DNA of 64,000 bases from assembly GCA_017555905.1 (NCBI GenBank), contig JAFZFP010000005.1, forward strand, positions 21,362-85,361. Reading direction: 5' to 3'. Positions 1-64,000 of this stretch are shown one piece after another. This DNA is from Alistipes sp. Lineage in GTDB: Bacteria > Bacteroidota > Bacteroidia > Bacteroidales > Rikenellaceae. Under the pieces are notes generated by a model. It was not told where the DNA came from and ran no database searches. It saw only the letters and a program-made list of their open reading frames with translations. The number at the start of each line of letters is the position of its first letter. Positions within the stretch are counted from its first letter, which is position 1. The position numbers and the translations under genes were made by a program.

Positions 1-35
1 TAATATAATAGACGAGCAAGGCGAAAGCCTTGCTC
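1..35 (-). terminator. Rho-independent terminator of dusB
   Basis: A perfect 9-bp GC-rich hairpin (GAGCAAGGC paired with GCCTTGCTC, GAAA loop on the plus strand, about positions 14-35) lies directly downstream of the dusB stop on the minus strand. It is followed in the direction of transcription by a moderately T-rich tail that reaches the window edge. Confidence 0.7.
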
Positions 36-40
36 ATCCT

Positions 41-1063
41 CTAAATGTCGTGCGAGAGTGGTGCTGGCACGCTCTCCCTCATATCGAAGTCGCCCCAGCG
101 CTCGGCAATGTAGTCGAGGGTGGCAACTATCTCCTCCACGTCGAACGAGGTGACCAATTTGAGGCGTGTCTGCTTGAAGTCGGGTAGGCCCTTGAAGTAG
201 TTGGTTAGGTGGCGACGCATCTCGAGGATTCCCACCCTGTCGCCCTTGACCTCAAGGGACTTGGCTAAATGCTCCTTGGCTATGGCAACACGCTCTACGA
301 CAGAGGGTTGGGGGAGTAGTTCGCCCGTCTGGAGGAAGTGCTTGCACTCCCTAAAAATCCAGGGGCGACCGTATGTCGCACGGCCTATCATCACGCCATC
401 GACGCCGTACCTATCGAACATCTCCTTGCACTTCACAGCCGAATCGACATCGCCATTGCCGATGATGGGGATATGGATGCGAGGGTCGTTCTTAATCTTG
501 CCGATAAGGCTCCAGTCGGCCTCGCCACGATACATCTGCGCACGGGTACGGCCGTGGATGGTCAAGGCCGCGATACCCACATCCTGCAGGCGGAGGGCTA
601 TCTCCTCGATATTCTTCATCTCGTCGCTCCAGCCGAGGCGTGTCTTCACGGTCACGGGCTTGTTCACCGCACGCACTATCTGGCGCGTCATCTCCACCAT
701 AAGGTCGGGGTCCTTCATCATACCCGAGCCCGCACCGCGGTTAGCAATCTTCTTCACGGGGCATCCGAAGTTGATATCTATGATGTCGGGGTTGGCACTC
801 TCGGCAATGCGAGCCGCCTCGACCATAGGCTCTATCAGGTGGCCATAGATCTGTATTCCCACGGGGCGCTCGAACTCGGCAATGTTCAACTTAGCGCGCG
901 ACTTCCAGGCATCGCGGATAAGGCCATCCGAGGAGATGAACTCGGTGTAGACCACATCGGCACCAAACCGCTTACACATATAGCGGAACGAGGGGTCGGT
1001 GACATCCTCCATCGGGGCAAGGAACAGGGGCTTCTCGCCCAACTCGATATCTGCAATCTTCAT
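41..1063 (-). CDS. dusB: tRNA-dihydrouridine synthase (DusB type)
   Basis: This 340-residue flavoprotein reduces specific uridines in the D-loop of tRNA to dihydrouridine, using FMN and NADPH. The N-terminal TIM barrel opens with the family motif LAPMEDVTDPSFR (residues 15-27). The catalytic cysteine is C101 in NFGCPVKK, followed by a GAGSGMMKDP segment that shapes the active site. The IHGRTR and GNGD segments match the FMN-phosphate region of the Dus family. Length is normal for DusB. The start at 1063 has a Bacteroidota promoter just upstream, so the leader is only about 15 nt. The gene is transcribed alone, away from the DUF819 gene whose 3' end holds its promoter. The exact Dus subclass is inferred from length and motifs. 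Confidence 0.93.
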   Translation of the reverse strand: MKIADIELGEKPLFLAPMEDVTDPSFRYMCKRFGADVVYTEFISSDGLIRDAWKSRAKLNIAEFERPVGIQIYGHLIEPMVEAARIAESANPDIIDINFGCPVKKIANRGAGSGMMKDPDLMVEMTRQIVRAVNKPVTVKTRLGWSDEMKNIEEIALRLQDVGIAALTIHGRTRAQMYRGEADWSLIGKIKNDPRIHIPIIGNGDVDSAVKCKEMFDRYGVDGVMIGRATYGRPWIFRECKHFLQTGELLPQPSVVERVAIAKEHLAKSLEVKGDRVGILEMRRHLTNYFKGLPDFKQTRLKLVTSFDVEEIVATLDYIAERWGDFDMRESVPAPLSHDI

Positions 1064-1082
1064 ACGTTACGGATTTTAGGTG

Positions 1083-1113
1083 CAAAGGTAATCAAAAAGC
1101 ACTAAGCAAGCAA
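1083..1113 (-). promoter_or_regulatory. Bacteroidota-type promoter for dusB
   Basis: On the minus strand a -7 element TACCTTTG (plus-strand 1083-1090) and a -33 TTG (plus-strand CAA at 1111-1113) are separated by 20 bp. Its distal half lies inside the last codons of the DUF819 gene. Confidence 0.6.
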
Positions 1114-2277
1114 GTGTAGTAGTTCGGCCATCGCCACTCCGAAGTGGTTGCCCAAGGCGTAGCCTATGATGCCTGCGCTTAGGCCCGTGACTATAGCATC
1201 CCTATTCTTCATCACCCCAGCAACCATAGGCACAAAGGGTGGCGAGTTGATGAACGACACCGAGGAGATGACCATAGAGTCGGCATCGACCCTCAAGAGT
1301 CGGCACACAAGGGCGTGGAGGAAGAGCGACACAAAGACCGCAAACGACATAAAGGCTATGAGGTTAAGACCACTCCGCAAGTCGAGGGTCGAGAAGTCGG
1401 CCATAGAGGCTATGGCAAGGCTAAATATATATATAAGGTATAGGCCGATATCGTAACTGCGCCTCAGCTCCCTAACACGACGGATGAACGAAGCGCCTAC
1501 GCCCAACGTAGTAATCATCAGGATAAAGACCACCATAAACCAGCGCTCGGAGCAGGGTAGGGCCACAGCACCCGAGAGGGCTACGATGGCTATGGCAACA
1601 CCGAAAATCTTGGCCAACTCCCTCACTCCCTCACGCCTAAAGAGTCCCTCGTAGGGGTTATTGCTCTCTTCCTCAGCCATATAGGAGGGGTTGATACCCT
1701 CCACCGACGCTGTCGCAGTGGTTGCACCCTTAGGGCCATAGAGCCAGCGGAAGAGGCGTATGCCAAAGGTGAAGAGGAAGACAAAGTAGAGCAACGAGAT
1801 GATGATGTCGTAGGAGTTTATCAGGGTGAATGTGCTACTCTCGGTGCGCAGGATGGTCTGGAGCGCAGCGGCATTGATAGTACCTCCGGTGTACATTCCC
1901 GAAATGATGCCTCCCACCTCGGCACCCTCCTTAAGCCCCTTGCCAAAGAGTAGGTAGCCAACCGTAATGGCCACACCGACAGAGAGGAAGCCACTCACCA
2001 CAACCCTCAACTGCGTACCCACGAGGTTACGCGAGAACTCACACCCGAAGAGCATCATAGGGATAGCCAACGGCACCATCACATTAGGCAGGAGCGTGGC
2101 CACGGCAGAGAACTCCGCGGAGTGGAAGGGTAGGTTAGCCACCACGATACCGATGGCGTATAGCACCATTATAGGGCCTATCTTACCGAGCAGTGCCACA
2201 CGACGGCAGAGCCATACCACCACGGCAGGGGTGATGAGGAAGAAGAGCGTCGCAAGGGTGAAAATGAGGTATGTCAT
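1102..2277 (-). CDS. DUF819 family integral membrane protein
   Basis: This 391-residue, strongly hydrophobic protein has roughly ten predicted membrane helices and belongs to the DUF819 (YjcL-like) family, a presumed inner-membrane transporter of unknown substrate. The order is an N-terminal pair of helices, a conserved glycine-rich stretch (GGIISGMYTGGTINAAAL, around residues 122-140) that resembles the reentrant segments of two-inverted-repeat carriers, a hydrophilic loop near 180-215, and a second half ending in a similar glycine-containing helix (GLSAGIIGYALGNHFG). It has its own promoter and is followed on the same strand by dusB, which also has its own promoter. The fold similarity to sodium-coupled carriers is a family-level inference; no substrate can be assigned. 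Confidence 0.8.
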   Translation of the reverse strand: MTYLIFTLATLFFLITPAVVVWLCRRVALLGKIGPIMVLYAIGIVVANLPFHSAEFSAVATLLPNVMVPLAIPMMLFGCEFSRNLVGTQLRVVVSGFLSVGVAITVGYLLFGKGLKEGAEVGGIISGMYTGGTINAAALQTILRTESSTFTLINSYDIIISLLYFVFLFTFGIRLFRWLYGPKGATTATASVEGINPSYMAEEESNNPYEGLFRREGVRELAKIFGVAIAIVALSGAVALPCSERWFMVVFILMITTLGVGASFIRRVRELRRSYDIGLYLIYIFSLAIASMADFSTLDLRSGLNLIAFMSFAVFVSLFLHALVCRLLRVDADSMVISSVSFINSPPFVPMVAGVMKNRDAIVTGLSAGIIGYALGNHFGVAMAELLHLLA

Positions 2278-2306
2278 AACGATAAAAAGTTAGGATTTTG
2301 CCATTG

Positions 2307-2337
2307 CAAATATAGTTATTTTTCGCGGTTTTGCCAA
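2307..2337 (-). promoter_or_regulatory. Promoter for the DUF819 gene
   Basis: A -7 TATATTTG (plus-strand 2307-2314) and a -33 TTG (CAA at 2335-2337) with a 20-bp spacer lie about 30 bp upstream of the start codon. Confidence 0.65.
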
Positions 2338-2399
2338 CCGAAAGCGTAAGTATAAATGCGTAATCGTATCGTCGAATATCGAAAATATGCCATCAATTC

Positions 2400-2430
2400 T
2401 TGGCAATCTTTAAATTTTTTTATAAATTTG
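2400..2430 (+). promoter_or_regulatory. Promoter of the BASS-plsC-Omp85 operon
   Basis: A -33 TTG at about 2400-2402 and a -7 TAAATTTG at 2423-2430 are 20 bp apart, which predicts a leader of about 80 nt before the start at 2515. It is divergent from the DUF819 promoter. I see no riboswitch in the leader. Confidence 0.65.
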
Positions 2431-2514
2431 TCTGTCCTATTGTGGATGTAAAAGCGAAGATTATGCTCTTTTTTTCGCTCGTGGTTTTGAATAATAACCG
2501 AAAATATAGATAGT

Positions 2515-3483
2515 ATGAAGGAACAGTTGGCACTCCTCGATTCGTTGAATATCAATCTTGGAGCAGGCGAGATGGTCATCGTCAATATCATCCTTGCCTT
2601 TGTTATGTTTGGCGTAGCCCTCGGCATCAAGGTACAGACCTTCAAGGAGGTCTTCAAGAATCCGAAGTCGGTGATCGTCGGTATGTTATTGCAGTGGGTG
2701 GCCCTCCCTGCCGTCACCTGCCTCTTGGCAATCATCCTCAACCCAATCATTACCCCTATGGTCGCTATCGGTATGTTGCTGGTAGCCTCTTGCCCTGGTG
2801 GCAACATCTCGAACTTTATGTCGTCGCTGTCGAAGGGTAATGTCGAGTTGTCGGTGTCGATGACCGCCATCACTACGGCCTTTGCTCCGCTCGTTACCCC
2901 CTTCTCCTTCTGGTTCTGGGGAACGCTCTACTGCCGTTTCGCTGCGGTGCGAAACGATATCCCCACCCTCGAAATCCCATTTATGGATATGCTCGAGCAG
3001 ATTCTGCTCATCCTCGGACTCCCCATCATCGCAGGTGTACTCTTCGCCCACTACTTCCCTAACGCCTCGAAGCGTATTATGAAGCCTGCGCAGATACTCT
3101 CCATCCTGCTCTTTATCGGTATGGTGGCAGTGTCGCTTACCCAGGTGCTCACCGCTTTGGAGAGCAAGTGGGCCGTCTATGCGAGCATCCTCTGCGCCTT
3201 GGTCATCGTAGCCCTCCACAACGCCTCGGCCCTCAGCACGGGCTACTTCGGTAGTGGACTTATGAAGTTGCCACCTCTGGACCGCCGCTCCCTCACCATC
3301 GAGGTAGGTATCCAGAACTCTGGCCTCGGCCTCGCCTTGCTCTTCAACCCCGCAATCTTTGACCCAGCCTTGTGGAGCCACAATGGCGGTATGGTCATCA
3401 TCACAGCCCTCTGGGGCATCTGGCATATAGTGTCGGGCTTGACTATTTCATCGATTTTCCGTAGACAAAAAACTGAGGCTTAG
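2515..3483 (+). CDS. Bile acid:sodium symporter (BASS) family transporter
   Basis: This 322-residue inner-membrane protein has about nine or ten predicted helices. Family signatures are the SCPGGNISN segment (about residues 92-100), part of the crossing region that binds sodium in ASBT-type carriers, and EVGIQNSGLGLAL (about 263-275) in the second repeat, which is the most conserved BASS motif. BASS carriers import organic anions (bile acids, pantothenate, pyruvate and others) with sodium. The substrate cannot be read from sequence, and bile acid transport should not be assumed. It is first in an operon with the acyltransferase, 6 bp away, and the outer-membrane barrel gene. Confidence 0.87.
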   Translation: MKEQLALLDSLNINLGAGEMVIVNIILAFVMFGVALGIKVQTFKEVFKNPKSVIVGMLLQWVALPAVTCLLAIILNPIITPMVAIGMLLVASCPGGNISNFMSSLSKGNVELSVSMTAITTAFAPLVTPFSFWFWGTLYCRFAAVRNDIPTLEIPFMDMLEQILLILGLPIIAGVLFAHYFPNASKRIMKPAQILSILLFIGMVAVSLTQVLTALESKWAVYASILCALVIVALHNASALSTGYFGSGLMKLPPLDRRSLTIEVGIQNSGLGLALLFNPAIFDPALWSHNGGMVIITALWGIWHIVSGLTISSIFRRQKTEA

Positions 3484-3489
3484 TTAGTT

Positions 3490-4827
3490 ATGGCTAAACA
3501 GAAGAAGATTCAAGATAGCGACTGGTTGTATAGTTTCCTGCGCCCCTACACCGATTTGGTGCTGAAACTCTCCTACCGCAAGATACGTTACGTAGGGCGT
3601 GAGCGCATCCCCAAGGATGGTGCTGTAATCTATGCCCCCAACCACGTAGGCGCACTTATGGATGCTATGGTGGTCTTGGCTATGGACCGTAGCCCTAAGG
3701 TCTTCGTGGCCCGTGCCGACATCTTCAAGAATCCTACCTTAGCCAAGATTTTCCACTTCCTCAAGATTATGCCCATTATGCGTATGCGTGATGGTATCGA
3801 CGAGGTGAAGAAGAACAACGAGACCATCGAGCGTGCCGTGGATGTGCTACGCGACAGAATCCCCTTCTGCATCTTCCCCGAAGGTCAGCACCAGGCAAAG
3901 TATTCGGCTCTACCGCTGTCGAAGGGTATCTTCCGTATCGCTATGCAGGCCCACGAACTTATGCCCGAAACACCGCTCTATATCGTACCCCTCGGTCTGC
4001 GCTACGGCAACTTCTTCCGCTTCAGAGGCTCCTTGCGTGTGCAGGTAGGCGAGCCTATCAACGTAGGAGAGTTCCTCGCCCAGCACCCCGACCTCACCCC
4101 TCAGGAGCAGATTAACGCTATGCGCGAGGTGCTTGAGGAGCGTATCCACTCCTCGATTTACTACATCCCCAACGACGAGAACTACGAGGCTACACACGAG
4201 ATATGTGCGGCTGTGGTCCACCGCCAGCGCCTCCACCTTAAGCACGACAAGGAGTATGGCCACTTGCGAGGTATGGACCTCAACTTCGAGGCCAACAATA
4301 TGACCGTTAAGCACTTGGAGTACCTCAAGCACGCCAATCCCGAACTCGCCCAGCGCCTCTTGGACCTCGCTCGCGAGGCCCGCACAGAGCGTAAGCAGGA
4401 GGAGATAAGCCTTAAGTCGGTGGCTATGCGCTTCCCCGTATTCTCTACGGTACTCAAACTCCTTATCTTCATCCTCACACTGCCCTACACGCTCACGTGC
4501 AGTGTGGCTAACTTGCCCCTCACGCTGTTGAGCAACTTCCTCAACAAGAGGTTCAAGGATATGGCCTTCCACAACTCGGTGCGCTATGTCATCAACCTTG
4601 TGGGCTGGCCCTTGCTGATGATCATCTACTCCATCATAGCATACGTCGTAGCCCCTTGGCAGTGGGCTTTGCCTATCACCTTAGCGCTCCTGCCAGCCCC
4701 TATCCTCGCCCACGAGGGCTTCTACTTGTTGCGCATCATCGTTTCGGATTTGAAGTTCAATCGTAACAAGGGTTTGGTGGCTAAGTATAACAAGATTAGA
4801 GACTTAATGTTCGAAAATAATAAGTAG
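3490..4827 (+). CDS. PlsC-type 1-acyl-glycerophosphate acyltransferase-like membrane protein
   Basis: The 445-residue protein has an N-terminal PlsC acyltransferase domain (about residues 25-220). The acceptor motif is YAPNHVGALMD (H52 and D58, six residues apart, slightly wider than the classical HX4D), and the phosphate-binding motif is IFPEGQH (residues 128-134). A charged helical middle region follows, then a C-terminal hydrophobic part with about four helices (about 310-410). The long C-terminal membrane extension distinguishes it from housekeeping PlsC of about 240 residues. It probably acylates a lipid headgroup or glycerol phosphate at the inner membrane, but acyl donor and acceptor are unknown. 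It sits between a BASS carrier and an Omp85-like barrel, only a few bases from each, so all three are likely one transcript. Confidence 0.82.
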   Translation: MAKQKKIQDSDWLYSFLRPYTDLVLKLSYRKIRYVGRERIPKDGAVIYAPNHVGALMDAMVVLAMDRSPKVFVARADIFKNPTLAKIFHFLKIMPIMRMRDGIDEVKKNNETIERAVDVLRDRIPFCIFPEGQHQAKYSALPLSKGIFRIAMQAHELMPETPLYIVPLGLRYGNFFRFRGSLRVQVGEPINVGEFLAQHPDLTPQEQINAMREVLEERIHSSIYYIPNDENYEATHEICAAVVHRQRLHLKHDKEYGHLRGMDLNFEANNMTVKHLEYLKHANPELAQRLLDLAREARTERKQEEISLKSVAMRFPVFSTVLKLLIFILTLPYTLTCSVANLPLTLLSNFLNKRFKDMAFHNSVRYVINLVGWPLLMIIYSIIAYVVAPWQWALPITLALLPAPILAHEGFYLLRIIVSDLKFNRNKGLVAKYNKIRDLMFENNK

Positions 4828-4832
4828 TAACT

Positions 4833-6326
4833 ATGAAACTTTCACGATTCCTACTCGCCCTAATGTTGCTCTGTATGCCTGTGGCACTTGTCGCTCAGGA
4901 GACAGCCGAGGTAGCCACCGAGCAACCTGCCGAGGGTAAAAAGAAGATGAAGAAGAACGAGGTGCTCAACGAGAAGGGCGAAATCATCAAGACGGGCTAC
5001 AACTATGGCCCTCTGCCTGCCGTAGCCTTCGATGCCGACAAGGGCTTCCAACTCGGCGCTCTGCTCAACATCTTCGACTTCGGTGACGGCTCCGAGTACC
5101 CCAACCCACGCCAGAAGTGGTATTTCGAGGCATCGTTCTTCACCAAGGGTTCGCAGTTGTTCGTGGTGTCGTACGATAACAAGTTCTCGATCCCTGGTGT
5201 GCGCTTCTCCTCGACCTTCACCCTCACCAACGACAAGGCTATGGACTTCTATGGCTTCAACGGCTATATGTCCTACTTCGACCACGCGGCTGTGAAGGCG
5301 GGTAAGGATAAGAGCAACCCCAACGACTTTATCTACACCCCCAAGTATCGTATCAACCGCCTCGCCTTGCTCTTCAAGGCCGACTTCACGGGTAACATCT
5401 GGCAGAACAAGTTCTTCTGGGAGGCTGGCTACCACTTCAGTTGGCTCAAGCAGGGCTACAACAACCAGCAGGCCCTGAACTTCGACAAGATTAACAAGAA
5501 CAAGGCCCCCGAGAAGTTGTTCCCTACCGACCCTACGGCTGCGAACTACGAGAAGCCCATCTTTGACCTCTACCGCGACTGGGGTATCATCTCCGACGAG
5601 GAGGCTTGGGGTGGTATCAACAGCACCGTGCGCTTAGGCTTGCTCTACGACACACGCGATAAGGAGGGCGCTCCCTCACGCGGTATCTGGGCCGAGGCCC
5701 ACGCCACGTTGGCCCCTAAGTGGTTGGGTACTACCAACCCTTACTACCGCTACTCGGCTACCTTCCGCCACTATGTGCCTATCGTCGATAACGACATCCT
5801 CACCTTCGCCTACCGCCTCAACTACGAGGGTACCTTCGGCAAGGATGCCCCCTACTACGTGCTACCGTTCATTACCGTAATGGGTGCTAACTACGACCGC
5901 GACGGTATGGGTGGCTACCGCACCATCCGCGGTATTATGCGTAACCGTGTGCAGGGTCTCGATGTCGCTTCGTACAATGTGGAGTTGCGCTGGCGCTTTG
6001 TGTCGTTCCGCCTCTGGAAGCAGAATATCTCCTTCGGTCTCAGCCTCTTCAGCGACGGTACTATGGTCACCAAGAACTTCGATATGTCGTTCAAGGGCGA
6101 GGAGCAGTATCGTGCCTCTTACGATGCCTATATGGCCGAGGCTGGCAACCGCACCACCGACCGACCACATATCACCGTGGGTGGTGGCTTGCGCTTCATT
6201 ATGAACCAGAACTTCATCGTAGCCTTCGAGTATGGTCTGCCACTGAGCAAGTTCAGCAGCGACCCATTCATCAAGAATCAGGATGGCAACGGTGCCTTCT
6301 ACATCAATACGGGCTACCTCTTCTAA
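4833..6326 (+). CDS. Omp85/BamA-like outer-membrane barrel without POTRA domains
   Basis: A signal peptide (about residues 1-22, ending LVAQ) is followed by a short Lys/Glu-rich linker and then a long alternating aromatic/polar sequence typical of a transmembrane beta barrel, ending in a terminal phenylalanine (GYLF). The segment GGYRTIRG (about 360-367) resembles the conserved loop-6 RGF/Y motif of the Omp85 superfamily, and the C-terminal half fits the BamA/TamA surface-antigen domain. At 497 residues there is no room for the POTRA repeats that BamA and TamA carry, so it is a barrel-only member. Translational spacing to the upstream acyltransferase is 5 bp. A lipid-related outer-membrane role is inferred from context only. 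Confidence 0.75.
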   Translation: MKLSRFLLALMLLCMPVALVAQETAEVATEQPAEGKKKMKKNEVLNEKGEIIKTGYNYGPLPAVAFDADKGFQLGALLNIFDFGDGSEYPNPRQKWYFEASFFTKGSQLFVVSYDNKFSIPGVRFSSTFTLTNDKAMDFYGFNGYMSYFDHAAVKAGKDKSNPNDFIYTPKYRINRLALLFKADFTGNIWQNKFFWEAGYHFSWLKQGYNNQQALNFDKINKNKAPEKLFPTDPTAANYEKPIFDLYRDWGIISDEEAWGGINSTVRLGLLYDTRDKEGAPSRGIWAEAHATLAPKWLGTTNPYYRYSATFRHYVPIVDNDILTFAYRLNYEGTFGKDAPYYVLPFITVMGANYDRDGMGGYRTIRGIMRNRVQGLDVASYNVELRWRFVSFRLWKQNISFGLSLFSDGTMVTKNFDMSFKGEEQYRASYDAYMAEAGNRTTDRPHITVGGGLRFIMNQNFIVAFEYGLPLSKFSSDPFIKNQDGNGAFYINTGYLF

Positions 6327-6404
6327 CCGAGGGCCCGACGAGAGGGGGAGGGTGTGAACGAGGGTGAGAACGAGAGACTAACCCAAAGGTCTAACCGAGG
6401 GCCC
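6322..6404 (+). repeat. 15-nt direct repeat pair downstream of the barrel gene
   Basis: The 15-mer TCTAACCGAGGGCCC occurs at about 6322-6336 (overlapping the barrel stop codon) and again at about 6390-6404, with a purine-rich spacer containing several CGAG/GAGGG repeats. It looks like a local duplication next to the terminator; I know of no function for it. Confidence 0.6.
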
Positions 6405-6412
6405 CATATAAA

Positions 6413-6460
6413 AGAATTGGCTGAGTGGAACTCCTGCTCAGCCAATTCTCTTTTCTCTCT
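6413..6460 (+). terminator. Bidirectional Rho-independent terminator
   Basis: A perfect 13-bp stem (AGAATTGGCTGAG with CTCAGCCAATTCT) with an 11-nt loop is followed by a T-rich run on the plus strand. A-rich sequence precedes it, so it can also serve the convergent minus-strand lipoprotein gene ending at 6470. Confidence 0.8.
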
Positions 6461-6469
6461 CGGGGGCGC

Positions 6470-6934
6470 CTAAATTGTGCGCCACACTCCGCTGTAGGTC
6501 ACGGGGTACTCGCCACAGAGGAACTCAAGCGAGAAACTCTCCTCGGTGAGCCCTCCTGTGAGGTTGGTTATGGTGAACTTCTCGAATGGACCACCCATAG
6601 CGTAGGGTACTATGCCATTGCCCGAAAGGGTGTATTGGCCATCCTCCTCTATAAACTCCACACCATCCACAAACATATTTAGTTTTATGGGCATCCCCTC
6701 TGCGAACTTCACGCTGTACATCGCAAAACTGAGTCGCCCCTCAGCGCTAATCTCGTAGGTGGTCTTCACGTTGCTCTGGTAGTAGAATGTGCCGTCGTTC
6801 TGGTCCACGCTAAGAGTGCCGATGTAGCACTCCTCCTCCACGGGCTTGGTGGGTAGGTTGTTGTCGCCAGTGTCGCATCCCACACCTAAGGCGAGGAGCG
6901 CAACCATATAAATAAATCGTCTTATGCTCTTCAT
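6470..6934 (-). CDS. Small lipoprotein with a calycin-like domain, partner of the TonB receptor
   Basis: This 154-residue protein starts with a lipoprotein signal whose lipobox cysteine is C20 (LGVGC), followed by DTGDNN. The remaining 130 residues are beta-rich (repeated TYEIS, KLNMFVDG, YTLSGNG stretches) and end in a YSGVWR segment, which resembles the calycin-like lipoproteins of Bacteroides. The start codon is 13 bp downstream of the TonB receptor stop, so they are almost certainly co-transcribed. The likely role is a periplasmic or surface accessory of that receptor. The domain assignment is by resemblance and is uncertain; no ligand-binding residues can be named. Confidence 0.65.
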   Translation of the reverse strand: MKSIRRFIYMVALLALGVGCDTGDNNLPTKPVEEECYIGTLSVDQNDGTFYYQSNVKTTYEISAEGRLSFAMYSVKFAEGMPIKLNMFVDGVEFIEEDGQYTLSGNGIVPYAMGGPFEKFTITNLTGGLTEESFSLEFLCGEYPVTYSGVWRTI

Positions 6935-6947
6935 AACTATCTATCGA

Positions 6948-9200
6948 TTAAAGGTTTAAACTTAGTCTTACGCCTACTTGCAGAGGGAGACCCTTAGAGT
7001 AAAACTCCTCGCCCACGGACTTGAAGTAGAAGGTGTTGTAGTCGGTATTTAGGAGGTTCTTGCCCCATACCGCGAGCGTCACGGCGTTGAGCCTTAGGGC
7101 TATCTGCGCACCGAGCAACGAGTAGTAGGACTGCTTCAGCGAGTTGGTCTCGTTCCAGTAGATGTCGCCTATGCCTCGGTAGTCCGCCGAGAGGGTTACC
7201 TGCTTCAGCGTCTCGTTCTGGATGGTGAAGGTGTAACTCGCCAAGAGGGCCACCGTATTCTGCGGAGCGTAGGGTAGGAAACGGCCTCGGTAGTTCTGCA
7301 CGCCGTCGTCATACTCCCTGAACTTGGCGTTGGTGTATCCGTAGTCGGCACGTAGGTTGAGCCCCTTAAGGGTGTAGTCGGCCGAGAACTCTATGCCGAG
7401 GCTCCTTGCACGTGCTGCGTTCGACATCATACGGCCCGTGTTCTTGCCCTTGGGTAGTACCGTCACCTGCTGGTCGAAGCACTCTATCCAGTAGATTGCG
7501 CCATCGAGGTTTAGACCCTCGGCTGGGCTTAGGTGTGTGCCTATCTCGAAGTTCCAACTCGTCTCGGGCTTGTATTTCGTGGCCTCGGCAGTGTCGTAGG
7601 AGGTAGCCCCTTCAGCCGAGTCAAGTTCTATGCCAAGGTCCGCCATCATATCGGTCATCATCTTCGACTGGAGGATGTCCGAGAATATCTGGGTGTTGTA
7701 GCCACCAGTCTTGTAGCCACGGCTTATGGTGGCGTAGATGTCGCCTATCGGGGTAGTGTACTCGGCCGATAGTTTTGGCAGTATCTCGAAGAAGTGTTGG
7801 CGCTCCCTGCCCTTGAACTCGGTGCGAAACTCCTTGAAGTCGGGCATCGTCATATCGAAGCGGTAGGGTACCGAGGCGAAGGAGTTGTACTCCATCGTGG
7901 CATACTCATAGTCGAGGCGTAGGCCAGCCACTAACGACCAGTTACCCAACTCCACCGAGGATTGGTGGTAGAGCGCAGCGCCGTAGGTGGGTATCGCAAA
8001 GAGGCTCTCGATGACGAACTCGTTGGTGCTGAAGAGCATATTGCTGTCGGGAAAGACGTTGTGGATGCCGTTGTTTATGTTGCCGAGTATCAGGTCGTTA
8101 ATGCCATCCTCCTTGAACGTCACGGGCGACGACATATCGAGCCACTTACCGAAGAGGAAGGCTCCGGTGATGCCCTGCCATACCCCTCGCTCCTTATTGC
8201 GTACCACAACCTCTTGCGTCAGAGTATGCTCCCTCTGCATCTGTTGCATCGTAAACATCGACCTTGGCGAGAAGTCCTGATCGAGGGTCATACAGTCGTC
8301 GAGGTACTGGTAACTCGTTATGGTGGAGAGGTCGAGTGTCGGGGTGGTGTACGAAGCCACGAAGCCCTCGCTGATGTTCAGTCGCTCGTAACTCGAAGGG
8401 TCGTTATAGGCCACCTCCTCGACGATGCCTGTCTCGGGTTGTATGTGGTGGTAGGCGTACCCTCCCTCGCGTGTGTAGCCCACCGAGAGGGTGTTGTCGA
8501 AACTCCAGAACCCCTTGCTTGCTTGCACTCTCAGGCGTGCCGAGGCGCTGTCTCCGTCGTCGCAAATGGTGCTGTTATAGTGGTTGGTGAAGTGTCCGCC
8601 ATCGTGGTTGTAGCCCACGGCCAAGGAGTAGCCGAAGTCTTCCGTAGGCTTGGCGTAGTAGGATGCCGAGGCGCGGTAGGAGTTTATGGTAGAGCGCTCC
8701 ACCATAGCGCGTAGACCCTGCCAAACCATTGGCGAGAGGGTGGTTATGTTCATCACTCCGCCCGACGTATTGCGACCATAGAGCGTACCTTGAGGTCCTC
8801 GGAGCAACTCCACACGGCGGATGTCGTAGAAGTCAAAGTCGAAGGCGTTCTTGTTCATCACGGGGATATTGTCGATGGTCAAACCCAAGACGGGCTGGTC
8901 GATACGCGAGCCAAAGCCTCGCACATAGATAGAGGAGGTTATCGACGAGCCGTAGTCGGGCTGGTAGAAGTTGGGCGCCAAGGTCGAGATATCCTTTATC
9001 GAGCCCACTCCGCGATTCTCAAGGCTGCGTAGCGAGAGTGTGGTTGCCGTGACTGGGGCATAGCGAGTGGTTGTACCCTTCAGCGAGGCACTAATCTCCA
9101 CCTCGTCGAAATGGTGGTAGAGCGAATCCGCGAGTTCCTGCGCAACAGCCGTGGTCGCGCATAACACAACGAGTGTTAGTATGGCAATATATCTTTTCAC
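6948..9200 (-). CDS. TonB-dependent outer-membrane receptor
   Basis: The 750-residue receptor has a signal peptide ending VAQ (residues 1-21), an N-terminal plug domain (about 45-155) with the classical VELLRGPQGTLYGRNTSGG segment, and a long 22-strand-type barrel ending in an aromatic/hydrophobic terminus (VGVRLSLNL). There is no SusC-type N-terminal carboxypeptidase-regulatory domain and no SusD neighbour, so it resembles siderophore, cofactor or small-molecule receptors more than glycan receptors. It precedes a small lipoprotein gene in the same operon. The start is a GTG directly behind the -7 promoter element, which suggests leaderless translation; no other start would keep the signal peptide. 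The substrate cannot be determined. Confidence 0.9.
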   Translation of the reverse strand: MKRYIAILTLVVLCATTAVAQELADSLYHHFDEVEISASLKGTTTRYAPVTATTLSLRSLENRGVGSIKDISTLAPNFYQPDYGSSITSSIYVRGFGSRIDQPVLGLTIDNIPVMNKNAFDFDFYDIRRVELLRGPQGTLYGRNTSGGVMNITTLSPMVWQGLRAMVERSTINSYRASASYYAKPTEDFGYSLAVGYNHDGGHFTNHYNSTICDDGDSASARLRVQASKGFWSFDNTLSVGYTREGGYAYHHIQPETGIVEEVAYNDPSSYERLNISEGFVASYTTPTLDLSTITSYQYLDDCMTLDQDFSPRSMFTMQQMQREHTLTQEVVVRNKERGVWQGITGAFLFGKWLDMSSPVTFKEDGINDLILGNINNGIHNVFPDSNMLFSTNEFVIESLFAIPTYGAALYHQSSVELGNWSLVAGLRLDYEYATMEYNSFASVPYRFDMTMPDFKEFRTEFKGRERQHFFEILPKLSAEYTTPIGDIYATISRGYKTGGYNTQIFSDILQSKMMTDMMADLGIELDSAEGATSYDTAEATKYKPETSWNFEIGTHLSPAEGLNLDGAIYWIECFDQQVTVLPKGKNTGRMMSNAARARSLGIEFSADYTLKGLNLRADYGYTNAKFREYDDGVQNYRGRFLPYAPQNTVALLASYTFTIQNETLKQVTLSADYRGIGDIYWNETNSLKQSYYSLLGAQIALRLNAVTLAVWGKNLLNTDYNTFYFKSVGEEFYSKGLPLQVGVRLSLNL

Positions 9201-9204
9201 GGTG

Positions 9205-9235
9205 CAAAGATATTCTATAAATAGAGACTATGCAA
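9205..9235 (-). promoter_or_regulatory. Promoter abutting the TonB receptor start codon
   Basis: On the minus strand a -33 TTG (plus-strand CAA 9233-9235), a 20-bp spacer and a -7 TATCTTTG (plus-strand 9205-9212) form a near-ideal promoter. The -7 element ends only four bases before the GTG start at 9200. Confidence 0.75.
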
Positions 9236-9303
9236 CTACTATTTATTATAGGATTTTCTACTATCTGGGCGACGACATCCCCAATTATAGCGATTCGGAG
9301 AGG

Positions 9304-9343
9304 TGAAAAAGAGAGGACAACCACCCCCTTAGGATGGTTGCCC
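9304..9343 (-). terminator. Rho-independent terminator of typA-rpiB
   Basis: A 9-bp stem (GGGCAACCA with TGGTTGTCC on the minus strand, one G-U pair) is followed by a TCTCTTTTTC run, about 25 bp past the rpiB stop. Confidence 0.65.
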
Positions 9344-9365
9344 CGATGCTGTTGTCGTAGTAGGC

Positions 9366-9806
9366 CTACTTCTGAAGTGGCATCTTGTCCAAGCGACGCT
9401 GGTGACGGCCACCCTCGAACTCGGTCTCAAGCCAGATGTCCAACATAGCCAACGCCTCGTCGTTAGAGATGAAGCGTGCAGGCATAGCCAAGACGTTAGA
9501 GTTGTTGTGCTGGCGCGAGAGTTTCGCAATCTCAGGAATCCAGCAGAGTGCCGCACGTACGCTCTGGTGCTTGTTCAAGGTCATAGAGATGCCCTCGCCC
9601 GAGCCACAGAGAGCCACACCGCGCTCCAACTCGCCCTTGTCGAGAGCCTCACCGAGTGCGTGAGCGAAGTCTGGGTAGTCGCAAGACTCCTCAGAGTGTG
9701 TGCCGAAGTCCTTAACCTCAAAGCCCTTAGATGAGAGGTAGCCTACCAAGAACTCCTTGAGTTCGTATGCTGCGTGGTCGCAAGCAATACCAATTTTCTT
9801 CTCCAT
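9366..9806 (-). CDS. rpiB: Ribose-5-phosphate isomerase B (LacAB/RpiB family)
   Basis: This 146-residue cytosolic enzyme interconverts ribose 5-phosphate and ribulose 5-phosphate in the pentose phosphate pathway. The opening IGIACDHAAYELK (D10, H11) and the active-site segment ALCGSGEGISMTLNK (catalytic C67, anion hole glycines) are characteristic of RpiB, as are SCDYPDFA and the C-terminal RRLDK segment. Length is normal. Its start is 29 bp downstream of the typA stop on the same strand, so the two are likely co-transcribed from the typA promoter, and a terminator follows. Some family members isomerise other aldoses such as allose 6-phosphate, so the physiological sugar is not certain. Confidence 0.93.
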   Translation of the reverse strand: MEKKIGIACDHAAYELKEFLVGYLSSKGFEVKDFGTHSEESCDYPDFAHALGEALDKGELERGVALCGSGEGISMTLNKHQSVRAALCWIPEIAKLSRQHNNSNVLAMPARFISNDEALAMLDIWLETEFEGGRHQRRLDKMPLQK

Positions 9807-9835
9807 AATACGATTCTATATTTTTAGGTTATACG

Positions 9836-11638
9836 TTACTCCTTAGATGCACGCTTACGGTCTACCTCCGAGAGAAGTATCTTTCTCAGACGCATAGACT
9901 TAGGGGTAATCTCCACATACTCGTCCTCGCGGATATACTCCAAAGCCTCCTCCAACGAGAAGATGACAGGCGGAGCAATCGAGGTCTTTTCGTCGGAACC
10001 CGATGCACGCATATTCGTTAATTGCTTTGCCTTGGTCACGTTCACGGTGATATCGTTCGAGCGTGTATGCTCGCCAATCACCTGACCGCAGTAGACCTGC
10101 TCCATAGGCGAGATGAAGAACTTGCCTCGGTCCTGGAGTTTGTCGATAGAGTAGGCGTATGCCGTACCCGTCTCCGATGCGATGATAGCGCCCACGCTAC
10201 GGTTGTCGATGTCGCCCATCCAAGGCTCGAAGTCCTTGAGGCGGTGGGTCATAATCGCCTCACCCGCAGTCGCTGTAATCATCGTCGAGCGTAAGCCGAT
10301 GATGCCTCGCGAAGGGATGATGAACTCCAAGCGAGTACGTTCGTTCGACGACTCCATATTCACGAGTTGGCCCTTGCGACGTGTGGTAAGCTCGATTACC
10401 GTACCTGCGCAGTCGTCAGGGCAATCCACGGTCATCTCCTCCACTGGCTCGCACTTGATGCCATCAATCTCCTTGGTGATAACCTTAGGCTGTCCTACCT
10501 GCAACTCATAGCCCTCACGACGCATAGTCTCGATAAGCACCGAGAGGTGCAACACACCACGGCCATAGACTACGAACGAGTCGGCGTTCTGGCCTGGCTC
10601 AACACGCAAGGCGAGGTTCTTCTCCAACTCTCTGTCGAGACGCTCCTTGATGTGACGCGATGTTACATACTTGCCATCCTTGCCGAAGAAAGGTGAGTTG
10701 TTGATAGTGAACAACATAGACATCGTTGGCTCATCTATCGCAATAGGTGGCAGTGGCTCAGGGTTCACGAAGTCGCAAATGGTGTCGCCAATCTCGAAGC
10801 CCTCGATACCTACGAGTGCGCAGATCTCGCCACACTCCACACGCTCAGCCTTAGCCTTGCCCAAGCCCTCGAAGACCATAAGGTCCTTAATCTTGGTCTT
10901 GATGAGTGTGCCGTCACGCTTAGCGAGGGTTACGTTCTGGCCAGCGGTGAGCGAGCCACGTGTTACCTTGCCCACAGCGATACGGCCAACGTATGATGAG
11001 TACTCCAACGAGGTCACGAGCATCTGCACGCTACCCTCCACAACCTCTGGCTCAGGAATCTCGTCGATGATGGTATCCAAGAGTGGGGTGATGGTGTTTG
11101 TGCGCTCCGAGAGCACGTGCGACATCCAGCCCTGCTTTGCCGAACCGTAGATGGTCTTGTAGTCGAGTTGCTCCTCCGTAGCACCGAGGGTGAACATCAA
11201 GTCGAATACCTGCTCGTTCACCACGTCGGGACGGCAATTCTCCTTATCGACCTTGTTGATCACTACGATAGGCTTCTTACCCAATGCCAAGGCCTTCTGT
11301 AGTACGAAGCGAGTCTGTGGCATAGTACCCTCAAAGGCGTCCACCAACAGGATAACACCGTCGCACATATTCAACACACGCTCCACCTCGCCACCGAAGT
11401 CGGCGTGGCCTGGGGTGTCGATGATGTTGATTTTGTAGTCTTTGTATATAACAGACACATTCTTCGAAAGAATGGTGATACCACGCTCTCGCTCGATGTC
11501 GTTATTATCCATAATGAGGTCTCCGCCCGTATGCTCGTTGTCACGGAGCAGGTTGCCCTGCATAATCATCTTGTCTACAAGCGTAGTCTTACCGTGGTCT
11601 ACGTGGGCGATAATTGCAATATTGCGTAGTTTTCGCAT
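9836..11638 (-). CDS. typA: Ribosome-associated GTPase TypA/BipA
   Basis: TypA is a translational GTPase related to EF-G and LepA that assists ribosome assembly and stress responses. At 600 residues it has the standard length. The G1 motif AHVDHGKTT lies at residues 9-17, DTPGHADFGGEV forms G3, and NKVD forms G4. EF-G-like domains II, III and V and the TypA-specific C-terminal domain (ending in a lysine/arginine-rich segment) follow. I chose the ATG at 11638 because the protein then begins MRKLRNIAIIAHVDHGK, exactly as in other TypA proteins; an in-frame ATG 33 bp upstream gives an implausible 11-residue extension close to the promoter. It is cotranscribed with rpiB. Confidence 0.95.
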   Translation of the reverse strand: MRKLRNIAIIAHVDHGKTTLVDKMIMQGNLLRDNEHTGGDLIMDNNDIERERGITILSKNVSVIYKDYKINIIDTPGHADFGGEVERVLNMCDGVILLVDAFEGTMPQTRFVLQKALALGKKPIVVINKVDKENCRPDVVNEQVFDLMFTLGATEEQLDYKTIYGSAKQGWMSHVLSERTNTITPLLDTIIDEIPEPEVVEGSVQMLVTSLEYSSYVGRIAVGKVTRGSLTAGQNVTLAKRDGTLIKTKIKDLMVFEGLGKAKAERVECGEICALVGIEGFEIGDTICDFVNPEPLPPIAIDEPTMSMLFTINNSPFFGKDGKYVTSRHIKERLDRELEKNLALRVEPGQNADSFVVYGRGVLHLSVLIETMRREGYELQVGQPKVITKEIDGIKCEPVEEMTVDCPDDCAGTVIELTTRRKGQLVNMESSNERTRLEFIIPSRGIIGLRSTMITATAGEAIMTHRLKDFEPWMGDIDNRSVGAIIASETGTAYAYSIDKLQDRGKFFISPMEQVYCGQVIGEHTRSNDITVNVTKAKQLTNMRASGSDEKTSIAPPVIFSLEEALEYIREDEYVEITPKSMRLRKILLSEVDRKRASKE

Positions 11639-11660
11639 ACTATTATATTTTTTAACGCGA

Positions 11661-11668
11661 CAAAGATA
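11661..11668 (-). promoter_or_regulatory. -7 element upstream of typA
   Basis: TATCTTTG on the minus strand (plus-strand CAAAGATA) lies 22 bp upstream of the chosen typA start. A matching -33 TTG at the right distance is not evident, so this is a partial promoter match. Confidence 0.45.
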
Positions 11669-11689
11669 CAAAATCTATTCTTAAACTGG

Positions 11690-11730
11690 AAAAGAAAAAG
11701 GTGAAAAGTCATACTACCTTCCACCTTTTT
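11690..11730 (-). terminator. Likely terminator of the DUF4301 gene
   Basis: On the minus strand AAAAAGGTG and CACCTTTTT can pair across an 18-nt loop, and the 3' arm runs into T-rich sequence. It is located 24 bp beyond the DUF4301 stop. Confidence 0.5.
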
Positions 11731-11753
11731 GTCTATTCTTTAGCGATTGCCGA

Positions 11754-13181
11754 TTATTGATGCTCTGGGCGTAGGAGGTCCTGAACAACCTTTACTGGAG
11801 AGAAGGTTGTGATTGGTACCTCAACAAAGAGGGTGTTCCAATTTGCCATAGCACCGTTCCACAAGCCTGGCAACTCCTGCGCTCGCAACTCACGACCACC
11901 TGCCGACTTCGACGAGATAAAGCCCGTCTTAGGGTCGGTGTACTTTGTAAGGTCGTACTTAGTGCCGTCGTAGCGCATAACACCACAAACGAGATCTACA
12001 GGGTTGAAGTGTGTAGCCTCCTTCATAAGGTGCATATCCTCCTTCGAAATCTGGCTCGACTCGGCAATCTGCAACTGCTCACGGCCCTCGTCGTCGCGTA
12101 CCCAGAATGGGCCACCACCAGGTTCGCCCTCGTTCTTAACCATACCGCACACACGGATAGGGCGGTCGAGGGTTGCCACAACGAGTTCGCGTGAAGCACC
12201 CTCAGGGAGCTTGCAACAGAGCTCCTTCTCCAAGAACTCTACGGCCTCAGCAACTCTATCCTCGCCACGCTCGAAACCGCGGAGAAGGTCGAAGGCACGA
12301 CCCTGGAGACGGAGCAACTCACCAGCCAACACCTTCTTGAAGGTTACGGTGTCGGGCTTGCGCTCGTCGGTGGTCACGTTGTCGATGTTCTTCACAAAGA
12401 TAATGTCGGCATCCAACTCATTGAGGTTGGTGATGAGCGCACCGTGGCCCGCAGGACGGAACAACAACTTGCCGTCGTCGGTGAGGAATGGGGTGTTGTC
12501 AGGGTTTACAGCGATGGTGTCGGTCGCAGGGCTCTGGATTGAGAAACCTACGTTGTACTTGATGCCAAACTTCTGCTCGTAGTGGCTCTGTCGCTCCTCA
12601 AGAAGGGCCTCGAAACCAGCCTGATGCTCAGGTGATACGGTGAAGTGGATAGTTGCTGTGTCGCCATTCGAAGCGTATAGTGCAGCCTCCACCAAATGCT
12701 CCTCGACAGGCTTGCGCGCTCCCTCCTTGTAGGCGTGGAAGGTCACCAAACCCTTTGGCTTCGAGCCATAGCCGAGACCATCGACGATGATGTTGCGTAC
12801 CACATCCTTGTCGTCGATCTGGGGCTTGAGGTACTTAGCAAGTTCGGGGAAGAAGGCGAACTTCTCGAGGTTGGTGATGAGTTTGTCGATGCCCGCTGTG
12901 CGCTTGTCGTCGTTTACATACTCGAACAACTCCTTGAACATACGTGTTGCAGCACCCGATGCTGGCACGAACTTAATGGTGCGGATGGTAGCCTCCTCGT
13001 AGAGTCGCTGGCGCTCAGCAATCTCGTCATCGTTGAACTGGCGAACACCATCGCCACCAGATGCTGCACGTACTACGGGGAGTGAGGGGAATCCTGTGCG
13101 GAAGTTCTCAATCTGTCTCTCGACCTGAGCCACAGTTAAGCCGTGGGCCTCAATCTGTCTAATCTCTTCACTTGTAAACAT
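11754..13181 (-). CDS. DUF4301 family protein
   Basis: This 475-residue soluble protein belongs to DUF4301, a family frequent in Bacteroidota and without assigned function. A segment near residue 72, FVPASGAATRMFKEL, resembles the glycine-rich nucleotide-binding loop of sugar-nucleotide pyrophosphorylases, and further conserved stretches (FRPAGHGALI, FVKNIDNV, AGGRELRAQELPGLWNGAMANW) look like active-site loops of the same fold class. A nucleotidyltransferase-like role is therefore possible but is inference. No signal peptide or membrane segment is seen. It is transcribed alone, divergently from murB, with the two promoter regions overlapping. Confidence 0.82.
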   Translation of the reverse strand: MFTSEEIRQIEAHGLTVAQVERQIENFRTGFPSLPVVRAASGGDGVRQFNDDEIAERQRLYEEATIRTIKFVPASGAATRMFKELFEYVNDDKRTAGIDKLITNLEKFAFFPELAKYLKPQIDDKDVVRNIIVDGLGYGSKPKGLVTFHAYKEGARKPVEEHLVEAALYASNGDTATIHFTVSPEHQAGFEALLEERQSHYEQKFGIKYNVGFSIQSPATDTIAVNPDNTPFLTDDGKLLFRPAGHGALITNLNELDADIIFVKNIDNVTTDERKPDTVTFKKVLAGELLRLQGRAFDLLRGFERGEDRVAEAVEFLEKELCCKLPEGASRELVVATLDRPIRVCGMVKNEGEPGGGPFWVRDDEGREQLQIAESSQISKEDMHLMKEATHFNPVDLVCGVMRYDGTKYDLTKYTDPKTGFISSKSAGGRELRAQELPGLWNGAMANWNTLFVEVPITTFSPVKVVQDLLRPEHQ

Positions 13182-13258
13182 AGCGCTAAGAATATTATTT
13201 GTTAGTATATTTTCGCTTGTCTCCTCTTCGATAGAAAGATTATTATCGAAATAGTTCC

Positions 13259-13286
13259 CAAATATAGTAAAAATTTTTTAACTTTG
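13259..13286. promoter_or_regulatory. Overlapping divergent -7 elements between DUF4301 and murB
   Basis: A TATATTTG on the minus strand (plus-strand about 13259-13266) faces a TAACTTTG on the plus strand (13279-13286). The plus-strand element ends four bases before the murB ATG. No clear -33 TTG is visible for either, so these are partial matches. Confidence 0.4.
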
Positions 13287-13290
13287 CATT

Positions 13291-14304
13291 ATGAAACGTA
13301 TATATAATGATATAAATCTCGCTTCTCGCAACAGTTTTGGTGTCTCTGAAACTGCTCGTTTGGTTGTAGAGTTCGATTGCGCAGAGGAGTTGAAGGTTAT
13401 TTTCGGTAGCGAAAGACCGCAGAAGTGGTATGTCCTTGGCGCTGGAAATAATACACTTTTTACCCAATACTACGACGGAATAATTCTCACCCCCGTATGT
13501 TCCAACCGCACTATCCTTTCCGACGATGGGGTAGATGTCGTTGTGCGTGTCGAGGCTGGTCACGACTGGGACGACCTTGTGGAGTGGAGCGTTGAGCAGG
13601 GGTTGTGGGGTATAGAGAACCTCTCCTCTATCCCAAGTTCTGTGGGTGCTGCGCCAGTGCAGAATATCGGAGCTTATGGTGCTGAAGCAAAGGATGCGAT
13701 AACCGTGGTTGAGTATTTCGATACCAGGAGTTTAGAGGTTGTGCGCCTTGCGAATGAGGAGTGTCGTTTCGGCTACCGCGAGAGCATCTTTAAGCAGGAG
13801 TTGAAGGGTGTTGCCATTATCCTTGCCGTGGAGTTGAAACTCAGCCGTACACCTCGCCCAAATCTCGGCTATGGCGATGTTATCAAGGAGGTCGAGGCTC
13901 GTGGCGGTGCTACGCTTAGGAATATACGCGAGGCTATCTGCGCTATTCGTTCGAGCAAGTTGCCCGACCCTAAGGTGTTGGGTAACGCTGGTAGTTTCTT
14001 CAAGAATCCTATCGTCGAGCGTAGTGTGTTGGAGCAGTTGCTACAAAAGTATCCCGATGCACCAAACTACCCTGTGCCAGGCGATGATAGTCGTTGCAAG
14101 TTAGCCGCTGGCTGGCTCATCGACAAGGCTGGCTTGAAGGGTTGGCGTGATGGTTGTGTCGGTGTTCACGACCGACAGGCCCTCGTGTTGGTGAACTACG
14201 GAGGTGCTAAGGGTGGCGATGTTGTGCGTTTGGCTGGCTTCGTTGCCCAGAGGGTGATGGATGAATTTGGGGTTGAGATAAGCCCTGAGGTAAATGTATT
14301 GTAG
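13291..14304 (+). CDS. murB: UDP-N-acetylenolpyruvoylglucosamine reductase
   Basis: MurB reduces UDP-GlcNAc-enolpyruvate to UDP-MurNAc in peptidoglycan precursor synthesis, using FAD and NADPH. The 337-residue protein begins with the usual NSFGV segment, carries the FAD-binding segments WYVLGAGNNTLF and SSVGAAPVQNIGAYG, and has the catalytic trio expected for this family: an arginine in FGYRESIFK, the proton-donor serine in NAGSFFKNP (about residue 234) and a glutamate in the C-terminal SPEVNVL. Its length and the E. coli-type C-terminal extension fit type I MurB. It is followed by tilS and holA on the same strand with only a few bases between them. Confidence 0.95.
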   Translation: MKRIYNDINLASRNSFGVSETARLVVEFDCAEELKVIFGSERPQKWYVLGAGNNTLFTQYYDGIILTPVCSNRTILSDDGVDVVVRVEAGHDWDDLVEWSVEQGLWGIENLSSIPSSVGAAPVQNIGAYGAEAKDAITVVEYFDTRSLEVVRLANEECRFGYRESIFKQELKGVAIILAVELKLSRTPRPNLGYGDVIKEVEARGGATLRNIREAICAIRSSKLPDPKVLGNAGSFFKNPIVERSVLEQLLQKYPDAPNYPVPGDDSRCKLAAGWLIDKAGLKGWRDGCVGVHDRQALVLVNYGGAKGGDVVRLAGFVAQRVMDEFGVEISPEVNVL

Positions 14305-14308
14305 AGAT

Positions 14309-15652
14309 ATGCTGTTGCTTGACGGTTTTGAAAAATATATCGAGGAGAACGAACTCTTTACCCACGACGACAAGATTCTTCTTACGGTCTCGGGAGGTGT
14401 CGATTCTATGGTTATGATGGCCCTCACTGCGGCTGCGGGTTATAGGTTTGGAGTGGCACACTGCAACTTCCAACTACGTGGCACAGAGAGCGATGAGGAT
14501 GAATTGTTGGTGGAGCGCGAGGCTAAACGCTATGGTGTGGAGTTCTTCAACCGTCGTTTCGATACCACGCAAGAGATGGAGCGCACGGGAGAGTCTATGG
14601 AGATGGCGGCTCGCAGGTTGCGCTATGCGTGGTTTAAGGAGTTGTGCGACGAGTTCGGCTATACGACTATCGCCATTGCCCACCACAGCAACGACTCCAT
14701 CGAGACCTTCTTTATAAATATGCTTCGTGGCACGGGCCTTAGAGGCCTCACGGGTATCACTACGCAGGTTGGCCGTGTGGTGCGCCCGATGATGTTTGCT
14801 ACACGCAAGGATATCCACGACTACGCCATAGCCCACCATATCCCCTTCAGGGAGGATTCGTCGAATCGCACGACAAAGTATCTGCGCAATAAGGTGCGCT
14901 TGGGTGTTGTGCCGATGCTCAAGGAGATTAATCCGCAGTTTACTACCATTATGCGACGCAATATCGCACGACTCAGTCAGGCTCAGGACTTTATCAATTC
15001 GGCAATCGACATCGTCAAGGGTGAGGCTCTTGAGACGTATGGCAATATTCACCGTCTTAAGGTCGCTCAGATTCGCCCTACGCTCCCTCGCAATTATGTT
15101 ATTTATGAGATACTTAGTTCGGAGTATGGTTTCAAGGGCGATGTTGTCGATGCCCTCTGCCACGCCCTCGATTGCGACGCTACGGGCCGTAGATTCTACT
15201 CTCGCGAGTGGGTTGCCGTAGTCGATAGGGGCGACGTGGTTATTGCTCCGATTCAGGAGGATGATAGTTGCGAGACTGTGGTCGAAAAGGGTGCCGTTCG
15301 CTCCTATGCTGGTGGTCAGGTGTTGTACTACGAGTATTGCAATATAGACTTTATCGATAGTCTCGACCAGGGCGATAACGTGGCGCTCATAGATGCCGAT
15401 AAGTTGCACTTCCCACTCACTGTGCGCAAGTGGCGCGAGGGTGATTGGTTTCAACCATTCGGTATGGCGGGTAAGAAGAAACTCAGCGACTTCCTCATCG
15501 ATAAGAAGGTGTCGATGGCCGAGAAGAGCCGTCAGTTTGTCCTCACTTCGGGCGACAATATCGTCTGGGTGGTAGGTCGTAGGTTGGATGACCGCTTTGC
15601 TATTACGCGCAAGACCGAGAATGTCCTACGTGTGGTTTGTTATACATTGTAA
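14309..15652 (+). CDS. tilS: tRNA(Ile)-lysidine synthetase
   Basis: TilS attaches lysine to C34 of the CAU-anticodon tRNA-Ile so that it reads AUA. The PP-loop ATP-pyrophosphatase motif SGGVDS is at residues 28-33, followed by the HCNFQLRG and HHSNDSIETFFINMLRGTGLRGL segments typical of TilS. The C-terminal part ends with the WREGDWFQPFGM and KKLSDFLIDKK motifs of the TilS C-terminal domain. I prefer the ATG at 14309 (447 residues), four bases after the murB stop; an in-frame ATG at 14294 would overlap murB and add five residues. The gene is likely translated in the murB-tilS-holA transcript. Confidence 0.93.
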   Translation: MLLLDGFEKYIEENELFTHDDKILLTVSGGVDSMVMMALTAAAGYRFGVAHCNFQLRGTESDEDELLVEREAKRYGVEFFNRRFDTTQEMERTGESMEMAARRLRYAWFKELCDEFGYTTIAIAHHSNDSIETFFINMLRGTGLRGLTGITTQVGRVVRPMMFATRKDIHDYAIAHHIPFREDSSNRTTKYLRNKVRLGVVPMLKEINPQFTTIMRRNIARLSQAQDFINSAIDIVKGEALETYGNIHRLKVAQIRPTLPRNYVIYEILSSEYGFKGDVVDALCHALDCDATGRRFYSREWVAVVDRGDVVIAPIQEDDSCETVVEKGAVRSYAGGQVLYYEYCNIDFIDSLDQGDNVALIDADKLHFPLTVRKWREGDWFQPFGMAGKKKLSDFLIDKKVSMAEKSRQFVLTSGDNIVWVVGRRLDDRFAITRKTENVLRVVCYTL

Positions 15653-15663
15653 TTTAGATAGTT

Positions 15664-16740
15664 GTGGCTAAGTCGTTGAAATTCAGTGATGCAGTAGCAG
15701 ACTATGATGCTATAATCAAGGAGATAGATTCTCGCCGTTTTGCCCCTATCTACCTGCTTTCGGGTGATGAGGGCTACTTCATCGATGCTATTGCCGAGCG
15801 CCTTGCTAACACCATTCTCAATGAGGCTGAGCGCTCGTTTAATCAGGTTACGGTATATGGTCAGGATAGCGATACGGGCAAAATTATTATGCTTGCTCGC
15901 CAGATGCCTATGATGGGCTCCTATCAGGTCGTTATCGTGCGTGAGGCGCAGCAACTATCCAAGATAGAGAATCTTGTTCACTATACCTCGAATCCGCAGA
16001 GTTCCACCATTCTTATCATCTGCTATAAGAATAAGGAGCAGGGTAGAGGTATCGACAAGCGCACGGCATTCTATAAGAGTTGTGTGAAGAGTGGTTGTGT
16101 GTATGAGTCGGTGCGACCACGTGATTATGAGGTTGATACGTGGCTTACTTCATATATCGCTTCAGTTGGTCTAAAGATGGATCCTAAGGCGATGGCAATG
16201 CTTAAGGAACACGTGGGTATGGATATTGGCCGTATGGTGCGCGAGATAGATAAGTTGGTGGTCTCACTGCCCGAGGGGGTGAAGAGTGTCACCGATAGCC
16301 ATATCGAGGAGTACGTGGGCCTCTCGAAGGAGTTTAATAGTTTCGAGCTTAACGACGCTGTGATGAAGCAGGATGTTGGCCGAGCGATGCGCATTGCCGA
16401 CCACTTCGCCAAGAATCCAAAGAGTTACCCTATAACGCAGACCATTGCCATTCTGTTTGGTCTCTTCCAGCAACTATTCTTGCTCAACTACCACAATTGG
16501 CAGAGTCGTACCAAGGGTGTTGCTATGCCCTCGGATATGGACCTTATGCGCGCTATCCGTGCTAACAACCTTTACGCCTTGAAGGAATTGAGAGCTAATA
16601 TTGGCCGTTGGAGCGGACCAAAACTATTTAATGTGCTGGGCCTGCTCAGAGAGTATGATGCCAAGAGTAAGGGTGTCAATAGTGGTGGTTTGGACAATGG
16701 TGAATTGTTGAAAGAGTTGCTACTAAAGATATTTATATAA
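15664..16740 (+). CDS. holA: DNA polymerase III subunit delta
   Basis: HolA is the clamp-loader subunit that opens the beta sliding clamp. The 358-residue protein has the opening PIYLLSGDEGYFID typical of the delta N-terminal AAA+-like domain, the VVIVREAQQLSKIENLVHY segment that corresponds to the degenerate Walker B region, and the C-terminal helical collar domain (IADHFAKNPKSYPITQTIAILFGLFQQL). As in other delta subunits there is no functional Walker A motif. The start is a GTG at 15664, 11 bp after the tilS stop. Placement after tilS is consistent with a housekeeping operon. Confidence 0.9.
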   Translation: MAKSLKFSDAVADYDAIIKEIDSRRFAPIYLLSGDEGYFIDAIAERLANTILNEAERSFNQVTVYGQDSDTGKIIMLARQMPMMGSYQVVIVREAQQLSKIENLVHYTSNPQSSTILIICYKNKEQGRGIDKRTAFYKSCVKSGCVYESVRPRDYEVDTWLTSYIASVGLKMDPKAMAMLKEHVGMDIGRMVREIDKLVVSLPEGVKSVTDSHIEEYVGLSKEFNSFELNDAVMKQDVGRAMRIADHFAKNPKSYPITQTIAILFGLFQQLFLLNYHNWQSRTKGVAMPSDMDLMRAIRANNLYALKELRANIGRWSGPKLFNVLGLLREYDAKSKGVNSGGLDNGELLKELLLKIFI

Positions 16741-16759
16741 TCGCCATTAATTACTGATT

Positions 16760-17521
16760 ATGAAGTTGTTGGTGTGGAATGATGGACAGGTTGTCGAGGC
16801 GTCGGATTTCGTGCGCCCAGCCTCCTATGTCCTTCAGCGAATCCATACCATTGGCTATCGTGCCCACAACCTCTCGCGCCATATTCTTATTATGCGTGAG
16901 GCTACGGCACGTCTCTATGGCTATATGTCGTTGTGCAAGGTCGAGGATGCCGAGCGAATCATTACAAAACTCCTGGAGTTGTGTCGTGTGTCGCCATCGC
17001 TGAGTTGTGCTGTGGCGATGCGTCTCGACCCCTACGGACACCTCTCTTTCGAGGTGGAGATGCCCACCTATTACGAGGGTATGACGATGCGTGCTAAGCG
17101 ACTTCGTGCGGTGAGTATCCTGGCGGAGTGTAGCGGTGAGTTGGCGCAGACATCGGTGACGGTGGCGTTTGACGATATGTGCGATAGCCGTATCTTAGGG
17201 CGTGGCGATGTAGCCTTGTGGGTCGATGCCGAGGGCAATGTTGTTAGTCGTCCCTGGAGACCTATCTTTGCTATCTATCGCGGTAAGGTCTATACCCCTA
17301 AGGAGTTCGAGTCGGTGGAGTATGTGGCAACGTGTGCTGCCATCGCAAAACTCGATATGAGGCTTGAGGTAAGGCCAATTCCGCTGTCGGTACTACTGAA
17401 GATGGATGAGGTGTTTATGGTGGATGTTATGGGTGTAACATCTTTTGTTACAGTGGATAAGCGTTCGATGTTCTATGTCAATACGTCGCAGATAGCAAAC
17501 CGTATGGAGCCACATAGGTAG
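16760..17521 (+). CDS. Class IV aminotransferase-like protein, possibly without the PLP lysine
   Basis: This 253-residue protein resembles fold-type IV PLP enzymes (branched-chain/D-amino acid aminotransferase and ADC lyase family). The second-half pattern ALWVDAEGNVVSRPW, then FAIYRGKVYTP, then DEVFMVDVMGVTSF matches the order of the family's conserved lllD.xG, F.v..g...TP and dEvF motifs. Where the family has the Schiff-base lysine (Lys-Thr/Ser-x-Asn-Tyr) the sequence reads VTVAFDDMCDSRIL, with no lysine. A cofactor-free or altered role is therefore possible, but this rests on an alignment by eye. It lies 19 bp after holA in the same direction and is closed by a terminator. Confidence 0.6.
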   Translation: MKLLVWNDGQVVEASDFVRPASYVLQRIHTIGYRAHNLSRHILIMREATARLYGYMSLCKVEDAERIITKLLELCRVSPSLSCAVAMRLDPYGHLSFEVEMPTYYEGMTMRAKRLRAVSILAECSGELAQTSVTVAFDDMCDSRILGRGDVALWVDAEGNVVSRPWRPIFAIYRGKVYTPKEFESVEYVATCAAIAKLDMRLEVRPIPLSVLLKMDEVFMVDVMGVTSFVTVDKRSMFYVNTSQIANRMEPHR

Positions 17522-17539
17522 TGGCTAACGTCGAAAAAT

Positions 17540-17578
17540 ATAGGCTCAGTAGGGTGTTCCTGCCGAGCCTATTTTGTG
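17540..17578. terminator. Bidirectional terminator
   Basis: An 8-9 bp stem (ATAGGCTC with GAGCCTAT) across a 17-nt loop is followed by TTTGTGTT on the plus strand and by TATTTTTC on the minus strand. It lies between the convergent aminotransferase-like and ROK genes. Confidence 0.65.
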
Positions 17579-17593
17579 TTCAAAAGGGTTGTG

Positions 17594-18688
17594 CTAAATG
17601 TTGTCCAAGGCGTAGAGATACGCACCCAACGAAACGGCATTACTTGCTCCGATGTCGGAGATGGTGATGCCTACACGCTTCTCTGGGTCGTAGACAACCT
17701 CCTTGTCGCTACCATATACCTTGATTGTGGTTGAGTTTCCCTTAGCAAAGGCCTGGAACTCAGCCTCGTCGTCTAAGTTATAGACCTTCATCTGCACACG
17801 GTTCAAAGTGTCGCCCGACATAGTGCTGATTTTTGAGCGCATCTCCTCAAGGAGGGCTGGCATAAAGTACTTTGATGCACCTGCAAGACCGCCACCGATA
17901 ACGATAAGTCCATCCATAAGTGTTACGGCTGTAGCCATAGCGTCACCCGCTACGCGACCCTGAGTCGCAAAGGCCTCCTTCGCAGCCTCCTTATTACCCT
18001 CTAATGTACCCTCTGCGATGTTGTAGATGTCGCGTGGCTCAAGCTCTCTATTATCTCCCGAAAGCTCTCTATATACGCGCTTTACGGCTCTAATGGCGAT
18101 GCCATCCTCGACGATAAATTGGGGATGGTCTCTGTGCTTTAGGCAGAAGGTCTCGACGCACGAGTTGTCACCGAGGTTGAGTTTGCCATCCATAACAAAG
18201 CCGAAGCCGAAGCCTGTACCAAAGGTGAAACCCAGGAGGTTGCGGTAGCGCTTAGCCGAGCCACACTCCGCCAGACGGTGGTTGATACGCTGGAGTGCGC
18301 CACCCATAGCCTCGCCGTATGCGAAGAGGTCGGCATCGTTGTTAATGAATACGGGGATTCCGAAACGCTCCTCAAGCATAGGGCCGAGGGCGACACCATC
18401 TCTGAAGGATGGGAAGTTGGGTAGGAAGCCTCCGATGACGCCGTTGCGATAGTCTGCAGGGCCAGGGAAGGCAAAACTAATGGCAACGGGTTTCTGGCTA
18501 AGCGAAGATATAATCTGCTCGAAACCCTTAGTGAGGTTGCCAAGGCAAAGGTCGAGGTCGTGTGCTAATGATGGTAGCGTGATGCTCTCTACGCAGGGCT
18601 TACCACTCTGCATAGCACCAAAAACGAAATTTGTGCCTCCGGCGTCGAGCGTGACGACGATAGGCTCGATATTGCTCTGCTGTTTCAT
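17594..18688 (-). CDS. ROK family protein (sugar kinase)
   Basis: The 364-residue protein has the ROK N-terminal phosphate-1 motif DAGGTNFVFGAM, the sugar-contact segment FINNDADLFAYGEAMGG, GFTFGTGFGFGFVMDG (phosphate 2) and the C-terminal adenosine motif LMDGLIVIGGGLAG. ROK proteins are glucokinases, fructokinases or sugar-responsive repressors; no N-terminal winged helix is present, so a cytosolic kinase is likely. The usual CxCGxxGCxE zinc motif is not seen; the region reads CVETFCLKHRDHPQFIVED instead. I chose the ATG at 18688 (MKQQSNIEPIVVTLDAGG): the longer reading frame adds 54 residues that run through the promoter. Substrate unknown. Confidence 0.85.
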   Translation of the reverse strand: MKQQSNIEPIVVTLDAGGTNFVFGAMQSGKPCVESITLPSLAHDLDLCLGNLTKGFEQIISSLSQKPVAISFAFPGPADYRNGVIGGFLPNFPSFRDGVALGPMLEERFGIPVFINNDADLFAYGEAMGGALQRINHRLAECGSAKRYRNLLGFTFGTGFGFGFVMDGKLNLGDNSCVETFCLKHRDHPQFIVEDGIAIRAVKRVYRELSGDNRELEPRDIYNIAEGTLEGNKEAAKEAFATQGRVAGDAMATAVTLMDGLIVIGGGLAGASKYFMPALLEEMRSKISTMSGDTLNRVQMKVYNLDDEAEFQAFAKGNSTTIKVYGSDKEVVYDPEKRVGITISDIGASNAVSLGAYLYALDNI

Positions 18689-18694
18689 AATGAA

Positions 18695-18724
18695 CAAAGA
18701 TACAAATAATTCTTGAATAACCAA
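18695..18724 (-). promoter_or_regulatory. Promoter of the ROK gene
   Basis: A -7 TATCTTTG (plus-strand 18695-18702) and a -33 TTG (CAA at about 18722-18724) are 19 bp apart, just upstream of the chosen start. This supports the shorter ROK reading frame. Confidence 0.65.
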
Positions 18725-18908
18725 TACGGGAGGGTTAAAAACCGTTGTTATGGTGGGCAGATGTCTCTGTGAAATTGCCCATTTCGACCAATTTTCTATG
18801 GCGCTAAAGGGACGAGAAAATGGTTGCGTATGTGAGTGATTATTTCGCAATATTTTATTAAATATAGGGAAAGTGCATAAAAATCTGAAAAAAAAGAGTT
18901 GGGAAGGG

Positions 18909-18939
18909 TTGATAGATACAAAAATTAAGCCTATATTTG
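18909..18939 (+). promoter_or_regulatory. Promoter of the V-ATPase operon
   Basis: A -33 TTG at 18909-18911 and a -7 TATATTTG at 18932-18939 are separated by 20 bp, the Bacteroidota consensus. It is the only good match upstream of the seven-gene operon. Confidence 0.7.
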
Positions 18940-19056
18940 TGGGATTTTTGTTGAGACCTTATCGCATAAAAGAGAACTTGAGTGTGAGAGGGTTGTTTTT
19001 AAGGAGCGAAATTAAAAACAAAATAATTAGATATAAAACTTAAAACTGTATTACTT

Positions 19057-19668
19057 ATGGAGAACATCAAACTTCAGGAGCTTACCGAAAAGCTCTACAA
19101 CGATGGTTTGGAGAAGGGTCGTTCGGAGGCTGAGCGTCTTGTGGCTGAGGCTAAGGAGAACGCTGCCAAGATTATTGCTGAGGCAAAGGCTGAGGCTGAG
19201 GCTATCACAAAGGCTGCCGAGGCTCGTGTCGAGGATATCTCAAAGAATGCTATGACCGAGATCACATTGGCTGGTCGTCAGGCAGTATCTAAGATTAAGA
19301 GCGAGTTGGCCGAGGCTGTGATTATGAAGTCTACCAACGCTGCTATCAAGGCTGCAACTATCGATGCTACTTTCGTAAAGGATATGTTGTTGGCAGTGGC
19401 TCAGAACTGGACCTCTGCAACCGATAACGTGTCGCTTCAGGCTTTGTTGCCAGAGGCTAAGCGTGAAGCGCTCGACGCTGCTATGCAGCAGAGCGCAGCA
19501 GAACTCGCAAAGGCAGGTATCGAGGTTGGTTACTCTAAGGCTGTTACCTCTGGTTTCAAACTCGGCCAGAAGGATGGTGGCTACTACATCTCGTTCACTG
19601 ACGAGAGCTTCGACGCTTTGTTGAAGGAGTACTTGCGCGAGAAGGTGTCTAATATGCTCTTTAAGTAG
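19057..19668 (+). CDS. V-type ATPase subunit E (peripheral stalk)
   Basis: The 203-residue protein is the first gene of the V-ATPase operon. Residues 10-90 form an alanine/glutamate/lysine-rich helix with a coiled-coil pattern (AERLVAEAKENAAKIIAEAKAEA type repeats), as expected for a peripheral-stalk subunit, and the C-terminal part (about 100-200) is a compact alpha/beta domain that binds the head. It links the catalytic A/B head to the membrane subunit I. No subunit G or H gene is present here, so E either works alone or with a partner encoded elsewhere. Assignment rests on operon position plus helix pattern. Confidence 0.85.
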   Translation: MENIKLQELTEKLYNDGLEKGRSEAERLVAEAKENAAKIIAEAKAEAEAITKAAEARVEDISKNAMTEITLAGRQAVSKIKSELAEAVIMKSTNAAIKAATIDATFVKDMLLAVAQNWTSATDNVSLQALLPEAKREALDAAMQQSAAELAKAGIEVGYSKAVTSGFKLGQKDGGYYISFTDESFDALLKEYLREKVSNMLFK

Positions 19669-19670
19669 TT

Positions 19671-20513
19671 ATGTTCTCTACGGAGTATTTCTATTTGGTC
19701 TCAAGTCTGCGCGAGTGGGCGTTGGACTCTGATACCAAGGGTTTCAGTGTCAGAGAGATTCTCGATGAGATTCTCGATGAACTGACTGCGCAAGACCGTA
19801 AGGCTGTGGAGTTGTTGTATGGCTACTACGACTGCGAGAATGTTATCGCACGTATGGTTGGTCGCAACCGCTACAATCAACTCGGTAACCTTACTGTCGA
19901 GCAATTGGATGATCTACTCAACAATCGCAACTATGCCCTCTTACCTAAGCGAGTGGCTGATGTTGTGAAACTCTATGTCGAGGCTGATGACGAGGAGCGC
20001 GATAGCGATGTTGTATTGGAGGAGAGTGTGGAGAAGGCCATCTTTAGTGCCTACTACGCTACGTTGGCTGAGTCTAAGAGCCGTTTTCTCAAGGGTTGGG
20101 GCGAGTTCGATCGCACCCTTCGCAATATCTCTGCTGCCGTTGCCGCTCGTGAAGCAGGTCGTCAGGTAAAGGATGTTTTGGTAGGTGGTGGTGATGTTGT
20201 TGAGCAACTTGCTCGCTCCTCTGCTGCGGACTTCGGTTTGCGTGGCGAACTCCCATATATCGATGCTGTAATTTCAGCAATTACCGATGAGCCAAACATC
20301 GTGGAGAAGGAGCGCAAGATTGATGCTATCCGTTGGTCGGAGGCTGAGGAGATTGCCGTATTCGACTACTTCGATATCAACTACATCCTCTCATACCTTG
20401 TTAAGGTGAATATCGTAGCACGCTGGACACTCCTCTCACCAGAGGTTGGTCGCCAGATGCTCAACCGCTTCATTGAGAGTCTCGATGCTAAGGAGCTTGT
20501 GAATAAACAATAA
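19671..20513 (+). CDS. DUF2764 family V-ATPase-associated protein
   Basis: The 280-residue protein starts two bases after subunit E and precedes subunit A, the position DUF2764 proteins hold in the V-ATPase operons of Bacteroidota, chlamydiae and spirochaetes. It is mostly helical, with an N-terminal YFYLVSSLRE segment and a C-terminal part (FDINYILSYLVKVNIVARW, then LLSPEVGRQMLNRFIESL) reminiscent of the V-ATPase C/AC39 subunit that couples the rotor stalk to the membrane ring. I infer that it takes the place of subunit C. No enzyme motif is present. Confidence 0.82.
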   Translation: MFSTEYFYLVSSLREWALDSDTKGFSVREILDEILDELTAQDRKAVELLYGYYDCENVIARMVGRNRYNQLGNLTVEQLDDLLNNRNYALLPKRVADVVKLYVEADDEERDSDVVLEESVEKAIFSAYYATLAESKSRFLKGWGEFDRTLRNISAAVAAREAGRQVKDVLVGGGDVVEQLARSSAADFGLRGELPYIDAVISAITDEPNIVEKERKIDAIRWSEAEEIAVFDYFDINYILSYLVKVNIVARWTLLSPEVGRQMLNRFIESLDAKELVNKQ

Positions 20514-20527
20514 AACTAAATAAACGA

Positions 20528-22285
20528 ATGAAAACTTTAGGACGTGTAAACGGTATTATCTCGAACATCGTTATCGCGAAGGTTGATGGTCCTGTGGGCC
20601 AGAATGAGATATGCCACGTATATTGCGGTGATATCCGTATGATGGCTGAGGTCATCAAGGTCATAGGCGACGAGGCCTATGTACAGGTTTACGATAGTAC
20701 ACGTGGTCTTAAGATTGGTGATAAGGTAGAGTTCGAGGGTCATATGCTCGAGGCTACACTTGCTCCAGGTCTTTTGTCACGCAACTACGATGGTCTCCAG
20801 AACGACTTGGAGAAGATGGATGGTTTGTTCATTAACCGTGGTTCTATTACCGACCCAATCGACTTCGACGCTAAGTGGGATTTCAAGCCACTCGCAAAGG
20901 CGGGAGATAAGGTGTCTGCTGGTGACTGGCTCGGTGAGGTTAAGGAGCAGTGGGTGATGCACAAGATTATGGTGCCATTCATTATGCAGGGTAACTACAC
21001 TGTAAAGAGTGTTGTTGCTGCAGGCGAGTACAAGGTTACTGACACTATCGCTGTTGTGGTTGATGCCGACAACAACGAGTACAATATCACAATGGTTCAG
21101 AAGTGGCCAGTTAAGCAGGCAATTCGTTGCTTTAGCGAGAAGCCACGTCCATCACGTGTGATGGAGACAGGTGTTCGTGCTATCGATACCTTCAACCCAT
21201 TGGCAGAGGGTGGTACAGGCTTTATCCCAGGTCCTTTCGGTGCTGGTAAGACCGTGCTTCAGCACGCCATCTCTAAGCAGGCCGAGGCCGACGTTATCAT
21301 CATCGTAGCGTGTGGTGAGCGTGCTAACGAGGTTGTGGAGATCTTTGCTGAGTTCCCAGAGTTGGTGGACCCACGTACTGGTCACAAGCTTATGGAGCGT
21401 ACAATCATCATCTGTAACACATCTAATATGCCAGTTGCGGCACGTGAGGCATCTGTATATACAGGTATGACCATTGGTGAGTACTACCGTTCGATGGGTC
21501 TCAAGGTATTGGTTATGGCAGACTCTACTTCACGTTGGGCTCAGGCTTTGCGTGAGATGTCTAACCGTTTGGAGGAGCTTCCAGGTCAGGATGCCTTCCC
21601 TATGGACCTTTCAGCAGTTATCTCTAACTTCTACTCACGTGCAGGTTTGGTTAAGTTGAACAACGGTGAGGTTGGTTCTGTAACCTTCCTTGGTACTGTA
21701 TCTCCTGCGGGTGGTAACCTCAAGGAGCCTGTGACCGAGTCTACTAAGAAGGCTGCACGTTGTTTCTATGCGTTGTCTCAGGGTCGTGCCGACTCTAAGC
21801 GTTATCCAGCGATCGATCCATTGGAGTCTTACTCTAAGTATTTGGAGTATCCTGAGGTACGTTCTTACCTCGATGAGCATATCGAGAAGAACTGGGTTGA
21901 TGCCGTCTATGCTGGTAAGACCGTTATGCAGCGTGGTAAGGAGGCTAACGACCAGATCAACATCGTGGGTGATGATGGTGTACCAGTAGAGTACCACGAG
22001 CGTTTCTGGAAGAGCGAGTTGCTCGACTCGGTAATTTTGCAGCAGGATGCCTTCGATGATATCGATGCAAACTGTCCTATCGAGCGCCAGAAGATGATGT
22101 ATAATATGGTATTGGATATCTGTGGTAAGTCATTCGACTTGGAGAACTTCGAGGTATGTTCAAGTTTCTTCAAGCAGCTTATCTACACATTCCGCCAGAT
22201 GAACTACTCGGAGTGGAAGTCAGAGCAGTTTGAGTCATTCCGCGCTCAGATTGAGGAGTTGGTAAATAGCAAACTTGCAAAATAA
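20528..22285 (+). CDS. atpA: V-type ATPase catalytic subunit A
   Basis: Subunit A hydrolyses or makes ATP in the V1/A1 head. The 585-residue length is standard. The Walker A P-loop GPFGAGKTVLQ lies near residues 235-245, the catalytic glutamate region is in VACGERANEVVE, and Walker B is in GLKVLVMADSTSRWAQALRE. The non-homologous bulge that separates A subunits from F-type beta is present between about 110 and 185. It lies in the operon between DUF2764 and subunit B. Confidence 0.96.
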   Translation: MKTLGRVNGIISNIVIAKVDGPVGQNEICHVYCGDIRMMAEVIKVIGDEAYVQVYDSTRGLKIGDKVEFEGHMLEATLAPGLLSRNYDGLQNDLEKMDGLFINRGSITDPIDFDAKWDFKPLAKAGDKVSAGDWLGEVKEQWVMHKIMVPFIMQGNYTVKSVVAAGEYKVTDTIAVVVDADNNEYNITMVQKWPVKQAIRCFSEKPRPSRVMETGVRAIDTFNPLAEGGTGFIPGPFGAGKTVLQHAISKQAEADVIIIVACGERANEVVEIFAEFPELVDPRTGHKLMERTIIICNTSNMPVAAREASVYTGMTIGEYYRSMGLKVLVMADSTSRWAQALREMSNRLEELPGQDAFPMDLSAVISNFYSRAGLVKLNNGEVGSVTFLGTVSPAGGNLKEPVTESTKKAARCFYALSQGRADSKRYPAIDPLESYSKYLEYPEVRSYLDEHIEKNWVDAVYAGKTVMQRGKEANDQINIVGDDGVPVEYHERFWKSELLDSVILQQDAFDDIDANCPIERQKMMYNMVLDICGKSFDLENFEVCSSFFKQLIYTFRQMNYSEWKSEQFESFRAQIEELVNSKLAK

Positions 22286-22297
22286 AAAGAACAAGTT

Positions 22298-23617
22298 ATG
22301 ACAACACGTGCATTTCAAAAAGTATATACAAAGATTGATAATATCACCAAGGCGACCATTACGCTTCGTGCTACTGGCGTAGGTAACGACGAGCTTGCTA
22401 CGGTAGGTGACCGTCTTGCTCAGGTGGTAAAGATTATGGGCGATAAGGTTACGCTCCAGGTATTTGCGGGTACCGAGGGTCTTACCACCGATACTGAGGT
22501 GGTATTCCACGGCGCACCTCCAATGTTGCGCGTATCTGACGCCTTGGCAGGCCGTTTCTTCAACGCCTACGGTGAGCCACTCGAGGGTGGTGAGATGATC
22601 GAGGGTGAGGCTCGTGAGATTGGTGGTCCTACTGTAAACCCATATCGTCGTTTGCAGCCATCAGAACTTATCGCTACTGGTATCGCAGGTATCGACCTCA
22701 ACAACACCATCGTATCAGGTCAGAAGATTCCATTCTTCGCTGACCCTGACCAGCCTTACAACGTCGTTATGGCTGACGTAGCCCTCCGTGCTAAGGCCGA
22801 CAAGATTATCCTTGGTGGTATGGGTCTTACAAACGATGACTTCTTGTACTTCAAGCAGATCTTCGAGAATGCTGGTGCGTTGGACCGTATCGTGTCGTTC
22901 GTAAACACTACGGATAACCCTCCAGTTGAGCGTCTTCTTGTGCCAGATATGGCATTGACCGCAGCGGAGTATTTCGCAGTGGATAAGGGCGAGAAGGTAT
23001 TGGTGCTTTTGACCGATATGACCCTTTATGCCGATGCCTTGGCTATCGTATCTAACCGTATGGATCAGATCCCTTCTAAGGATTCTATGCCAGGTTCGTT
23101 GTACTCTGACCTCGCGAAGATCTACGAGAAGGCTGTGCAGTTGCCAAATGGTGGTTCTATCACCATCATCGCTGTAACAACCCTCTCTGGTGGCGATATT
23201 ACCCACGCTATTCCAGATAACACTGGTTACATCACCGAGGGTCAGTTGTTCTTGCGTAACGATACCGATACAGGTAAGGTTATCGTAGACCCATTCCGTT
23301 CGTTGTCACGTCTTAAGCAGTTGGTTATCGGTAAGAAGACCCGTGAGGATCACCCACAGGTAATGAACGCTTGTGTACGTTTGTATGCAGATGCTGCTAA
23401 TGCTAAGACTAAGCAGGAGAACGGTTTCGACCTTTCAGATTACGATGAGCGTGCTTTGAACTTTGCTCGCGACTACTCAGAGAAGTTGCTCTCTATCGAC
23501 GTAAACATCGAGATCGAGCAGATGCTTGACATCGCTTGGACTCTGTTTGCTAAGTACTTCTCTAAGGGTGAGGTAAGTATCAAGCAGGAACTCGCAGAAA
23601 AATATTGGAAAGCATAA
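22298..23617 (+). CDS. atpB: V-type ATPase regulatory subunit B
   Basis: The 439-residue non-catalytic partner of subunit A starts 12 bp after it. It has the family order: an N-terminal beta barrel, the region where a P-loop would stand reading GQKIPFFADPDQPYN (no Walker A lysine-threonine, as expected for B), LLTDMTLYADAL, and the arginine-bearing PGSLYSDLAKIYE / FRSLSRLKQL segments that contribute to the catalytic interface. Length is slightly shorter than archaeal B (about 460). Confidence 0.95.
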   Translation: MTTRAFQKVYTKIDNITKATITLRATGVGNDELATVGDRLAQVVKIMGDKVTLQVFAGTEGLTTDTEVVFHGAPPMLRVSDALAGRFFNAYGEPLEGGEMIEGEAREIGGPTVNPYRRLQPSELIATGIAGIDLNNTIVSGQKIPFFADPDQPYNVVMADVALRAKADKIILGGMGLTNDDFLYFKQIFENAGALDRIVSFVNTTDNPPVERLLVPDMALTAAEYFAVDKGEKVLVLLTDMTLYADALAIVSNRMDQIPSKDSMPGSLYSDLAKIYEKAVQLPNGGSITIIAVTTLSGGDITHAIPDNTGYITEGQLFLRNDTDTGKVIVDPFRSLSRLKQLVIGKKTREDHPQVMNACVRLYADAANAKTKQENGFDLSDYDERALNFARDYSEKLLSIDVNIEIEQMLDIAWTLFAKYFSKGEVSIKQELAEKYWKA

Positions 23618-23626
23618 TAAAGGCTT

Positions 23627-24241
23627 ATGGCAATCAAATTTCAGTATAACAAGACCTCGCTCGGTGAGTTGAATAAGCAACTCAAAATCCGAAAGAATGC
23701 CTTGCCTACCATCAAGAGTAAGGAGAGTGCATTGCGTTCGGAGGTTAAGCGTGCGAAGGACTCTGCATTGGCCTACCGTAGGGAGTTGGATGAGTTGATC
23801 GCTCAGTACGACTATATGGTACAGCTATGGGGAGAGTTTGATTGTGATCTTATCCGCATCGTAGATGTCGAATTGGCATCACAGAAGATTGCGGGCGTGC
23901 GCGTACCTATATTAAATGATATAGTTTACGAGGAGAAACCTTACGACCTATTCTCGGCTCCAGTATGGTATGCTGAGGGTTTGAGAGTCCTCAAGAAGAT
24001 GTCTCGTTTGGGTATCGAGTTTGAGGTCTATAACCGTAAGATGGCTCTTTTGGACTATGCGCGTCGCAAAACTACTCAGAAAGTAAACCTCTACGAAAAG
24101 GTGCAAATCCCAGGGTATGAGGATGCTATACGTAAGATTAAGCGATTTATGGAGGACGAGGAGAACCTAAGTAAGTCTGCTCAGAAGATTGTAAAAACTC
24201 GACAGGCGCAAGCCGCGGCTATGGAGGAGCCTAACGTATGA
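23627..24241 (+). CDS. atpD: V-type ATPase subunit D (central stalk)
   Basis: The 204-residue protein is the central rotor shaft. It starts with the typical FQYNKTSLGELNKQLKIRKNALPTIKSKE region and consists of two long helices (about 5-75 and 125-195) that would form an antiparallel coiled coil, with a short alpha/beta insert between. Its stop overlaps the start of subunit I by four bases, indicating translational coupling. No subunit F gene follows, unlike in Enterococcus or archaea. Confidence 0.9.
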   Translation: MAIKFQYNKTSLGELNKQLKIRKNALPTIKSKESALRSEVKRAKDSALAYRRELDELIAQYDYMVQLWGEFDCDLIRIVDVELASQKIAGVRVPILNDIVYEEKPYDLFSAPVWYAEGLRVLKKMSRLGIEFEVYNRKMALLDYARRKTTQKVNLYEKVQIPGYEDAIRKIKRFMEDEENLSKSAQKIVKTRQAQAAAMEEPNV

Positions 24242-26082
24242 TAAGTAAGATGATACGCTACGACATAGTGCTTTATGCTCAGGAGCAGGAGCGCTTTGTG
24301 GAGGAGTTGCGCGAACTCGGCTTGGTGGATATCACCACTTCGGGCTGGGAACCATCTGAGAACGATAGAGCGTTGCTTCTCGATATCGAGGCTTATAACA
24401 AGGCCCTCGACTTCCTTGGCTCGTTCACCTCTTCGGAGGAGTATAATAAGGGTGTTGCGGAGTGTGCTAATGGTGCTGAGGCCTACGAGTTGTATGAGAA
24501 TGCTCGTGAGGAGCGTCAGCGAATCACACAGGAGATTACTCGTCTCGAGAAACTCGCCGACGAGACTGAGCCTTGGGGCCATTTCTCTAACGACGAGATC
24601 ACTCGCTTGGCTAATCGCGGTATCAACCTTAGATTCTTTATGGCTCAGCCAGCCGCCTTTGCAAAGGTTATGGAGGAGTTGCCAGAGGGTGTTACCTTGA
24701 GCGAGATTGGTCGTACTCAGTCGATGATTTATTTCGCAACCATTACTGTAGGTAGTATACCGTTTGTTCTTGATGCTCAGGAGATTCGCTTGCCAAATAT
24801 GGATAGCGAGGCTATGCGCAAGGAGATCGCTGCTCTCAAGGCTCAGGACAAGGCTTTGAATGAGTCGTTCTCACGTGCTGCACGCTCTAAGGAACTTATC
24901 GCTCAGGAGTGTGGTGCGCTTAAGGAGCAACTTCAAGGCTTAAAGGTAGGCGCTACGGCTAAGCGAGAGGTGGATGGCCGTCTCCTTATCCTTGAGGGAT
25001 GGGCTGAGGCTGAGACCTCAGCAAAGGTTGATGCTCTCTTGAACGAGTATCCTAACCTTATCTATGAGCGTCGTGATGCAACTATCGATGATGAGGCCCC
25101 TGTGAAACTTAAGAATAATAAGTTTGCGCAGTTGTTCGAACTTATCGGTGCTATGTACGCACTCCCTAAGTATGGTACGTTGGATCTAACAGCAATTTTC
25201 GGACCATTCTATATGCTCTTCTTCGCAATTTGTTTGTGCGATGCAGGTTATGGTTTGGTGTTGTTGCTTGCTGGTTTGGCACTCTTGAAGAAGGGTGGTC
25301 CTGGCCTTCGTCAGGCTGCTTGGCTCTCTATTGTATGTGCTACGGCTACCGTATTGTTCGGATTCTATGCTAACTCCTTCTTCGGAGTTGCTATCTCAGA
25401 CTATGCCCCTGTGATTAAGTTCCTCGACTTCCAGCAGGACTTCTTCTCAATATCGTTGGCTATTGGTGTATTCCAGATTTTGGTGGGTATGGCTATCAAT
25501 ATCTATATGAAGGCTAAACTCTTTGGTTTTACCTCTACCTTCGGTTCGTTGGGTTGGTTTATCATCCTGTTGTCGGGTGCATTGGCTGTTGGTCTTCCTA
25601 TGTTCGGCCTCGGTATCCCTGGTTTCGACGCTTCGTCGCCAATCTTCTACGGCTTGGTGGGCGTTGGTGCAGTGTTGATGTTGTTGTTGAACAATGTTAA
25701 GCGCAATCCGCTTATCAACATTGGTGCAGGCCTTTGGGATGCCTACAACAATATTACAGGTCTTTTGAGTGATGTATTGAGTTATATCCGTCTCTTTGCT
25801 ATCGGTCTTTCGGGCGGTGTATTGGCTCAGGTATTCAACTCATTGGCTATGGGACTTTCGGGTCTCTCGGAGGGTATCGCTGGATCGGCGTGGTATGTCG
25901 TTGCTTTGCAGATTGTTGCAGCATCGATTATCCTCTTGATTGGTCACGGTATCAACCTCTTTATGTCAGCGATTTCGTCATTCGTTCACCCTATGCGTTT
26001 GACCTTCGTTGAGTTTTACAAGAATGCAGGTTTCGAGATGGGCCAGCGCTCATTCGACCCTGTGAGAAAAATGAATAAGTAA
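24238..26082 (+). CDS. V-type ATPase membrane subunit I
   Basis: The 614-residue subunit I (a-type) forms the ion half-channels. The N-terminal 310 residues are cytosolic and helical with coiled-coil segments and attach to the peripheral stalk. The C-terminal half has about seven or eight membrane helices, including FGPFYMLFFAICLCDAGYGL (first helix) and the helix LLSDVLSYIRLFAIGLSGGVL, which carries the conserved arginine (in SYIRLFA) that exchanges ions with the rotor carboxylate, and a final helix with GHGINLFMSAISSFVHPMRL. Length is near that of other bacterial I subunits. Confidence 0.93.
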   Translation: MISKMIRYDIVLYAQEQERFVEELRELGLVDITTSGWEPSENDRALLLDIEAYNKALDFLGSFTSSEEYNKGVAECANGAEAYELYENAREERQRITQEITRLEKLADETEPWGHFSNDEITRLANRGINLRFFMAQPAAFAKVMEELPEGVTLSEIGRTQSMIYFATITVGSIPFVLDAQEIRLPNMDSEAMRKEIAALKAQDKALNESFSRAARSKELIAQECGALKEQLQGLKVGATAKREVDGRLLILEGWAEAETSAKVDALLNEYPNLIYERRDATIDDEAPVKLKNNKFAQLFELIGAMYALPKYGTLDLTAIFGPFYMLFFAICLCDAGYGLVLLLAGLALLKKGGPGLRQAAWLSIVCATATVLFGFYANSFFGVAISDYAPVIKFLDFQQDFFSISLAIGVFQILVGMAINIYMKAKLFGFTSTFGSLGWFIILLSGALAVGLPMFGLGIPGFDASSPIFYGLVGVGAVLMLLLNNVKRNPLINIGAGLWDAYNNITGLLSDVLSYIRLFAIGLSGGVLAQVFNSLAMGLSGLSEGIAGSAWYVVALQIVAASIILLIGHGINLFMSAISSFVHPMRLTFVEFYKNAGFEMGQRSFDPVRKMNK

Positions 26083-26120
26083 ACAAGTAAATATTAACAA
26101 TTTAAAAACTTTAAACAATT

Positions 26121-26573
26121 ATGAATTCAGCATTAATTTTGGCTTATTTGGGCGTTGTCCTTATGGTCGGTGTATCAGGTTTGGCTTCAGCAGTAGCAAC
26201 AGCACGTTGTGGTATGGCTTCTGTAGGCGCTTTGAAGAAGAATAGCGGTGCTTTCGGTAGCTATATGATTCTCTCTGCGCTTCCTGGTTCTCAGGGTCTC
26301 TACGGTTTCGTAGGTTACTTTATGGTTAGCGGTCTTATCTCTGACGCTATGTCTATGCTTACCGCTGTAGGTATCTTTGGTGCAGGTTTGTTGATGGCTA
26401 TCGTATGTTTGTCTTCAGCATTGTTCCAGGGTAAGGTTTGTGCTAACGGTATCGCTGCTATCGGTAACGGTAACGACGTTATGGGTAAGACCCTTATCCT
26501 TGCTGCGTTCCCTGAGTTGTACGCTATCTTGGGTGTTGCTGCAACATTCCTTATCTCTACAGCTATCGCTTAA
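26121..26573 (+). CDS. V-type ATPase rotor subunit K (16-kDa proteolipid)
   Basis: The 150-residue protein has four helices arranged as two hairpins, the duplicated form of the proteolipid. The ion-carrying glutamate is E132 (AAFPELYAILG) in the last helix. In the first hairpin the corresponding place reads LSALPGSQGLYGF (L54, S57, Q58), and Q103 lies in LFQGK; together these match the ligand set of the Na+-binding site described for Enterococcus hirae NtpK (Leu, Thr, Gln, Gln, Glu), with Ser for Thr. I therefore infer Na+ coupling. It is the last gene of the operon, 38 bp after subunit I, and a strong terminator follows. Confidence 0.92.
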   Translation: MNSALILAYLGVVLMVGVSGLASAVATARCGMASVGALKKNSGAFGSYMILSALPGSQGLYGFVGYFMVSGLISDAMSMLTAVGIFGAGLLMAIVCLSSALFQGKVCANGIAAIGNGNDVMGKTLILAAFPELYAILGVAATFLISTAIA

Positions 26574-26608
26574 TTATAGAGGCGAAAGCAACGCAGATAG
26601 GTGTTGCA

Positions 26609-26655
26609 AAAGAGAATCCGACAATGGGCTTTCCATTGTCGGATTTCTCTTTTAT
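26609..26655 (+). terminator. Terminator of the V-ATPase operon
   Basis: A long near-perfect stem (AGAGAATCCGACAATGG pairing with CCATTGTCGGATTTCTCT, one mismatch) ends in a T-rich run. It lies 36 bp past the K stop and precedes the convergent ruvB gene. Confidence 0.85.
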
Positions 26656-26693
26656 GTGGCTATGTGTTAGTCGATTCGACTAAAAGGAGACCA

Positions 26694-27713
26694 TTAGAAA
26701 AGGCTTGGCTCGGGGTCGATGTCGTTATAGTCGTAGCCGAGGTGCTTGTAGGCAAGTTTCGTTGCCTCGCGGCCTCGTGGCGTGCGCTTAAGATAGCCCT
26801 CTTTGATTAGGAATGGCTCGTAGACCTCCTCGATAGTTCCAGCCTCTTCACTAACCGCGGTGGCTATGGTGTTTAGACCCACGGGGCCTCCGTTGAACTT
26901 CTCGATAATAGTAGCCAAAATCTTGTTATCCATCTGGTCGAGACCTCGAGAGTCGATGTTTAGTGCCGAGAGGGCTAAGCGTGTGATATCTACGTCGATA
27001 TGTCCCTCGCCCTCAACCATAGCAAAGTCGCGAACACGACGAAGTAGGGCGTTGGCGATACGTGGTGTGCCACGCGAACGGAGTGCTATTTCGAGTGATG
27101 CGTCATCATCAATGGAGATGTCGAGTATTGACGCTGAGCGCTTTACGATATTCGAAAGAATAGGCGCATCGTAGTACTCGAGGTGGCAGGTGATGCCGAA
27201 ACGTGCGCGTAGGGGAGAGGTCAAAAGACCACTTCTGGTGGTTGCACCGACAAGGGTGAATGGCGCCAAGTCAATCTGTATCGAACGTGCCGCAGGACCC
27301 TTGTCCAAGACGATGTCGATTTTGAAATCCTCCATTGCCGAGTAGAGATACTCCTCGACTATGGGGCTAAGGCGGTGAATCTCGTCAATGAAGAGTACGT
27401 CGCCAGGGTTAAGATTAGTAAGGAGGCCTGCTAAGTCACCAGGTTTATCCAATACTGGGCCAGAGGTGACACGCAGTTGTGCCCCCATCTCATTGGCAAT
27501 GATATTGGCAAGAGTAGTTTTGCCCAATCCTGGAGGACCGTGCAGTAGGGTATGGTCGAGGGAGTCGCCACGCATAAGGGCGGCCTTGATAAATATCTTG
27601 AGGTTGGATACTATCTTGTCCTGACCAGCAAAATTGTTGAGTGCTTGGGGGCGTATTCTGCCCTCAAACTCCTTGTCGCTCTCTATATTTCGTAAGTTTC
27701 TGTCTACGCCCAT
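26694..27713 (-). CDS. ruvB: Holliday junction branch migration helicase RuvB
   Basis: RuvB is the hexameric AAA+ motor that, with RuvA, drives branch migration during recombinational repair. The 339-residue protein has Walker [13 protein letters not shown] (about residues 59-70), Walker [10 protein letters not shown], sensor 1 in [11 protein letters not shown], the arginine finger in PLRARFG, and the C-terminal winged helix with the KRTPRGR segment ([19 protein letters not shown]). All are standard. ruvA and ruvC are not in this window. It has its own promoter and is transcribed alone. Confidence 0.97.
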
Positions 27714-27736
27714 AATGGATTTAAATTTACCAAATG

Positions 27737-27767
27737 CAAATATACAATTTTATGTCGAATAATACAA
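27737..27767 (-). promoter_or_regulatory. Promoter of ruvB
   Basis: A -7 TATATTTG (plus-strand 27737-27744) and a -33 TTG (CAA at 27765-27767) with a 20-bp spacer lie 23 bp upstream of the ruvB start. Confidence 0.7.
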
Positions 27768-27882
27768 AATATATCGTCTTCGAATAGTAACAATCCATCG
27801 AACTTATCACTATGTGATAACGACTATTGATACGATTTTAGTAATTATTGATAGAATTTTTCTTTTTATCCAAAAATTATAC

Positions 27883-27890
27883 TAAATTTG
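27883..27890 (+). promoter_or_regulatory. -7 element of the putative nucleic-acid utilization operon
   Basis: TAAATTTG lies about 90 bp upstream of the large lipoprotein gene. No TTG is found at the usual -33 distance, so expression may depend on an activator or another promoter. The sequence between 27768 and 27880 is AT-rich without a gene. Confidence 0.4.
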
Positions 27891-27980
27891 CGAACTTGCT
27901 ATGCGTACGTGCGCGTATGAGTGATTTGTTGAATAAAATAGATACGGAACAAATATTTTATAATTCAAATTTTAAAAGTT

Positions 27981-30875
27981 ATGGAGAATAGATTTTTCAG
28001 ATCTCTTGTAGCCGTTGCGATGCTCCTTGGTTCTGCCTTGGGCTTTGTAGCGTGTGAGGAGGCAGGTGACGAGATCGTTGCCAACCCTACCGTAGAGGTC
28101 TCTGCTAAGACTCTCAACTTCACCGTTGAAGAGGGTAGTAAGACTCTTGACATCACAGCCAACTCGCTTTGGCGTGTGGAGAACGACATCGACTGGGTTA
28201 CCGTTACCCCTATGGCTGGTGAGGGCGATGGTAAGGTCGTTGTTGCGGTATCAATGAACGACAGCGGTGTAATGCGTGAGGCTACCTTCAAGGTATGCTC
28301 AATCCACAAGGAGTATGGCGTTTGGGAGACTCGCAAGGTTAAGGTCTCTCAGTCTGCTAACGAGGCACCTACCGTAGAAGAGGAGGTACTCTACAGCGAT
28401 AACTTCGATGGTAGAGAGGCAACTAAGGAGTATGGTAATAGCAATAGTTCTTGGCCTTATATTGACCAGTTCCCTGAGTTCGCTAACCCTACAGGTACTG
28501 CTGGTGCAAATGTAACTTATAGCGGTGCAGGTGTATCTGTTCGTGCTAACTCAACATCTAACAGTAGCTATTCGGACTACGCAGGTTCTGGTTCTAACAA
28601 CATCTTCTTCGGTGGTGGCGCATACTTCCAGATCAACAATATCACTCCATTGGAGGGTGTTAATTTCAAGGTTACTTTCGGTACCGAGAAGTACTCTCAG
28701 GATGGCGATAGCACATTCCGCCCCGAGGAGTTTATCCTATCAATCTCTAAGAATGGTACTGATTGGGCGCCTGTAGAGTACACCTACGCAGGTACTGAGC
28801 CTGGCCGTTGGAATGTGGCTACTGCTAATTTCACTTTGGCTGCTGCAACCGCGACTCTTCACATCAAGTTTGAGGCTAAGGTTGCTTCGGTTTACCGTCT
28901 CGACGATGTTAAGTTCTACACTGGTAACGGTGGCCAGACTATCGACCTCGACAATATCCAGGTTGAGACTCCAGAGCCTCCAACAACCGACGCTCTCTAC
29001 TACGATAACTTCGACGGTCAGGGCGCAGTGAAGGATGGTGAGGGCTACTGGCCATACGTCACTGACTTCCCACAGATGAAGAATGCTGCTGGTGCTGCTG
29101 CTACTAATGTAAGTTATGAGGGTTACAACGCAACCGTTCGTAACAACTCTAACTCTGATGGCTCTTACTCTGACTATGCTGGTTCGGGTGTTAATAACAT
29201 CTTCTTTGGCAAGGGTAACGCCTGGTTTATGGTTAAGGACCTAGCCCTTGAGTCTTCACAGAAGAACCTTACCTTGACCTTCGGTACTGAGAAGTACTCA
29301 CAGACTTTGGGTAGCATCTTCACCCCATCTGAGTTCCTCGTTCAGCTCTCTGCTGATGGCACCACTTGGTCTAACGTGGAGTACACCTTCGCTGGTACTG
29401 CAGAGGGTCGTTGGAATGTAGCTACTGCAAACTTCACGTTGAAGACAGTCCCTGCGAAACTCTACATCAAGTTCACAGCACTCGCTGAGAGCGCATACCG
29501 TCTCGATGACGTCACTTTGGATCTAGGCCAGGGTGGTCAGGAGATTGACCTCGCTAATGGCACTACAGAGCAGCCTGGTGGTGGTGACGAGCCAGAGAAT
29601 CCCGATCAGCCTAACGTGCCTGCAAATGGTGTTTATGAGTCAGACTCGGCGTTTGTTTGCTCATCGGATAATTCAACAAATGCTGTTTACTCTCTTAAGA
29701 ACACTACAATTGCGGGCAATGCTGTTACTGGTTTCAAGTTGGGTAAGTCAAAGCTGCAGGGTAAGTTTACCTCTGGTGCGGTAAGCGTGACTGGTACAAA
29801 GTATTTGAACTTCTACGCTGGTGCTTGGAATGGCACAACTGCTACGCTCTACGTTCGTGTTGATGGTGGCGTAGCACAGTCGGTGAATCTCGCAGGCAAT
29901 GCAGGTGCTCACGACAACGCTCCTTACACAAATCCAGAACTCTCATTTGCTGACTCTGACCACTTCTCTCTCCAGTTCGAGGGCTTGACAGAGTCTTCAA
30001 CGGTAGAGTTCTCAACAAATGCAGATTTCGCTCTTACTACACATAGCGGTCAGGCTCCAGATATCGCACCACGTGTAATCGTTTGCGGTGTTAAGCTTAC
30101 TGATGAGCCTATTGGTGCAGAGACTCCTGGTGGTGAGCCAGTAAATCCAGAGCCAGAACCAGAGCCTACCCCAGGTGAGGTTGTTGTGGCTACAGTAGCA
30201 GAGTTCTTGGCTGCTGCTGAGGGTGAAACTATTTATGAGCTTACAGGTGTGATTAAGAATGTGGCAAATACCAACTATGGTAACTTCGACCTTAAGGATG
30301 CTACTGGCACCGTCTACGTCTATGGTATTTACGACGAGGATGGCAACAAAGTCTTCACATCACTTGGCTTGAAGGAGGGAGATACACTTACTATTCGTGG
30401 TAAGCGTACCTCTTACAATGATGCTCCTCAGATGGGTAGTGGAGTCTACGTCTCTCACATTTCGGCTCCTGAGCAGGAGCAGCCAGAGAACGAGGCTACT
30501 CTATCGTTCGCAGATGCTAGCAACCGAGTTAGTTGGGATACCTCTAAGCAGGTTTGGAAGGCTAATGGTATCACATTAACCAACAACAAAGGAGCTTCAA
30601 CAAGCAATGTGGCTGATTATGTAGCACCAGCTCGTTTCTACAAGAGCTCCGAGCTTATCGTTGAGTGCGACCACGCAATCTCGAAGATCGATTTTGCCTG
30701 CAACGGTGGCTCATACGCTACAGCATTGAAGGATTCAATCACCTCAGGCAACGTGACTGTTGATGGTAGCATCGTTACCGTTACATTCTCGTCACCAGTT
30801 TCATCTTACACTATTGCGTCACTCACTGGTGGTCAGGTAAGAATGAACAGCTTGACAGTAACTTACGCTGAGTAA
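27981..30875 (+). CDS. Large multidomain surface lipoprotein (BACON, duplicated beta-sandwich module, OB-fold)
   Basis: The 964-residue protein has a lipoprotein signal with lipobox GFVAC (C25) followed by acidic residues (EEAGDE), the type of sequence that directs Bacteroidota lipoproteins to the cell surface. Next come a BACON-like domain (about 37-127), two tandem copies of a module of about 185 residues (about 136-320 and 336-515, each beginning YxDNFDG and containing SYSDYAGSG, NNIFFG, TFGTEKYSQ, GRWNVATANFTL and YRLDDV), an acidic Pro-rich linker, a third beta domain (about 550-700), an OB-fold-like domain (about 730-830, ELTGVIKNV to VYVSHI) and a C-terminal beta domain. No catalytic motif is seen; binding of a polymer is inferred. 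It heads a five-gene set with two nucleases and a TonB receptor. Confidence 0.72.
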   Translation: MENRFFRSLVAVAMLLGSALGFVACEEAGDEIVANPTVEVSAKTLNFTVEEGSKTLDITANSLWRVENDIDWVTVTPMAGEGDGKVVVAVSMNDSGVMREATFKVCSIHKEYGVWETRKVKVSQSANEAPTVEEEVLYSDNFDGREATKEYGNSNSSWPYIDQFPEFANPTGTAGANVTYSGAGVSVRANSTSNSSYSDYAGSGSNNIFFGGGAYFQINNITPLEGVNFKVTFGTEKYSQDGDSTFRPEEFILSISKNGTDWAPVEYTYAGTEPGRWNVATANFTLAAATATLHIKFEAKVASVYRLDDVKFYTGNGGQTIDLDNIQVETPEPPTTDALYYDNFDGQGAVKDGEGYWPYVTDFPQMKNAAGAAATNVSYEGYNATVRNNSNSDGSYSDYAGSGVNNIFFGKGNAWFMVKDLALESSQKNLTLTFGTEKYSQTLGSIFTPSEFLVQLSADGTTWSNVEYTFAGTAEGRWNVATANFTLKTVPAKLYIKFTALAESAYRLDDVTLDLGQGGQEIDLANGTTEQPGGGDEPENPDQPNVPANGVYESDSAFVCSSDNSTNAVYSLKNTTIAGNAVTGFKLGKSKLQGKFTSGAVSVTGTKYLNFYAGAWNGTTATLYVRVDGGVAQSVNLAGNAGAHDNAPYTNPELSFADSDHFSLQFEGLTESSTVEFSTNADFALTTHSGQAPDIAPRVIVCGVKLTDEPIGAETPGGEPVNPEPEPEPTPGEVVVATVAEFLAAAEGETIYELTGVIKNVANTNYGNFDLKDATGTVYVYGIYDEDGNKVFTSLGLKEGDTLTIRGKRTSYNDAPQMGSGVYVSHISAPEQEQPENEATLSFADASNRVSWDTSKQVWKANGITLTNNKGASTSNVADYVAPARFYKSSELIVECDHAISKIDFACNGGSYATALKDSITSGNVTVDGSIVTVTFSSPVSSYTIASLTGGQVRMNSLTVTYAE
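28380..29530 (+). repeat. Tandem duplication inside the large lipoprotein gene
   Basis: Two in-frame copies of a module of about 550 bp (about 28385-28945 and 28990-29530) share several near-identical peptides: SYSDYAGSG, NNIFFG, TFGTEKYSQ and GRWNVATANFTL. Divergence elsewhere shows the duplication is not recent. Confidence 0.75.
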
Positions 30876-30895
30876 TAAACTCTCGCCTTTTGTGA

Positions 30896-30921
30896 ACTGT
30901 GGGTGAGCAATCACCCACAGT
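30896..30921 (+). promoter_or_regulatory. Perfect hairpin with GCAA tetraloop between lipoprotein and nuclease genes
   Basis: An 11-bp perfect stem (ACTGTGGGTGA and TCACCCACAGT) closed by a GNRA-type GCAA loop lies about 20 bp after the lipoprotein stop. It is followed by CCCAAGGGGGAGG rather than a T-run, so it is not a standard terminator. It may be an mRNA-stabilising or processing element that sets different expression of the two genes. Confidence 0.55.
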
Positions 30922-30992
30922 CCCAAGGGGGAGGAGATGAAAGAGGAAAGAGAAAAGAGGAAAGGAAGATAAGATTAATCGGGAAAAAATTT

Positions 30993-32201
30993 ATGCGTAG
31001 AGCAAAGAGGATAATGTCGGTGGTTGTGAGTGCGATTTTGGTCGTGCTTATGATGGTTGGATGTGAAATTGTGCCAGTAGAGAAGATTGGTAGTAAAGCC
31101 TATATTTCGAATACGGAGATTAAGGGTGATAGTAAGAATTGCGCTGTGGTGCTTAGTGCGCAACAGGGTACGTCTTACACAATCGCCGTAGAGTCTGCGG
31201 AGGATTGGGCGCACTTCTCTAACGGTGCCACCTACATCGAGGGAACAATGGAGACTGGCGATAAGGTAGTGTATATCTATTTCGACAAGAATCCTTCGGG
31301 CCAGAGCCGTGATGCAGTGGTTGTCGTAGAGTTCTCGGATGAGGAGGTCTTCGAACTCGAATTCACACAACATAGTTACGATAGCACCATCGCCATAGAT
31401 AGGGAGTGGGCAGAGTTGCCACTCTGTAAGAACGAGGATAACTACATCTATAATACCCATTACGGCAGGATGGGTTCAAAGAGTAATGCTCGAAACTATA
31501 CCTTCTGCTTCGATCCCGACTATCGTGCATCGGTTTGGGTGGCCTATCCGCTCCATTCGTCATATACTACGGGCAGCGGTAACCGCGACTATAGTAGTTT
31601 TGGTTACGACCCTACGGTAAGCACGTCGTGTCAGGCGAATATGGGTGCTGGCTCCTATAATGGTCGCTATGATAGAGGTCACCAAATCCCTGCTGCCGAC
31701 CGCAAGTGTTCGCAGGAGATGATGGATCAGACCTTCTATGCTACGAATATGACCCCTCAGCAGGCTAACTTCAACCAGAAGAAGTGGGGTGCTTTGGAGG
31801 GCAAGGTGCGTAATATGATCTGCTCGGATACGCTCTACGTAGTTACGGGAGCATACTTCGAGGGTGAGCACCACTCATCTATTTACAAACAGACAAACGA
31901 CCGTTCGGGTAACGTATGTCCTACGCCAACATACTACTACAAGGCCTTGCTTCGCACGAAGAAGGGTAATACGGGTAAGCGTATAGACCAGATTTCGGAT
32001 GCTTCACAACTTAGGGCTATCGCCTTCTGGATGGAGCACGCCGACACGGGTAACGATACAAATATCAAGGCTACTGATTGCATTTCGGTAGCGGAACTCG
32101 AGGAGATTACCGGCTTCACATTCTTCCCGATGCTCGATGATGCCATCGAGGCAGAGGTGAAGCGTACGGCAGTGGCCTCGGAGTGGGGTATAACGCAGTA
32201 A
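30993..32201 (+). CDS. DNA/RNA non-specific endonuclease, lipoprotein with BACON-like domain
   Basis: The 402-residue protein has a lipoprotein signal (lipobox LMMVGC, C24), a BACON-like beta domain (about 35-127), and a C-terminal nuclease of the beta-beta-alpha-metal (NUC1/Serratia nuclease) family. The catalytic motif YDRGHQIPAADR is present with general base H230 in DRGH, and the metal-binding asparagine lies in the downstream NMTPQQANFNQKKW segment. Such enzymes cut DNA and RNA outside the cytoplasm using Mg2+. I chose the ATG at 30993; a longer frame from a GTG at 30903 would add 30 charged residues and start inside the hairpin. It is second in the five-gene exported cluster, followed 29 bp later by the phosphatase-family nuclease. 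Confidence 0.88.
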   Translation: MRRAKRIMSVVVSAILVVLMMVGCEIVPVEKIGSKAYISNTEIKGDSKNCAVVLSAQQGTSYTIAVESAEDWAHFSNGATYIEGTMETGDKVVYIYFDKNPSGQSRDAVVVVEFSDEEVFELEFTQHSYDSTIAIDREWAELPLCKNEDNYIYNTHYGRMGSKSNARNYTFCFDPDYRASVWVAYPLHSSYTTGSGNRDYSSFGYDPTVSTSCQANMGAGSYNGRYDRGHQIPAADRKCSQEMMDQTFYATNMTPQQANFNQKKWGALEGKVRNMICSDTLYVVTGAYFEGEHHSSIYKQTNDRSGNVCPTPTYYYKALLRTKKGNTGKRIDQISDASQLRAIAFWMEHADTGNDTNIKATDCISVAELEEITGFTFFPMLDDAIEAEVKRTAVASEWGITQ

Positions 32202-32230
32202 CGGAGTGAACGAAAACTAAATTTAACGAT

Positions 32231-33262
32231 ATGAAGAAAAATCTATTGATGCTGTGTATAGCATTATTCTCTGTAGCAACTCTTTATGCGCAGGAGAAGC
32301 CATACTCAGTAGTATTCTACAACTTAGAGAACTTGTTCGATATCTACGACGATCCCGAGACTCACGACGAGGAGTTCACACCAAACGGTATCAAGCAGTG
32401 GAACGAGATTAAGTATCAGAAGAAACTTAGCAATATGGAGCGCGTGTTGTTCGATATCGCTAAGATACAGAAGGATTACCCTATAGTAATTGGTGTGTCG
32501 GAGATTGAGAATCGCACCGTTTTGGAGGATCTCATCTCACAACCAAACCTTAAGGGAGCCAACTACCGCATCTGTCACTACGACTCACCCGATGCTCGTG
32601 GTGTGGATGTAGCGTTCCTCTATCGCTCGGATGTCTTCAAAATCGAGGGCTCGGATAATATCAAACTCGAGGTCGAGGAGTTGCCAAACTTCCGCACTCG
32701 TGACTTGGTGGTTATGTGGGGTACGATCGAGGATGAGCCATTCTACTTCCTCGTGTCGCACTGGCCATCACGCCTTGGTGGTAAGGAGGCTTCGCAGTTC
32801 AAGCGCGATGCTTGTGCAAGACAGATTCGCCAGATTAAGGACTCGCTCCTTAGAGAGAATCCTGCTACAAAGGTGATTGTTATGGGCGACTTCAACGATG
32901 ATGCTACGGATGCCAGCATTGTGAAGACTATGGGTGCTAAGGGTAAGGTTAAGGAGCTCGTCGAGGGTGACTTCTTCAACCCATACAATGCTATGTTGCG
33001 TGCGGGCCTCGGTACGTTGGCTTATCAGGATGCGTGGAACTTATTCGATAATATCTGCGTTACCGAGAATTTGGTGAATGCTAAAAGTGGCGAGTTGAAG
33101 TTGATTAAGGGCAACAAGTACTATGGTAACATCTTCACACGCCCATATATGCTTCAGCAGGAGGGTAAGTACAAGGGTTATCCATTGCGTACGTTTGTGA
33201 CCAATAACTTCCAGAATGGTTTCAGCGACCACTTCCCCGTATATATTTATATAGGTAAATAA
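32231..33262 (+). CDS. Secreted endonuclease/exonuclease/phosphatase family protein
   Basis: A cleavable signal peptide (residues 1-20, LYA-Q) precedes an EEP-fold domain. Family motifs are FYNLENLFD (N31 to D37), GVSEIENR (E91/E93), the substrate-positioning ARGVDVAFLYR, SHWPSRLGG, GDFND (219-223) and the terminal SDHFP with H334, so the DNase I-type metal site looks complete. EEP enzymes cut phosphodiester or phosphomonoester bonds in nucleic acids, lipids or inositol phosphates. The neighbouring NUC1 nuclease and OB-fold lipoproteins favour nucleic acid. No lipobox is seen, so it should be periplasmic or released. Start ATG at 32231 is supported by the signal peptide. Confidence 0.88.
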   Translation: MKKNLLMLCIALFSVATLYAQEKPYSVVFYNLENLFDIYDDPETHDEEFTPNGIKQWNEIKYQKKLSNMERVLFDIAKIQKDYPIVIGVSEIENRTVLEDLISQPNLKGANYRICHYDSPDARGVDVAFLYRSDVFKIEGSDNIKLEVEELPNFRTRDLVVMWGTIEDEPFYFLVSHWPSRLGGKEASQFKRDACARQIRQIKDSLLRENPATKVIVMGDFNDDATDASIVKTMGAKGKVKELVEGDFFNPYNAMLRAGLGTLAYQDAWNLFDNICVTENLVNAKSGELKLIKGNKYYGNIFTRPYMLQQEGKYKGYPLRTFVTNNFQNGFSDHFPVYIYIGK

Positions 33263-33279
33263 TACAAAATAGAGATAAT

Positions 33280-36207
33280 ATGAAGAGATTTTTATTAACG
33301 ATTCTTGCTATGCTCCTCGCCGTGAGTCTCTATGCGCAGACTGGCGGTATGAAGGGTGTGGTGGTCTCACGAGATGGTCGCGAGCCAATTAATGGTGTCG
33401 CCATCTTCGTAGACAATGTCGCGGTGAACACGACCACCGACTACGATGGTGAGTTCATCATCAAGGGCTTGGAGCCAGGTCAGTATCTTCTTCGCTTCGA
33501 AAGTCCCGATTTCGAGGATTTGGAGGTGATGGTACGTGTCAAGGAACTTGTCCACGATATGCAACAGGTTATTATGGTGCCAAATAGTATTGTCACTGTA
33601 GATAACTCGGCTTTCGCAGAACTCGATACCGATGTTGAGTCTGCGGGCGACTCTCAGTCGTTGCCAGGAACACTCTCGGCATCGAAGGATATCTTCAATA
33701 ACATCGCATCTTATCGCTTCTCGGAGATGCGTTTCAACGTGCGTGGTTACGACTCTCAGTATCAGGATGTCTACCTTAATGGTATTCGTTTCAACGATGC
33801 GCTCACAAGTTATGGCCCTTGGTCGTTGTGGAGCGGTTTGAATGATGCTACACGCAATCAGGAGACCACATCAGGTTTGACGATGTCGGACTATGGTCTT
33901 GGTGGCGTGGCTGGTACGACAAATATTAATGCTCGTGCTTCGCAGTTGCGTAAGGGTTTCCGTGCCAGCGTAGTTAATTCTACCCAACTCTACCGTTTCC
34001 GCGTGATGCTCAGTTACGCATCAGGTATGTTGGATAACGGCTGGTCGTATGGTTTCTCGGTCTCTACTCGTCAGGGTGGTAACGGCTATGTTGATGGCGT
34101 TTACTACAACGCTTACGGTTACTTCTTCTCGGCAGAGAAGGTGTTTAATTCTCGTCACCGCCTCTCGGCAACTATCCTTGGCGCACCAACCACACGTGGT
34201 GCCCAGCAGGCTTCAACACAGGAGGCATACAACCTTTGGGGCGACAACTACTACAACCCTAACGTAGGTATTCAGAATGGTGAGGAGCGCAACGCACGTG
34301 TACGTCGTATGCACGAGCCTATCGCTATGCTTAACTACAATTGGCAGATTGCTGAGCGCACTAACCTCTCAGTAGCAACCTCTTTGCGCTTTGGCTTCAA
34401 TGGCTACTCGGCTCTTACTTGGTATAAGGGTGAGGATCCACGTCCAGACTACTACCGTAAATTACCATCATACTATGGTGATCGCCTGGCTCGTCGTAAG
34501 CAACTCAATAACTTCGCTGATAACAACGACTTGACCCTTCCATTTACTGAAACAGACCTCGAGACCGACCGCTTGAAGTATGTCGAGTTCTTGCAGAACT
34601 GGGATGGTTATATCGACTTCGATGGATTGATTCAGGATAATATGATGGGTGAGACCAACGAGACTTATGGTAGTGGACATCGTTCTGTAGCAATGATTGA
34701 GGAGCGTCACACAGACCAACTTGACTACAACTTTGCAGCACAGATTGCTCACCACTTCCGTAATAACTCGAAACTCACTGCAGGTGTTCGTGCGCGTGTC
34801 AATCGTACGGAGTACTACAGCACTGTGAAGGATCTCCTCGGTGGTGACTACTGGTTGGACGTAGATAAGTTCGCTGAGCGCGACTTCGGTAGCAATGCCG
34901 AGGCATACCAGAATAATATGGCTTACTACAACGAACACGGTCACGCACAGGCTGTTAGAGTAGGTGATAAGTATGGCTACGACTACTACGCTCACGTTCG
35001 TCAGGGTCAGATTTGGGCTATGTACGAGATTTCGGCTGGAGGTTTCTCAGCAAATATCGGTGCTGAGGCAGGTCTTTCGTCTATGTGGCGTGAGGGTCTT
35101 TGGGAGAAGGGTCTCTTCCAAAATGCCAACGCTGGAGGCGACAGAGGAAAGACCTCGTTGGGCAACTCCGACAAGATTGAGAACTTTACATACAAGGGCA
35201 AGGTAAACCTCGCTTACCAGTTCTCTGGTGCGCACTCTATCGAGGCAAATGCTACGATTATGCAGAACGCTCCAATGTTCAACAACGCCTTCGTGTCGGC
35301 ACGTACACGTAACCAGATTACCCCTGGTTTGGATAGTGAGAAGATTTACGGTTTTGACCTTACCTACAATCTTCGTACACAGTGGATTCGTGCAAGACTC
35401 TCGGCATACTATACTCAGATGATGGATCAGTCGAAGGTTATCTCATTCTATGACGATACTCAGAACTCATTCACCAACTTCGCAATGTCGGGCATCGATA
35501 AGCGCTATATGGGTGTTGAACTTGGTTTGAGCATTCCTATTGCTTGGGGCCTCTCATTGCAGGGTGCTGTGAGCCTTGGTGACTATATCTACACCTCTAA
35601 CCCAACCTTTACTCAGATGATTGATAACAGCGCAACAGATGTTGAGCATAGCGTCGTTAAGTGGAAGGGTATGAAGGTGGAGAGTACACCTCAGACTGCT
35701 ATCAACGTAGGTCTCAACTTCCGTGGTCCAAAGAACTGGTATGCTACCGTAGATTTCAACTTCTACGACCGTCTCTACCTCTCAATGAACCCAGTATATC
35801 GTACACAGTCGCTCGAGAACGAGATCAAGCGCATCTACGATTGGGATAACTTGGAGTCGGGCCGTCAGAAGGCATACGTAGTGGGTGTTATCGAGGATAT
35901 CCGCGCACAGGAGGAGTTGGGTAAAGCCTACACCCTTAGCGCAAGCATTGGTAAGAACTGGAGCATCAAGTATAAATATACTCTTGGCTTCAGCCTTCAG
36001 GTGAACAACATCCTCAATAATCAGACTATTCGTACGGGTGGTTATGAGCAGATGCGTCTCAACAAGATTGGCGATCCGATTATCTTCCCTAATGAGGATG
36101 GCGAGATGAAGATTGTTCATAAGCCTACGACTTACTCGCGTTTCGACTCAAAGTATTTCTATATGAATGGTCTTAACTACTATCTAAATGTTTACTTTAG
36201 ATTCTAA
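33280..36207 (+). CDS. TonB-dependent receptor with N-terminal carboxypeptidase-regulatory-like domain
   Basis: The 975-residue outer-membrane receptor has a signal peptide ending YAQ (residue 20), a carboxypeptidase-regulatory-like beta domain (about 22-105, starting MKGVVVSRDG and containing TDYDGEFIIKGLEPGQY), a plug domain (about 125-230, with RFNVRGYDSQYQDVYLNGIRFND) and a large barrel ending NYYLNVYFRF. The domain order is that of SusC-like transporters, but no susD gene is adjacent; DUF5689-like and OB-fold lipoproteins are present instead. It sits 17 bp after the secreted phosphatase-family nuclease, so I infer that it imports the products of the neighbouring nucleases (oligonucleotides, nucleotides or phosphate-rich fragments). 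Confidence 0.9.
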   Translation: MKRFLLTILAMLLAVSLYAQTGGMKGVVVSRDGREPINGVAIFVDNVAVNTTTDYDGEFIIKGLEPGQYLLRFESPDFEDLEVMVRVKELVHDMQQVIMVPNSIVTVDNSAFAELDTDVESAGDSQSLPGTLSASKDIFNNIASYRFSEMRFNVRGYDSQYQDVYLNGIRFNDALTSYGPWSLWSGLNDATRNQETTSGLTMSDYGLGGVAGTTNINARASQLRKGFRASVVNSTQLYRFRVMLSYASGMLDNGWSYGFSVSTRQGGNGYVDGVYYNAYGYFFSAEKVFNSRHRLSATILGAPTTRGAQQASTQEAYNLWGDNYYNPNVGIQNGEERNARVRRMHEPIAMLNYNWQIAERTNLSVATSLRFGFNGYSALTWYKGEDPRPDYYRKLPSYYGDRLARRKQLNNFADNNDLTLPFTETDLETDRLKYVEFLQNWDGYIDFDGLIQDNMMGETNETYGSGHRSVAMIEERHTDQLDYNFAAQIAHHFRNNSKLTAGVRARVNRTEYYSTVKDLLGGDYWLDVDKFAERDFGSNAEAYQNNMAYYNEHGHAQAVRVGDKYGYDYYAHVRQGQIWAMYEISAGGFSANIGAEAGLSSMWREGLWEKGLFQNANAGGDRGKTSLGNSDKIENFTYKGKVNLAYQFSGAHSIEANATIMQNAPMFNNAFVSARTRNQITPGLDSEKIYGFDLTYNLRTQWIRARLSAYYTQMMDQSKVISFYDDTQNSFTNFAMSGIDKRYMGVELGLSIPIAWGLSLQGAVSLGDYIYTSNPTFTQMIDNSATDVEHSVVKWKGMKVESTPQTAINVGLNFRGPKNWYATVDFNFYDRLYLSMNPVYRTQSLENEIKRIYDWDNLESGRQKAYVVGVIEDIRAQEELGKAYTLSASIGKNWSIKYKYTLGFSLQVNNILNNQTIRTGGYEQMRLNKIGDPIIFPNEDGEMKIVHKPTTYSRFDSKYFYMNGLNYYLNVYFRF

Positions 36208-36226
36208 CGGTTAAATGAGTGATTTT

Positions 36227-37555
36227 ATGAAACTAAATAGATTATTTTTATTTATCGCATTGGCGGTGTTTACCGTAGGATGCTACGAAGAGCATACGAT
36301 GGTAGGCCCTCGTAAGGTTTACGACGACCAGTCATACGAGGAGAAGTTCCCTGCTGCATTGCGTATCTCTATTGCGGAGTTGAAGTATGCCTTTGGCGAG
36401 ATTAGCAATACGGGTGTTAATAGCGGTTGGAGTAACACCATCTACAAACTTATTGGAGATGATATCTTCCCTAATGAGGATGTATATATCAAGGGTAAGG
36501 TTATCTCTGACGACGAGGAGGGTAACGTATATAAGTCGCTCTTCATTCAGGATGAGACCTCGGGTATCGAGATTAAGTTGAACAACAACGTAGGTGTTCG
36601 TTATAAGAAGGGTACTTGGGTATATGTACGTCTCAAGGGCCTCTACTTGGGTAACTACCGAATGATGCTCTCGTTGGGTGCTGAGCCATCGGAGTCTTGG
36701 AATAAGGCTGGTGAGCATAAGTACTATGCTAACTCTAATATCGAGTTGCAGGAGATTATCGACAAGCACGTCTTCCCAGGTGGCCCTGTTGAAGGTGGCT
36801 TGAAGGTGGGTACCTACGAGCAGTGGAAGAGTGATCCAACAAGTGTTGATATCATCACCGTAACCCTAGAGAACTACGAGGAGGTATTTAGCCCAGAGAT
36901 TATTAAACTAGAAGGTAAGGTTTGGGGTGATAAGCGAGACGAGAATTGGGGTAGTTTGAGTGGTGATAATACCAAGAGGTTTGAGATTAAGCAGCGCGAA
37001 ATTATGTTCGGCCGTTTGATGCGCTTCGAAGGCTTGCAGTGCCACTATGCAGGTGTCAAGAACCAGAATGGTGAGACTCGACCAGGCTTGAAGAGTGGCT
37101 CATTCGAGAATATCTACCCAAGTTGGTTGTATACCGATGTGCGCCCAACTGTCTCTAAGCCTTGGTATCACTGGGCATACAAGGATGATAAGGGTCGTAG
37201 CCTCTATGGATCGGTACTCTTTACCTATAACCCTGATGCTACCGTATGCTCTGAGAATGGTGTATATGCTTTGCGTACAAGTGGTTACTCTCGTTTCGTG
37301 CGTCGCAACGTATGTAAGGATGGCGAGAAGGCTACCATTATAGCCATCTATGGCATCTATGCTCAGCGTTCTGACTATGCTGGCAACGCCAACGACTACG
37401 CATCATACCAGCTCACTATCAGCAGCTTCTCCGACATTGAGTTCGAGAATGGCGAGGATGCCTTGCTTAGCGATGAGCAGGTGGCCGAACTCACTACCGA
37501 GGATATGGCGATAGTGCCTTGGATTGATGAAGAGGGTGAATCTGAGATTCAGTAA
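36227..37555 (+). CDS. DUF5689-like OB-fold lipoprotein
   Basis: The 442-residue protein has a lipoprotein signal (lipobox FTVGC) followed by YEEH. An N-terminal region with a conserved ISIAELK segment leads into an OB-fold-like domain (VYIKGKVISDDEEGNVYKSL, FIQDETSGIEIKLNN, VYVRLKGLYLGNY), characteristic of DUF5689. The C-terminal half holds a second beta-rich domain ending in an acidic tail. OB folds often bind nucleic acids or glycans, so a surface capture role for the adjacent receptor is plausible. The gene follows the receptor by about 20 bp and ends the operon at a strong terminator. An ATG four codons upstream (36215) is an alternative start; I prefer 36227 because it gives a canonical MKLNR signal peptide. 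Confidence 0.75.
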   Translation: MKLNRLFLFIALAVFTVGCYEEHTMVGPRKVYDDQSYEEKFPAALRISIAELKYAFGEISNTGVNSGWSNTIYKLIGDDIFPNEDVYIKGKVISDDEEGNVYKSLFIQDETSGIEIKLNNNVGVRYKKGTWVYVRLKGLYLGNYRMMLSLGAEPSESWNKAGEHKYYANSNIELQEIIDKHVFPGGPVEGGLKVGTYEQWKSDPTSVDIITVTLENYEEVFSPEIIKLEGKVWGDKRDENWGSLSGDNTKRFEIKQREIMFGRLMRFEGLQCHYAGVKNQNGETRPGLKSGSFENIYPSWLYTDVRPTVSKPWYHWAYKDDKGRSLYGSVLFTYNPDATVCSENGVYALRTSGYSRFVRRNVCKDGEKATIIAIYGIYAQRSDYAGNANDYASYQLTISSFSDIEFENGEDALLSDEQVAELTTEDMAIVPWIDEEGESEIQ

Positions 37556-37568
37556 TTTAATAATGAAA

Positions 37569-37612
37569 ATAGATGGTGTCCAACAATGTGTGGACACCAT
37601 CTCTTATTTTTA
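37569..37612. terminator. Bidirectional terminator at the end of the exported cluster
   Basis: A perfect 12-bp stem (AGATGGTGTCCA and TGGACACCATCT) with an 8-nt loop is followed by CTTATTTTTA. A-rich sequence on the other side serves the converging ABC-F gene, which ends at 37618. Confidence 0.85.
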
Positions 37613-37617
37613 GTCTG

Positions 37618-39486
37618 TTACTCATTGAGTTCCAACCAGCGCATCTCCTTCTCGTCGATGAGGGCTATGAGTTCCTCTATGCGCTCAGAACACTTGGTGA
37701 GGCGGTCGTAGGGTAGTGTACCCGATGAGAGTTCCTCCTCAAGTTGTTTGCGTTCCTCGGTCCACGAGGCTAAGTCACGCTCAATCTGCTCCAACTCCTT
37801 CTGCTCCTTGAACGACAGTTTGCGCTTCGAGGTGTCGTGGGTGCGCTGTTGTTGTGGCTTCTGGGGGGCAGAGTTACGTTCGGCACTACGCTCCGCAGCC
37901 TCCTTCTCCTTGATATACTCACGGTATTCGCTATAGTGTCCAACGAAGTCCTTGATGCGACCATTACCCTCGAAGACAAAGAGGTGATCGACGCACTTAT
38001 CAAGGAAATAACGGTCGTGCGATACGATTAATAAGCCCCCCTTAAACTCGCTTAAGTACTCCTCCAAGACGTTTAACGTCATAATATCAAGGTCGTTGGT
38101 AGGCTCATCGAGAATCAGCATATTTGGGTTCTGCATAAGTACGGTGAGCAGATAGAGACGACGACGCTCGCCACCACTCAGGATATCGACACGCTTGTTG
38201 AAGGTCTCGTGAGGGAAGAGGAAACGATTGAGATATGTCGTGGCTGAGATGGTGTGGCCGTCCGAAGCCTTTACCACATCGGCAATATCCTGTACGCACT
38301 CCAATACAGTCTGTCCAGGCTTAAAGGTTATGCCTCGCTGTGAGTAGTAGCCTATACGGAGTGTTTCGCCCTGCTCAATAACACCAGAGTCGGGAGCCAA
38401 ACGGCCCGACATAAGATTGAGAAAGGTGGTCTTTCCCACGCCATTGCGACCTACGATGCCCACACGCTCACCACGTGTAAACTTATATGAGAAGTTGTCG
38501 AGCATAGTCTGCCCGTCGAACTTCAGCGACACATCCATACAGTCAATAATCTTGCGACCAAGGCGTGATGAGGCTACATCTATCTCTACGATGTCTGTGC
38601 GAAGGCTTACAGAGGCCTTGTCCTTGAGGTCGTAGAAGGCGTTAATGCGGTAGCGAGCCTTGCCCGTGCGGGCCTGAGGTGTGCTACGTATCCACTCCAA
38701 CTCCCTGCGTAGTAAGTTGCGCGACTTATCTATCTCGGCCTGCATATTCAGGTATCGCTCCTCTCGCTTTTCGAGGTATTCGCTATAGTTGCCACGGTAG
38801 GCAAACAACTTACCATGGTCAATCTCCATAATGGTATTGCAGACTCGGTCTAAGAAGTAGCGGTCGTGTGTTACCATAAGGAGGGTGCAACGTGAACGCT
38901 GAAGATAGCCTTCGAGATACTCGATAATGTCGATGTCTAAGTGGTTTGTAGGCTCATCCATAATCAGGAAGTCGGCATTCTGGAGCATCATACAAGCCAA
39001 TGCTACACGCTTGGCCTCTCCTCCTGAGAGTTCGCCCATAGGCTGATTCCATCGTTCAAGTTTTAGTGACGAAAGTACCTGTCGAATCTTCTGCTCGATA
39101 CTCCAACCATCCGAGGCATCCATACCTGCTATGGCACGCTCAAGGCGCTTCTCGTCGCCACTCTCCAAGGCCTCCTCATACTCCTTGAGTTCGGGAGAGA
39201 GTGAACCCATATGAGAATATACCTCCTCGAAGATGGTGCGCTTGGGGTCGAAGGTGGTATCCTGATCGAGAAAGGCAACACGGATATCCTTCATAAACTT
39301 AACCTCGCCATCTCTGTCGGAGTGCTCCACGCCAGCCAAAATCTTGAGCAACGAGGACTTACCAGTGCCGTTGGGCGCAACGAGGGTTATCTTGTCACCT
39401 TCGTTTATATTAAAACTGATACCCTGGAATAGCACTCTATCGCCATAGGATTTAGATATATTTTCAACTTGTAGATAACTTGCCAT
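37618..39486 (-). CDS. ABC-F family ATP-binding protein
   Basis: The 622-residue soluble protein has two ABC ATPase domains and no membrane segments, the mark of ABC-F translation factors. Domain 1 has Walker A APNGTGKSSLL, signature LSGGEAKRV and Walker B FLIMDEPTNHLD. The inter-domain P-site linker region is about residues 240-310. Domain 2 has VGRNGVGKTTFL, LSGGERRRL and LILDEPTNDLD. A charged C-terminal coiled coil (about 530-620) follows, as in Uup. ABC-F proteins act on the ribosome; some protect it from antibiotics and others are housekeeping. The long C-terminal extension suggests the Uup-like housekeeping type. It follows the GNAT gene by 30 bp on the same strand. Confidence 0.92.
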   Translation of the reverse strand: MASYLQVENISKSYGDRVLFQGISFNINEGDKITLVAPNGTGKSSLLKILAGVEHSDRDGEVKFMKDIRVAFLDQDTTFDPKRTIFEEVYSHMGSLSPELKEYEEALESGDEKRLERAIAGMDASDGWSIEQKIRQVLSSLKLERWNQPMGELSGGEAKRVALACMMLQNADFLIMDEPTNHLDIDIIEYLEGYLQRSRCTLLMVTHDRYFLDRVCNTIMEIDHGKLFAYRGNYSEYLEKREERYLNMQAEIDKSRNLLRRELEWIRSTPQARTGKARYRINAFYDLKDKASVSLRTDIVEIDVASSRLGRKIIDCMDVSLKFDGQTMLDNFSYKFTRGERVGIVGRNGVGKTTFLNLMSGRLAPDSGVIEQGETLRIGYYSQRGITFKPGQTVLECVQDIADVVKASDGHTISATTYLNRFLFPHETFNKRVDILSGGERRRLYLLTVLMQNPNMLILDEPTNDLDIMTLNVLEEYLSEFKGGLLIVSHDRYFLDKCVDHLFVFEGNGRIKDFVGHYSEYREYIKEKEAAERSAERNSAPQKPQQQRTHDTSKRKLSFKEQKELEQIERDLASWTEERKQLEEELSSGTLPYDRLTKCSERIEELIALIDEKEMRWLELNE

Positions 39487-39516
39487 ATAGCAACTTATTA
39501 TAATTTGTTATTTCAA

Positions 39517-40017
39517 TCAAATATTTAGGTCAAAAGCCTCTCTTTCTCCACTCTCGTAGAGTATTAGCCCAGTGTGTTTAAAGCCGAGACGTTCGAGCAG
39601 GGAGAGCATACGAATATTGCCCTTGTGGGTATCAATGCGGAATCCTGAGAGATTGGCCTCCTTGGCCTTGGTTATAGCATATTGCATTAACTCAGTGGCT
39701 ATACCTTTGCGGCGGAGTGCGTTTCGGATGCAGAGACGGTGAACAACAACATAATCCTTCGAGGTGTTCCACTCGCGTTCATCTATTTGATTATATGCCT
39801 CCTTTCCACTAAGGACAATAGCCGAGTAGCCAACGATACCCTCTGTTGCATCCTCGTATATATAGCCTTGTTGGAGCGCAATATCACTTAGGATGATATC
39901 ACGAGTTGGGTAGCCATCTTGCCACTGGTCGATGCCAAGTTCGGCTAATGCCTTTTGGGCATCGCCTACAATTGCCATAATGGCATCAATATCTTCAGGG
40001 CGGGCTTGGCGTATCAT
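39517..40017 (-). CDS. GNAT family N-acetyltransferase
   Basis: The 166-residue single-domain protein has the GNAT fold: an N-terminal IRQARPEDIDAIMAI start, the central strand VVHRLCIRN, the acetyl-CoA-binding motif A (LRRKGIATELMQYAI, R/Q-x-x-G-x-A type) and a C-terminal LLERLGFKHTGLILYESG segment. GNAT enzymes transfer acetyl from acetyl-CoA to amines; the acceptor here is unknown. Its start overlaps the stop of the FtsX-like permease by four bases, so the two are translationally coupled, though a functional link may be accidental. Confidence 0.88.
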   Translation of the reverse strand: MIRQARPEDIDAIMAIVGDAQKALAELGIDQWQDGYPTRDIILSDIALQQGYIYEDATEGIVGYSAIVLSGKEAYNQIDEREWNTSKDYVVVHRLCIRNALRRKGIATELMQYAITKAKEANLSGFRIDTHKGNIRMLSLLERLGFKHTGLILYESGEREAFDLNI

Positions 40018-41210
40018 CGTTTACGAGATATCTCCTTGATTTTGCGATTTATAACAAAGATGTTAAATGCCGTAATAAGCGCGGTTAGTGCTACGCCTAC
40101 AACAATCGACGCGATTGGCGAACTTGATATTGTAATGCCGTCAAGTTGTGATAGGTAGTCACTATAGATGTTCTGTGCCACGAAGATGACCGCAAGGCTT
40201 AGTATAAGAATAGCACCATTGAGTGCAAGGGTCAAGGCGTTGTATGGCATAGCCACACGGCTTGGGGTGTAGCCAATGAGTGTCAGTGTCTCGAGTTTTG
40301 TAATATTCTTCTGCAACAACAGATGAATACTAAGTGTTAGGATTATTATAGACAAAAGGCTGAATATAACGCCAATAACAACGATTATCGCAACACATAC
40401 TTTAAGTATAAATAGAGCCTTTCCGCTCTCGGCCGGCTTACTCTCCAATACGTAGTCGTTCGCCTCGAGGAACTCCATAAGGTTGGGATCGCTGGGGTTT
40501 GCAACCTCAAGTATAAGACGTGTTGGGAAGTCTGTCGCTACATTGGCATAGTAACCATTCGCCCACGACATAAAGGCCTCAGGAACGAGAATGGTGTTAA
40601 TACGGTCCGAAAAACCTGCAACTCGCCCCGTAAACTCGTTGGTGTGGCCATTTCCCGAGAGTTCGATGCCGAGGTTTACGCTCTTAACCATCGTCTCGGT
40701 AATTTGTGGCAACTTCTGAGTGCTACTAAAGCCGAAGTTATAGAGGTTAAGGTAGTTGCGAGGGAGAATGATAGGAATTGTTGTGTCGCCCTCCGTAAAA
40801 CCCCACGTATCGGGAATTGCATCGATAAACTCGTCGGGGATAGATTCGAAGAATAGCATCGTTGAGAGTCTACGGCCGCCAAAGACAATGCTACCATCCA
40901 CCTCGAACTGAGAGGATGTAAATCGACCGACGCTCTTTACAAATTCCTGATTCTGAAGTTCTTCGATATCATCGTTGCTAAACGATGTGGCGTTGATGCC
41001 AACACGCTTTACTGGGTGGGTAACTACTATATAGTCGTTGCCGATAATGGCCTCTTCGCCCGAGAGAAGTGGCTTTAGGTCGCTATATATCTGTACGCCA
41101 GCAAGGATGACGACCATTCCTATTAGGTTGGCAATGAAGAAGATAGCCAACTCGAAAATGCTGATGTGCTTACGGAGAAGTTGCCAGATGAGCGTTATAG
41201 ATTTAGACAT
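40014..41210 (-). CDS. FtsX/MacB-like ABC transporter permease
   Basis: The 398-residue protein has one N-terminal membrane helix (about 17-42), a long extracytoplasmic domain (about 45-265) and three C-terminal helices (about 268-300, 318-350 and 360-390), the topology of type VII ABC permeases (FtsX, MacB, LolC/E). It overlaps the upstream ATPase gene by 16 bp, so the two form one complex. Such systems usually do mechanical work across the membrane (lipoprotein release, toxin export or hydrolase activation) rather than transport through a channel. The length exceeds cell-division FtsX of about 300 residues, so it is not taken as FtsX itself. Confidence 0.83.
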   Translation of the reverse strand: MSKSITLIWQLLRKHISIFELAIFFIANLIGMVVILAGVQIYSDLKPLLSGEEAIIGNDYIVVTHPVKRVGINATSFSNDDIEELQNQEFVKSVGRFTSSQFEVDGSIVFGGRRLSTMLFFESIPDEFIDAIPDTWGFTEGDTTIPIILPRNYLNLYNFGFSSTQKLPQITETMVKSVNLGIELSGNGHTNEFTGRVAGFSDRINTILVPEAFMSWANGYYANVATDFPTRLILEVANPSDPNLMEFLEANDYVLESKPAESGKALFILKVCVAIIVVIGVIFSLLSIIILTLSIHLLLQKNITKLETLTLIGYTPSRVAMPYNALTLALNGAILILSLAVIFVAQNIYSDYLSQLDGITISSSPIASIVVGVALTALITAFNIFVINRKIKEISRKR

Positions 41211-41839
41211 AGGTCGTAGTCGAAATTAATATGTTTACCAATTGAGGTGGCAATAATGCCGGCGCCCTTTGCCTTGGCGTCGCGCTCGATAATAGTGCGC
41301 ATAATCTCGCTATTTGCGTCGTCGAGATGGGAGATCGGTTCGTCAAGAAGTAGAAAACTATAGGGCTGGCAGAGCGCACGAATGAGTGCCACGCGCTGTT
41401 GCTGACCAAAGGATATGCGGTCGATGCGTGTGTCTATCTTGTCGGAAATTCCCAACTCCTCAAATAGGGCTAAAATCTCGGACTGGCTCTTCGAGTGAGT
41501 GATATTATTCTTTATCTCAACATTCTGTAGAGCAGTGAGTTCGCCAAAAAGTTTGAGGTCTTGGAATAGGTGGCTTATGCTCTGCTGTCGAATCTCACAC
41601 CACTGGTTGGTAGAGAGAGTGCTAATGTCGTTATTGTCGAAGAGTATTGTGCCCTGATAGTCGCCACGCTGACCATAGAGATAACTGCAAAGCGTGGACT
41701 TTCCTGTGCCTGATGAGGCATTGATAAGATAGCGTTTGCCTCGCTCGAAACTAAAGTCCTTGCCCCATATATCGCCACTAAGATCCTCTCTGTTGGAAAA
41801 AATCTGAGGGACTACTCGGTTTAATCTAATAATATCCAT
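41195..41839 (-). CDS. ABC transporter ATP-binding protein (LolD/MacB-type)
   Basis: The 214-residue ATPase has Walker A ASSGTGKSTL (about 38-47), the Q-loop region SHLFQDLKLF, the ABC signature ISFGQQQRVALIRAL and Walker B FLLLDEPISHLD. It is the size of LolD/FtsE-type subunits and overlaps the FtsX-like permease gene, with which it should pair. The signature reads FGQQQ instead of SGGQQ, a mild deviation that is still seen in active ABC proteins. It lies 12 bp after the DUF4836-like gene. Confidence 0.9.
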   Translation of the reverse strand: MDIIRLNRVVPQIFSNREDLSGDIWGKDFSFERGKRYLINASSGTGKSTLCSYLYGQRGDYQGTILFDNNDISTLSTNQWCEIRQQSISHLFQDLKLFGELTALQNVEIKNNITHSKSQSEILALFEELGISDKIDTRIDRISFGQQQRVALIRALCQPYSFLLLDEPISHLDDANSEIMRTIIERDAKAKGAGIIATSIGKHINFDYDLCLNL

Positions 41840-41851
41840 ATATGCTGATTA

Positions 41852-43474
41852 TTAGAATAGTGTTTTATTTATCTCACCTATTACAATAGGTAGGAATAGG
41901 TCGCTTAACTGCTTGAGTGAATTCTCCTCTTGATTGTCAAATGAGATGACCACTTGGTTGTGATCGCACTCCATAATTGCAATATAACCGAAACTAAGCA
42001 TAGGTGCAAATGCGCTGTAAAGAGTGTAGGTCTCGCTGTCCAATAGCCTCTTGCTTGCCGATTCTATAAAGGTAGATGTTGTCAAGTTATCGAAGTCCAC
42101 TACTATATAGCCGAGGGAGTTTTCGAGTTCCGTAGCCCACGTCTTCTCGGTTGCTGGTGCTGTTGCTGGTTCGAGTTTAGTGTTTACGCCCGCAAAGAGG
42201 AGCCCAGACTCATTCTGCTGGAGGGTGAAGTTGTAGTTACCTAACTTAGTATTATAGTGGTTGTCACCTACCTTGCGGAGCAGACCCATAGTAAAATATG
42301 GGATATTTGAGATAATGTAACTATCTGCAACATCTACCATTGCGGATGCCTTAAGGTCACTTATTGAGGGTACTAACTGCGTGCCACCCCAGTAGTAGTC
42401 TACCTTCTCGACTATCTTGCCGTCAAGGGTCTCAAGTGCTATTGTAACATCGCCATTGATGGACTCCATAACGTCGTTTGCAACGGCAAAATATATTGCC
42501 ATTTCATTGCCGAAATTAGCGTAATGTCGAACAGTCTCGTTGCTTATTATCTCGTTGAATAACTCGGCTAACGTAGTTCCATTAATGCCTAAGTTGGCAA
42601 CTGCAATTACGTTATTGCTTAGGTAGTTAAGGTGATTGTTCTCGCCCTTGTGGAAGAATTCATTATAACCACTGAGGTCGGCACCATTGATTCGCTGGTC
42701 GATGGTTGCACGTCCTAACTCAAAGGTTGCGGTAGTTAGGATGTTTGCATCGGGTGTGAGTTTTGTCCTAAAGTCGGCAACGAGTTGCTGACTAATGGTA
42801 GGTGTTGTCGCATCGGTTGGCTCGTTTAAAGATGTCTCGATAGCGTTAAGGGCCTTGTTGAGATTGATGTATGATGCCATATCCGACTCTCCGAAGATGG
42901 TGAGGTCGGCAAGGTTTTTAGTCAGTGCATTGGTAAGTGTAGCGTCGCTATTTTGGCTATTAACAACGGCAATAAAGCGGTCGTCAGTATAACCAATTGC
43001 AATGTTGTCTAACCCCTTAGTATAGTTAATTCCGTTGATCTCCTCAAGGGTAATATCTACGTCGTATAATGTAGAAAGTAGTTTAAGTGACCCATATATC
43101 TTGCTCTTGTTCAACACTTCGGCAACGCAAACATAGCCCGACTCTATGCTATCCATATAGCAGTAGATAGGTTTTGTAAAGTCGATTCCACTGTTGTTTA
43201 CATCTGTAATTATACTCTCTAATTGCTGAGCCATCTCAGGATCCTCGACTTCTGTCTTAAGTACCGACGCAATTAATTTGCGTTGCTCGGCCGAAAAATG
43301 GGTGTCAAAAGCGCCCTTCTTGGCGATTTGGTCTAAGTTGAGATAGTAGAAGCAGAGTGCATCAACCTTGTCTCTCACCGGCTCGGCTGTGGTCTTGCGA
43401 AAAGTAAAGAGTGCAATTATGACACAGGCGACTAATGCTAAAATAAGTATTATCAATATACTACGCTTTTTCAT
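41852..43474 (-). CDS. Membrane-anchored DUF4836-like protein
   Basis: This 540-residue protein has an N-terminal hydrophobic anchor (about 4-25, MKKRSILIILIL...) followed by a long extracytoplasmic region. It resembles DUF4836 proteins of Bacteroidales: a repeated alpha/beta layout with segments such as VDALCFYYLNLDQIAKKGAF near the N terminus. A cysteine in the hydrophobic stretch (LVACVI) could be a degenerate lipobox but lies inside a longer helix, so a membrane anchor is more likely. It is the first gene of the ABC operon and may be the substrate-handling or regulatory partner. The start at 43474 gives a proper anchor; an upstream ATG adds 20 residues near the promoter. Function unknown. 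Confidence 0.62.
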   Translation of the reverse strand: MKKRSILIILILALVACVIIALFTFRKTTAEPVRDKVDALCFYYLNLDQIAKKGAFDTHFSAEQRKLIASVLKTEVEDPEMAQQLESIITDVNNSGIDFTKPIYCYMDSIESGYVCVAEVLNKSKIYGSLKLLSTLYDVDITLEEINGINYTKGLDNIAIGYTDDRFIAVVNSQNSDATLTNALTKNLADLTIFGESDMASYINLNKALNAIETSLNEPTDATTPTISQQLVADFRTKLTPDANILTTATFELGRATIDQRINGADLSGYNEFFHKGENNHLNYLSNNVIAVANLGINGTTLAELFNEIISNETVRHYANFGNEMAIYFAVANDVMESINGDVTIALETLDGKIVEKVDYYWGGTQLVPSISDLKASAMVDVADSYIISNIPYFTMGLLRKVGDNHYNTKLGNYNFTLQQNESGLLFAGVNTKLEPATAPATEKTWATELENSLGYIVVDFDNLTTSTFIESASKRLLDSETYTLYSAFAPMLSFGYIAIMECDHNQVVISFDNQEENSLKQLSDLFLPIVIGEINKTLF

Positions 43475-43535
43475 ATCAAGTAATTTATAGGTTATAATTC
43501 TTCGATATATATCCCGGTTTTTTGTATATATCATA

Positions 43536-43543
43536 CAAAGATA
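43536..43543 (-). promoter_or_regulatory. -7 element for the DUF4836-like/ABC operon
   Basis: TATCTTTG on the minus strand (plus-strand CAAAGATA) lies about 60 bp upstream of the chosen start; no exact -33 TTG is seen at 19-21 bp. Confidence 0.45.
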
Positions 43544-43604
43544 ATGATAATTTTTTAATAAAATACACCCTTGAATCTTTCTTTTGAATTACCATCAATA
43601 CTTA

Positions 43605-43635
43605 TTTGAAATCCCGAAAAAAAGGATTAAATTTG
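43605..43635 (+). promoter_or_regulatory. Promoter of the cysteate synthase operon
   Basis: A -33 TTTG at 43605-43608 and a -7 TAAATTTG at 43628-43635 are 19 bp apart, divergent from the ABC operon promoter. The predicted leader is about 40 nt. Confidence 0.7.
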
Positions 43636-43681
43636 CACGATATAAACTTATGGTGGTAAAACGTGTAATAAAAACTTATAT

Positions 43682-44971
43682 ATGGAGAATTTCAAACCTA
43701 CAAAGTACACTTTGAAGTGTGTCGCTACGGGCCGAGAGTTCGACGATGCAGGATGGGTATTAGATGATGCAGAGTGCAAAACCCCTTCATTGGTGCGTGC
43801 AAACTACTCGAAGAAGCAGTTGGAACTTAAGCCTGAGAGTTATGGTTTCTATAAGTTCTGCGACTGGTTGCCTGTAAAGCGCATCCTTGAGGGTTCTTCT
43901 GCCCCAGTGACCTATAAGAGTGAGGCTTTGGCAAAACATTTGGGTCTCAGCAATTTGTGGATCACCCTTAACGGCTATTTTCCTCGCCGAGGTGCGAAGA
44001 TGAGAACTTGTTCGTTCAAGGAGACTGAGGCCTACAGCGTATGCGCACGTATTGATGAGAATGAGGATCGTGTATTGGTGGTGGCATCAGCGGGTAATAC
44101 AGCAAGAGCCTTCGCTCGTGTATGTTCAGATAATAATATCAAGTTGTTGTTGGTTGTACCATCTGACAATCTCTCATCTCTCTGGTTCACAGAGCCTATC
44201 AACGATTGTGTGAAACTTATCGCGTGTGAGAAGGGTGGCGACTACTACGATGCTATCTATCTCAGCCTCTTGGCTCTCAAGTCATCGAAGATGTATGCTG
44301 AGGGTGGCGCAAAGAATATTGCTCGTCGCGATGGTATGGCAACGACCGTTCTTTCGGCCGTTACAACAATCGGTCGGATTCCTGATTACTACTTCCAGGC
44401 CGTTGGTAGTGGTACAGGTGCTATCGCTGCGTGGGAGGCAAATATGCGACTCATCGAGGATGGAAGATATGGAGATAACCTTATGAAACTCATTGTCTCT
44501 CAGAATGCTCCATTTGTGCCTATGTTCGACGCCTGGCGTGCCGATTCTCGCGATATGTTGCCATACGAGATGCATAAGGCTCGTCGTGACGCAGAACTTA
44601 TCGATGCGAAGGTGTTGTCTAACCGTAAGCCACCTTACGCCTTGGCAGGTGGACTCTACGATGCACTTAAGGCGACCAATGGCGATGTAGTTGTTGCTAC
44701 TAATGCACAGGCTCGCAGAGCTTGCAAACTGTTCAAGGATCTGGAGGGTATTGACATTCATCCGGCAGCAGGTGTGGCACTCGCTTCGCTTATCAAGATG
44801 GTCGAGGGTGGCAAGGTTGAGAAGGATGCTTGCATTATGCTCAATATCACGGGTGCTGGTGAGGAGGCTGCGAAGCAGAATAAGGAGATTTTCACTATCA
44901 AGCCAAGCAAGGTATTCCCACTCACTGCTACGGTTGATGATGTAGTAACATACGTTGAATCATTATTTTAG
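43682..44971 (+). CDS. Cysteate synthase (PLP-dependent, threonine synthase family)
   Basis: The 429-residue protein is a fold-type II PLP enzyme related to threonine synthase. The PLP lysine is K113 in CSFKETEAY, the substrate loop is SAGNT (136-140) and the phosphate-binding glycine loop is GSGTGA. The N-terminal YTLKCVATGREF and the GFYKFCDWLPV segment match cysteate synthases, which make L-cysteate from O-phosphoserine and sulfite. In methanogens the product feeds coenzyme M; in Bacteroidota cysteate is the head-group precursor of capnine and sulfonolipids. It heads an apparent operon with manA and a LuxR-type regulator. A misassigned threonine synthase is the main alternative, but the SFKETE motif differs from the SFKDR of that enzyme. 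Confidence 0.85.
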   Translation: MENFKPTKYTLKCVATGREFDDAGWVLDDAECKTPSLVRANYSKKQLELKPESYGFYKFCDWLPVKRILEGSSAPVTYKSEALAKHLGLSNLWITLNGYFPRRGAKMRTCSFKETEAYSVCARIDENEDRVLVVASAGNTARAFARVCSDNNIKLLLVVPSDNLSSLWFTEPINDCVKLIACEKGGDYYDAIYLSLLALKSSKMYAEGGAKNIARRDGMATTVLSAVTTIGRIPDYYFQAVGSGTGAIAAWEANMRLIEDGRYGDNLMKLIVSQNAPFVPMFDAWRADSRDMLPYEMHKARRDAELIDAKVLSNRKPPYALAGGLYDALKATNGDVVVATNAQARRACKLFKDLEGIDIHPAAGVALASLIKMVEGGKVEKDACIMLNITGAGEEAAKQNKEIFTIKPSKVFPLTATVDDVVTYVESLF

Positions 44972-44980
44972 AAAGATTAT

Positions 44981-45970
44981 ATGTTGTATCCAATTAAGTT
45001 TAAGCCACGCATCAAGGAGCGTATCTGGGGCGGTAGTGCCATTCTCAAGAAGAAGGGTAAGGCAGCGAGCCGTCTGGCAAAGGATAAACTTTATGGAGAG
45101 AGTTGGGATCTCTCTTCTGTGAAGGGCGATGTCTCGGTTGTGTCGAATGGTTTTCTTAAGGGAAATAGCCTTGAGGAGATTATCGAGGTGTATATGGGTG
45201 AACTCGTTGGCGAGGAGAATTTCGAGATTTATGGTTTGGAGTTCCCTCTGCTTGTGAAGTATCTCGACTGCAACGACAAACTCTCTGTTCAGGTACACCC
45301 TGACGATAGTCTGGCCTTGGAGCGCCACAATAGTTATGGTAAGACCGAGGCGTGGTATGTGGTTGATTGTCAGCCCGACTCTGCTATATATCTCGGCTTC
45401 AAGGATTTGAATATCACTCGCGAGGAGTATATTGCAGCTGTTGCAGAGTCTCGTCTTGAGCCACTTCTCAATAGAGTTCCCGTAAAACCAGGCGACGTAT
45501 TCTTCATCCCTGCTGGCACGGTACACGCCTTGGGTGCAGGCCTTGAAGTTGTGGAGGTTCAGCAGACTTCGGATGTCACCTACCGTATCTATGATTGGGA
45601 TAGAGTTGATGCTTCGGGCAAGGGCCGTGAACTACATACGTCGTTGGCTGTAGATGCCATTGATTTCGAAGCCGATGCTGAGTTGTTGCACCGCAAGTAC
45701 GACTTGACTCGTGGTGGCGAGGCTACGGTTATAGAGTCTAACTACTTCACTATGACCCTGCACGATGTGGATGGCACAAAGAGTCTCGACCGCACAATGC
45801 TCGACTCGTTTGTTATATACATTGCCCTAAATGGCTCAGTAAGAATCGTTGCCGACGACTCAGAGGAGACTCTCAATGAGGGTGAGGTGGTACTTGTTCC
45901 TGCCGAGATGGGTGATATCCACTTCGAGGGTAACGCTAAGTTGATGGAGGTTTATATAGAGCGAAAGTAG
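44981..45970 (+). CDS. manA: Class I mannose-6-phosphate isomerase
   Basis: The 329-residue zinc enzyme interconverts mannose 6-phosphate and fructose 6-phosphate, supplying GDP-mannose precursors. The cupin-type zinc ligands Q104 and H106 (SVQVHPDD), E123 (GKTEAW) and H182 (AGTVHALG) are all present, followed by the active-site segment EVVEVQQTSDVTYRIYDWDR. The short Bacteroidota/Firmicutes form (about 320 residues) fits. It starts 9 bp after the cysteate synthase stop and is followed three bases later by the regulator gene. The pairing with cysteate synthase has no obvious metabolic logic. Confidence 0.94.
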   Translation: MLYPIKFKPRIKERIWGGSAILKKKGKAASRLAKDKLYGESWDLSSVKGDVSVVSNGFLKGNSLEEIIEVYMGELVGEENFEIYGLEFPLLVKYLDCNDKLSVQVHPDDSLALERHNSYGKTEAWYVVDCQPDSAIYLGFKDLNITREEYIAAVAESRLEPLLNRVPVKPGDVFFIPAGTVHALGAGLEVVEVQQTSDVTYRIYDWDRVDASGKGRELHTSLAVDAIDFEADAELLHRKYDLTRGGEATVIESNYFTMTLHDVDGTKSLDRTMLDSFVIYIALNGSVRIVADDSEETLNEGEVVLVPAEMGDIHFEGNAKLMEVYIERK

Positions 45971-45973
45971 GGT

Positions 45974-46588
45974 ATGCAACCACAAATGGTCATCATCATC
46001 GAGAATACGCTTATGGCTATGGCCTTGCGTAGCCTTCTGCAAGATATGGTGCCAGGAGTGGATGTTGTATGCTACAATAGTATGGAGAGTTTTCGTAATG
46101 CACCATCTTTGAGGGTGGTGCATTATTTTGTCTCTCCGACAATCTTATTTCACAATAGCGAGGAACTTAAACCACACCTTCGTCGCACAATTGTAGTTGC
46201 CGAGGGTGAAGCACCTACGTTTATCCAGTCGGGACTACGCATTATTGATGCTACAGCGACCGAGCAACAGATTGCTCGTCAGATAATAGAGATTCACCAG
46301 ATGGGTCATCCATCGGGCCACGGACACCACTCTACACATATTGGTAGTGGTGAGGATAGAGAGACATTATCTGTGGTGCCGGCCCAACTATCTCCGCGCG
46401 AGAGAGATGTATTGGCGTATGTCGTAAAAGGTTTTATAAATAAGGAGATTGCCGAGGCGTTGAACATTTCGTTAGCGACGGTCGTATTTCATCGAAACAA
46501 TATCTCAGAGAAGTTAAAAACACGCTCAATAGGCCGATTGACCATATATGCGGTACTTAATAATATTGTCTCGATATCAGATATTTAA
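45974..46588 (+). CDS. LuxR-type response regulator with degenerate receiver and His-rich linker
   Basis: The 204-residue protein has an N-terminal region of receiver-like size (1-105) that lacks the usual acidic pair and phospho-acceptor aspartate, a histidine-rich linker (H108, H112, H116, H118, H119, H122) and a C-terminal LuxR/GerE DNA-binding domain (138-200) with the family signature LSPRERDVLAYVVKGFINKEIAEAL and a recognition helix around SLATVVFHRNNI. It starts three bases after manA. The degenerate receiver suggests that it is not phosphorylated; the histidines might bind metal. The target genes are unknown, and self-operon control is only a guess. Confidence 0.82.
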   Translation: MQPQMVIIIENTLMAMALRSLLQDMVPGVDVVCYNSMESFRNAPSLRVVHYFVSPTILFHNSEELKPHLRRTIVVAEGEAPTFIQSGLRIIDATATEQQIARQIIEIHQMGHPSGHGHHSTHIGSGEDRETLSVVPAQLSPRERDVLAYVVKGFINKEIAEALNISLATVVFHRNNISEKLKTRSIGRLTIYAVLNNIVSISDI

Positions 46589-46606
46589 CCTCAGTTATAT
46601 AGAAAA

Positions 46607-46648
46607 AATAATAGGTTGTTCTTGCGTAGAACAACCTATTATTTTATT
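46607..46648. terminator. Bidirectional terminator
   Basis: A perfect 16-bp stem (AATAATAGGTTGTTCT and its complement) with a 5-nt loop is followed by TTATT on the plus strand, and A-rich sequence lies on the other side. It separates the convergent regulator and BACON lipoprotein genes. Confidence 0.8.
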
Positions 46649-46660
46649 GGTCAATATCGA

Positions 46661-47509
46661 TTAGTAGATACCGCCTGACATATAACGATAGTCTACCATA
46701 GAGTAGTCACCGCTGAAGGTTACTACATAGATAGAAGTATCCTCTGGATCCTCGAATGTAACCTCAAATTTTACCTCGTCGTCGGTTACGGTAAGTGTAC
46801 CATCAAGGTAGAGGCGCTGATTAATCTCGAAACCAGTTGAATCGTACTCCTTGTAAAGGCTTGCGCACTCCAAGAATGTACCAGCGGTACCGTCGTTGTT
46901 AATATTGAAGGTGTACACGCCATTAGGAATCTTGATGTGATCGTAATCTGCTGGGCGCTGGTCTGAATATACGTCAAGGAAGAACTTGAAACCTGCATCG
47001 TAGAACGATGTGTTTGCGTCGTAGTCGCTCTCTGAGAGGCAAACGTAGTAGTTATAGTTGTTGCCTGCGTAGTCACCGTAGTAGTGGCCGAGCAAGAATG
47101 GAGCCTCGATGTTATGCTCCTCTGGACGTGGTGTACCCTCCTGGTTTACAGTTACAGTGTAATCAACATCTGCATAAGATACGGTGATGATACCCTGGCG
47201 AGCATCGTAGCTACTATTCTCATCAACAGTAAACTTGATGTTACCCATCTTACTGTGGTCGAATGAGTTAATCCATTCTACATCGGCTGCTGCCTCTACC
47301 TTATACTCCTCTGTAGGGTTGTTGAGTGTGTAAACGATCACGCTCACTGCGTTGCCATAACCAACATTTACCTCAGATGCAGAGGTGATAGTCAATGATG
47401 GAGTAGTGTTACCTGGCTCGTTGCCACCGGTTGGATCTGTATTTGCTGGCTCACAAGCGGTTAGCAAAATAGCGATAGTCGCAAAAAATGCAAAAAATCT
47501 CTTTGTCAT
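46661..47509 (-). CDS. BACON-domain lipoprotein
   Basis: The 282-residue protein has a lipoprotein signal (lipobox LLTAC, C19), a Gly/Asn/Pro/Thr-rich linker, a BACON-like domain (about 37-127, with VEAAADVEWINSF and GIITVSYADVDYTVTVNQEG, the typical end of the fold) and a C-terminal beta-rich domain of about 150 residues rich in Tyr and Asp. No catalytic motif is visible. BACON domains are common in surface lipoproteins that bind glycans or mucin, but also in many proteins of unknown role. It stands alone, with a -7 TAACTTTG (plus-strand about 47558-47565) about 50 bp upstream. Confidence 0.78.
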   Translation of the reverse strand: MTKRFFAFFATIAILLTACEPANTDPTGGNEPGNTTPSLTITSASEVNVGYGNAVSVIVYTLNNPTEEYKVEAAADVEWINSFDHSKMGNIKFTVDENSSYDARQGIITVSYADVDYTVTVNQEGTPRPEEHNIEAPFLLGHYYGDYAGNNYNYYVCLSESDYDANTSFYDAGFKFFLDVYSDQRPADYDHIKIPNGVYTFNINNDGTAGTFLECASLYKEYDSTGFEINQRLYLDGTLTVTDDEVKFEVTFEDPEDTSIYVVTFSGDYSMVDYRYMSGGIY

Positions 47510-47630
47510 AATGTTTTATATTTAATTAATTTGTTTCTGTATTCCAACTTTTCAGTGCAAAGTTAATATATTTTTTTGATTTTTACGACCTCTGATGCCA
47601 AATTAACATTATATTTGTAAAAAATATAGT

Positions 47631-48359
47631 ATGAAACAGATTTTAATTATAGCGCTTGCCTCTCTGTTATATACATCGGCTTACCCACAGCAGGGTAGTG
47701 TGTTGGTCGAAAAGATGGTCGAGGCTGGACTTGTAGATATACAGAGTCTCGATTCGGATATCCTTGTCGATTTGAAATACTCCTCGACGGACAACTTTGT
47801 CGGCAAGGATATGTATGGCGAGTTGGAGCAGGCGTTTCTCGAACCTGAGTTTGCCAGTAGGGTAGTCAAGGCTCAGCAACTTCTAAAACAGCGACACCCC
47901 AACTATACTTTACTCATATATGATACAGCACGCCCTTTAAGTGTGCAACGTGCTATGCGTAAGGCTGTTGAAGGTACTGAACTTGAGTCGTTTGTTGCTA
48001 ATAGCACGCTCGGTGGCCGTCATAATTTTGGTGTAGCCGTGGATCTTACAATCGCTACGAACGATGGTACACCCCTCGATATGGGTGCGGGATTTGATGA
48101 GTTTAGCGAGGCCTCGTCGGTTAAGGGTACACCCGACACTAATGTAGCATCTACTCGCACAATAGAGGTTTATAGAGATTATGTTAAATCCTTGGCAAAA
48201 CGCGGAGTTATCTCATACGAGTCGGCCAATAATAGGATTCTATTGCTTGAAATTATGTGTGAGGCTGGATTAGTGCCTTACCGCAGAGAGTGGTGGCATT
48301 TCGAGGAATTGCTCTCTATGTCGCAGACCAGAGAGAAATACAAACTGCTTGATTTCTAA
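47631..48359 (+). CDS. D-alanyl-D-alanine dipeptidase, VanX/DdpX-like (M15D)
   Basis: A signal peptide (about residues 1-18) precedes a 220-residue M15D peptidase domain. The zinc and catalytic residues are recognisable: R101 (DTARPLSVQ), H131 and D138 in GGRHNFGVAVDL, and E220 and H223 in REWWHFE. The enzyme would hydrolyse D-Ala-D-Ala in the periplasm. No vanH or vanA ligase lies nearby, so glycopeptide resistance should not be inferred; recycling of D-Ala-D-Ala as a nutrient or in wall turnover is more likely. A -7 TATATTTG (47610-47617) lies just upstream. Confidence 0.9.
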   Translation: MKQILIIALASLLYTSAYPQQGSVLVEKMVEAGLVDIQSLDSDILVDLKYSSTDNFVGKDMYGELEQAFLEPEFASRVVKAQQLLKQRHPNYTLLIYDTARPLSVQRAMRKAVEGTELESFVANSTLGGRHNFGVAVDLTIATNDGTPLDMGAGFDEFSEASSVKGTPDTNVASTRTIEVYRDYVKSLAKRGVISYESANNRILLLEIMCEAGLVPYRREWWHFEELLSMSQTREKYKLLDF

Positions 48360-48388
48360 AGTGTATACCTATATTATATAAAGGACGT

Positions 48389-48877
48389 TTATATCACAAC
48401 TGCTATAAACACCTTTACTATATGGTAGAACATATAAACTCCTGCAACGAGTTTAATTCCTGTGCCAGCAAGGAATGAGAGCAACGAGCCAAATCCTACC
48501 TTAAAGGCCTTCTCTAATGGAGTCTTGCTTCCTACAACCTCACCAATAATCGCTCCGACGAATGGACCAAAGATAATACCGGGAATGCCGAAGCAGAGGC
48601 CTACGAAAGTTCCTATGGTAGCACCCGTGATTCCTGCCTTTGTGCCACCAAAGAGTTTGCTGAAGTAGCCAGGAAGGATGTAGTCGAGAATAATCGCCAC
48701 GACAGAGACCGTTCCCCAGATTAAAAGTTGTGACACGGTGATTGTTGAACCCGTTGTTAAGAATACGCAAACAAGTCCTGCGAATGAAAGTATTGTTCCA
48801 GGTAACACAGGCACAATAACGCCAATTAAACCAACAAGTCCTAGTATAAGTGCTACTATTGCTAAGGTGATATCCAT
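48389..48877 (-). CDS. DUF456 family small membrane protein
   Basis: The 162-residue protein has about four or five membrane helices and is rich in glycine and small residues; the GTKAGITGATIGTFVGLCFGIPG and GPFVGAIIGEVVG repeats are the DUF456 hallmark. Family members are inner-membrane proteins of unknown function. It is the last gene of a minus-strand run that begins with the XRE-type regulator at 51990, 52 bp after the GtrA gene. Confidence 0.87.
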   Translation of the reverse strand: MDITLAIVALILGLVGLIGVIVPVLPGTILSFAGLVCVFLTTGSTITVSQLLIWGTVSVVAIILDYILPGYFSKLFGGTKAGITGATIGTFVGLCFGIPGIIFGPFVGAIIGEVVGSKTPLEKAFKVGFGSLLSFLAGTGIKLVAGVYMFYHIVKVFIAVVI

Positions 48878-48929
48878 TGTGTCGTAATATTTATATTATG
48901 TTAAATTATCTGTTTCCCTGATAGGAATT

Positions 48930-49481
48930 CTACTGTGTGTCTGTTGAATTATCCTCCACGTTAGTCGAGTCATTCTCTCTGTCTGTTGAGTTATTCGTGG
49001 TTGATTTGTCTGCAAAAGTATAGTATCGCGTAACCAGGTAACTATAGACCACCGAGACAATCGTTGTTAGCATCTTTGAAGGCGTTGGCCAAAACATAAA
49101 GAGTTCAACAAAGAGTTTCATACAGACGTAGTTGATAACTATCGAGCCAGCAACCGAAAGAGCATAACGCAGAAGTTGTTTGCGAGAAGCAAGGTGCGAA
49201 ACTCTAAAAGCCACGTGACGATTAAGCCAAAAACCGGTGAAGAAGGTAATTGGAAAGACGATACACAACGAGGCAATATGCGGGGATATACATTGGTTAC
49301 CTATGTATATATACTGCTCGGCTACGACGTAGTGATAAATAAGGTAATACCATATTATATCAAGCGTCATATTCAGACCTCCACAGAATCCATAAGCAAA
49401 AGTATTGCGTGATACAATGCGTTCTATTGGCTTAATATAGAACGCATTAACGATATTAATCAATACTTGTGCTACGGACAT
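48930..49481 (-). CDS. GtrA family membrane protein
   Basis: The 183-residue protein has four predicted membrane helices in the GtrA pattern, with NRHVAFR in the central loop and the C-terminal SYLVTRYYTF segment. GtrA-like proteins often help move polyprenyl-linked sugars across the inner membrane or partner with glycosyltransferases, but no glycosyltransferase is adjacent here. The last 25 residues form a low-complexity acidic tail with repeated NST/DST motifs, which is unusual for the family. It starts two bases after the stop of the SPOR protein, so it is probably co-translated with that gene. Confidence 0.84.
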   Translation of the reverse strand: MSVAQVLINIVNAFYIKPIERIVSRNTFAYGFCGGLNMTLDIIWYYLIYHYVVAEQYIYIGNQCISPHIASLCIVFPITFFTGFWLNRHVAFRVSHLASRKQLLRYALSVAGSIVINYVCMKLFVELFMFWPTPSKMLTTIVSVVYSYLVTRYYTFADKSTTNNSTDRENDSTNVEDNSTDTQ

Positions 49482-49483
49482 AT

Positions 49484-50386
49484 CTACTCCTTATATCGCT
49501 TAGGTGTGTGGATCCAAATCTGCTTGAAATCGTCGCTGTAGTTCGATACGAACTCCTCACAAGCCTCTCTGTCGGTGCTTCCGAATGGTGAAACAGCATA
49601 CATCGAACCAAGTTTAAACGAACTAAACTTGAGGTAAGGGTGCTGCTTTTCGAGGGTTGCAATGGCACGATTTACATTCTCCTCGGTGGAGTAACTGCCA
49701 ATAACGGCCCAATGGCGTATATCGCTATTCTCTCTCCAGTCGTCAATAACCTCTGGCTCAGGTTCTTGAATTATCTGCTCAATAACTGGCTCGATAAGTT
49801 CGACCTCCTCGGTAACAATATCTACCTCCTCAACAATAGGGGTAACAATCTGCTCTGGCTGAGGCACAACTTCTGTCTCTGAGATCTCTGCAACAATCTC
49901 ATTCTCTTGCTCGTTATCGTTTGGCAAAACGAAGTATTTAACGCCTGCAATGATTGTAGGTATCAACAATAGGAGAGCAAGATAGAGCGCTACCCTATTT
50001 TTCTTTGTAACAACCTCTATTACAGCACTATTCAATGGATTTAACTGCGATAAAATAGTGCTATCAGCCACAAAGGATTTATTGTGCAAAACTCCTACGC
50101 CCTCGATGGTGACCACCCCATCAATACTCACCTTGTCGAGCCAACGACCATAGATATCGAGAGCCTCTTTCTCAGAGATATTAGTTGCTTGTTGGATGCT
50201 ATCTACGATAGAAGTCGCTGATCTATGGCTTGAGAACGACAACTCGTATCGTGGTGCTGAGATCCTCTTCTTAGAGAGTGCAGTGGCGGGTTTGCGCTCG
50301 ATGAATATGGTACCAACCTCAGGCAAAAGCACTCCGCCAGAAGTTATTAGTGTGTTGAATATCAGTTTATTTACCTCGCTAACCAT
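49484..50386 (-). CDS. HU-CCDC81 and SPOR domain membrane protein
   Basis: The 300-residue protein has an N-terminal HU-like domain of the CCDC81 prokaryotic type (about 5-108, opening NTLITSGGVLLPEVGTIFIERK, a second-half linker helix SEKEALDIYGRWLDK), one membrane helix (131-153), an acidic Glu/Val-rich spacer (158-215) and a C-terminal SPOR domain (about 222-297, HWAVIGSYSTEENVNRAI). SPOR domains bind denuded peptidoglycan at division sites, so the protein should link the cytoplasm and septal wall. It sits 9 bp after lgt. Confidence 0.86.
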   Translation of the reverse strand: MVSEVNKLIFNTLITSGGVLLPEVGTIFIERKPATALSKKRISAPRYELSFSSHRSATSIVDSIQQATNISEKEALDIYGRWLDKVSIDGVVTIEGVGVLHNKSFVADSTILSQLNPLNSAVIEVVTKKNRVALYLALLLLIPTIIAGVKYFVLPNDNEQENEIVAEISETEVVPQPEQIVTPIVEEVDIVTEEVELIEPVIEQIIQEPEPEVIDDWRENSDIRHWAVIGSYSTEENVNRAIATLEKQHPYLKFSSFKLGSMYAVSPFGSTDREACEEFVSNYSDDFKQIWIHTPKRYKE

Positions 50387-50395
50387 TGCGCTACC

Positions 50396-51322
50396 CTATT
50401 TCTTTTTTGCACTCTTCTTATCCTCACGAGCATACTCACGGTTAGCACGCTCGACCACAGCATTTATATCTGTCACTACTGGGCGCACCATAGATCGTAC
50501 AATCATAAAGATACCGATAATAATAAATGGGAGGCTAAGCAACTGTCCCATATCGAGGGCCATACCTATCTCGAAATCTACCTGACGCTCCTTCAAGAAC
50601 TCGATAAAGAATCGGGTGAGGAAGATGCCAATCATAGCAGAACCAAAGAGGAATCCAGGGCGACGACGACCTAAATCTTTGCTGTAGTACATCCAGAATA
50701 TAATGCCAAAAGTGAGGAAGTAGCACAATGCCTCGTACAACTGCGCTGGGTGACGAGCAGGTACCATATCAATAATCTCTTGAGGTACGTCGCCCGCGAA
50801 CTCCATCCATGCCCTACGTGCGTCGTGGTAGATAAACTTAAAGCCCAAAGCCGAGTCGGTAGGATAGCCGACGATCTCGGAATTGAAGAGGTTACCCAAG
50901 CGGATGATAGCACCGCTGAGAGGAGCAACGATAGCGATGCGGTCGAGACCCCAGATAAAGGGCAAATGGTTGCGCTTAACGAAGAACCACAAGCCGAGGA
51001 TAATACCGATTGTTGCACCGTGGCTAGCCATACCGCCATTACGGATGTCTGTGATAATGCGCCAAGGCTCAGCGAGATATACCTCTGGCTCATAGAAGAG
51101 ACAGTGGCCCACACGTGCGCCGATGAATGTACCGAGGACTACCCATATAAAGGCAGACTCAAGGGTACGTGGAGGGAGACCCTCGCGCTTAAAGGTGTAG
51201 TAGCAGATGCGCTCCGCTGCAAGGATGGCAATGGCCCACATAAGACCATACCAACGAATATCGAGGTTGCCCAATGATACAAGAACTGGGTCCCAATTCC
51301 AAACGATTGACAATAGGTTCAT
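50396..51322 (-). CDS. lgt: Prolipoprotein diacylglyceryl transferase
   Basis: Lgt transfers diacylglycerol from phosphatidylglycerol to the lipobox cysteine, the first step of lipoprotein maturation. The 308-residue inner-membrane protein has about seven helices and the family's invariant residues: H101 in GMASHGA, the signature RLGNLFNSEIVG (141-152) and HPAQLYEA (191-198). The C-terminal 25 residues are charged and Lys-rich, a Bacteroidota feature. It follows the XRE-type regulator by about 29 bp. The many lipoproteins in this window depend on it. Confidence 0.95.
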   Translation of the reverse strand: MNLLSIVWNWDPVLVSLGNLDIRWYGLMWAIAILAAERICYYTFKREGLPPRTLESAFIWVVLGTFIGARVGHCLFYEPEVYLAEPWRIITDIRNGGMASHGATIGIILGLWFFVKRNHLPFIWGLDRIAIVAPLSGAIIRLGNLFNSEIVGYPTDSALGFKFIYHDARRAWMEFAGDVPQEIIDMVPARHPAQLYEALCYFLTFGIIFWMYYSKDLGRRRPGFLFGSAMIGIFLTRFFIEFLKERQVDFEIGMALDMGQLLSLPFIIIGIFMIVRSMVRPVVTDINAVVERANREYAREDKKSAKKK

Positions 51323-51351
51323 ATCTTAAAATTCTTTAACTTATTCTCTTT

Positions 51352-51990
51352 TTAACTCTCGAGGATCGCTACTCGGGCAACAACCCTCCAGCAAGCCTTA
51401 ATATCGCGTCTATCTACGATAATATCGGGAAAATCCTCGCGGTTGCGTGCTACAAGCCTAATTTTGCCATCATCTTCTTTTAGAAGTCGAATCTTGCGCC
51501 ATAGTACGCGGGGCTCGATGTGCATAACATACTCGTTACCCTGTACCATATCATCGAGGTTGGTGATACGCTTAAGGAAGAGGTCGTTAGCCACAGTAGA
51601 GGGATCGCTCATAGGGCGAGAAAATGTGCGCACGACATAGTCGCAATCAACATTATAAGGCACTTGCACCACTGTAGATGTGATCGTGTCACTAATAAAG
51701 GGCATAACCTCCTCCATATCCTGAGGATAGAATGGAATAGTTACTGACTCCAGAGGCTTGCTCTTAAGCATTGAGCCGATGCCCGACAGAAGCCACGTGC
51801 GGTCGATATTAGGGTCGAGTCTTACGATACGATCGGCCAAGTCGGGAGAGATGCCGAAGTTGCCTTTACGAATCTGATATAAACTCTCGGGACGTGGCAT
51901 TCCGAGTTGCTTAGCAAAGGTGATGATGCTGAGCCCGAGATGCTCGATCACCTTCTCCAACCTTTCCCAATTATTATATTTGTTCGTCAT
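51352..51990 (-). CDS. XRE-type helix-turn-helix protein with C-terminal S24-like half
   Basis: The 212-residue protein has an N-terminal HTH (about 8-65, LGLSIITFAKQLGMPRPESLYQIRKGNFGISPDLADRIVRL). Its C-terminal half (about 85-205) follows the layout of phage cI/LexA-like S24 domains (NEYVMHIEPRVLWRKIRLL, then RLVARNREDFPDIIVD). A clear Gly-Asp-Ser-Met catalytic serine motif and lysine are not seen, so self-cleavage is doubtful. Comparable proteins are common as single genes in Bacteroidales. There are no phage genes around it. It is the first gene of a run with lgt, the SPOR protein, GtrA and DUF456. Confidence 0.75.
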   Translation of the reverse strand: MTNKYNNWERLEKVIEHLGLSIITFAKQLGMPRPESLYQIRKGNFGISPDLADRIVRLDPNIDRTWLLSGIGSMLKSKPLESVTIPFYPQDMEEVMPFISDTITSTVVQVPYNVDCDYVVRTFSRPMSDPSTVANDLFLKRITNLDDMVQGNEYVMHIEPRVLWRKIRLLKEDDGKIRLVARNREDFPDIIVDRRDIKACWRVVARVAILES

Positions 51991-52007
51991 TTATTCAAAA
52001 AATATCG

Positions 52008-52015
52008 TATCTTTG
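52008..52015 (+). promoter_or_regulatory. -7 element of the tRNA-Arg gene
   Basis: TATCTTTG ends six bases before the first base of the tRNA. The TTTG at about 51979-51982 is a possible -33 element with a rather long spacer of about 25 bp. Confidence 0.5.
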
Positions 52016-52021
52016 CGCCAC

Positions 52022-52093
52022 GGCTCCGTAGTTCAATGGATAGAATTTAAGATTCCGGTTCTTACGATGAAGGTTCGAATCCTTTCGGAGTCA
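52022..52093 (+). tRNA. tRNA-Arg (anticodon CCG)
   Basis: A 72-nt cloverleaf folds cleanly by eye: acceptor GGCTCCG with CGGAGTC (one G-U pair), D stem GTTC/GAAT (one G-U) with GG in the 8-nt loop, anticodon stem TAAGA/TCTTA with loop TTCCGGT giving anticodon CCG (decodes CGG), a 4-nt variable region, T stem GAAGG/CCTTT with loop TTCGAAT, and discriminator A at 52093. The CCA end is not encoded. A terminator follows. Confidence 0.93.
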
Positions 52094-52096
52094 CTC

Positions 52097-52136
52097 ACGA
52101 GGTGTGTAGCGATTGCTATGCGCCTCGTTTTTTATT
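52097..52136 (+). terminator. Terminator of tRNA-Arg
   Basis: A 6-bp outer stem ACGAGG/CCTCGT with an inner TAGC/GCTA stem is followed by a TTTTTATT run, three bases past the tRNA. Confidence 0.75.
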
Positions 52137-52303
52137 CTTAAAAACCTCTTAAATACTAACCATAGTATTTAGTTTGGGGCAAAGTTACAATATTTTAAAG
52201 ATAATGCAACAACAACAATATCGGTTTTATCACATAAATTTGGTCTAAATGCTAAATATTTTCGAGCCGATAGAGATATTTATCTCCATTTCCGTCTCGT
52301 TCT

Positions 52304-52346
52304 AAAACTTAGGAGGGTGATGACAACGAATTGTCTCCACCCTCCT
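52304..52346 (-). terminator. Terminator of malQ
   Basis: On the minus strand GGAGGGTG pairs with CACCCTCC, and inside it GACAA pairs with TTGTC around a TTCG tetraloop. The tail is TAAGTTTTAG. The rest of the region between the tRNA terminator and malQ (52137-52303) is AT-rich, and I see nothing in it. Confidence 0.75.
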
Positions 52347-52371
52347 ATTGTTACGATTTTTCCATTTTCGA

Positions 52372-54825
52372 CTATCTGCCAGACTCGGCGATCTTATGGC
52401 GAATCATCTTGTTCAACTCCTCGGCCTCGAGCAACTCCTCAAGGAAGAAGTGCATACGGTAACGCCAGTAGTGGCGAGAGTTTGCTGGAACATTGATACG
52501 CTCGTCGTGTGGATTCTCTCGACGCAAACCACCATCCATAGCAACCCAGTCCTGCCAAGGAAGAACGGTGAGCATCGCTGGAGACTTGAGGTGCATAGAT
52601 ACCACCTGCTCGCAAATCCAAGGCTCACAGAAGTATGGTGCCTCGCCCCAAGCGCCAAGAACGTGGTTGTAGAAGCGCTGAGTTACACCTCTATCCTCCT
52701 CCCACCAAGCACGCAATGGATTCATATCGTGGGTACCAGTGGTACAGATTGAGAGGTATGGGTAATCGTACGTTGAGCCAAACTCTACCTTAGGATCCTT
52801 TGGCATACGCTGAATCTCGAGTGAGAGAATCTGCTCGCCAGACATAACCGATGGTACGCAGTCAGGAATCATACCGAGATCCTCACCACATACGAGCATA
52901 CCTGTAGCCTCGGTCAATGGTGGTAACTTCTTGAGTGCCTCCCACTTCCAGAAATCGTTGTGACGACGGTAGAAGAAGTCGTTATAGAGTCGGTTGTAAG
53001 CCTCCTTCTGGTCGTCGGCAAGCCAACGATAGCAGTCGGTAGAGAATGCTGAGATGCGTGGGTGGAACTTACCCTTCTGTACGCTATCCTCCACAAAGAG
53101 CATATTGTCGGTCTCAGAGATATTGCCACAGTGCCAGCCTTCGAAGCGGAAACCATACGAAGCAATCTCCTCATAACTATATGGCAATGCAGGGTTGAAG
53201 CGACCAAGAAGTGCGTTTACTGCATCGAGTGGAATCTCCCAAATGCGGAAGAAACCAAGGATATGGTCGATACGGTAAGCGTCGAAATACTCCGACATCT
53301 TCACGAAACGAGCCTTCCACCAAGCGTAGCCATCCTCGGCCATCTTCTCCCAGTTGTAGGTTGGGAAGCCCCAATTCTGACCCATAACAGAGAAGTCATC
53401 TGGTGGAGCACCCGCTGAAGAGTTCATATGGAAGAGTTCTGGATATACCCAAGCATCAACACTTGTGCGAGAGATACCAATTGGAATATCACCCTTGAGA
53501 ACTACACCCTTAGAGTGTGCGTAGTCGCGAGCGTCACGCAACTGCTTAGAGAGGTGATACTGAACGAAGTAGTGGTAAGCAACCTCGGCGCTATTCTCCT
53601 TCTCATACTTAGCAACCTTTGCCTTTGTGTACTTCGCCATAGCGCCCCACTGGCTGAAATCTGGTGTACCCTTCTTGTCGCGAAGTGCGCAGAAAACAGC
53701 GTATGGACGTAACCACTCTTCATTAGCCGAGAGGAATGCCTTGAACTCCTTTGATGCAAGGGTCTTCTTGCCATCCTGCTCAAAGAGGAGGTGAAGGTAC
53801 TCGGCCTTTGCATTATTTACACGCTCGTAATCAACATTTGGCAAGGTATTGAGCTCTTTGCCCAAAGCCTCAAAACGTGCCAAAGTCTCCTTGTCCTTAA
53901 GTTCGCCTACAGCAGGGAGGTGGAGGAACATTGGGTGAAGAGCAAAAGTAGAGTTGGCGTTATATGGATAAGAGTCCTGCCAAGTACCAGTCATTGTGGT
54001 ATCGTTGATAGGCAAGATCTGGATGATTGACTGACCTGTCAATTCAGCCCAATCGACCATCAACTTGATGTCGTTAAACTCGCCCACGCCGAAACTTGAC
54101 TTAGAGCGCAATGAGAATACAGGGATTGCAACACCTGCTCCACGCCAAGGAGCCATATCGAACTGTGGTCTAAGACCATCAACAACCAATGCCTCATCTG
54201 CTACGGTGCCGTATGCGAAGTAGTAGTTCTCACCTGACTGCCAAGCAACTACCTCGTTGGTTTGGCTATCTACGATAACGAACTTATAGGCAAATGCCTC
54301 TTTAGGCATCTTGATACGTGCGCTCCAGATAGGGGCTTGAGCGTCGTTCATCACAACACCCTTGCTCACGTTCCAGTTGCCCAAAGCCTTGCCGTCACCA
54401 ACGAGTACAACGTGCTGGTTGGGACGAACAACAGCGATATCGGCAAGAATAGTTAGGTAACCATCTGCGATACCCTGAGCCTTCTTAGCCTTGATACGAC
54501 GGAATACACCATCTGTAAACATCGACGAGTGGAACGAACGGTCGGCTGGCATATCGTGCCAACTATCCAAAACACGAAGGTTTGTAGCCTTCTTATCAAT
54601 TAAAAGTGTGTGCTTGCCACCCCACTCCTTGCGAATGACCATATCGCCATAGCGCACTTCATAGTGGTACGAGAGTTCTGTGGCAGAGGTAAGTTTGAGC
54701 GATGCACTCCACACTCCGTTACCAACGTAGTGCATAGGATATGCCTTCTCCTTCTCGGTGCCAACAACCACATACAAATCCTGTCCGTATGCGGTCTGGT
54801 ACTCTAATCTAAGGTTTAGTGTCAT
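52372..54825 (-). CDS. malQ: 4-alpha-glucanotransferase with two N-terminal starch-binding domains (DPE2-like)
   Basis: The 817-residue GH77 enzyme transfers alpha-1,4-glucan segments between maltooligosaccharides or to glucose. The N-terminal 230 residues hold two CBM20-type starch-binding domains (first about 1-105; second about 120-225 with VLVGDGKALGNWNVSKG). The GH77 barrel follows, with the catalytic nucleophile region AYRIDHILGFFRIWEIP, the acid/base region VCGEDLGMIPDCVP and the stabilising aspartate in CTTGTHDMNPLRAWWEED. Two CBM20s plus GH77 is the DPE2 architecture of plants and Bacteroidota. No signal peptide is seen, so it acts in the cytoplasm, probably on glycogen or imported maltodextrin. 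It follows the HAD gene by 37 bp. Confidence 0.92.
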   Translation of the reverse strand: MTLNLRLEYQTAYGQDLYVVVGTEKEKAYPMHYVGNGVWSASLKLTSATELSYHYEVRYGDMVIRKEWGGKHTLLIDKKATNLRVLDSWHDMPADRSFHSSMFTDGVFRRIKAKKAQGIADGYLTILADIAVVRPNQHVVLVGDGKALGNWNVSKGVVMNDAQAPIWSARIKMPKEAFAYKFVIVDSQTNEVVAWQSGENYYFAYGTVADEALVVDGLRPQFDMAPWRGAGVAIPVFSLRSKSSFGVGEFNDIKLMVDWAELTGQSIIQILPINDTTMTGTWQDSYPYNANSTFALHPMFLHLPAVGELKDKETLARFEALGKELNTLPNVDYERVNNAKAEYLHLLFEQDGKKTLASKEFKAFLSANEEWLRPYAVFCALRDKKGTPDFSQWGAMAKYTKAKVAKYEKENSAEVAYHYFVQYHLSKQLRDARDYAHSKGVVLKGDIPIGISRTSVDAWVYPELFHMNSSAGAPPDDFSVMGQNWGFPTYNWEKMAEDGYAWWKARFVKMSEYFDAYRIDHILGFFRIWEIPLDAVNALLGRFNPALPYSYEEIASYGFRFEGWHCGNISETDNMLFVEDSVQKGKFHPRISAFSTDCYRWLADDQKEAYNRLYNDFFYRRHNDFWKWEALKKLPPLTEATGMLVCGEDLGMIPDCVPSVMSGEQILSLEIQRMPKDPKVEFGSTYDYPYLSICTTGTHDMNPLRAWWEEDRGVTQRFYNHVLGAWGEAPYFCEPWICEQVVSMHLKSPAMLTVLPWQDWVAMDGGLRRENPHDERINVPANSRHYWRYRMHFFLEELLEAEELNKMIRHKIAESGR

Positions 54826-54862
54826 ATTTTATTATTTATGGTTAATTATTGTTTGTCTTAAT

Positions 54863-55465
54863 CTACTTCTTGAGCAATATATCTCGCAACTCTTGGCAAC
54901 TAGCCTCAGGGTTGCGTGGGTCGAATTTGAAGCCTAGCCATCCCTCATTGCGTGCTGCATCTACGTTCTGTTGGCGGTCGTCGATGAATAGCGTTTCGGC
55001 TACGTCGAGCCCGTAACGAGTGGTCAGACATCGATATATTTCGGCATCTGGTTTTACGATATGCTCCTCGCAAGATACCACCTCGCCATCGAAATTTTTA
55101 TAAACATCCTTCTTGCGAAGAAACTCTATGAATTCCAACGACATATTCGATAGTACATAAAGTTTATATTGAGCTAACTTCAAATCCTCAATCAGGGTCT
55201 TCGTTGCAGGAATTTCCTCCTGTGTAAGGATCGAGCGTTTGAGGTTTCTATCGGCCAATTCCCTGTCGCAAGAGTTATACTCCGCCAAGTCGGAAAGCAC
55301 CTGCTCGTAGGTTGATACACCCCTGTCGTACTCCTCCCAAAAATGTGGCATTTCGGGAAGCATAATGTAGGAGAAAAACTTTATAAACTCTGGCTCGAAC
55401 TTTCGAGGGTCTCGGGCAAATACAACTCCACCCAAATCGAATACTACATTTTTAATCTTGCTCAT
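54863..55465 (-). CDS. HAD superfamily hydrolase (HAD-IA, YihX-like)
   Basis: The 200-residue cytosolic phosphatase has motif I VVFDLGGVV with nucleophile D10 (the second aspartate position is occupied by G12, as in alpha-D-glucose-1-phosphatase YihX-type proteins), motif II in YVLSNMS, a motif III lysine in VKPDAEIY and motif IV FIDDRQQNVDAA. Glucose 1-phosphate would fit the malQ neighbour, but that substrate is inference. I chose the ATG at 55465, giving MSKIKNVVFDLGG; the longer frame runs through the promoter. Likely co-transcribed with malQ. Confidence 0.87.
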   Translation of the reverse strand: MSKIKNVVFDLGGVVFARDPRKFEPEFIKFFSYIMLPEMPHFWEEYDRGVSTYEQVLSDLAEYNSCDRELADRNLKRSILTQEEIPATKTLIEDLKLAQYKLYVLSNMSLEFIEFLRKKDVYKNFDGEVVSCEEHIVKPDAEIYRCLTTRYGLDVAETLFIDDRQQNVDAARNEGWLGFKFDPRNPEASCQELRDILLKK

Positions 55466-55471
55466 ATCATA

Positions 55472-55502
55472 CAAAGTTAAGTTATTTAAGGTTAAAATGC
55501 AA
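55472..55502 (-). promoter_or_regulatory. Promoter of the HAD-malQ operon
   Basis: A -7 TAACTTTG (plus-strand 55472-55479) and a -33 TTG (CAA at 55500-55502) are exactly 20 bp apart. The -7 ends six bases before the start codon, so the leader is near zero. Confidence 0.7.
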
Positions 55503-55637
55503 CTCATTTGCGTTATTTTTTCGATGAATGGTAGAATATTGATGATGAGTGAGTGATAATGCGCGAAATCGAATATATGAGTGTTTTAAGCACTAAAAAA
55601 TTGTTTGGCATAAACCCTATTTTATCCCCTCAAAATA

Positions 55638-55668
55638 TTTGCAAGTTGAATTTTAATTTGTATCTTTG
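55638..55668 (+). promoter_or_regulatory. Promoter of gyrB
   Basis: A -33 TTTG at 55638-55641 and a -7 TATCTTTG at 55661-55668 are 19 bp apart, with a predicted leader of about 30 nt. Confidence 0.7.
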
Positions 55669-55701
55669 TGCGTTTTATATAGAATATATAAATAAAACTA
55701 A

Positions 55702-57666
<1,965 letters not shown>

Positions 57667-57680
57667 TCGTTAGATTTATC

Positions 57681-57715
57681 GGGGTTGCGCCTTTAAGGTG
57701 TGACCCCAATTTTTA
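57681..57715 (+). terminator. Terminator after gyrB
   Basis: A 13-bp stem (GGGGTTGCGCCTT and AAGGTGTGACCCC, with several G-U pairs) is followed by AATTTTTAAAC. It lies between gyrB and udk. Transcriptional read-through or a separate udk promoter would be needed for udk. Confidence 0.65.
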
Positions 57716-57729
57716 AACTATACCATATT

Positions 57730-58350
57730 ATGAAAGTTACTGTTATTGGCGTTGCAGGTGGCACGGGCTCTGGCAAGTCCACTCTCGTTAAGCGTCTGCA
57801 AGAGGCATTTAAGGATGACGATGTGGCGACATTGTGCCACGACTATTACTATAAAGCGCACCCAGAACTCACATACGAGGAGCGCACAAAGTTGAACTAC
57901 GACCACCCCGCAGCATTCGATACAGATATGCTTGTGGAGCATATTCGTACTCTCAAGTCGAATGTACCAGTCGAGCATCCTGTTTACTCCTTCGTAGATC
58001 ACAATCGTACAGATGAAAAAGTTCTCGTGAAGCCCTCGAAGGTTATTATCGTCGATGGCATCCTTATCTTTGATAATAAGGAGTTGCGTGAACTGATGGA
58101 TATCAAGGTATTTGTTGATACCGATGCCGACATCCGCCTTGCTCGTCGCATCCTAAGAGATGTATGTGATCGCGGTAGAACGATGCAGTCTGTAATCGAC
58201 CAGTATACAACAACGGTAAAGCCTATGCACGAAGAGTTTGTTGAACCATCGAAGAAGCACGCCGACGTGATTATTCCAGAGGGTGGCTTCAACTCAGTTG
58301 CTGTGGGTATGCTAATCCAGAATATACGTTCGCTAATTGATAATAAGTAA
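57730..58350 (+). CDS. udk: Uridine kinase
   Basis: The 206-residue enzyme phosphorylates uridine and cytidine to UMP and CMP in pyrimidine salvage. The P-loop GVAGGTGSGKST is at residues 7-18, followed by LCHDYYYKAHPELTYEERTKLNYDHPAAFD (nucleoside-binding hairpin region), VEHPVYSFVDHNRT and the lid segment RRILRDVCDRGRT. I chose the ATG at 57730, which places the P-loop at its usual position; the upstream ATG at 57700 lies in the gyrB terminator. The lipoprotein gene follows six bases later. Confidence 0.94.
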   Translation: MKVTVIGVAGGTGSGKSTLVKRLQEAFKDDDVATLCHDYYYKAHPELTYEERTKLNYDHPAAFDTDMLVEHIRTLKSNVPVEHPVYSFVDHNRTDEKVLVKPSKVIIVDGILIFDNKELRELMDIKVFVDTDADIRLARRILRDVCDRGRTMQSVIDQYTTTVKPMHEEFVEPSKKHADVIIPEGGFNSVAVGMLIQNIRSLIDNK

Positions 58351-58356
58351 TTTACG

Positions 58357-59853
58357 ATGCGTAAACTAACCCTTTTCTTTAACCTTTTGTTGGTTGCTGT
58401 GCTATTTGGTTGCAAGGCAGAGCCTACCTACACCTTGCCAAATAACTATGTAGTGCTTATCTCCGAAGTGGCTAACAGCAACTCGGAGTGGAGAGGTGTT
58501 GCCGAGGCTTTGGCAACCAAACATAGTGCTTCTATCATAACATTTGCTGAAGCACCGCGCGATGTTCTCGATTCACTTCGCCAGATAAACCCACGTTATG
58601 TGGCAATTGTAGATACTCCTGAGAATATTGGTAGAGACTACGTTATCGATCTTCACCTTATGTGTCGCGAGGTGGATGATGATATCTATGCCGACTTCCT
58701 TTGGGGTATAATCACGGGCTATACACCAGACTCCGCGATGCGTATGGTGGAGAATAGCACCGAGCCATTGGTTATCAAGGATGCTGTGGCAACGATTATG
58801 GAGTTAAACTCTGCAAAATGGTTTGATAACTATGCCTGGGTAGATGATCACACCCGGGGTCTATGGGGATATAAGAGAGGTCGCGATGCTGAGATTGTCA
58901 CCGATACCGTAGCAAAGGAGGAGGTATTGAATAAGTTTAAGGAGTTGTATGAGAGTTACGATCCCGACCTTATCGTCACTGCTGCTCACGCTACACAGAA
59001 AAACCTCGAAATGCCCTACTCACTTGGTCACATCAAGCCTCGCAACGGCAAGTTGTACGCCGAGAATATCTTTACTGGCCAAGAGAGCGATATCAAGGAG
59101 TCGGGCAAGCGTCGAGTATATGCCGCTGTGGGTAACTGCCTTATCGGTGATATGAACAATACGAAGGAGAGTATGGCCGCTGCTTGGATGAATGGCTCAA
59201 ACGTATCTACGATGTTAGGCTATGTAGTAACTACTTGGCACGGCCGTAATGGCTGGGGTGCACTGAAGTATTGGGTGACAAACCCTCAGCGCTACACCCT
59301 TGCTGAGGCTACATATATGAATCAGCAGGACTTCCTTCACCAGCAGAATGAGTGGTATCCAGAACTTATCAATGAGCGATATACATACCACGAGGGTTTC
59401 TGGAGCGAGTTGGAGTGTGCAGCACAGCGTCTATCGGAGGTTTTAGGCCGAGAGATAGATATGGAGAATGCCCAGGATTGGGATATGATGGGTTTCTGGC
59501 ACGACCGCGATGTCTTGGCCTACTATGGCGACCCTAAGTGGAGTATTATGCTGCAATCCGTGGAGGCAGAGTGCGACTACACCATCTCAACAAATTATGA
59601 GGATGGTCGCTACACTATCACCATCGCCACCGACGAAAACTTCTCGTTGGAGCGTATGGTGGGTGATAAGTTCAAGCAGGAACACGTCCTTGATTTGCCA
59701 TTCAGTTACTTCTTCCCTGAGCGTCTGAAGTCTCCAAAGTTAGCAGATGGCGAGAAGTGGGATGTTGTAGTAGATGAGAATTTCGTGCTTGTCTATAACC
59801 CTGAGTTCGAGCCTAATAGCATATACAACATTGTGCTTGAGGTTGCAGAGTAA
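58357..59853 (+). CDS. Lipoprotein with a possible clan CD (gingipain/caspase-like) fold
   Basis: I do not recognise a named family for this 498-residue protein. It has a lipoprotein signal (lipobox VLFGC, C19). Residues 30-150 look like a Rossmann-type alpha/beta unit (YVVLISEVAN, YVAIVDTPEN). Residues 200-300 contain a histidine after a hydrophobic strand (DLIVTAAHATQ, H211) and, 50 residues on, a cysteine after another strand (VYAAVGNCLIGDMN, C261) followed by a helix and the strand GYVVTTWHGRNGWG. The order His, then Cys after GN, then a small-residue strand resembles the catalytic core of C25 gingipains. A beta-rich C-terminal domain (about 405-498) resembles the immunoglobulin-like domain that follows the C25 core. 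It starts six bases after udk. Enzymatic activity is unproven. Confidence 0.55.
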   Translation: MRKLTLFFNLLLVAVLFGCKAEPTYTLPNNYVVLISEVANSNSEWRGVAEALATKHSASIITFAEAPRDVLDSLRQINPRYVAIVDTPENIGRDYVIDLHLMCREVDDDIYADFLWGIITGYTPDSAMRMVENSTEPLVIKDAVATIMELNSAKWFDNYAWVDDHTRGLWGYKRGRDAEIVTDTVAKEEVLNKFKELYESYDPDLIVTAAHATQKNLEMPYSLGHIKPRNGKLYAENIFTGQESDIKESGKRRVYAAVGNCLIGDMNNTKESMAAAWMNGSNVSTMLGYVVTTWHGRNGWGALKYWVTNPQRYTLAEATYMNQQDFLHQQNEWYPELINERYTYHEGFWSELECAAQRLSEVLGREIDMENAQDWDMMGFWHDRDVLAYYGDPKWSIMLQSVEAECDYTISTNYEDGRYTITIATDENFSLERMVGDKFKQEHVLDLPFSYFFPERLKSPKLADGEKWDVVVDENFVLVYNPEFEPNSIYNIVLEVAE

Positions 59854-59879
59854 ACCTATCACATCAAGACAATAAAGAG

Positions 59880-59925
59880 TATCGGCTGTCCAACGAAGTG
59901 TTGAACAGCCGATAGTTTTTTTTTG
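59880..59925 (+). terminator. Rho-independent terminator
   Basis: A 10-bp stem TATCGGCTGT/ACAGCCGATA extended by a second short stem (CAAC/GTTG) is followed by nine consecutive T. It ends the lipoprotein transcript before the convergent alcohol dehydrogenase gene. Confidence 0.85.
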
Positions 59926-59941
59926 AGGTGTGTAATTAACA

Positions 59942-61111
59942 TTATAAGCACATCTCAAAAATGCGAATTACATCCTCTACGGCAAGAGTTTTGAAGCCCT
60001 TGATATCGCCGTAGCGACATGCCTTTTTGGCCATTAGTTCGAAGTCCTCACGCTTGATACCCACCTCGGTAAAGGTGCGCTGAAGGCCGAGTTTATCGAA
60101 GAGGAACTCTGATGTTAGGCGAATACTCTCCTTAGCAATAGCCATCTTATCCATCGAACTATCTATGCCAAAGACATTGACGCCATACTGCACATATTTA
60201 TCGACATTTGTCTCATCCAAGCAATACTCCATCCAACGAGGTGTAAGGATTGCAAGGCCAAGGCCGTGGGTAATGTCATAGACTGCCGACAACTCGTGTT
60301 CCATAGGGTGGCAACTCCACGCCTTGCGCTTACCACCGTTAATAAATCCATTGATAGCCCAAGAGGATGTCCACATAAGGTTGGCGCGAGCCTCATAATT
60401 CTCTGGCTCATTGACCGCTATAGGCGCATATTTAACAACCGTCTTGAGCATACCCTCCATAAAACAATCGAGCATATAGAGGTCCTTCTGAGTATTAAAG
60501 TAAACCTCGAGGATGTGAGACATAATATCTGCCGAGCCCGCTGCAGTCTGGAACTTGCCAACCGAATAGGTGAGCGTAGGGTCCAAGAACGACACCTTTG
60601 GAAGGAGCGCTGGTGCAAGACGGCCGAGTTTATCGCCTGTCTCAAAGTTTGAGATAACACCTGCGGTATCCATCTCAGAGCCTGTAGCCGAGAGGGTAAG
60701 GATAGTGACGATAGGCAATGCGCTCTCAATTGGTTTGGCATTGGCACCGAAGAACTCCCAAGCGTCGTGATCGACACAAGCACCTGCGGCCATAAATTTC
60801 GTAGCATCAATGGTTGAACCACCACCAACAGCCAAGAGGACATCTATACCCTCCTGCTTGCAGATTTCGACACCCTTGCGCACCGACTCGATACGTGGGT
60901 TAGGCTCAATACCTGAGAGTTCGAAAACCTCCATCTCAGCCTTGCGCAACTCCTCAAGGACTCTGTCGTACAAACCGATACGCTTAATCGAGCCTCCACC
61001 ATAAGTCAAAAGCACACGGCGACCAAACTTACGTAGTTCCTTGCCCAAATTCTCAAGTTGATTCTCTCCAAAATAGACCTTTGTAGGAATGTTGTATATG
61101 AAGTTATTCAT
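59942..61111 (-). CDS. Iron-containing alcohol dehydrogenase (BDH/YqhD-like)
   Basis: The 389-residue group III alcohol dehydrogenase has the N-terminal NAD(P)-binding half with VLLAVGGGSTIDATK (GGGS 97-99) and LTLSATGSEMD, and the C-terminal helical metal domain with ligands D195 and H199 (SADIMSHILE), H268 (SCHPMEHELS) and H282 (DITHGLGLAIL). The opening NFIYNIPTKVYFGENQLENL is typical of butanol dehydrogenase and YqhD-like enzymes, which reduce aldehydes with NADPH. The substrate is not known. It stands alone with its own promoter. Confidence 0.92.
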   Translation of the reverse strand: MNNFIYNIPTKVYFGENQLENLGKELRKFGRRVLLTYGGGSIKRIGLYDRVLEELRKAEMEVFELSGIEPNPRIESVRKGVEICKQEGIDVLLAVGGGSTIDATKFMAAGACVDHDAWEFFGANAKPIESALPIVTILTLSATGSEMDTAGVISNFETGDKLGRLAPALLPKVSFLDPTLTYSVGKFQTAAGSADIMSHILEVYFNTQKDLYMLDCFMEGMLKTVVKYAPIAVNEPENYEARANLMWTSSWAINGFINGGKRKAWSCHPMEHELSAVYDITHGLGLAILTPRWMEYCLDETNVDKYVQYGVNVFGIDSSMDKMAIAKESIRLTSEFLFDKLGLQRTFTEVGIKREDFELMAKKACRYGDIKGFKTLAVEDVIRIFEMCL

Positions 61112-61136
61112 AGTTTTAAGGTTTTAGTTTCTAATG

Positions 61137-61166
61137 CAAATTTAGTAAAATTATCGAGATATTCAA
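61137..61166 (-). promoter_or_regulatory. Promoter of the alcohol dehydrogenase gene
   Basis: A -7 TAAATTTG (plus-strand 61137-61144) and a -33 TTG (CAA at 61164-61166) are 19 bp apart, about 26 bp upstream of the start. Confidence 0.65.
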
Positions 61167-61227
61167 TAAAAGTGGAGGTATAGGACAACTTTCTTCTCTC
61201 ACTATCTACTATTTGTTATTTTTTTGT

Positions 61228-61235
61228 TATCTTTG
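61228..61235 (+). promoter_or_regulatory. -7 element of the nusB operon
   Basis: TATCTTTG lies 39 bp upstream of the chosen nusB ATG and overlaps the extended reading frame, which argues for the shorter protein. No well-spaced -33 TTG is visible. Confidence 0.5.
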
Positions 61236-61274
61236 CGACGCATTTTTGCAATAAACCGATTCAGTTCATTAATT

Positions 61275-62210
61275 ATGTTGAGTAGAAGATTGCTCAGAGT
61301 GAAGGTTGCTAAAACCCTTTACGCACATCTCAAGTCAGACTCCGATAACCTTAAGGCTTCGGAGAAGTATCTCGTTGAATCTATTGATAAAGCCTACGAC
61401 CTCTATTTCCAGATGATGTCTTTCGTTGTGGAGGTTGCGCGATATGCCGAGTCTCGTATAGAGTTGGCTAAGCAGAAGAAGTTGCCTACCTACGAGGATC
61501 TCAACCCTAACCGTCGTTTCGTGGACAATGCCGTTATCATACTTATCGCCAACAGCGATTCGGTGAATGACGTTCTCGCATCACGCAAGTTGGGCTGGGC
61601 GAATCAGCACGACACCATCAAGGGTGTCTACAACCGCCTTATCGAAACGGAGTTCTACAAGAACTATATGTCGGCTTCGGTATCTACATTTACTGATGAC
61701 CGAAAATTCGTCGAGGAGTTCTTCCAGTGGCTTGAGGATGATGAGCAACTTGCAGAGGTTGTTACCGAGATGTCGCTTTTGTGGGCCGACGACTACGGCT
61801 TTGCCCTCTTCCTCGCTATCCGCACAGTTCAGCACCTCAAGCGTAGCCATACAGAGGTTAAGGTATTGCCTAAGTTCAAGAGCGATGAGGACCTCGACTT
61901 TGCTAAGCGTCTATTTGTAAAGTCATTGGTGGACTACGAGGACAACCAGGCAGTTGTGGATCGCTACTCAAAGAACTGGGATGTAGAGCGAGTGGTATTT
62001 ATGGATAGTTTGATTATCTCTATTGCTATCACCGAATTGACTCAGTTCGACTCAATTCCTGTAAAGGTAACCCTCGACGAGTGGATTGACATCGCTAAGT
62101 ACTACTCTTCACCTACAAGTAGCAACTTCGTAAATGGTGTACTTGACAAGGTGGTTGCTGAGTTTACCGAGCAGGGCCTTATCAACAAGAGTGGCCGAGG
62201 CCTCCTTTAA
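61275..62210 (+). CDS. nusB: Transcription antitermination factor NusB
   Basis: The 311-residue protein has the NusB fold in its C-terminal part (about 170-300: DFAKRLFVKSLVDY, then NWDVERVVFMDSLIISIAITEL, then PVKVTLDEWIDIAKYYSSPTSSNFVNGVLDKV, the classical NusB C-terminal signature). The N-terminal 150 residues are an extra helical region found in Bacteroidota NusB and absent from the 140-residue E. coli protein; it starts with a diverged copy-like RRLLRVKVAKTLYAHLKS. NusB with NusE supports rRNA transcription antitermination. The ATG at 61275 is preferred over an upstream TTG that overlaps the promoter. It is followed by DUF1573 and yajC genes, the usual Bacteroidota order. Confidence 0.9.
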   Translation: MLSRRLLRVKVAKTLYAHLKSDSDNLKASEKYLVESIDKAYDLYFQMMSFVVEVARYAESRIELAKQKKLPTYEDLNPNRRFVDNAVIILIANSDSVNDVLASRKLGWANQHDTIKGVYNRLIETEFYKNYMSASVSTFTDDRKFVEEFFQWLEDDEQLAEVVTEMSLLWADDYGFALFLAIRTVQHLKRSHTEVKVLPKFKSDEDLDFAKRLFVKSLVDYEDNQAVVDRYSKNWDVERVVFMDSLIISIAITELTQFDSIPVKVTLDEWIDIAKYYSSPTSSNFVNGVLDKVVAEFTEQGLINKSGRGLL

Positions 62211-62224
62211 TCTAAGGATCAACA

Positions 62225-62671
62225 ATGAGACGAGTTTGGGCAATTGTAGCGGTTGTTGTTGCGCTACTATCGGTTGTGGCACTCGTTTTGATATGTAACA
62301 CCAACCATAAAGAGTCACTTGAGCAGGCTCCTGAAGTTGAGTACAACGGCATCGTTGCAGAGTATAGTGGCGAGGGTGTTTGTGAGGTTTTGGTCGATAT
62401 AGGCTACGTTAAAGCCTCTTCAACGACTATTACAAATATCCGCATAATAAACCAGAGCGCTACCCCGTTAGTACTTCTGGACTACTCAACGCAGTGCCGA
62501 TGTATGTGGCTCGACCTAAACCGTGAGCCTATAGCGCCTGGCGACAAGTGCGACATCGAACTATACTTCGACTCACGAGGCGAATGGGGATCTGTCGGAA
62601 ACTTTATGGAGATTACCACCTCGAATGAGGCATCGCCCATTGTACTGTGGATTGGTGCAGAGATAGAATAA
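62225..62671 (+). CDS. DUF1573 domain membrane-anchored protein
   Basis: The 148-residue protein has an N-terminal membrane anchor (about 4-24; a cysteine at 24 gives a weak lipobox-like VLIC) and an immunoglobulin-like DUF1573 domain with the family core STQCRCMWLDLNREPIAPG (C91 and C93) and strands that end in VLWIGAEIE. DUF1573 proteins are small exported proteins of unknown function, very common in Bacteroidota, often encoded next to nusB-yajC. It starts 14 bp after nusB. Confidence 0.85.
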   Translation: MRRVWAIVAVVVALLSVVALVLICNTNHKESLEQAPEVEYNGIVAEYSGEGVCEVLVDIGYVKASSTTITNIRIINQSATPLVLLDYSTQCRCMWLDLNREPIAPGDKCDIELYFDSRGEWGSVGNFMEITTSNEASPIVLWIGAEIE

Positions 62672-62683
62672 AAGGGAGGATAT

Positions 62684-62716
62684 AACGGCTATACCTATTA
62701 TATTAATAGCCGTTGG
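62684..62716 (+). promoter_or_regulatory. Hairpin between the DUF1573 and yajC genes
   Basis: An 8-bp inverted repeat AACGGCTA/TAGCCGTT with an AT-rich loop lies 13 bp after the DUF1573 stop. It lacks a T-run, so it may be a weak attenuator or processing site rather than a terminator. Confidence 0.4.
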
Positions 62717-62768
62717 CACGAACAAAGATATTATAGCAAACAAAATAAACATTAAAACTAACAAAACG

Positions 62769-63176
62769 ATGAATTTACTTTTTATTGATGGCGAGGTAGT
62801 TGAGACTCAGGTTGTCGAGGCTGCTCCAGAGGTTGTTGAGACTATTGTTGAGATTCCTGCAGAGGGAACTGACGTTGTTGCTGCTGAGGCAGAGGCACAG
62901 GCTCAGCCTGCTGGTTCTGGTTGGACATTCTGGATTATGATTTTGGCAATGATCGCCATTATGTACTTCTTTATGTGGCGTCCAGAGTCAAAGCGTCGCA
63001 AGCAGATGGAGGATTTCCGCAAGGGTTTGAAGAAGGGTGACAAGGTTATCACTGCTGGTGGTATCTATGGCGTTGTTAAGGAGGTGAACGAGACCTCTTT
63101 GCTCATCGAGGTTGATAGCAACGTAACTCTTCGCATCGACAAGAATATGGTTGCTGGCGCTCCTATGATCAACTAA
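62769..63176 (+). CDS. yajC: Preprotein translocase accessory subunit YajC
   Basis: The 135-residue YajC associates with SecDF-YidC in the inner membrane. It has an unusually long acidic N-terminal region (1-52, rich in Glu, Val and Ala), one membrane helix (about 54-74, WTFWIMILAMIAIMYFFMW), the conserved RPESKRRKQMEDFRKGLKKGDKVITAGGIYG cytosolic segment and a short C-terminal beta domain ending MVAGAPMIN. The acidic N-terminal extension is typical of Bacteroidota. It ends the nusB operon. Confidence 0.92.
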   Translation: MNLLFIDGEVVETQVVEAAPEVVETIVEIPAEGTDVVAAEAEAQAQPAGSGWTFWIMILAMIAIMYFFMWRPESKRRKQMEDFRKGLKKGDKVITAGGIYGVVKEVNETSLLIEVDSNVTLRIDKNMVAGAPMIN

Positions 63177-63201
63177 TAGGTGTTCTCCGATCATAATAAC
63201 T

Positions 63202-63232
63202 ATCCGCTCCTTTCGAGGGGCGGATTTTTTTT
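63202..63232 (+). terminator. Terminator of the nusB-DUF1573-yajC operon
   Basis: A 9-bp stem ATCCGCTCC/GGGGCGGAT (one G-U pair) with a TTTCGA loop is followed by seven T. Confidence 0.9.
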
Positions 63233-63252
63233 GTCTTCAATCTACCCTACCA

Positions 63253-63287
63253 AATAAAAAGAGAGTTGCTCCAACGGAACAACTCTC
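63253..63287 (-). terminator. Terminator of gpmI
   Basis: On the minus strand GAGAGTTG pairs with CAACTCTC, with an inner TCC/GGA stem, and is followed by TTTTTATTT, 22 bp past the gpmI stop. Confidence 0.85.
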
Positions 63288-63308
63288 CATTACTTAGTGA
63301 ATACTCTA

Positions 63309-64000
63309 CTACTTGAAATCTACCAACGACTCACCAGTCATCTCGGCAGGCTTCTGCAAGCCCATAAGGTCGAGTATGGTAGGTGCTACGTCGGCCAAAA
63401 CACCACTCTTCACACTCTTCACTCTATCCGACACAACCACGATAGGCACTGGGTTGAGTGAGTGTGCAGGGTTAGGGGTGCCATCAGGGTTGATTGCGAA
63501 GTCAGCGTTACCGTGGTCAGCGATCTGAACAACCTCATAACCATTAGCCTTAGCGCTCTCAACAACAGCCTTAACACACTCATCTACGCTCTTTACGGCC
63601 TTCTCGATAGCCTCGTAAACGCCTGTGTGACCCACCATATCGCCATTAGCGAAGTTAAGGCAGATGAAGTCATACTTCTGCTCGCCCAAAGCCTCCACCA
63701 ACTTATCCTTAACCTCGTAAGCCGACATCTCTGGCTGGAGGTCGTAGGTTGCAACCTTTGGAGAGGCAACAAGGATACGCTCCTCACCCTCGAACTTATC
63801 CTCACGGCCACCGTTAAGGAAGAAGGTTACGTGAGCATACTTCTCGGTCTCAGCGATACGCAACTGCTGAAGACCCTGGTTAGCGATATACTCACCAATA
63901 GTATTAGGTACATTGTCCTTGTCGAACAAGATGTGCAAGCCCTCGAACTTAGCATCGTATGGAGTCATACAGCAGTAGTACAAAGGCATAGTGTGCATAC
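63309..64000 (-). CDS. gpmI: 2,3-bisphosphoglycerate-independent phosphoglycerate mutase (C-terminal part)
   Basis: This is the C-terminal part of iPGM, cut by the window end; about 230 of the usual 505-510 residues are visible. The enzyme converts 3- to 2-phosphoglycerate in glycolysis with two Mn2+ ions. The visible metal-site motifs of the alkaline-phosphatase-like domain are [11 protein letters not shown] (Asp and His), QIADHGNAD (Asp-His) and [11 protein letters not shown] (His), and the C terminus has the expected [13 protein letters not shown]. The N-terminal phosphotransferase domain and serine nucleophile lie outside the window. Confidence 0.94.

Follow-up and report, generated by a model that had tools for sequence, protein, structure and literature searches.

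A five-gene operon of Alistipes as a candidate TonB-linked importer of DNA

In this study, we analysed a row of five genes in a window of 64,000 nucleotides from Alistipes sp. (the window being the whole stretch of DNA that was analysed). We believe that this operon most likely imports DNA, because it combines relatives of two DNA uptake genes of Riemerella anatipestifer with two nucleases. Judged from sequence, it is probably a TonB-linked outer-membrane DNA importer that would serve scavenging and possibly transformation too. As the inferred transcript carries both nucleases, this genus probably uses the importer mainly for scavenging, and transformation is a possible additional role.

Organization of the Gene Row

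The ORF list of the window contained five tightly packed ORFs on the + strand whose products are all exported, and the initial annotation of five consecutive same-strand exported genes was borne out by this list and by Pfam. Gene 1 (27981..30875, +) encodes a 964-aa lipoprotein with a BACON domain and an internal duplication, gene 2 (30990..32201, +) a DNA/RNA non-specific endonuclease of PF01223, gene 3 (32231..33262, +) an exported EEP-family nuclease of PF19580, gene 4 (33280..36207, +) a TonB-dependent receptor-like barrel with CarboxypepD_reg, and gene 5 (36215..37555, +) a DUF5689 lipoprotein. Gene 2 has an alternative GTG start at 30903, and the ATG at 30990 looks likelier. The gaps between genes 2 and 3, 3 and 4, and 4 and 5 are 29, 17, and 7 bases, respectively, and we infer that genes 1 to 5 are co-transcribed.

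The -7 element annotated before the genes, TAAATTTG, lies exactly at 27883..27890 on the + strand. It is called promoter-like from its pattern and the expected number of such sites, of which the window has more (62) than its shuffled versions (mean 32). Folding predicted a hairpin directly 3' of this element (27894..27922, +), and when related leaders were folded, most had a hairpin of different letters in the same place. The leader matched no known RNA family; an Rfam scan of the whole window at gathering scores matched only a tRNA at 52022-52093. The strong terminator annotated after the genes corresponds to a terminator-like stem of 12 pairs, present on both strands, at 37571..37602 between gene 5 and the convergent ORF downstream. 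By eye only, the genes flanking the row resemble ruvB and an ABC-F ATPase, and neither looks like a gene for phosphate or nucleoside use.

The Two Nucleases

Gene 2 matched Endonuclease_NS (PF01223) in Pfam with E 9.5e-42. After row L103 was dropped, the active-site residues R, G, H, N, N, and E were kept in 23 of 23 rows, and the D of the DRGH motif was kept in only 12 of 23. Gene 2 was the only one of the five with many clear solved-structure relatives by sequence, which include EndoG, EXOG, and bacterial extracellular nucleases. A simple lipobox pattern matches the window protein but only 11 of 24 rows, and we are therefore unsure whether gene 2 acts at the cell surface.

Gene 3 matched Exo_endo_phos_3 (PF19580) with E 4.8e-112, and each of the 15 EEP positions checked was kept in at least 53 of 55 rows. 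Its sole NCBIfam match, to the ExeM/NucH DNase family, was weak (25 bits against a cut-off of 300), and its solved-structure relatives by sequence were at chance level only. Because a lipobox cysteine is absent from the window protein and the Pfam match extends to the last residue, this EEP nuclease is probably located in the periplasm and not outside; a candidate lipobox cysteine was found in 6 of 54 EEP rows. It had been annotated as a secreted enzyme with complete metal-site motifs, of which the motifs were retained and the outside location was given up.

Two nucleases in the gene row favour a purely nutritional explanation, in which DNA or RNA would be cut outside the cell, only fragments would be imported as a source of phosphate or nucleosides, and the homology to transformation genes would reflect a shared ancestor with a changed use. 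The relatives of gene 2 and the weak DNase match of gene 3 point in the same direction. It has also been reported that Bacteroidota (Lutibacter) take carbon from extracellular DNA (PMC8289736) and that Flavobacterium johnsoniae under Pi depletion induces SusCD-like clusters and extracellular nucleases (PMC8115612). We regard this explanation as less likely than not, for reasons that are given below.

Receptor and Lipoproteins

Gene 4 matched CarboxypepD_reg in Pfam, which agrees with its annotation as a TonB-dependent receptor with a carboxypeptidase-regulatory-like domain, and its Plug match was sub-threshold (18.2 against 23.9 bits). The receptor family is sharply bounded, since 64 of the 392 genomes of the phylum have a match above 600 bits and the remainder score at or below 400. 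Gene 5 had been described as a DUF5689-like lipoprotein, and Pfam matched it to DUF5689 with E 1.7e-26. Neither gene 4 nor gene 5 had a solved-structure relative in the search by sequence.

The domain structure annotated for the 964-residue lipoprotein of gene 1, BACON and duplicated domains, was confirmed by Pfam (BACON, with F5/8-C marginal) and by DNA self-matches of 69-70%. A GH16 chain over the BACON end was its one solved-structure relative by sequence (E 2.6e-4), and the same-genus homologue at L034 has a DUF5689 domain towards its C terminus. Gene 1 was detected in 20 of the 27 same-genus loci with a weak profile, some of whose misses are contig ends. Among rows that have a lipobox cysteine, this cysteine is followed by acidic residues in 19 of 19 for gene 1 and 47 of 52 for gene 5, and we take these residues to resemble the surface-export signals of Bacteroidota.

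Glycans are frequent ligands of BACON and F5/8-C-like domains, and some members of the EEP superfamily are lipid or inositol phosphatases. On this basis, the genes could form a PUL-like locus for another phosphodiester polymer or a lipid, with an EEP enzyme that acts specifically on lipids or inositol phosphates. We consider this highly improbable, because a PF01223 nuclease with intact catalytic residues is present in 26 of 27 same-genus loci, the sole NCBIfam match of the EEP protein, though weak, is a DNase family, and Pfam found neither SusD nor a glycoside hydrolase domain among the five genes. At E up to 1, no SusD model matched any protein of the row. NCBIfam includes a SusC/RagA model, which did not match the receptor at E up to 1 either. 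The PUL-like build proposed in the initial annotation was dropped for lack of any SusC or SusD match in the two databases.

Relation to the Riemerella anatipestifer Transformation Genes

According to a study in Riemerella anatipestifer, markerless deletion of RA0C_RS04915, the receptor gene, or RA0C_RS04920, the DUF5689 gene, reduced transformants below detection (PMC8459023). The transforming DNA exceeded 1 kb, with two flanks of about 620 bp and a resistance cassette, and the published domains of the pair are PF13620 and DUF5689 plus DUF5017, respectively. The authors term their receptor model speculative and report the receptor homologue in Flavobacteriaceae only.

We matched the Riemerella genes to the published tags by gene order and domain content. 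The comparison used L114, a locus of genus g204 whose receptor is 93% identical to the receptor of the Riemerella anatipestifer locus L120. Along this locus, recA and dinB are followed by three sdh genes (assigned by eye), comEC, two further genes, the EEP gene, the receptor, and DUF5689, which fits the tags RS04870, RS04895, RS04915, and RS04920 because there is one gene per five tag numbers. The domains seen at L114 likewise agree with the published ones. By counting, the EEP gene beside the pair is RA0C_RS04910; RS04910 is described as an upstream gene with unchanged transcription and does not appear among the 20 transformation genes (PMC8459023).

By sequence comparison, genes 3, 4, and 5 of the window are homologous to this contiguous Riemerella anatipestifer trio. 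The window receptor aligned with that of L114 over its full length at 28% identity (E 2e-110), the EEP protein at 41% identity (E 2e-75), and the DUF5689 protein with E 2e-9, or 163 bits with a profile built without Riemerella. The DUF5017 match of L114 scored 23.6 bits, under the cut-off of 28.8. The receptor family of the window and the Riemerella receptor fell in one tree fork with support 80. This tree was built by a quick method from 84 rows, among them 23 of 27 receptors from the genus and 11 of 12 from the order, and was flagged for long outgroup branches and for unlike amino-acid make-up in many rows. In weighing the importer reading, the receptor identity of only 28% and the sub-threshold Plug match were counted against it, as were the absence of RS04910 from the published transformation genes and the unsure surface location of gene 2.

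A paralogous receptor, type B, was tried as a better counterpart of the Riemerella gene and rejected: it lay outside the type A fork, none of its 17 loci had an EEP neighbour, and the one protein scanned had no Pfam match at E 0.01.

The phenotype of the Riemerella homologues supports the annotated nucleic acid substrate, with capture and TonB-linked import, and argues against oligonucleotides or phosphate-rich fragments as the default cargo, since Riemerella needs the pair for transformation by DNA longer than 1 kb (PMC8459023). The same requirement stands against the purely nutritional explanation. Because an EEP gene also adjoins the Riemerella pair, a nuclease neighbour alone is no sign of a changed use, and the flanking genes, as seen by eye, also do not favour phosphate or nucleoside acquisition. 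Within the literature searched, the statement that no characterised system exists holds for the full set of five but fails for the core pair, which is characterised in Riemerella (PMC8459023). Among the matches listed, the open-licence literature contained neither later work on the Riemerella pair nor any paper about the five-gene set.

Conservation of the Gene Order

The gene order proposed in the initial annotation was searched for in relatives and was conserved. An EEP gene adjoins the receptor at 26 of 27 loci of the genus, at 10 of 12 further loci of the order, and at 23 of 28 further loci of the class, and it adjoins the paralogous receptor in 0 of 17. The PF01223 nuclease is present in 26 of 27 same-genus loci and in part of the order, and was found within 15 kb in 0 of 28 class loci outside the order. 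In profile and synteny searches, the EEP/receptor/DUF5689 trio recurred in the order of the window and, elsewhere in the class, in several families belonging to other orders.

The 27 same-genus loci comprise 25 chosen from DUF5689 matches, the window, and L201 from a receptor match, and 8 of the 12 order loci were also selected from DUF5689 matches; for this reason the gene-5 counts in genus and order are biased upward, and those of genes 2 and 3 are not. Outside the order there were 61 receptor matches (59 whole, 2 in pieces), of which 27 were used together with L114 as the class loci. The synteny count excluded L058-L060, L065-L067, and L071, which have no type A receptor (that of G037 lies on another contig); L115 and L116, two further g204 loci; and L197, a type B locus at which the ORF caller missed the receptor. 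Genes 2 and 3 are missing from the contig-cut same-genus locus L070. EEP is missing from the order loci L055 and L061 (contig ends) and from the class loci L085 (contig-cut), L095, L099, L109, and L113, and gene 5 from the class loci L095 and L112.

Competence Genes

The source genome matched ComEC and DprA and also has NamZ and a protein with HhH repeats. ComEC matched in 60 of 61 relatives and in 37 of 37 same-genus genomes. In three of the six g204 genomes listed, about 4.4 kb separate ComEC and the receptor; G483 and G531 have the two on different contigs, and for G452 the list holds no ComEC position.

These genes, together with the Riemerella pair being essential for transformation (PMC8459023), favour a dedicated competence operon, in which gene 2 would be the entry nuclease, a strand would pass to ComEC, and digestion would be incidental. 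We think this unlikely. The receptor is absent from 9 of 37 same-genus genomes, four of them at least 92% complete, though all 37 match ComEC, and ComF in the source genome is a sub-threshold match only (20.8 bits against a cut-off of 27). EndA, the entry nuclease of pneumococci, is in one superfamily with gene 2, which suits a competence role. A purely competence role is nevertheless disfavoured because the same-order genome G038 (99% complete) has the trio at L062 with no ComEC detected, and G044, of the same order with genes 2-5 at L064, has one TGA inside its ComEC match; both genomes also suit the nutritional explanation. These two genomes, the same-genus genomes that lack the receptor, and the sub-threshold ComF match were counted against the preferred importer as well. 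Since nearly all genomes have ComEC, its presence is uninformative as a discriminating test.

Proposed Function and Comparison with Known Systems

For the importer that we prefer, we propose that lipoproteins 5 and 1, presumably on the cell surface, would keep DNA above the receptor, and nuclease 2 would cleave the captured DNA. Receptor 4 would move DNA across the outer membrane with TonB energy, probably through its barrel. The probably periplasmic EEP nuclease 3 would then degrade it, perhaps for use as nucleoside and phosphate, and uncut strands could pass to ComEC.

More tentatively, and with somewhat less than even confidence, we suggest for the whole class that DNA passes the outer membrane through a dedicated TonB-dependent receptor with a DUF5689 lipoprotein instead of a pilus and secretin, and that in lineages like this genus the gain of a second nuclease and of a large binding lipoprotein made the importer an operon for feeding on DNA. 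If this is true, eating and acquiring DNA would go through one gate. The same trio occurs beyond Flavobacteriaceae, in the order of the window and in other orders, linked to nucleases. This opens the passage of DNA across the outer membrane of transformable Bacteroidota to direct tests in laboratory strains, and it could link extracellular-DNA turnover with gene uptake in the phylum.

Like SusCD-type PULs, the locus has exported lipoproteins, degradative enzymes, and a TonB-dependent receptor encoded side by side, but it has no SusD, SusC/RagA match, or glycoside hydrolase. The Pus system of Flavobacterium johnsoniae shares a PUL-like logic for phosphorus-rich compounds and nucleases that rise under Pi depletion; it differs in that PusCD is SusCD-like and its nucleases EndA1 and EndA2 are orphans of the pf04231 family (PMC8115612). 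The Riemerella pair differs from the window in its divergent EEP gene, in that no PF01223 nuclease was found near it, and in the DUF5017 tail of its DUF5689 protein, an accessory feature that the window protein does not have and whose loss leaves the pair intact. In both, a homologous receptor and DUF5689 protein are adjacent in the same order, and a homologous EEP gene adjoins them.

Layout of the operon and its proteins

Five ORFs of one strand, separated by short gaps, span 27981-37555 of the window, with a -7-like element upstream (27883-27890) and a strong stem downstream (37571-37602). The proposed five-gene row between a -7 element and a terminator was thus borne out. Pfam assigned BACON and a marginal F5/8-C match to gene 1, the PF01223 endonuclease to gene 2, PF19580 (EEP nuclease) to gene 3, CarboxypepD_reg and a sub-threshold Plug match to gene 4 (the receptor), and DUF5689 to gene 5. 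Both nuclease active sites, first recognized from motifs, are intact and conserved in relatives: residues R, G, H, N, N, and E of gene 2 were each found in 23/23 rows of the relatives' alignment, and 15 positions of gene 3 were each kept in 53 to 55 of 55 rows. The exception is the D of the gene 2 DRGH motif, found in just 12/23 rows.

By a simple pattern, the lipobox Cys was present in 19/20 rows of gene 1 and 52/61 rows of gene 5, and an acid lay at most four residues after it in 19/19 and 47/52 rows, respectively, which we take to resemble Bacteroidota surface-export signals. Gene 2 had also been called a lipoprotein; the pattern is present in the window protein and in only 11/24 rows. Because gene 3 of the window has no lipobox by this pattern and its Pfam match reaches the final residue, we infer a periplasmic location for it, and the placement of the operon proteins is in general a prediction.

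A hairpin directly follows the -7 element (27894-27922) and recurs in the leaders of related operons (L034-L073), in which the letters differ and the pairing is kept (stems of the ATATCTC, TACCCC, and TGCGCG kinds). Of 15 leaders, which are related sequences and not independent, 14 fold at -9.6 kcal/mol or lower; the median at the window's 62 -7-like sites is -7.3, and at least 12 of these reach -10.8. The window's own strict stem has 4 pairs, L036 did not show the hairpin, and the leaders of L048, L064, L101, and L105 had no site or weak stems.

Relation to the Riemerella transformation pair

Transposon mutants of Riemerella anatipestifer have been screened for natural transformation (PMC8459023); markerless deletion of RA0C_RS04915, a carboxypeptidase-regulatory-like outer-membrane protein, or of RA0C_RS04920, a DUF5689 and DUF5017 protein, brought transformation below detection. 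The authors termed their dsDNA-import model speculative, and RS04915 homologues were reported in Flavobacteriaceae only. In the open-licence literature searched, no other paper mentioned DUF5689, and genes 4 and 5 were tested as members of this pair.

In the locus L114 of genus label g204, which probably includes Riemerella, recA and dinB are followed by three genes for succinate dehydrogenase, comEC, two further genes, and then those of the EEP nuclease, the receptor, and the DUF5689 protein. Pfam identified comEC and the last three; recA, dinB, and sdh were assigned by eye. Its domains are those published, with DUF5017 under the Pfam cut-off. Riemerella locus tags presumably step by five per gene, as is the convention. 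With that step, the L114 order fits the published tags, and its EEP gene would by counting be RS04910. The published tags are RecA RS04870, ComEC RS04895, receptor RS04915, and DUF5689 RS04920 (PMC8459023). In R. anatipestifer CCUG25054 (L120), the receptor is 93% identical to that of L114, and the neighbours from the ComEC-like ORF through the DUF5689 gene are the same.

The window and L114 receptors align over their whole length (28%, E 2e-110), and alignment of the two EEP proteins gave 41% (E 2e-75). Between the DUF5689 proteins only a short core aligns (E 2e-9), and the L114 one scored 163 bits with a profile made without Riemerella. A profile built on 16 relatives plus the window receptor itself defined a discrete full-length family (>600 bits in 64/392 phylum genomes); G282 and G167 matched in two pieces, up to 400 bits, and the remaining matches, among those listed, were partial and weaker. 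A tree built from 84 receptors placed the window-like (type A) ones together with that of Riemerella under a single fork (support 80), with a paralogue (type B) outside it. There the L101 and L105 receptors, from another family (f26), fall inside those of the window genus, which hints at transfer between families. In the family of G341, 191/197 genomes had the receptor and 192/197 had ComEC; within g204, ComEC lay about 4.4 kb from the receptor in 3/6 listed genomes, one of them being that of L114.

In what was found, the receptor/DUF5689 pair is known from one study of one species. Among the matches listed, the open-licence literature contained neither the nuclease-bearing five-gene form nor a description of the pair in the order to which the window belongs. 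The initial annotation's view that no such system is characterized therefore stands for the exact five-gene form and not for the pair, which is known in Riemerella.

Conservation of the neighbourhood

Gene order was expected to be conserved in relatives, and it was. Around type A receptors in the same genus, elsewhere in the order, and elsewhere in the class, EEP was found in 26/27, 10/12, and 23/28 loci, PF01223 in 26/27, 5/12, and 0/28 loci, and gene 5 in 27/27, 12/12, and 26/28 loci, respectively, the first two gene 5 counts leaning upward because most of those loci were picked from DUF5689 matches. Elsewhere in the class, EEP and the receptor point away from each other in all 23 loci that have EEP; in the 26 loci of the window genus they run in the same direction. 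From these counts and orientations, the trio of receptor, DUF5689, and EEP genes is old, and the simplest reading is that the PF01223 nuclease and the large lipoprotein joined it later in part of the order.

The type B receptor served as a control, with EEP or PF01223 in 0/17 loci. It is about 805-880 aa where whole, matches in the barrel region only, gave no Pfam hit in the one protein scanned, and occurs in 35/37 same-genus genomes. Pairs of DUF5689 genes lie 2-12 kb from it in 8/17 loci (L184-L200). In the source genome, it lies at G000:C16:26591-28525 (L102:8589-11048, minus strand), about 5 kb from dprA.

Competence genes and proposed function

Because of the Riemerella phenotype, we believe that DNA is the likely substrate of the operon and that DNA of over a kilobase is possible cargo. 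The proposal of a nucleic acid substrate is thus kept, with DNA preferred, whereas import of fragments as the default is not supported. Digestion is also suggested, by the presence of two nucleases in the row.

ComEC, DprA, and NamZ (PF07075, to which Riemerella gene RS09020 of PMC8459023 belongs) are encoded in the source genome, as is a protein of 360 aa in which HhH_3 matched four times, twice above the cut-off; kinds of gene essential in Riemerella are therefore present. ComF gave a sub-threshold match only. Some findings speak against a purely competence role: G038 (L062) has the trio with ComEC undetected at 99% completeness, and G044 (L064) has genes 2 to 5 and a ComEC match holding one TGA. 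Both are same-order genomes with receptor, DUF5689, and EEP genes. Moreover, the type A receptor is present in 27/37 same-genus genomes (one contig-cut), with a contig-edge piece in one more, and absent from 9/37, four of them at least 92% complete, yet ComEC matched in 37/37. ComEC open frames measured 420-578 aa in these 37 genomes and 650-771 aa in 14/23 other same-order genomes with a match.

Our best reading is that the operon encodes a putative TonB-linked DNA importer, which would be used mainly for DNA scavenging, with transformation as a possible further use.

Comparison with polysaccharide utilization loci

The locus had been described as built like a PUL. Membership was not borne out: SusD models matched none of the five window proteins, and SusC/RagA models did not match the window receptor at E up to 1. 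The locus differs in this from a SusCD-type PUL, but it works like one in its logic of binding, cutting, and importing.
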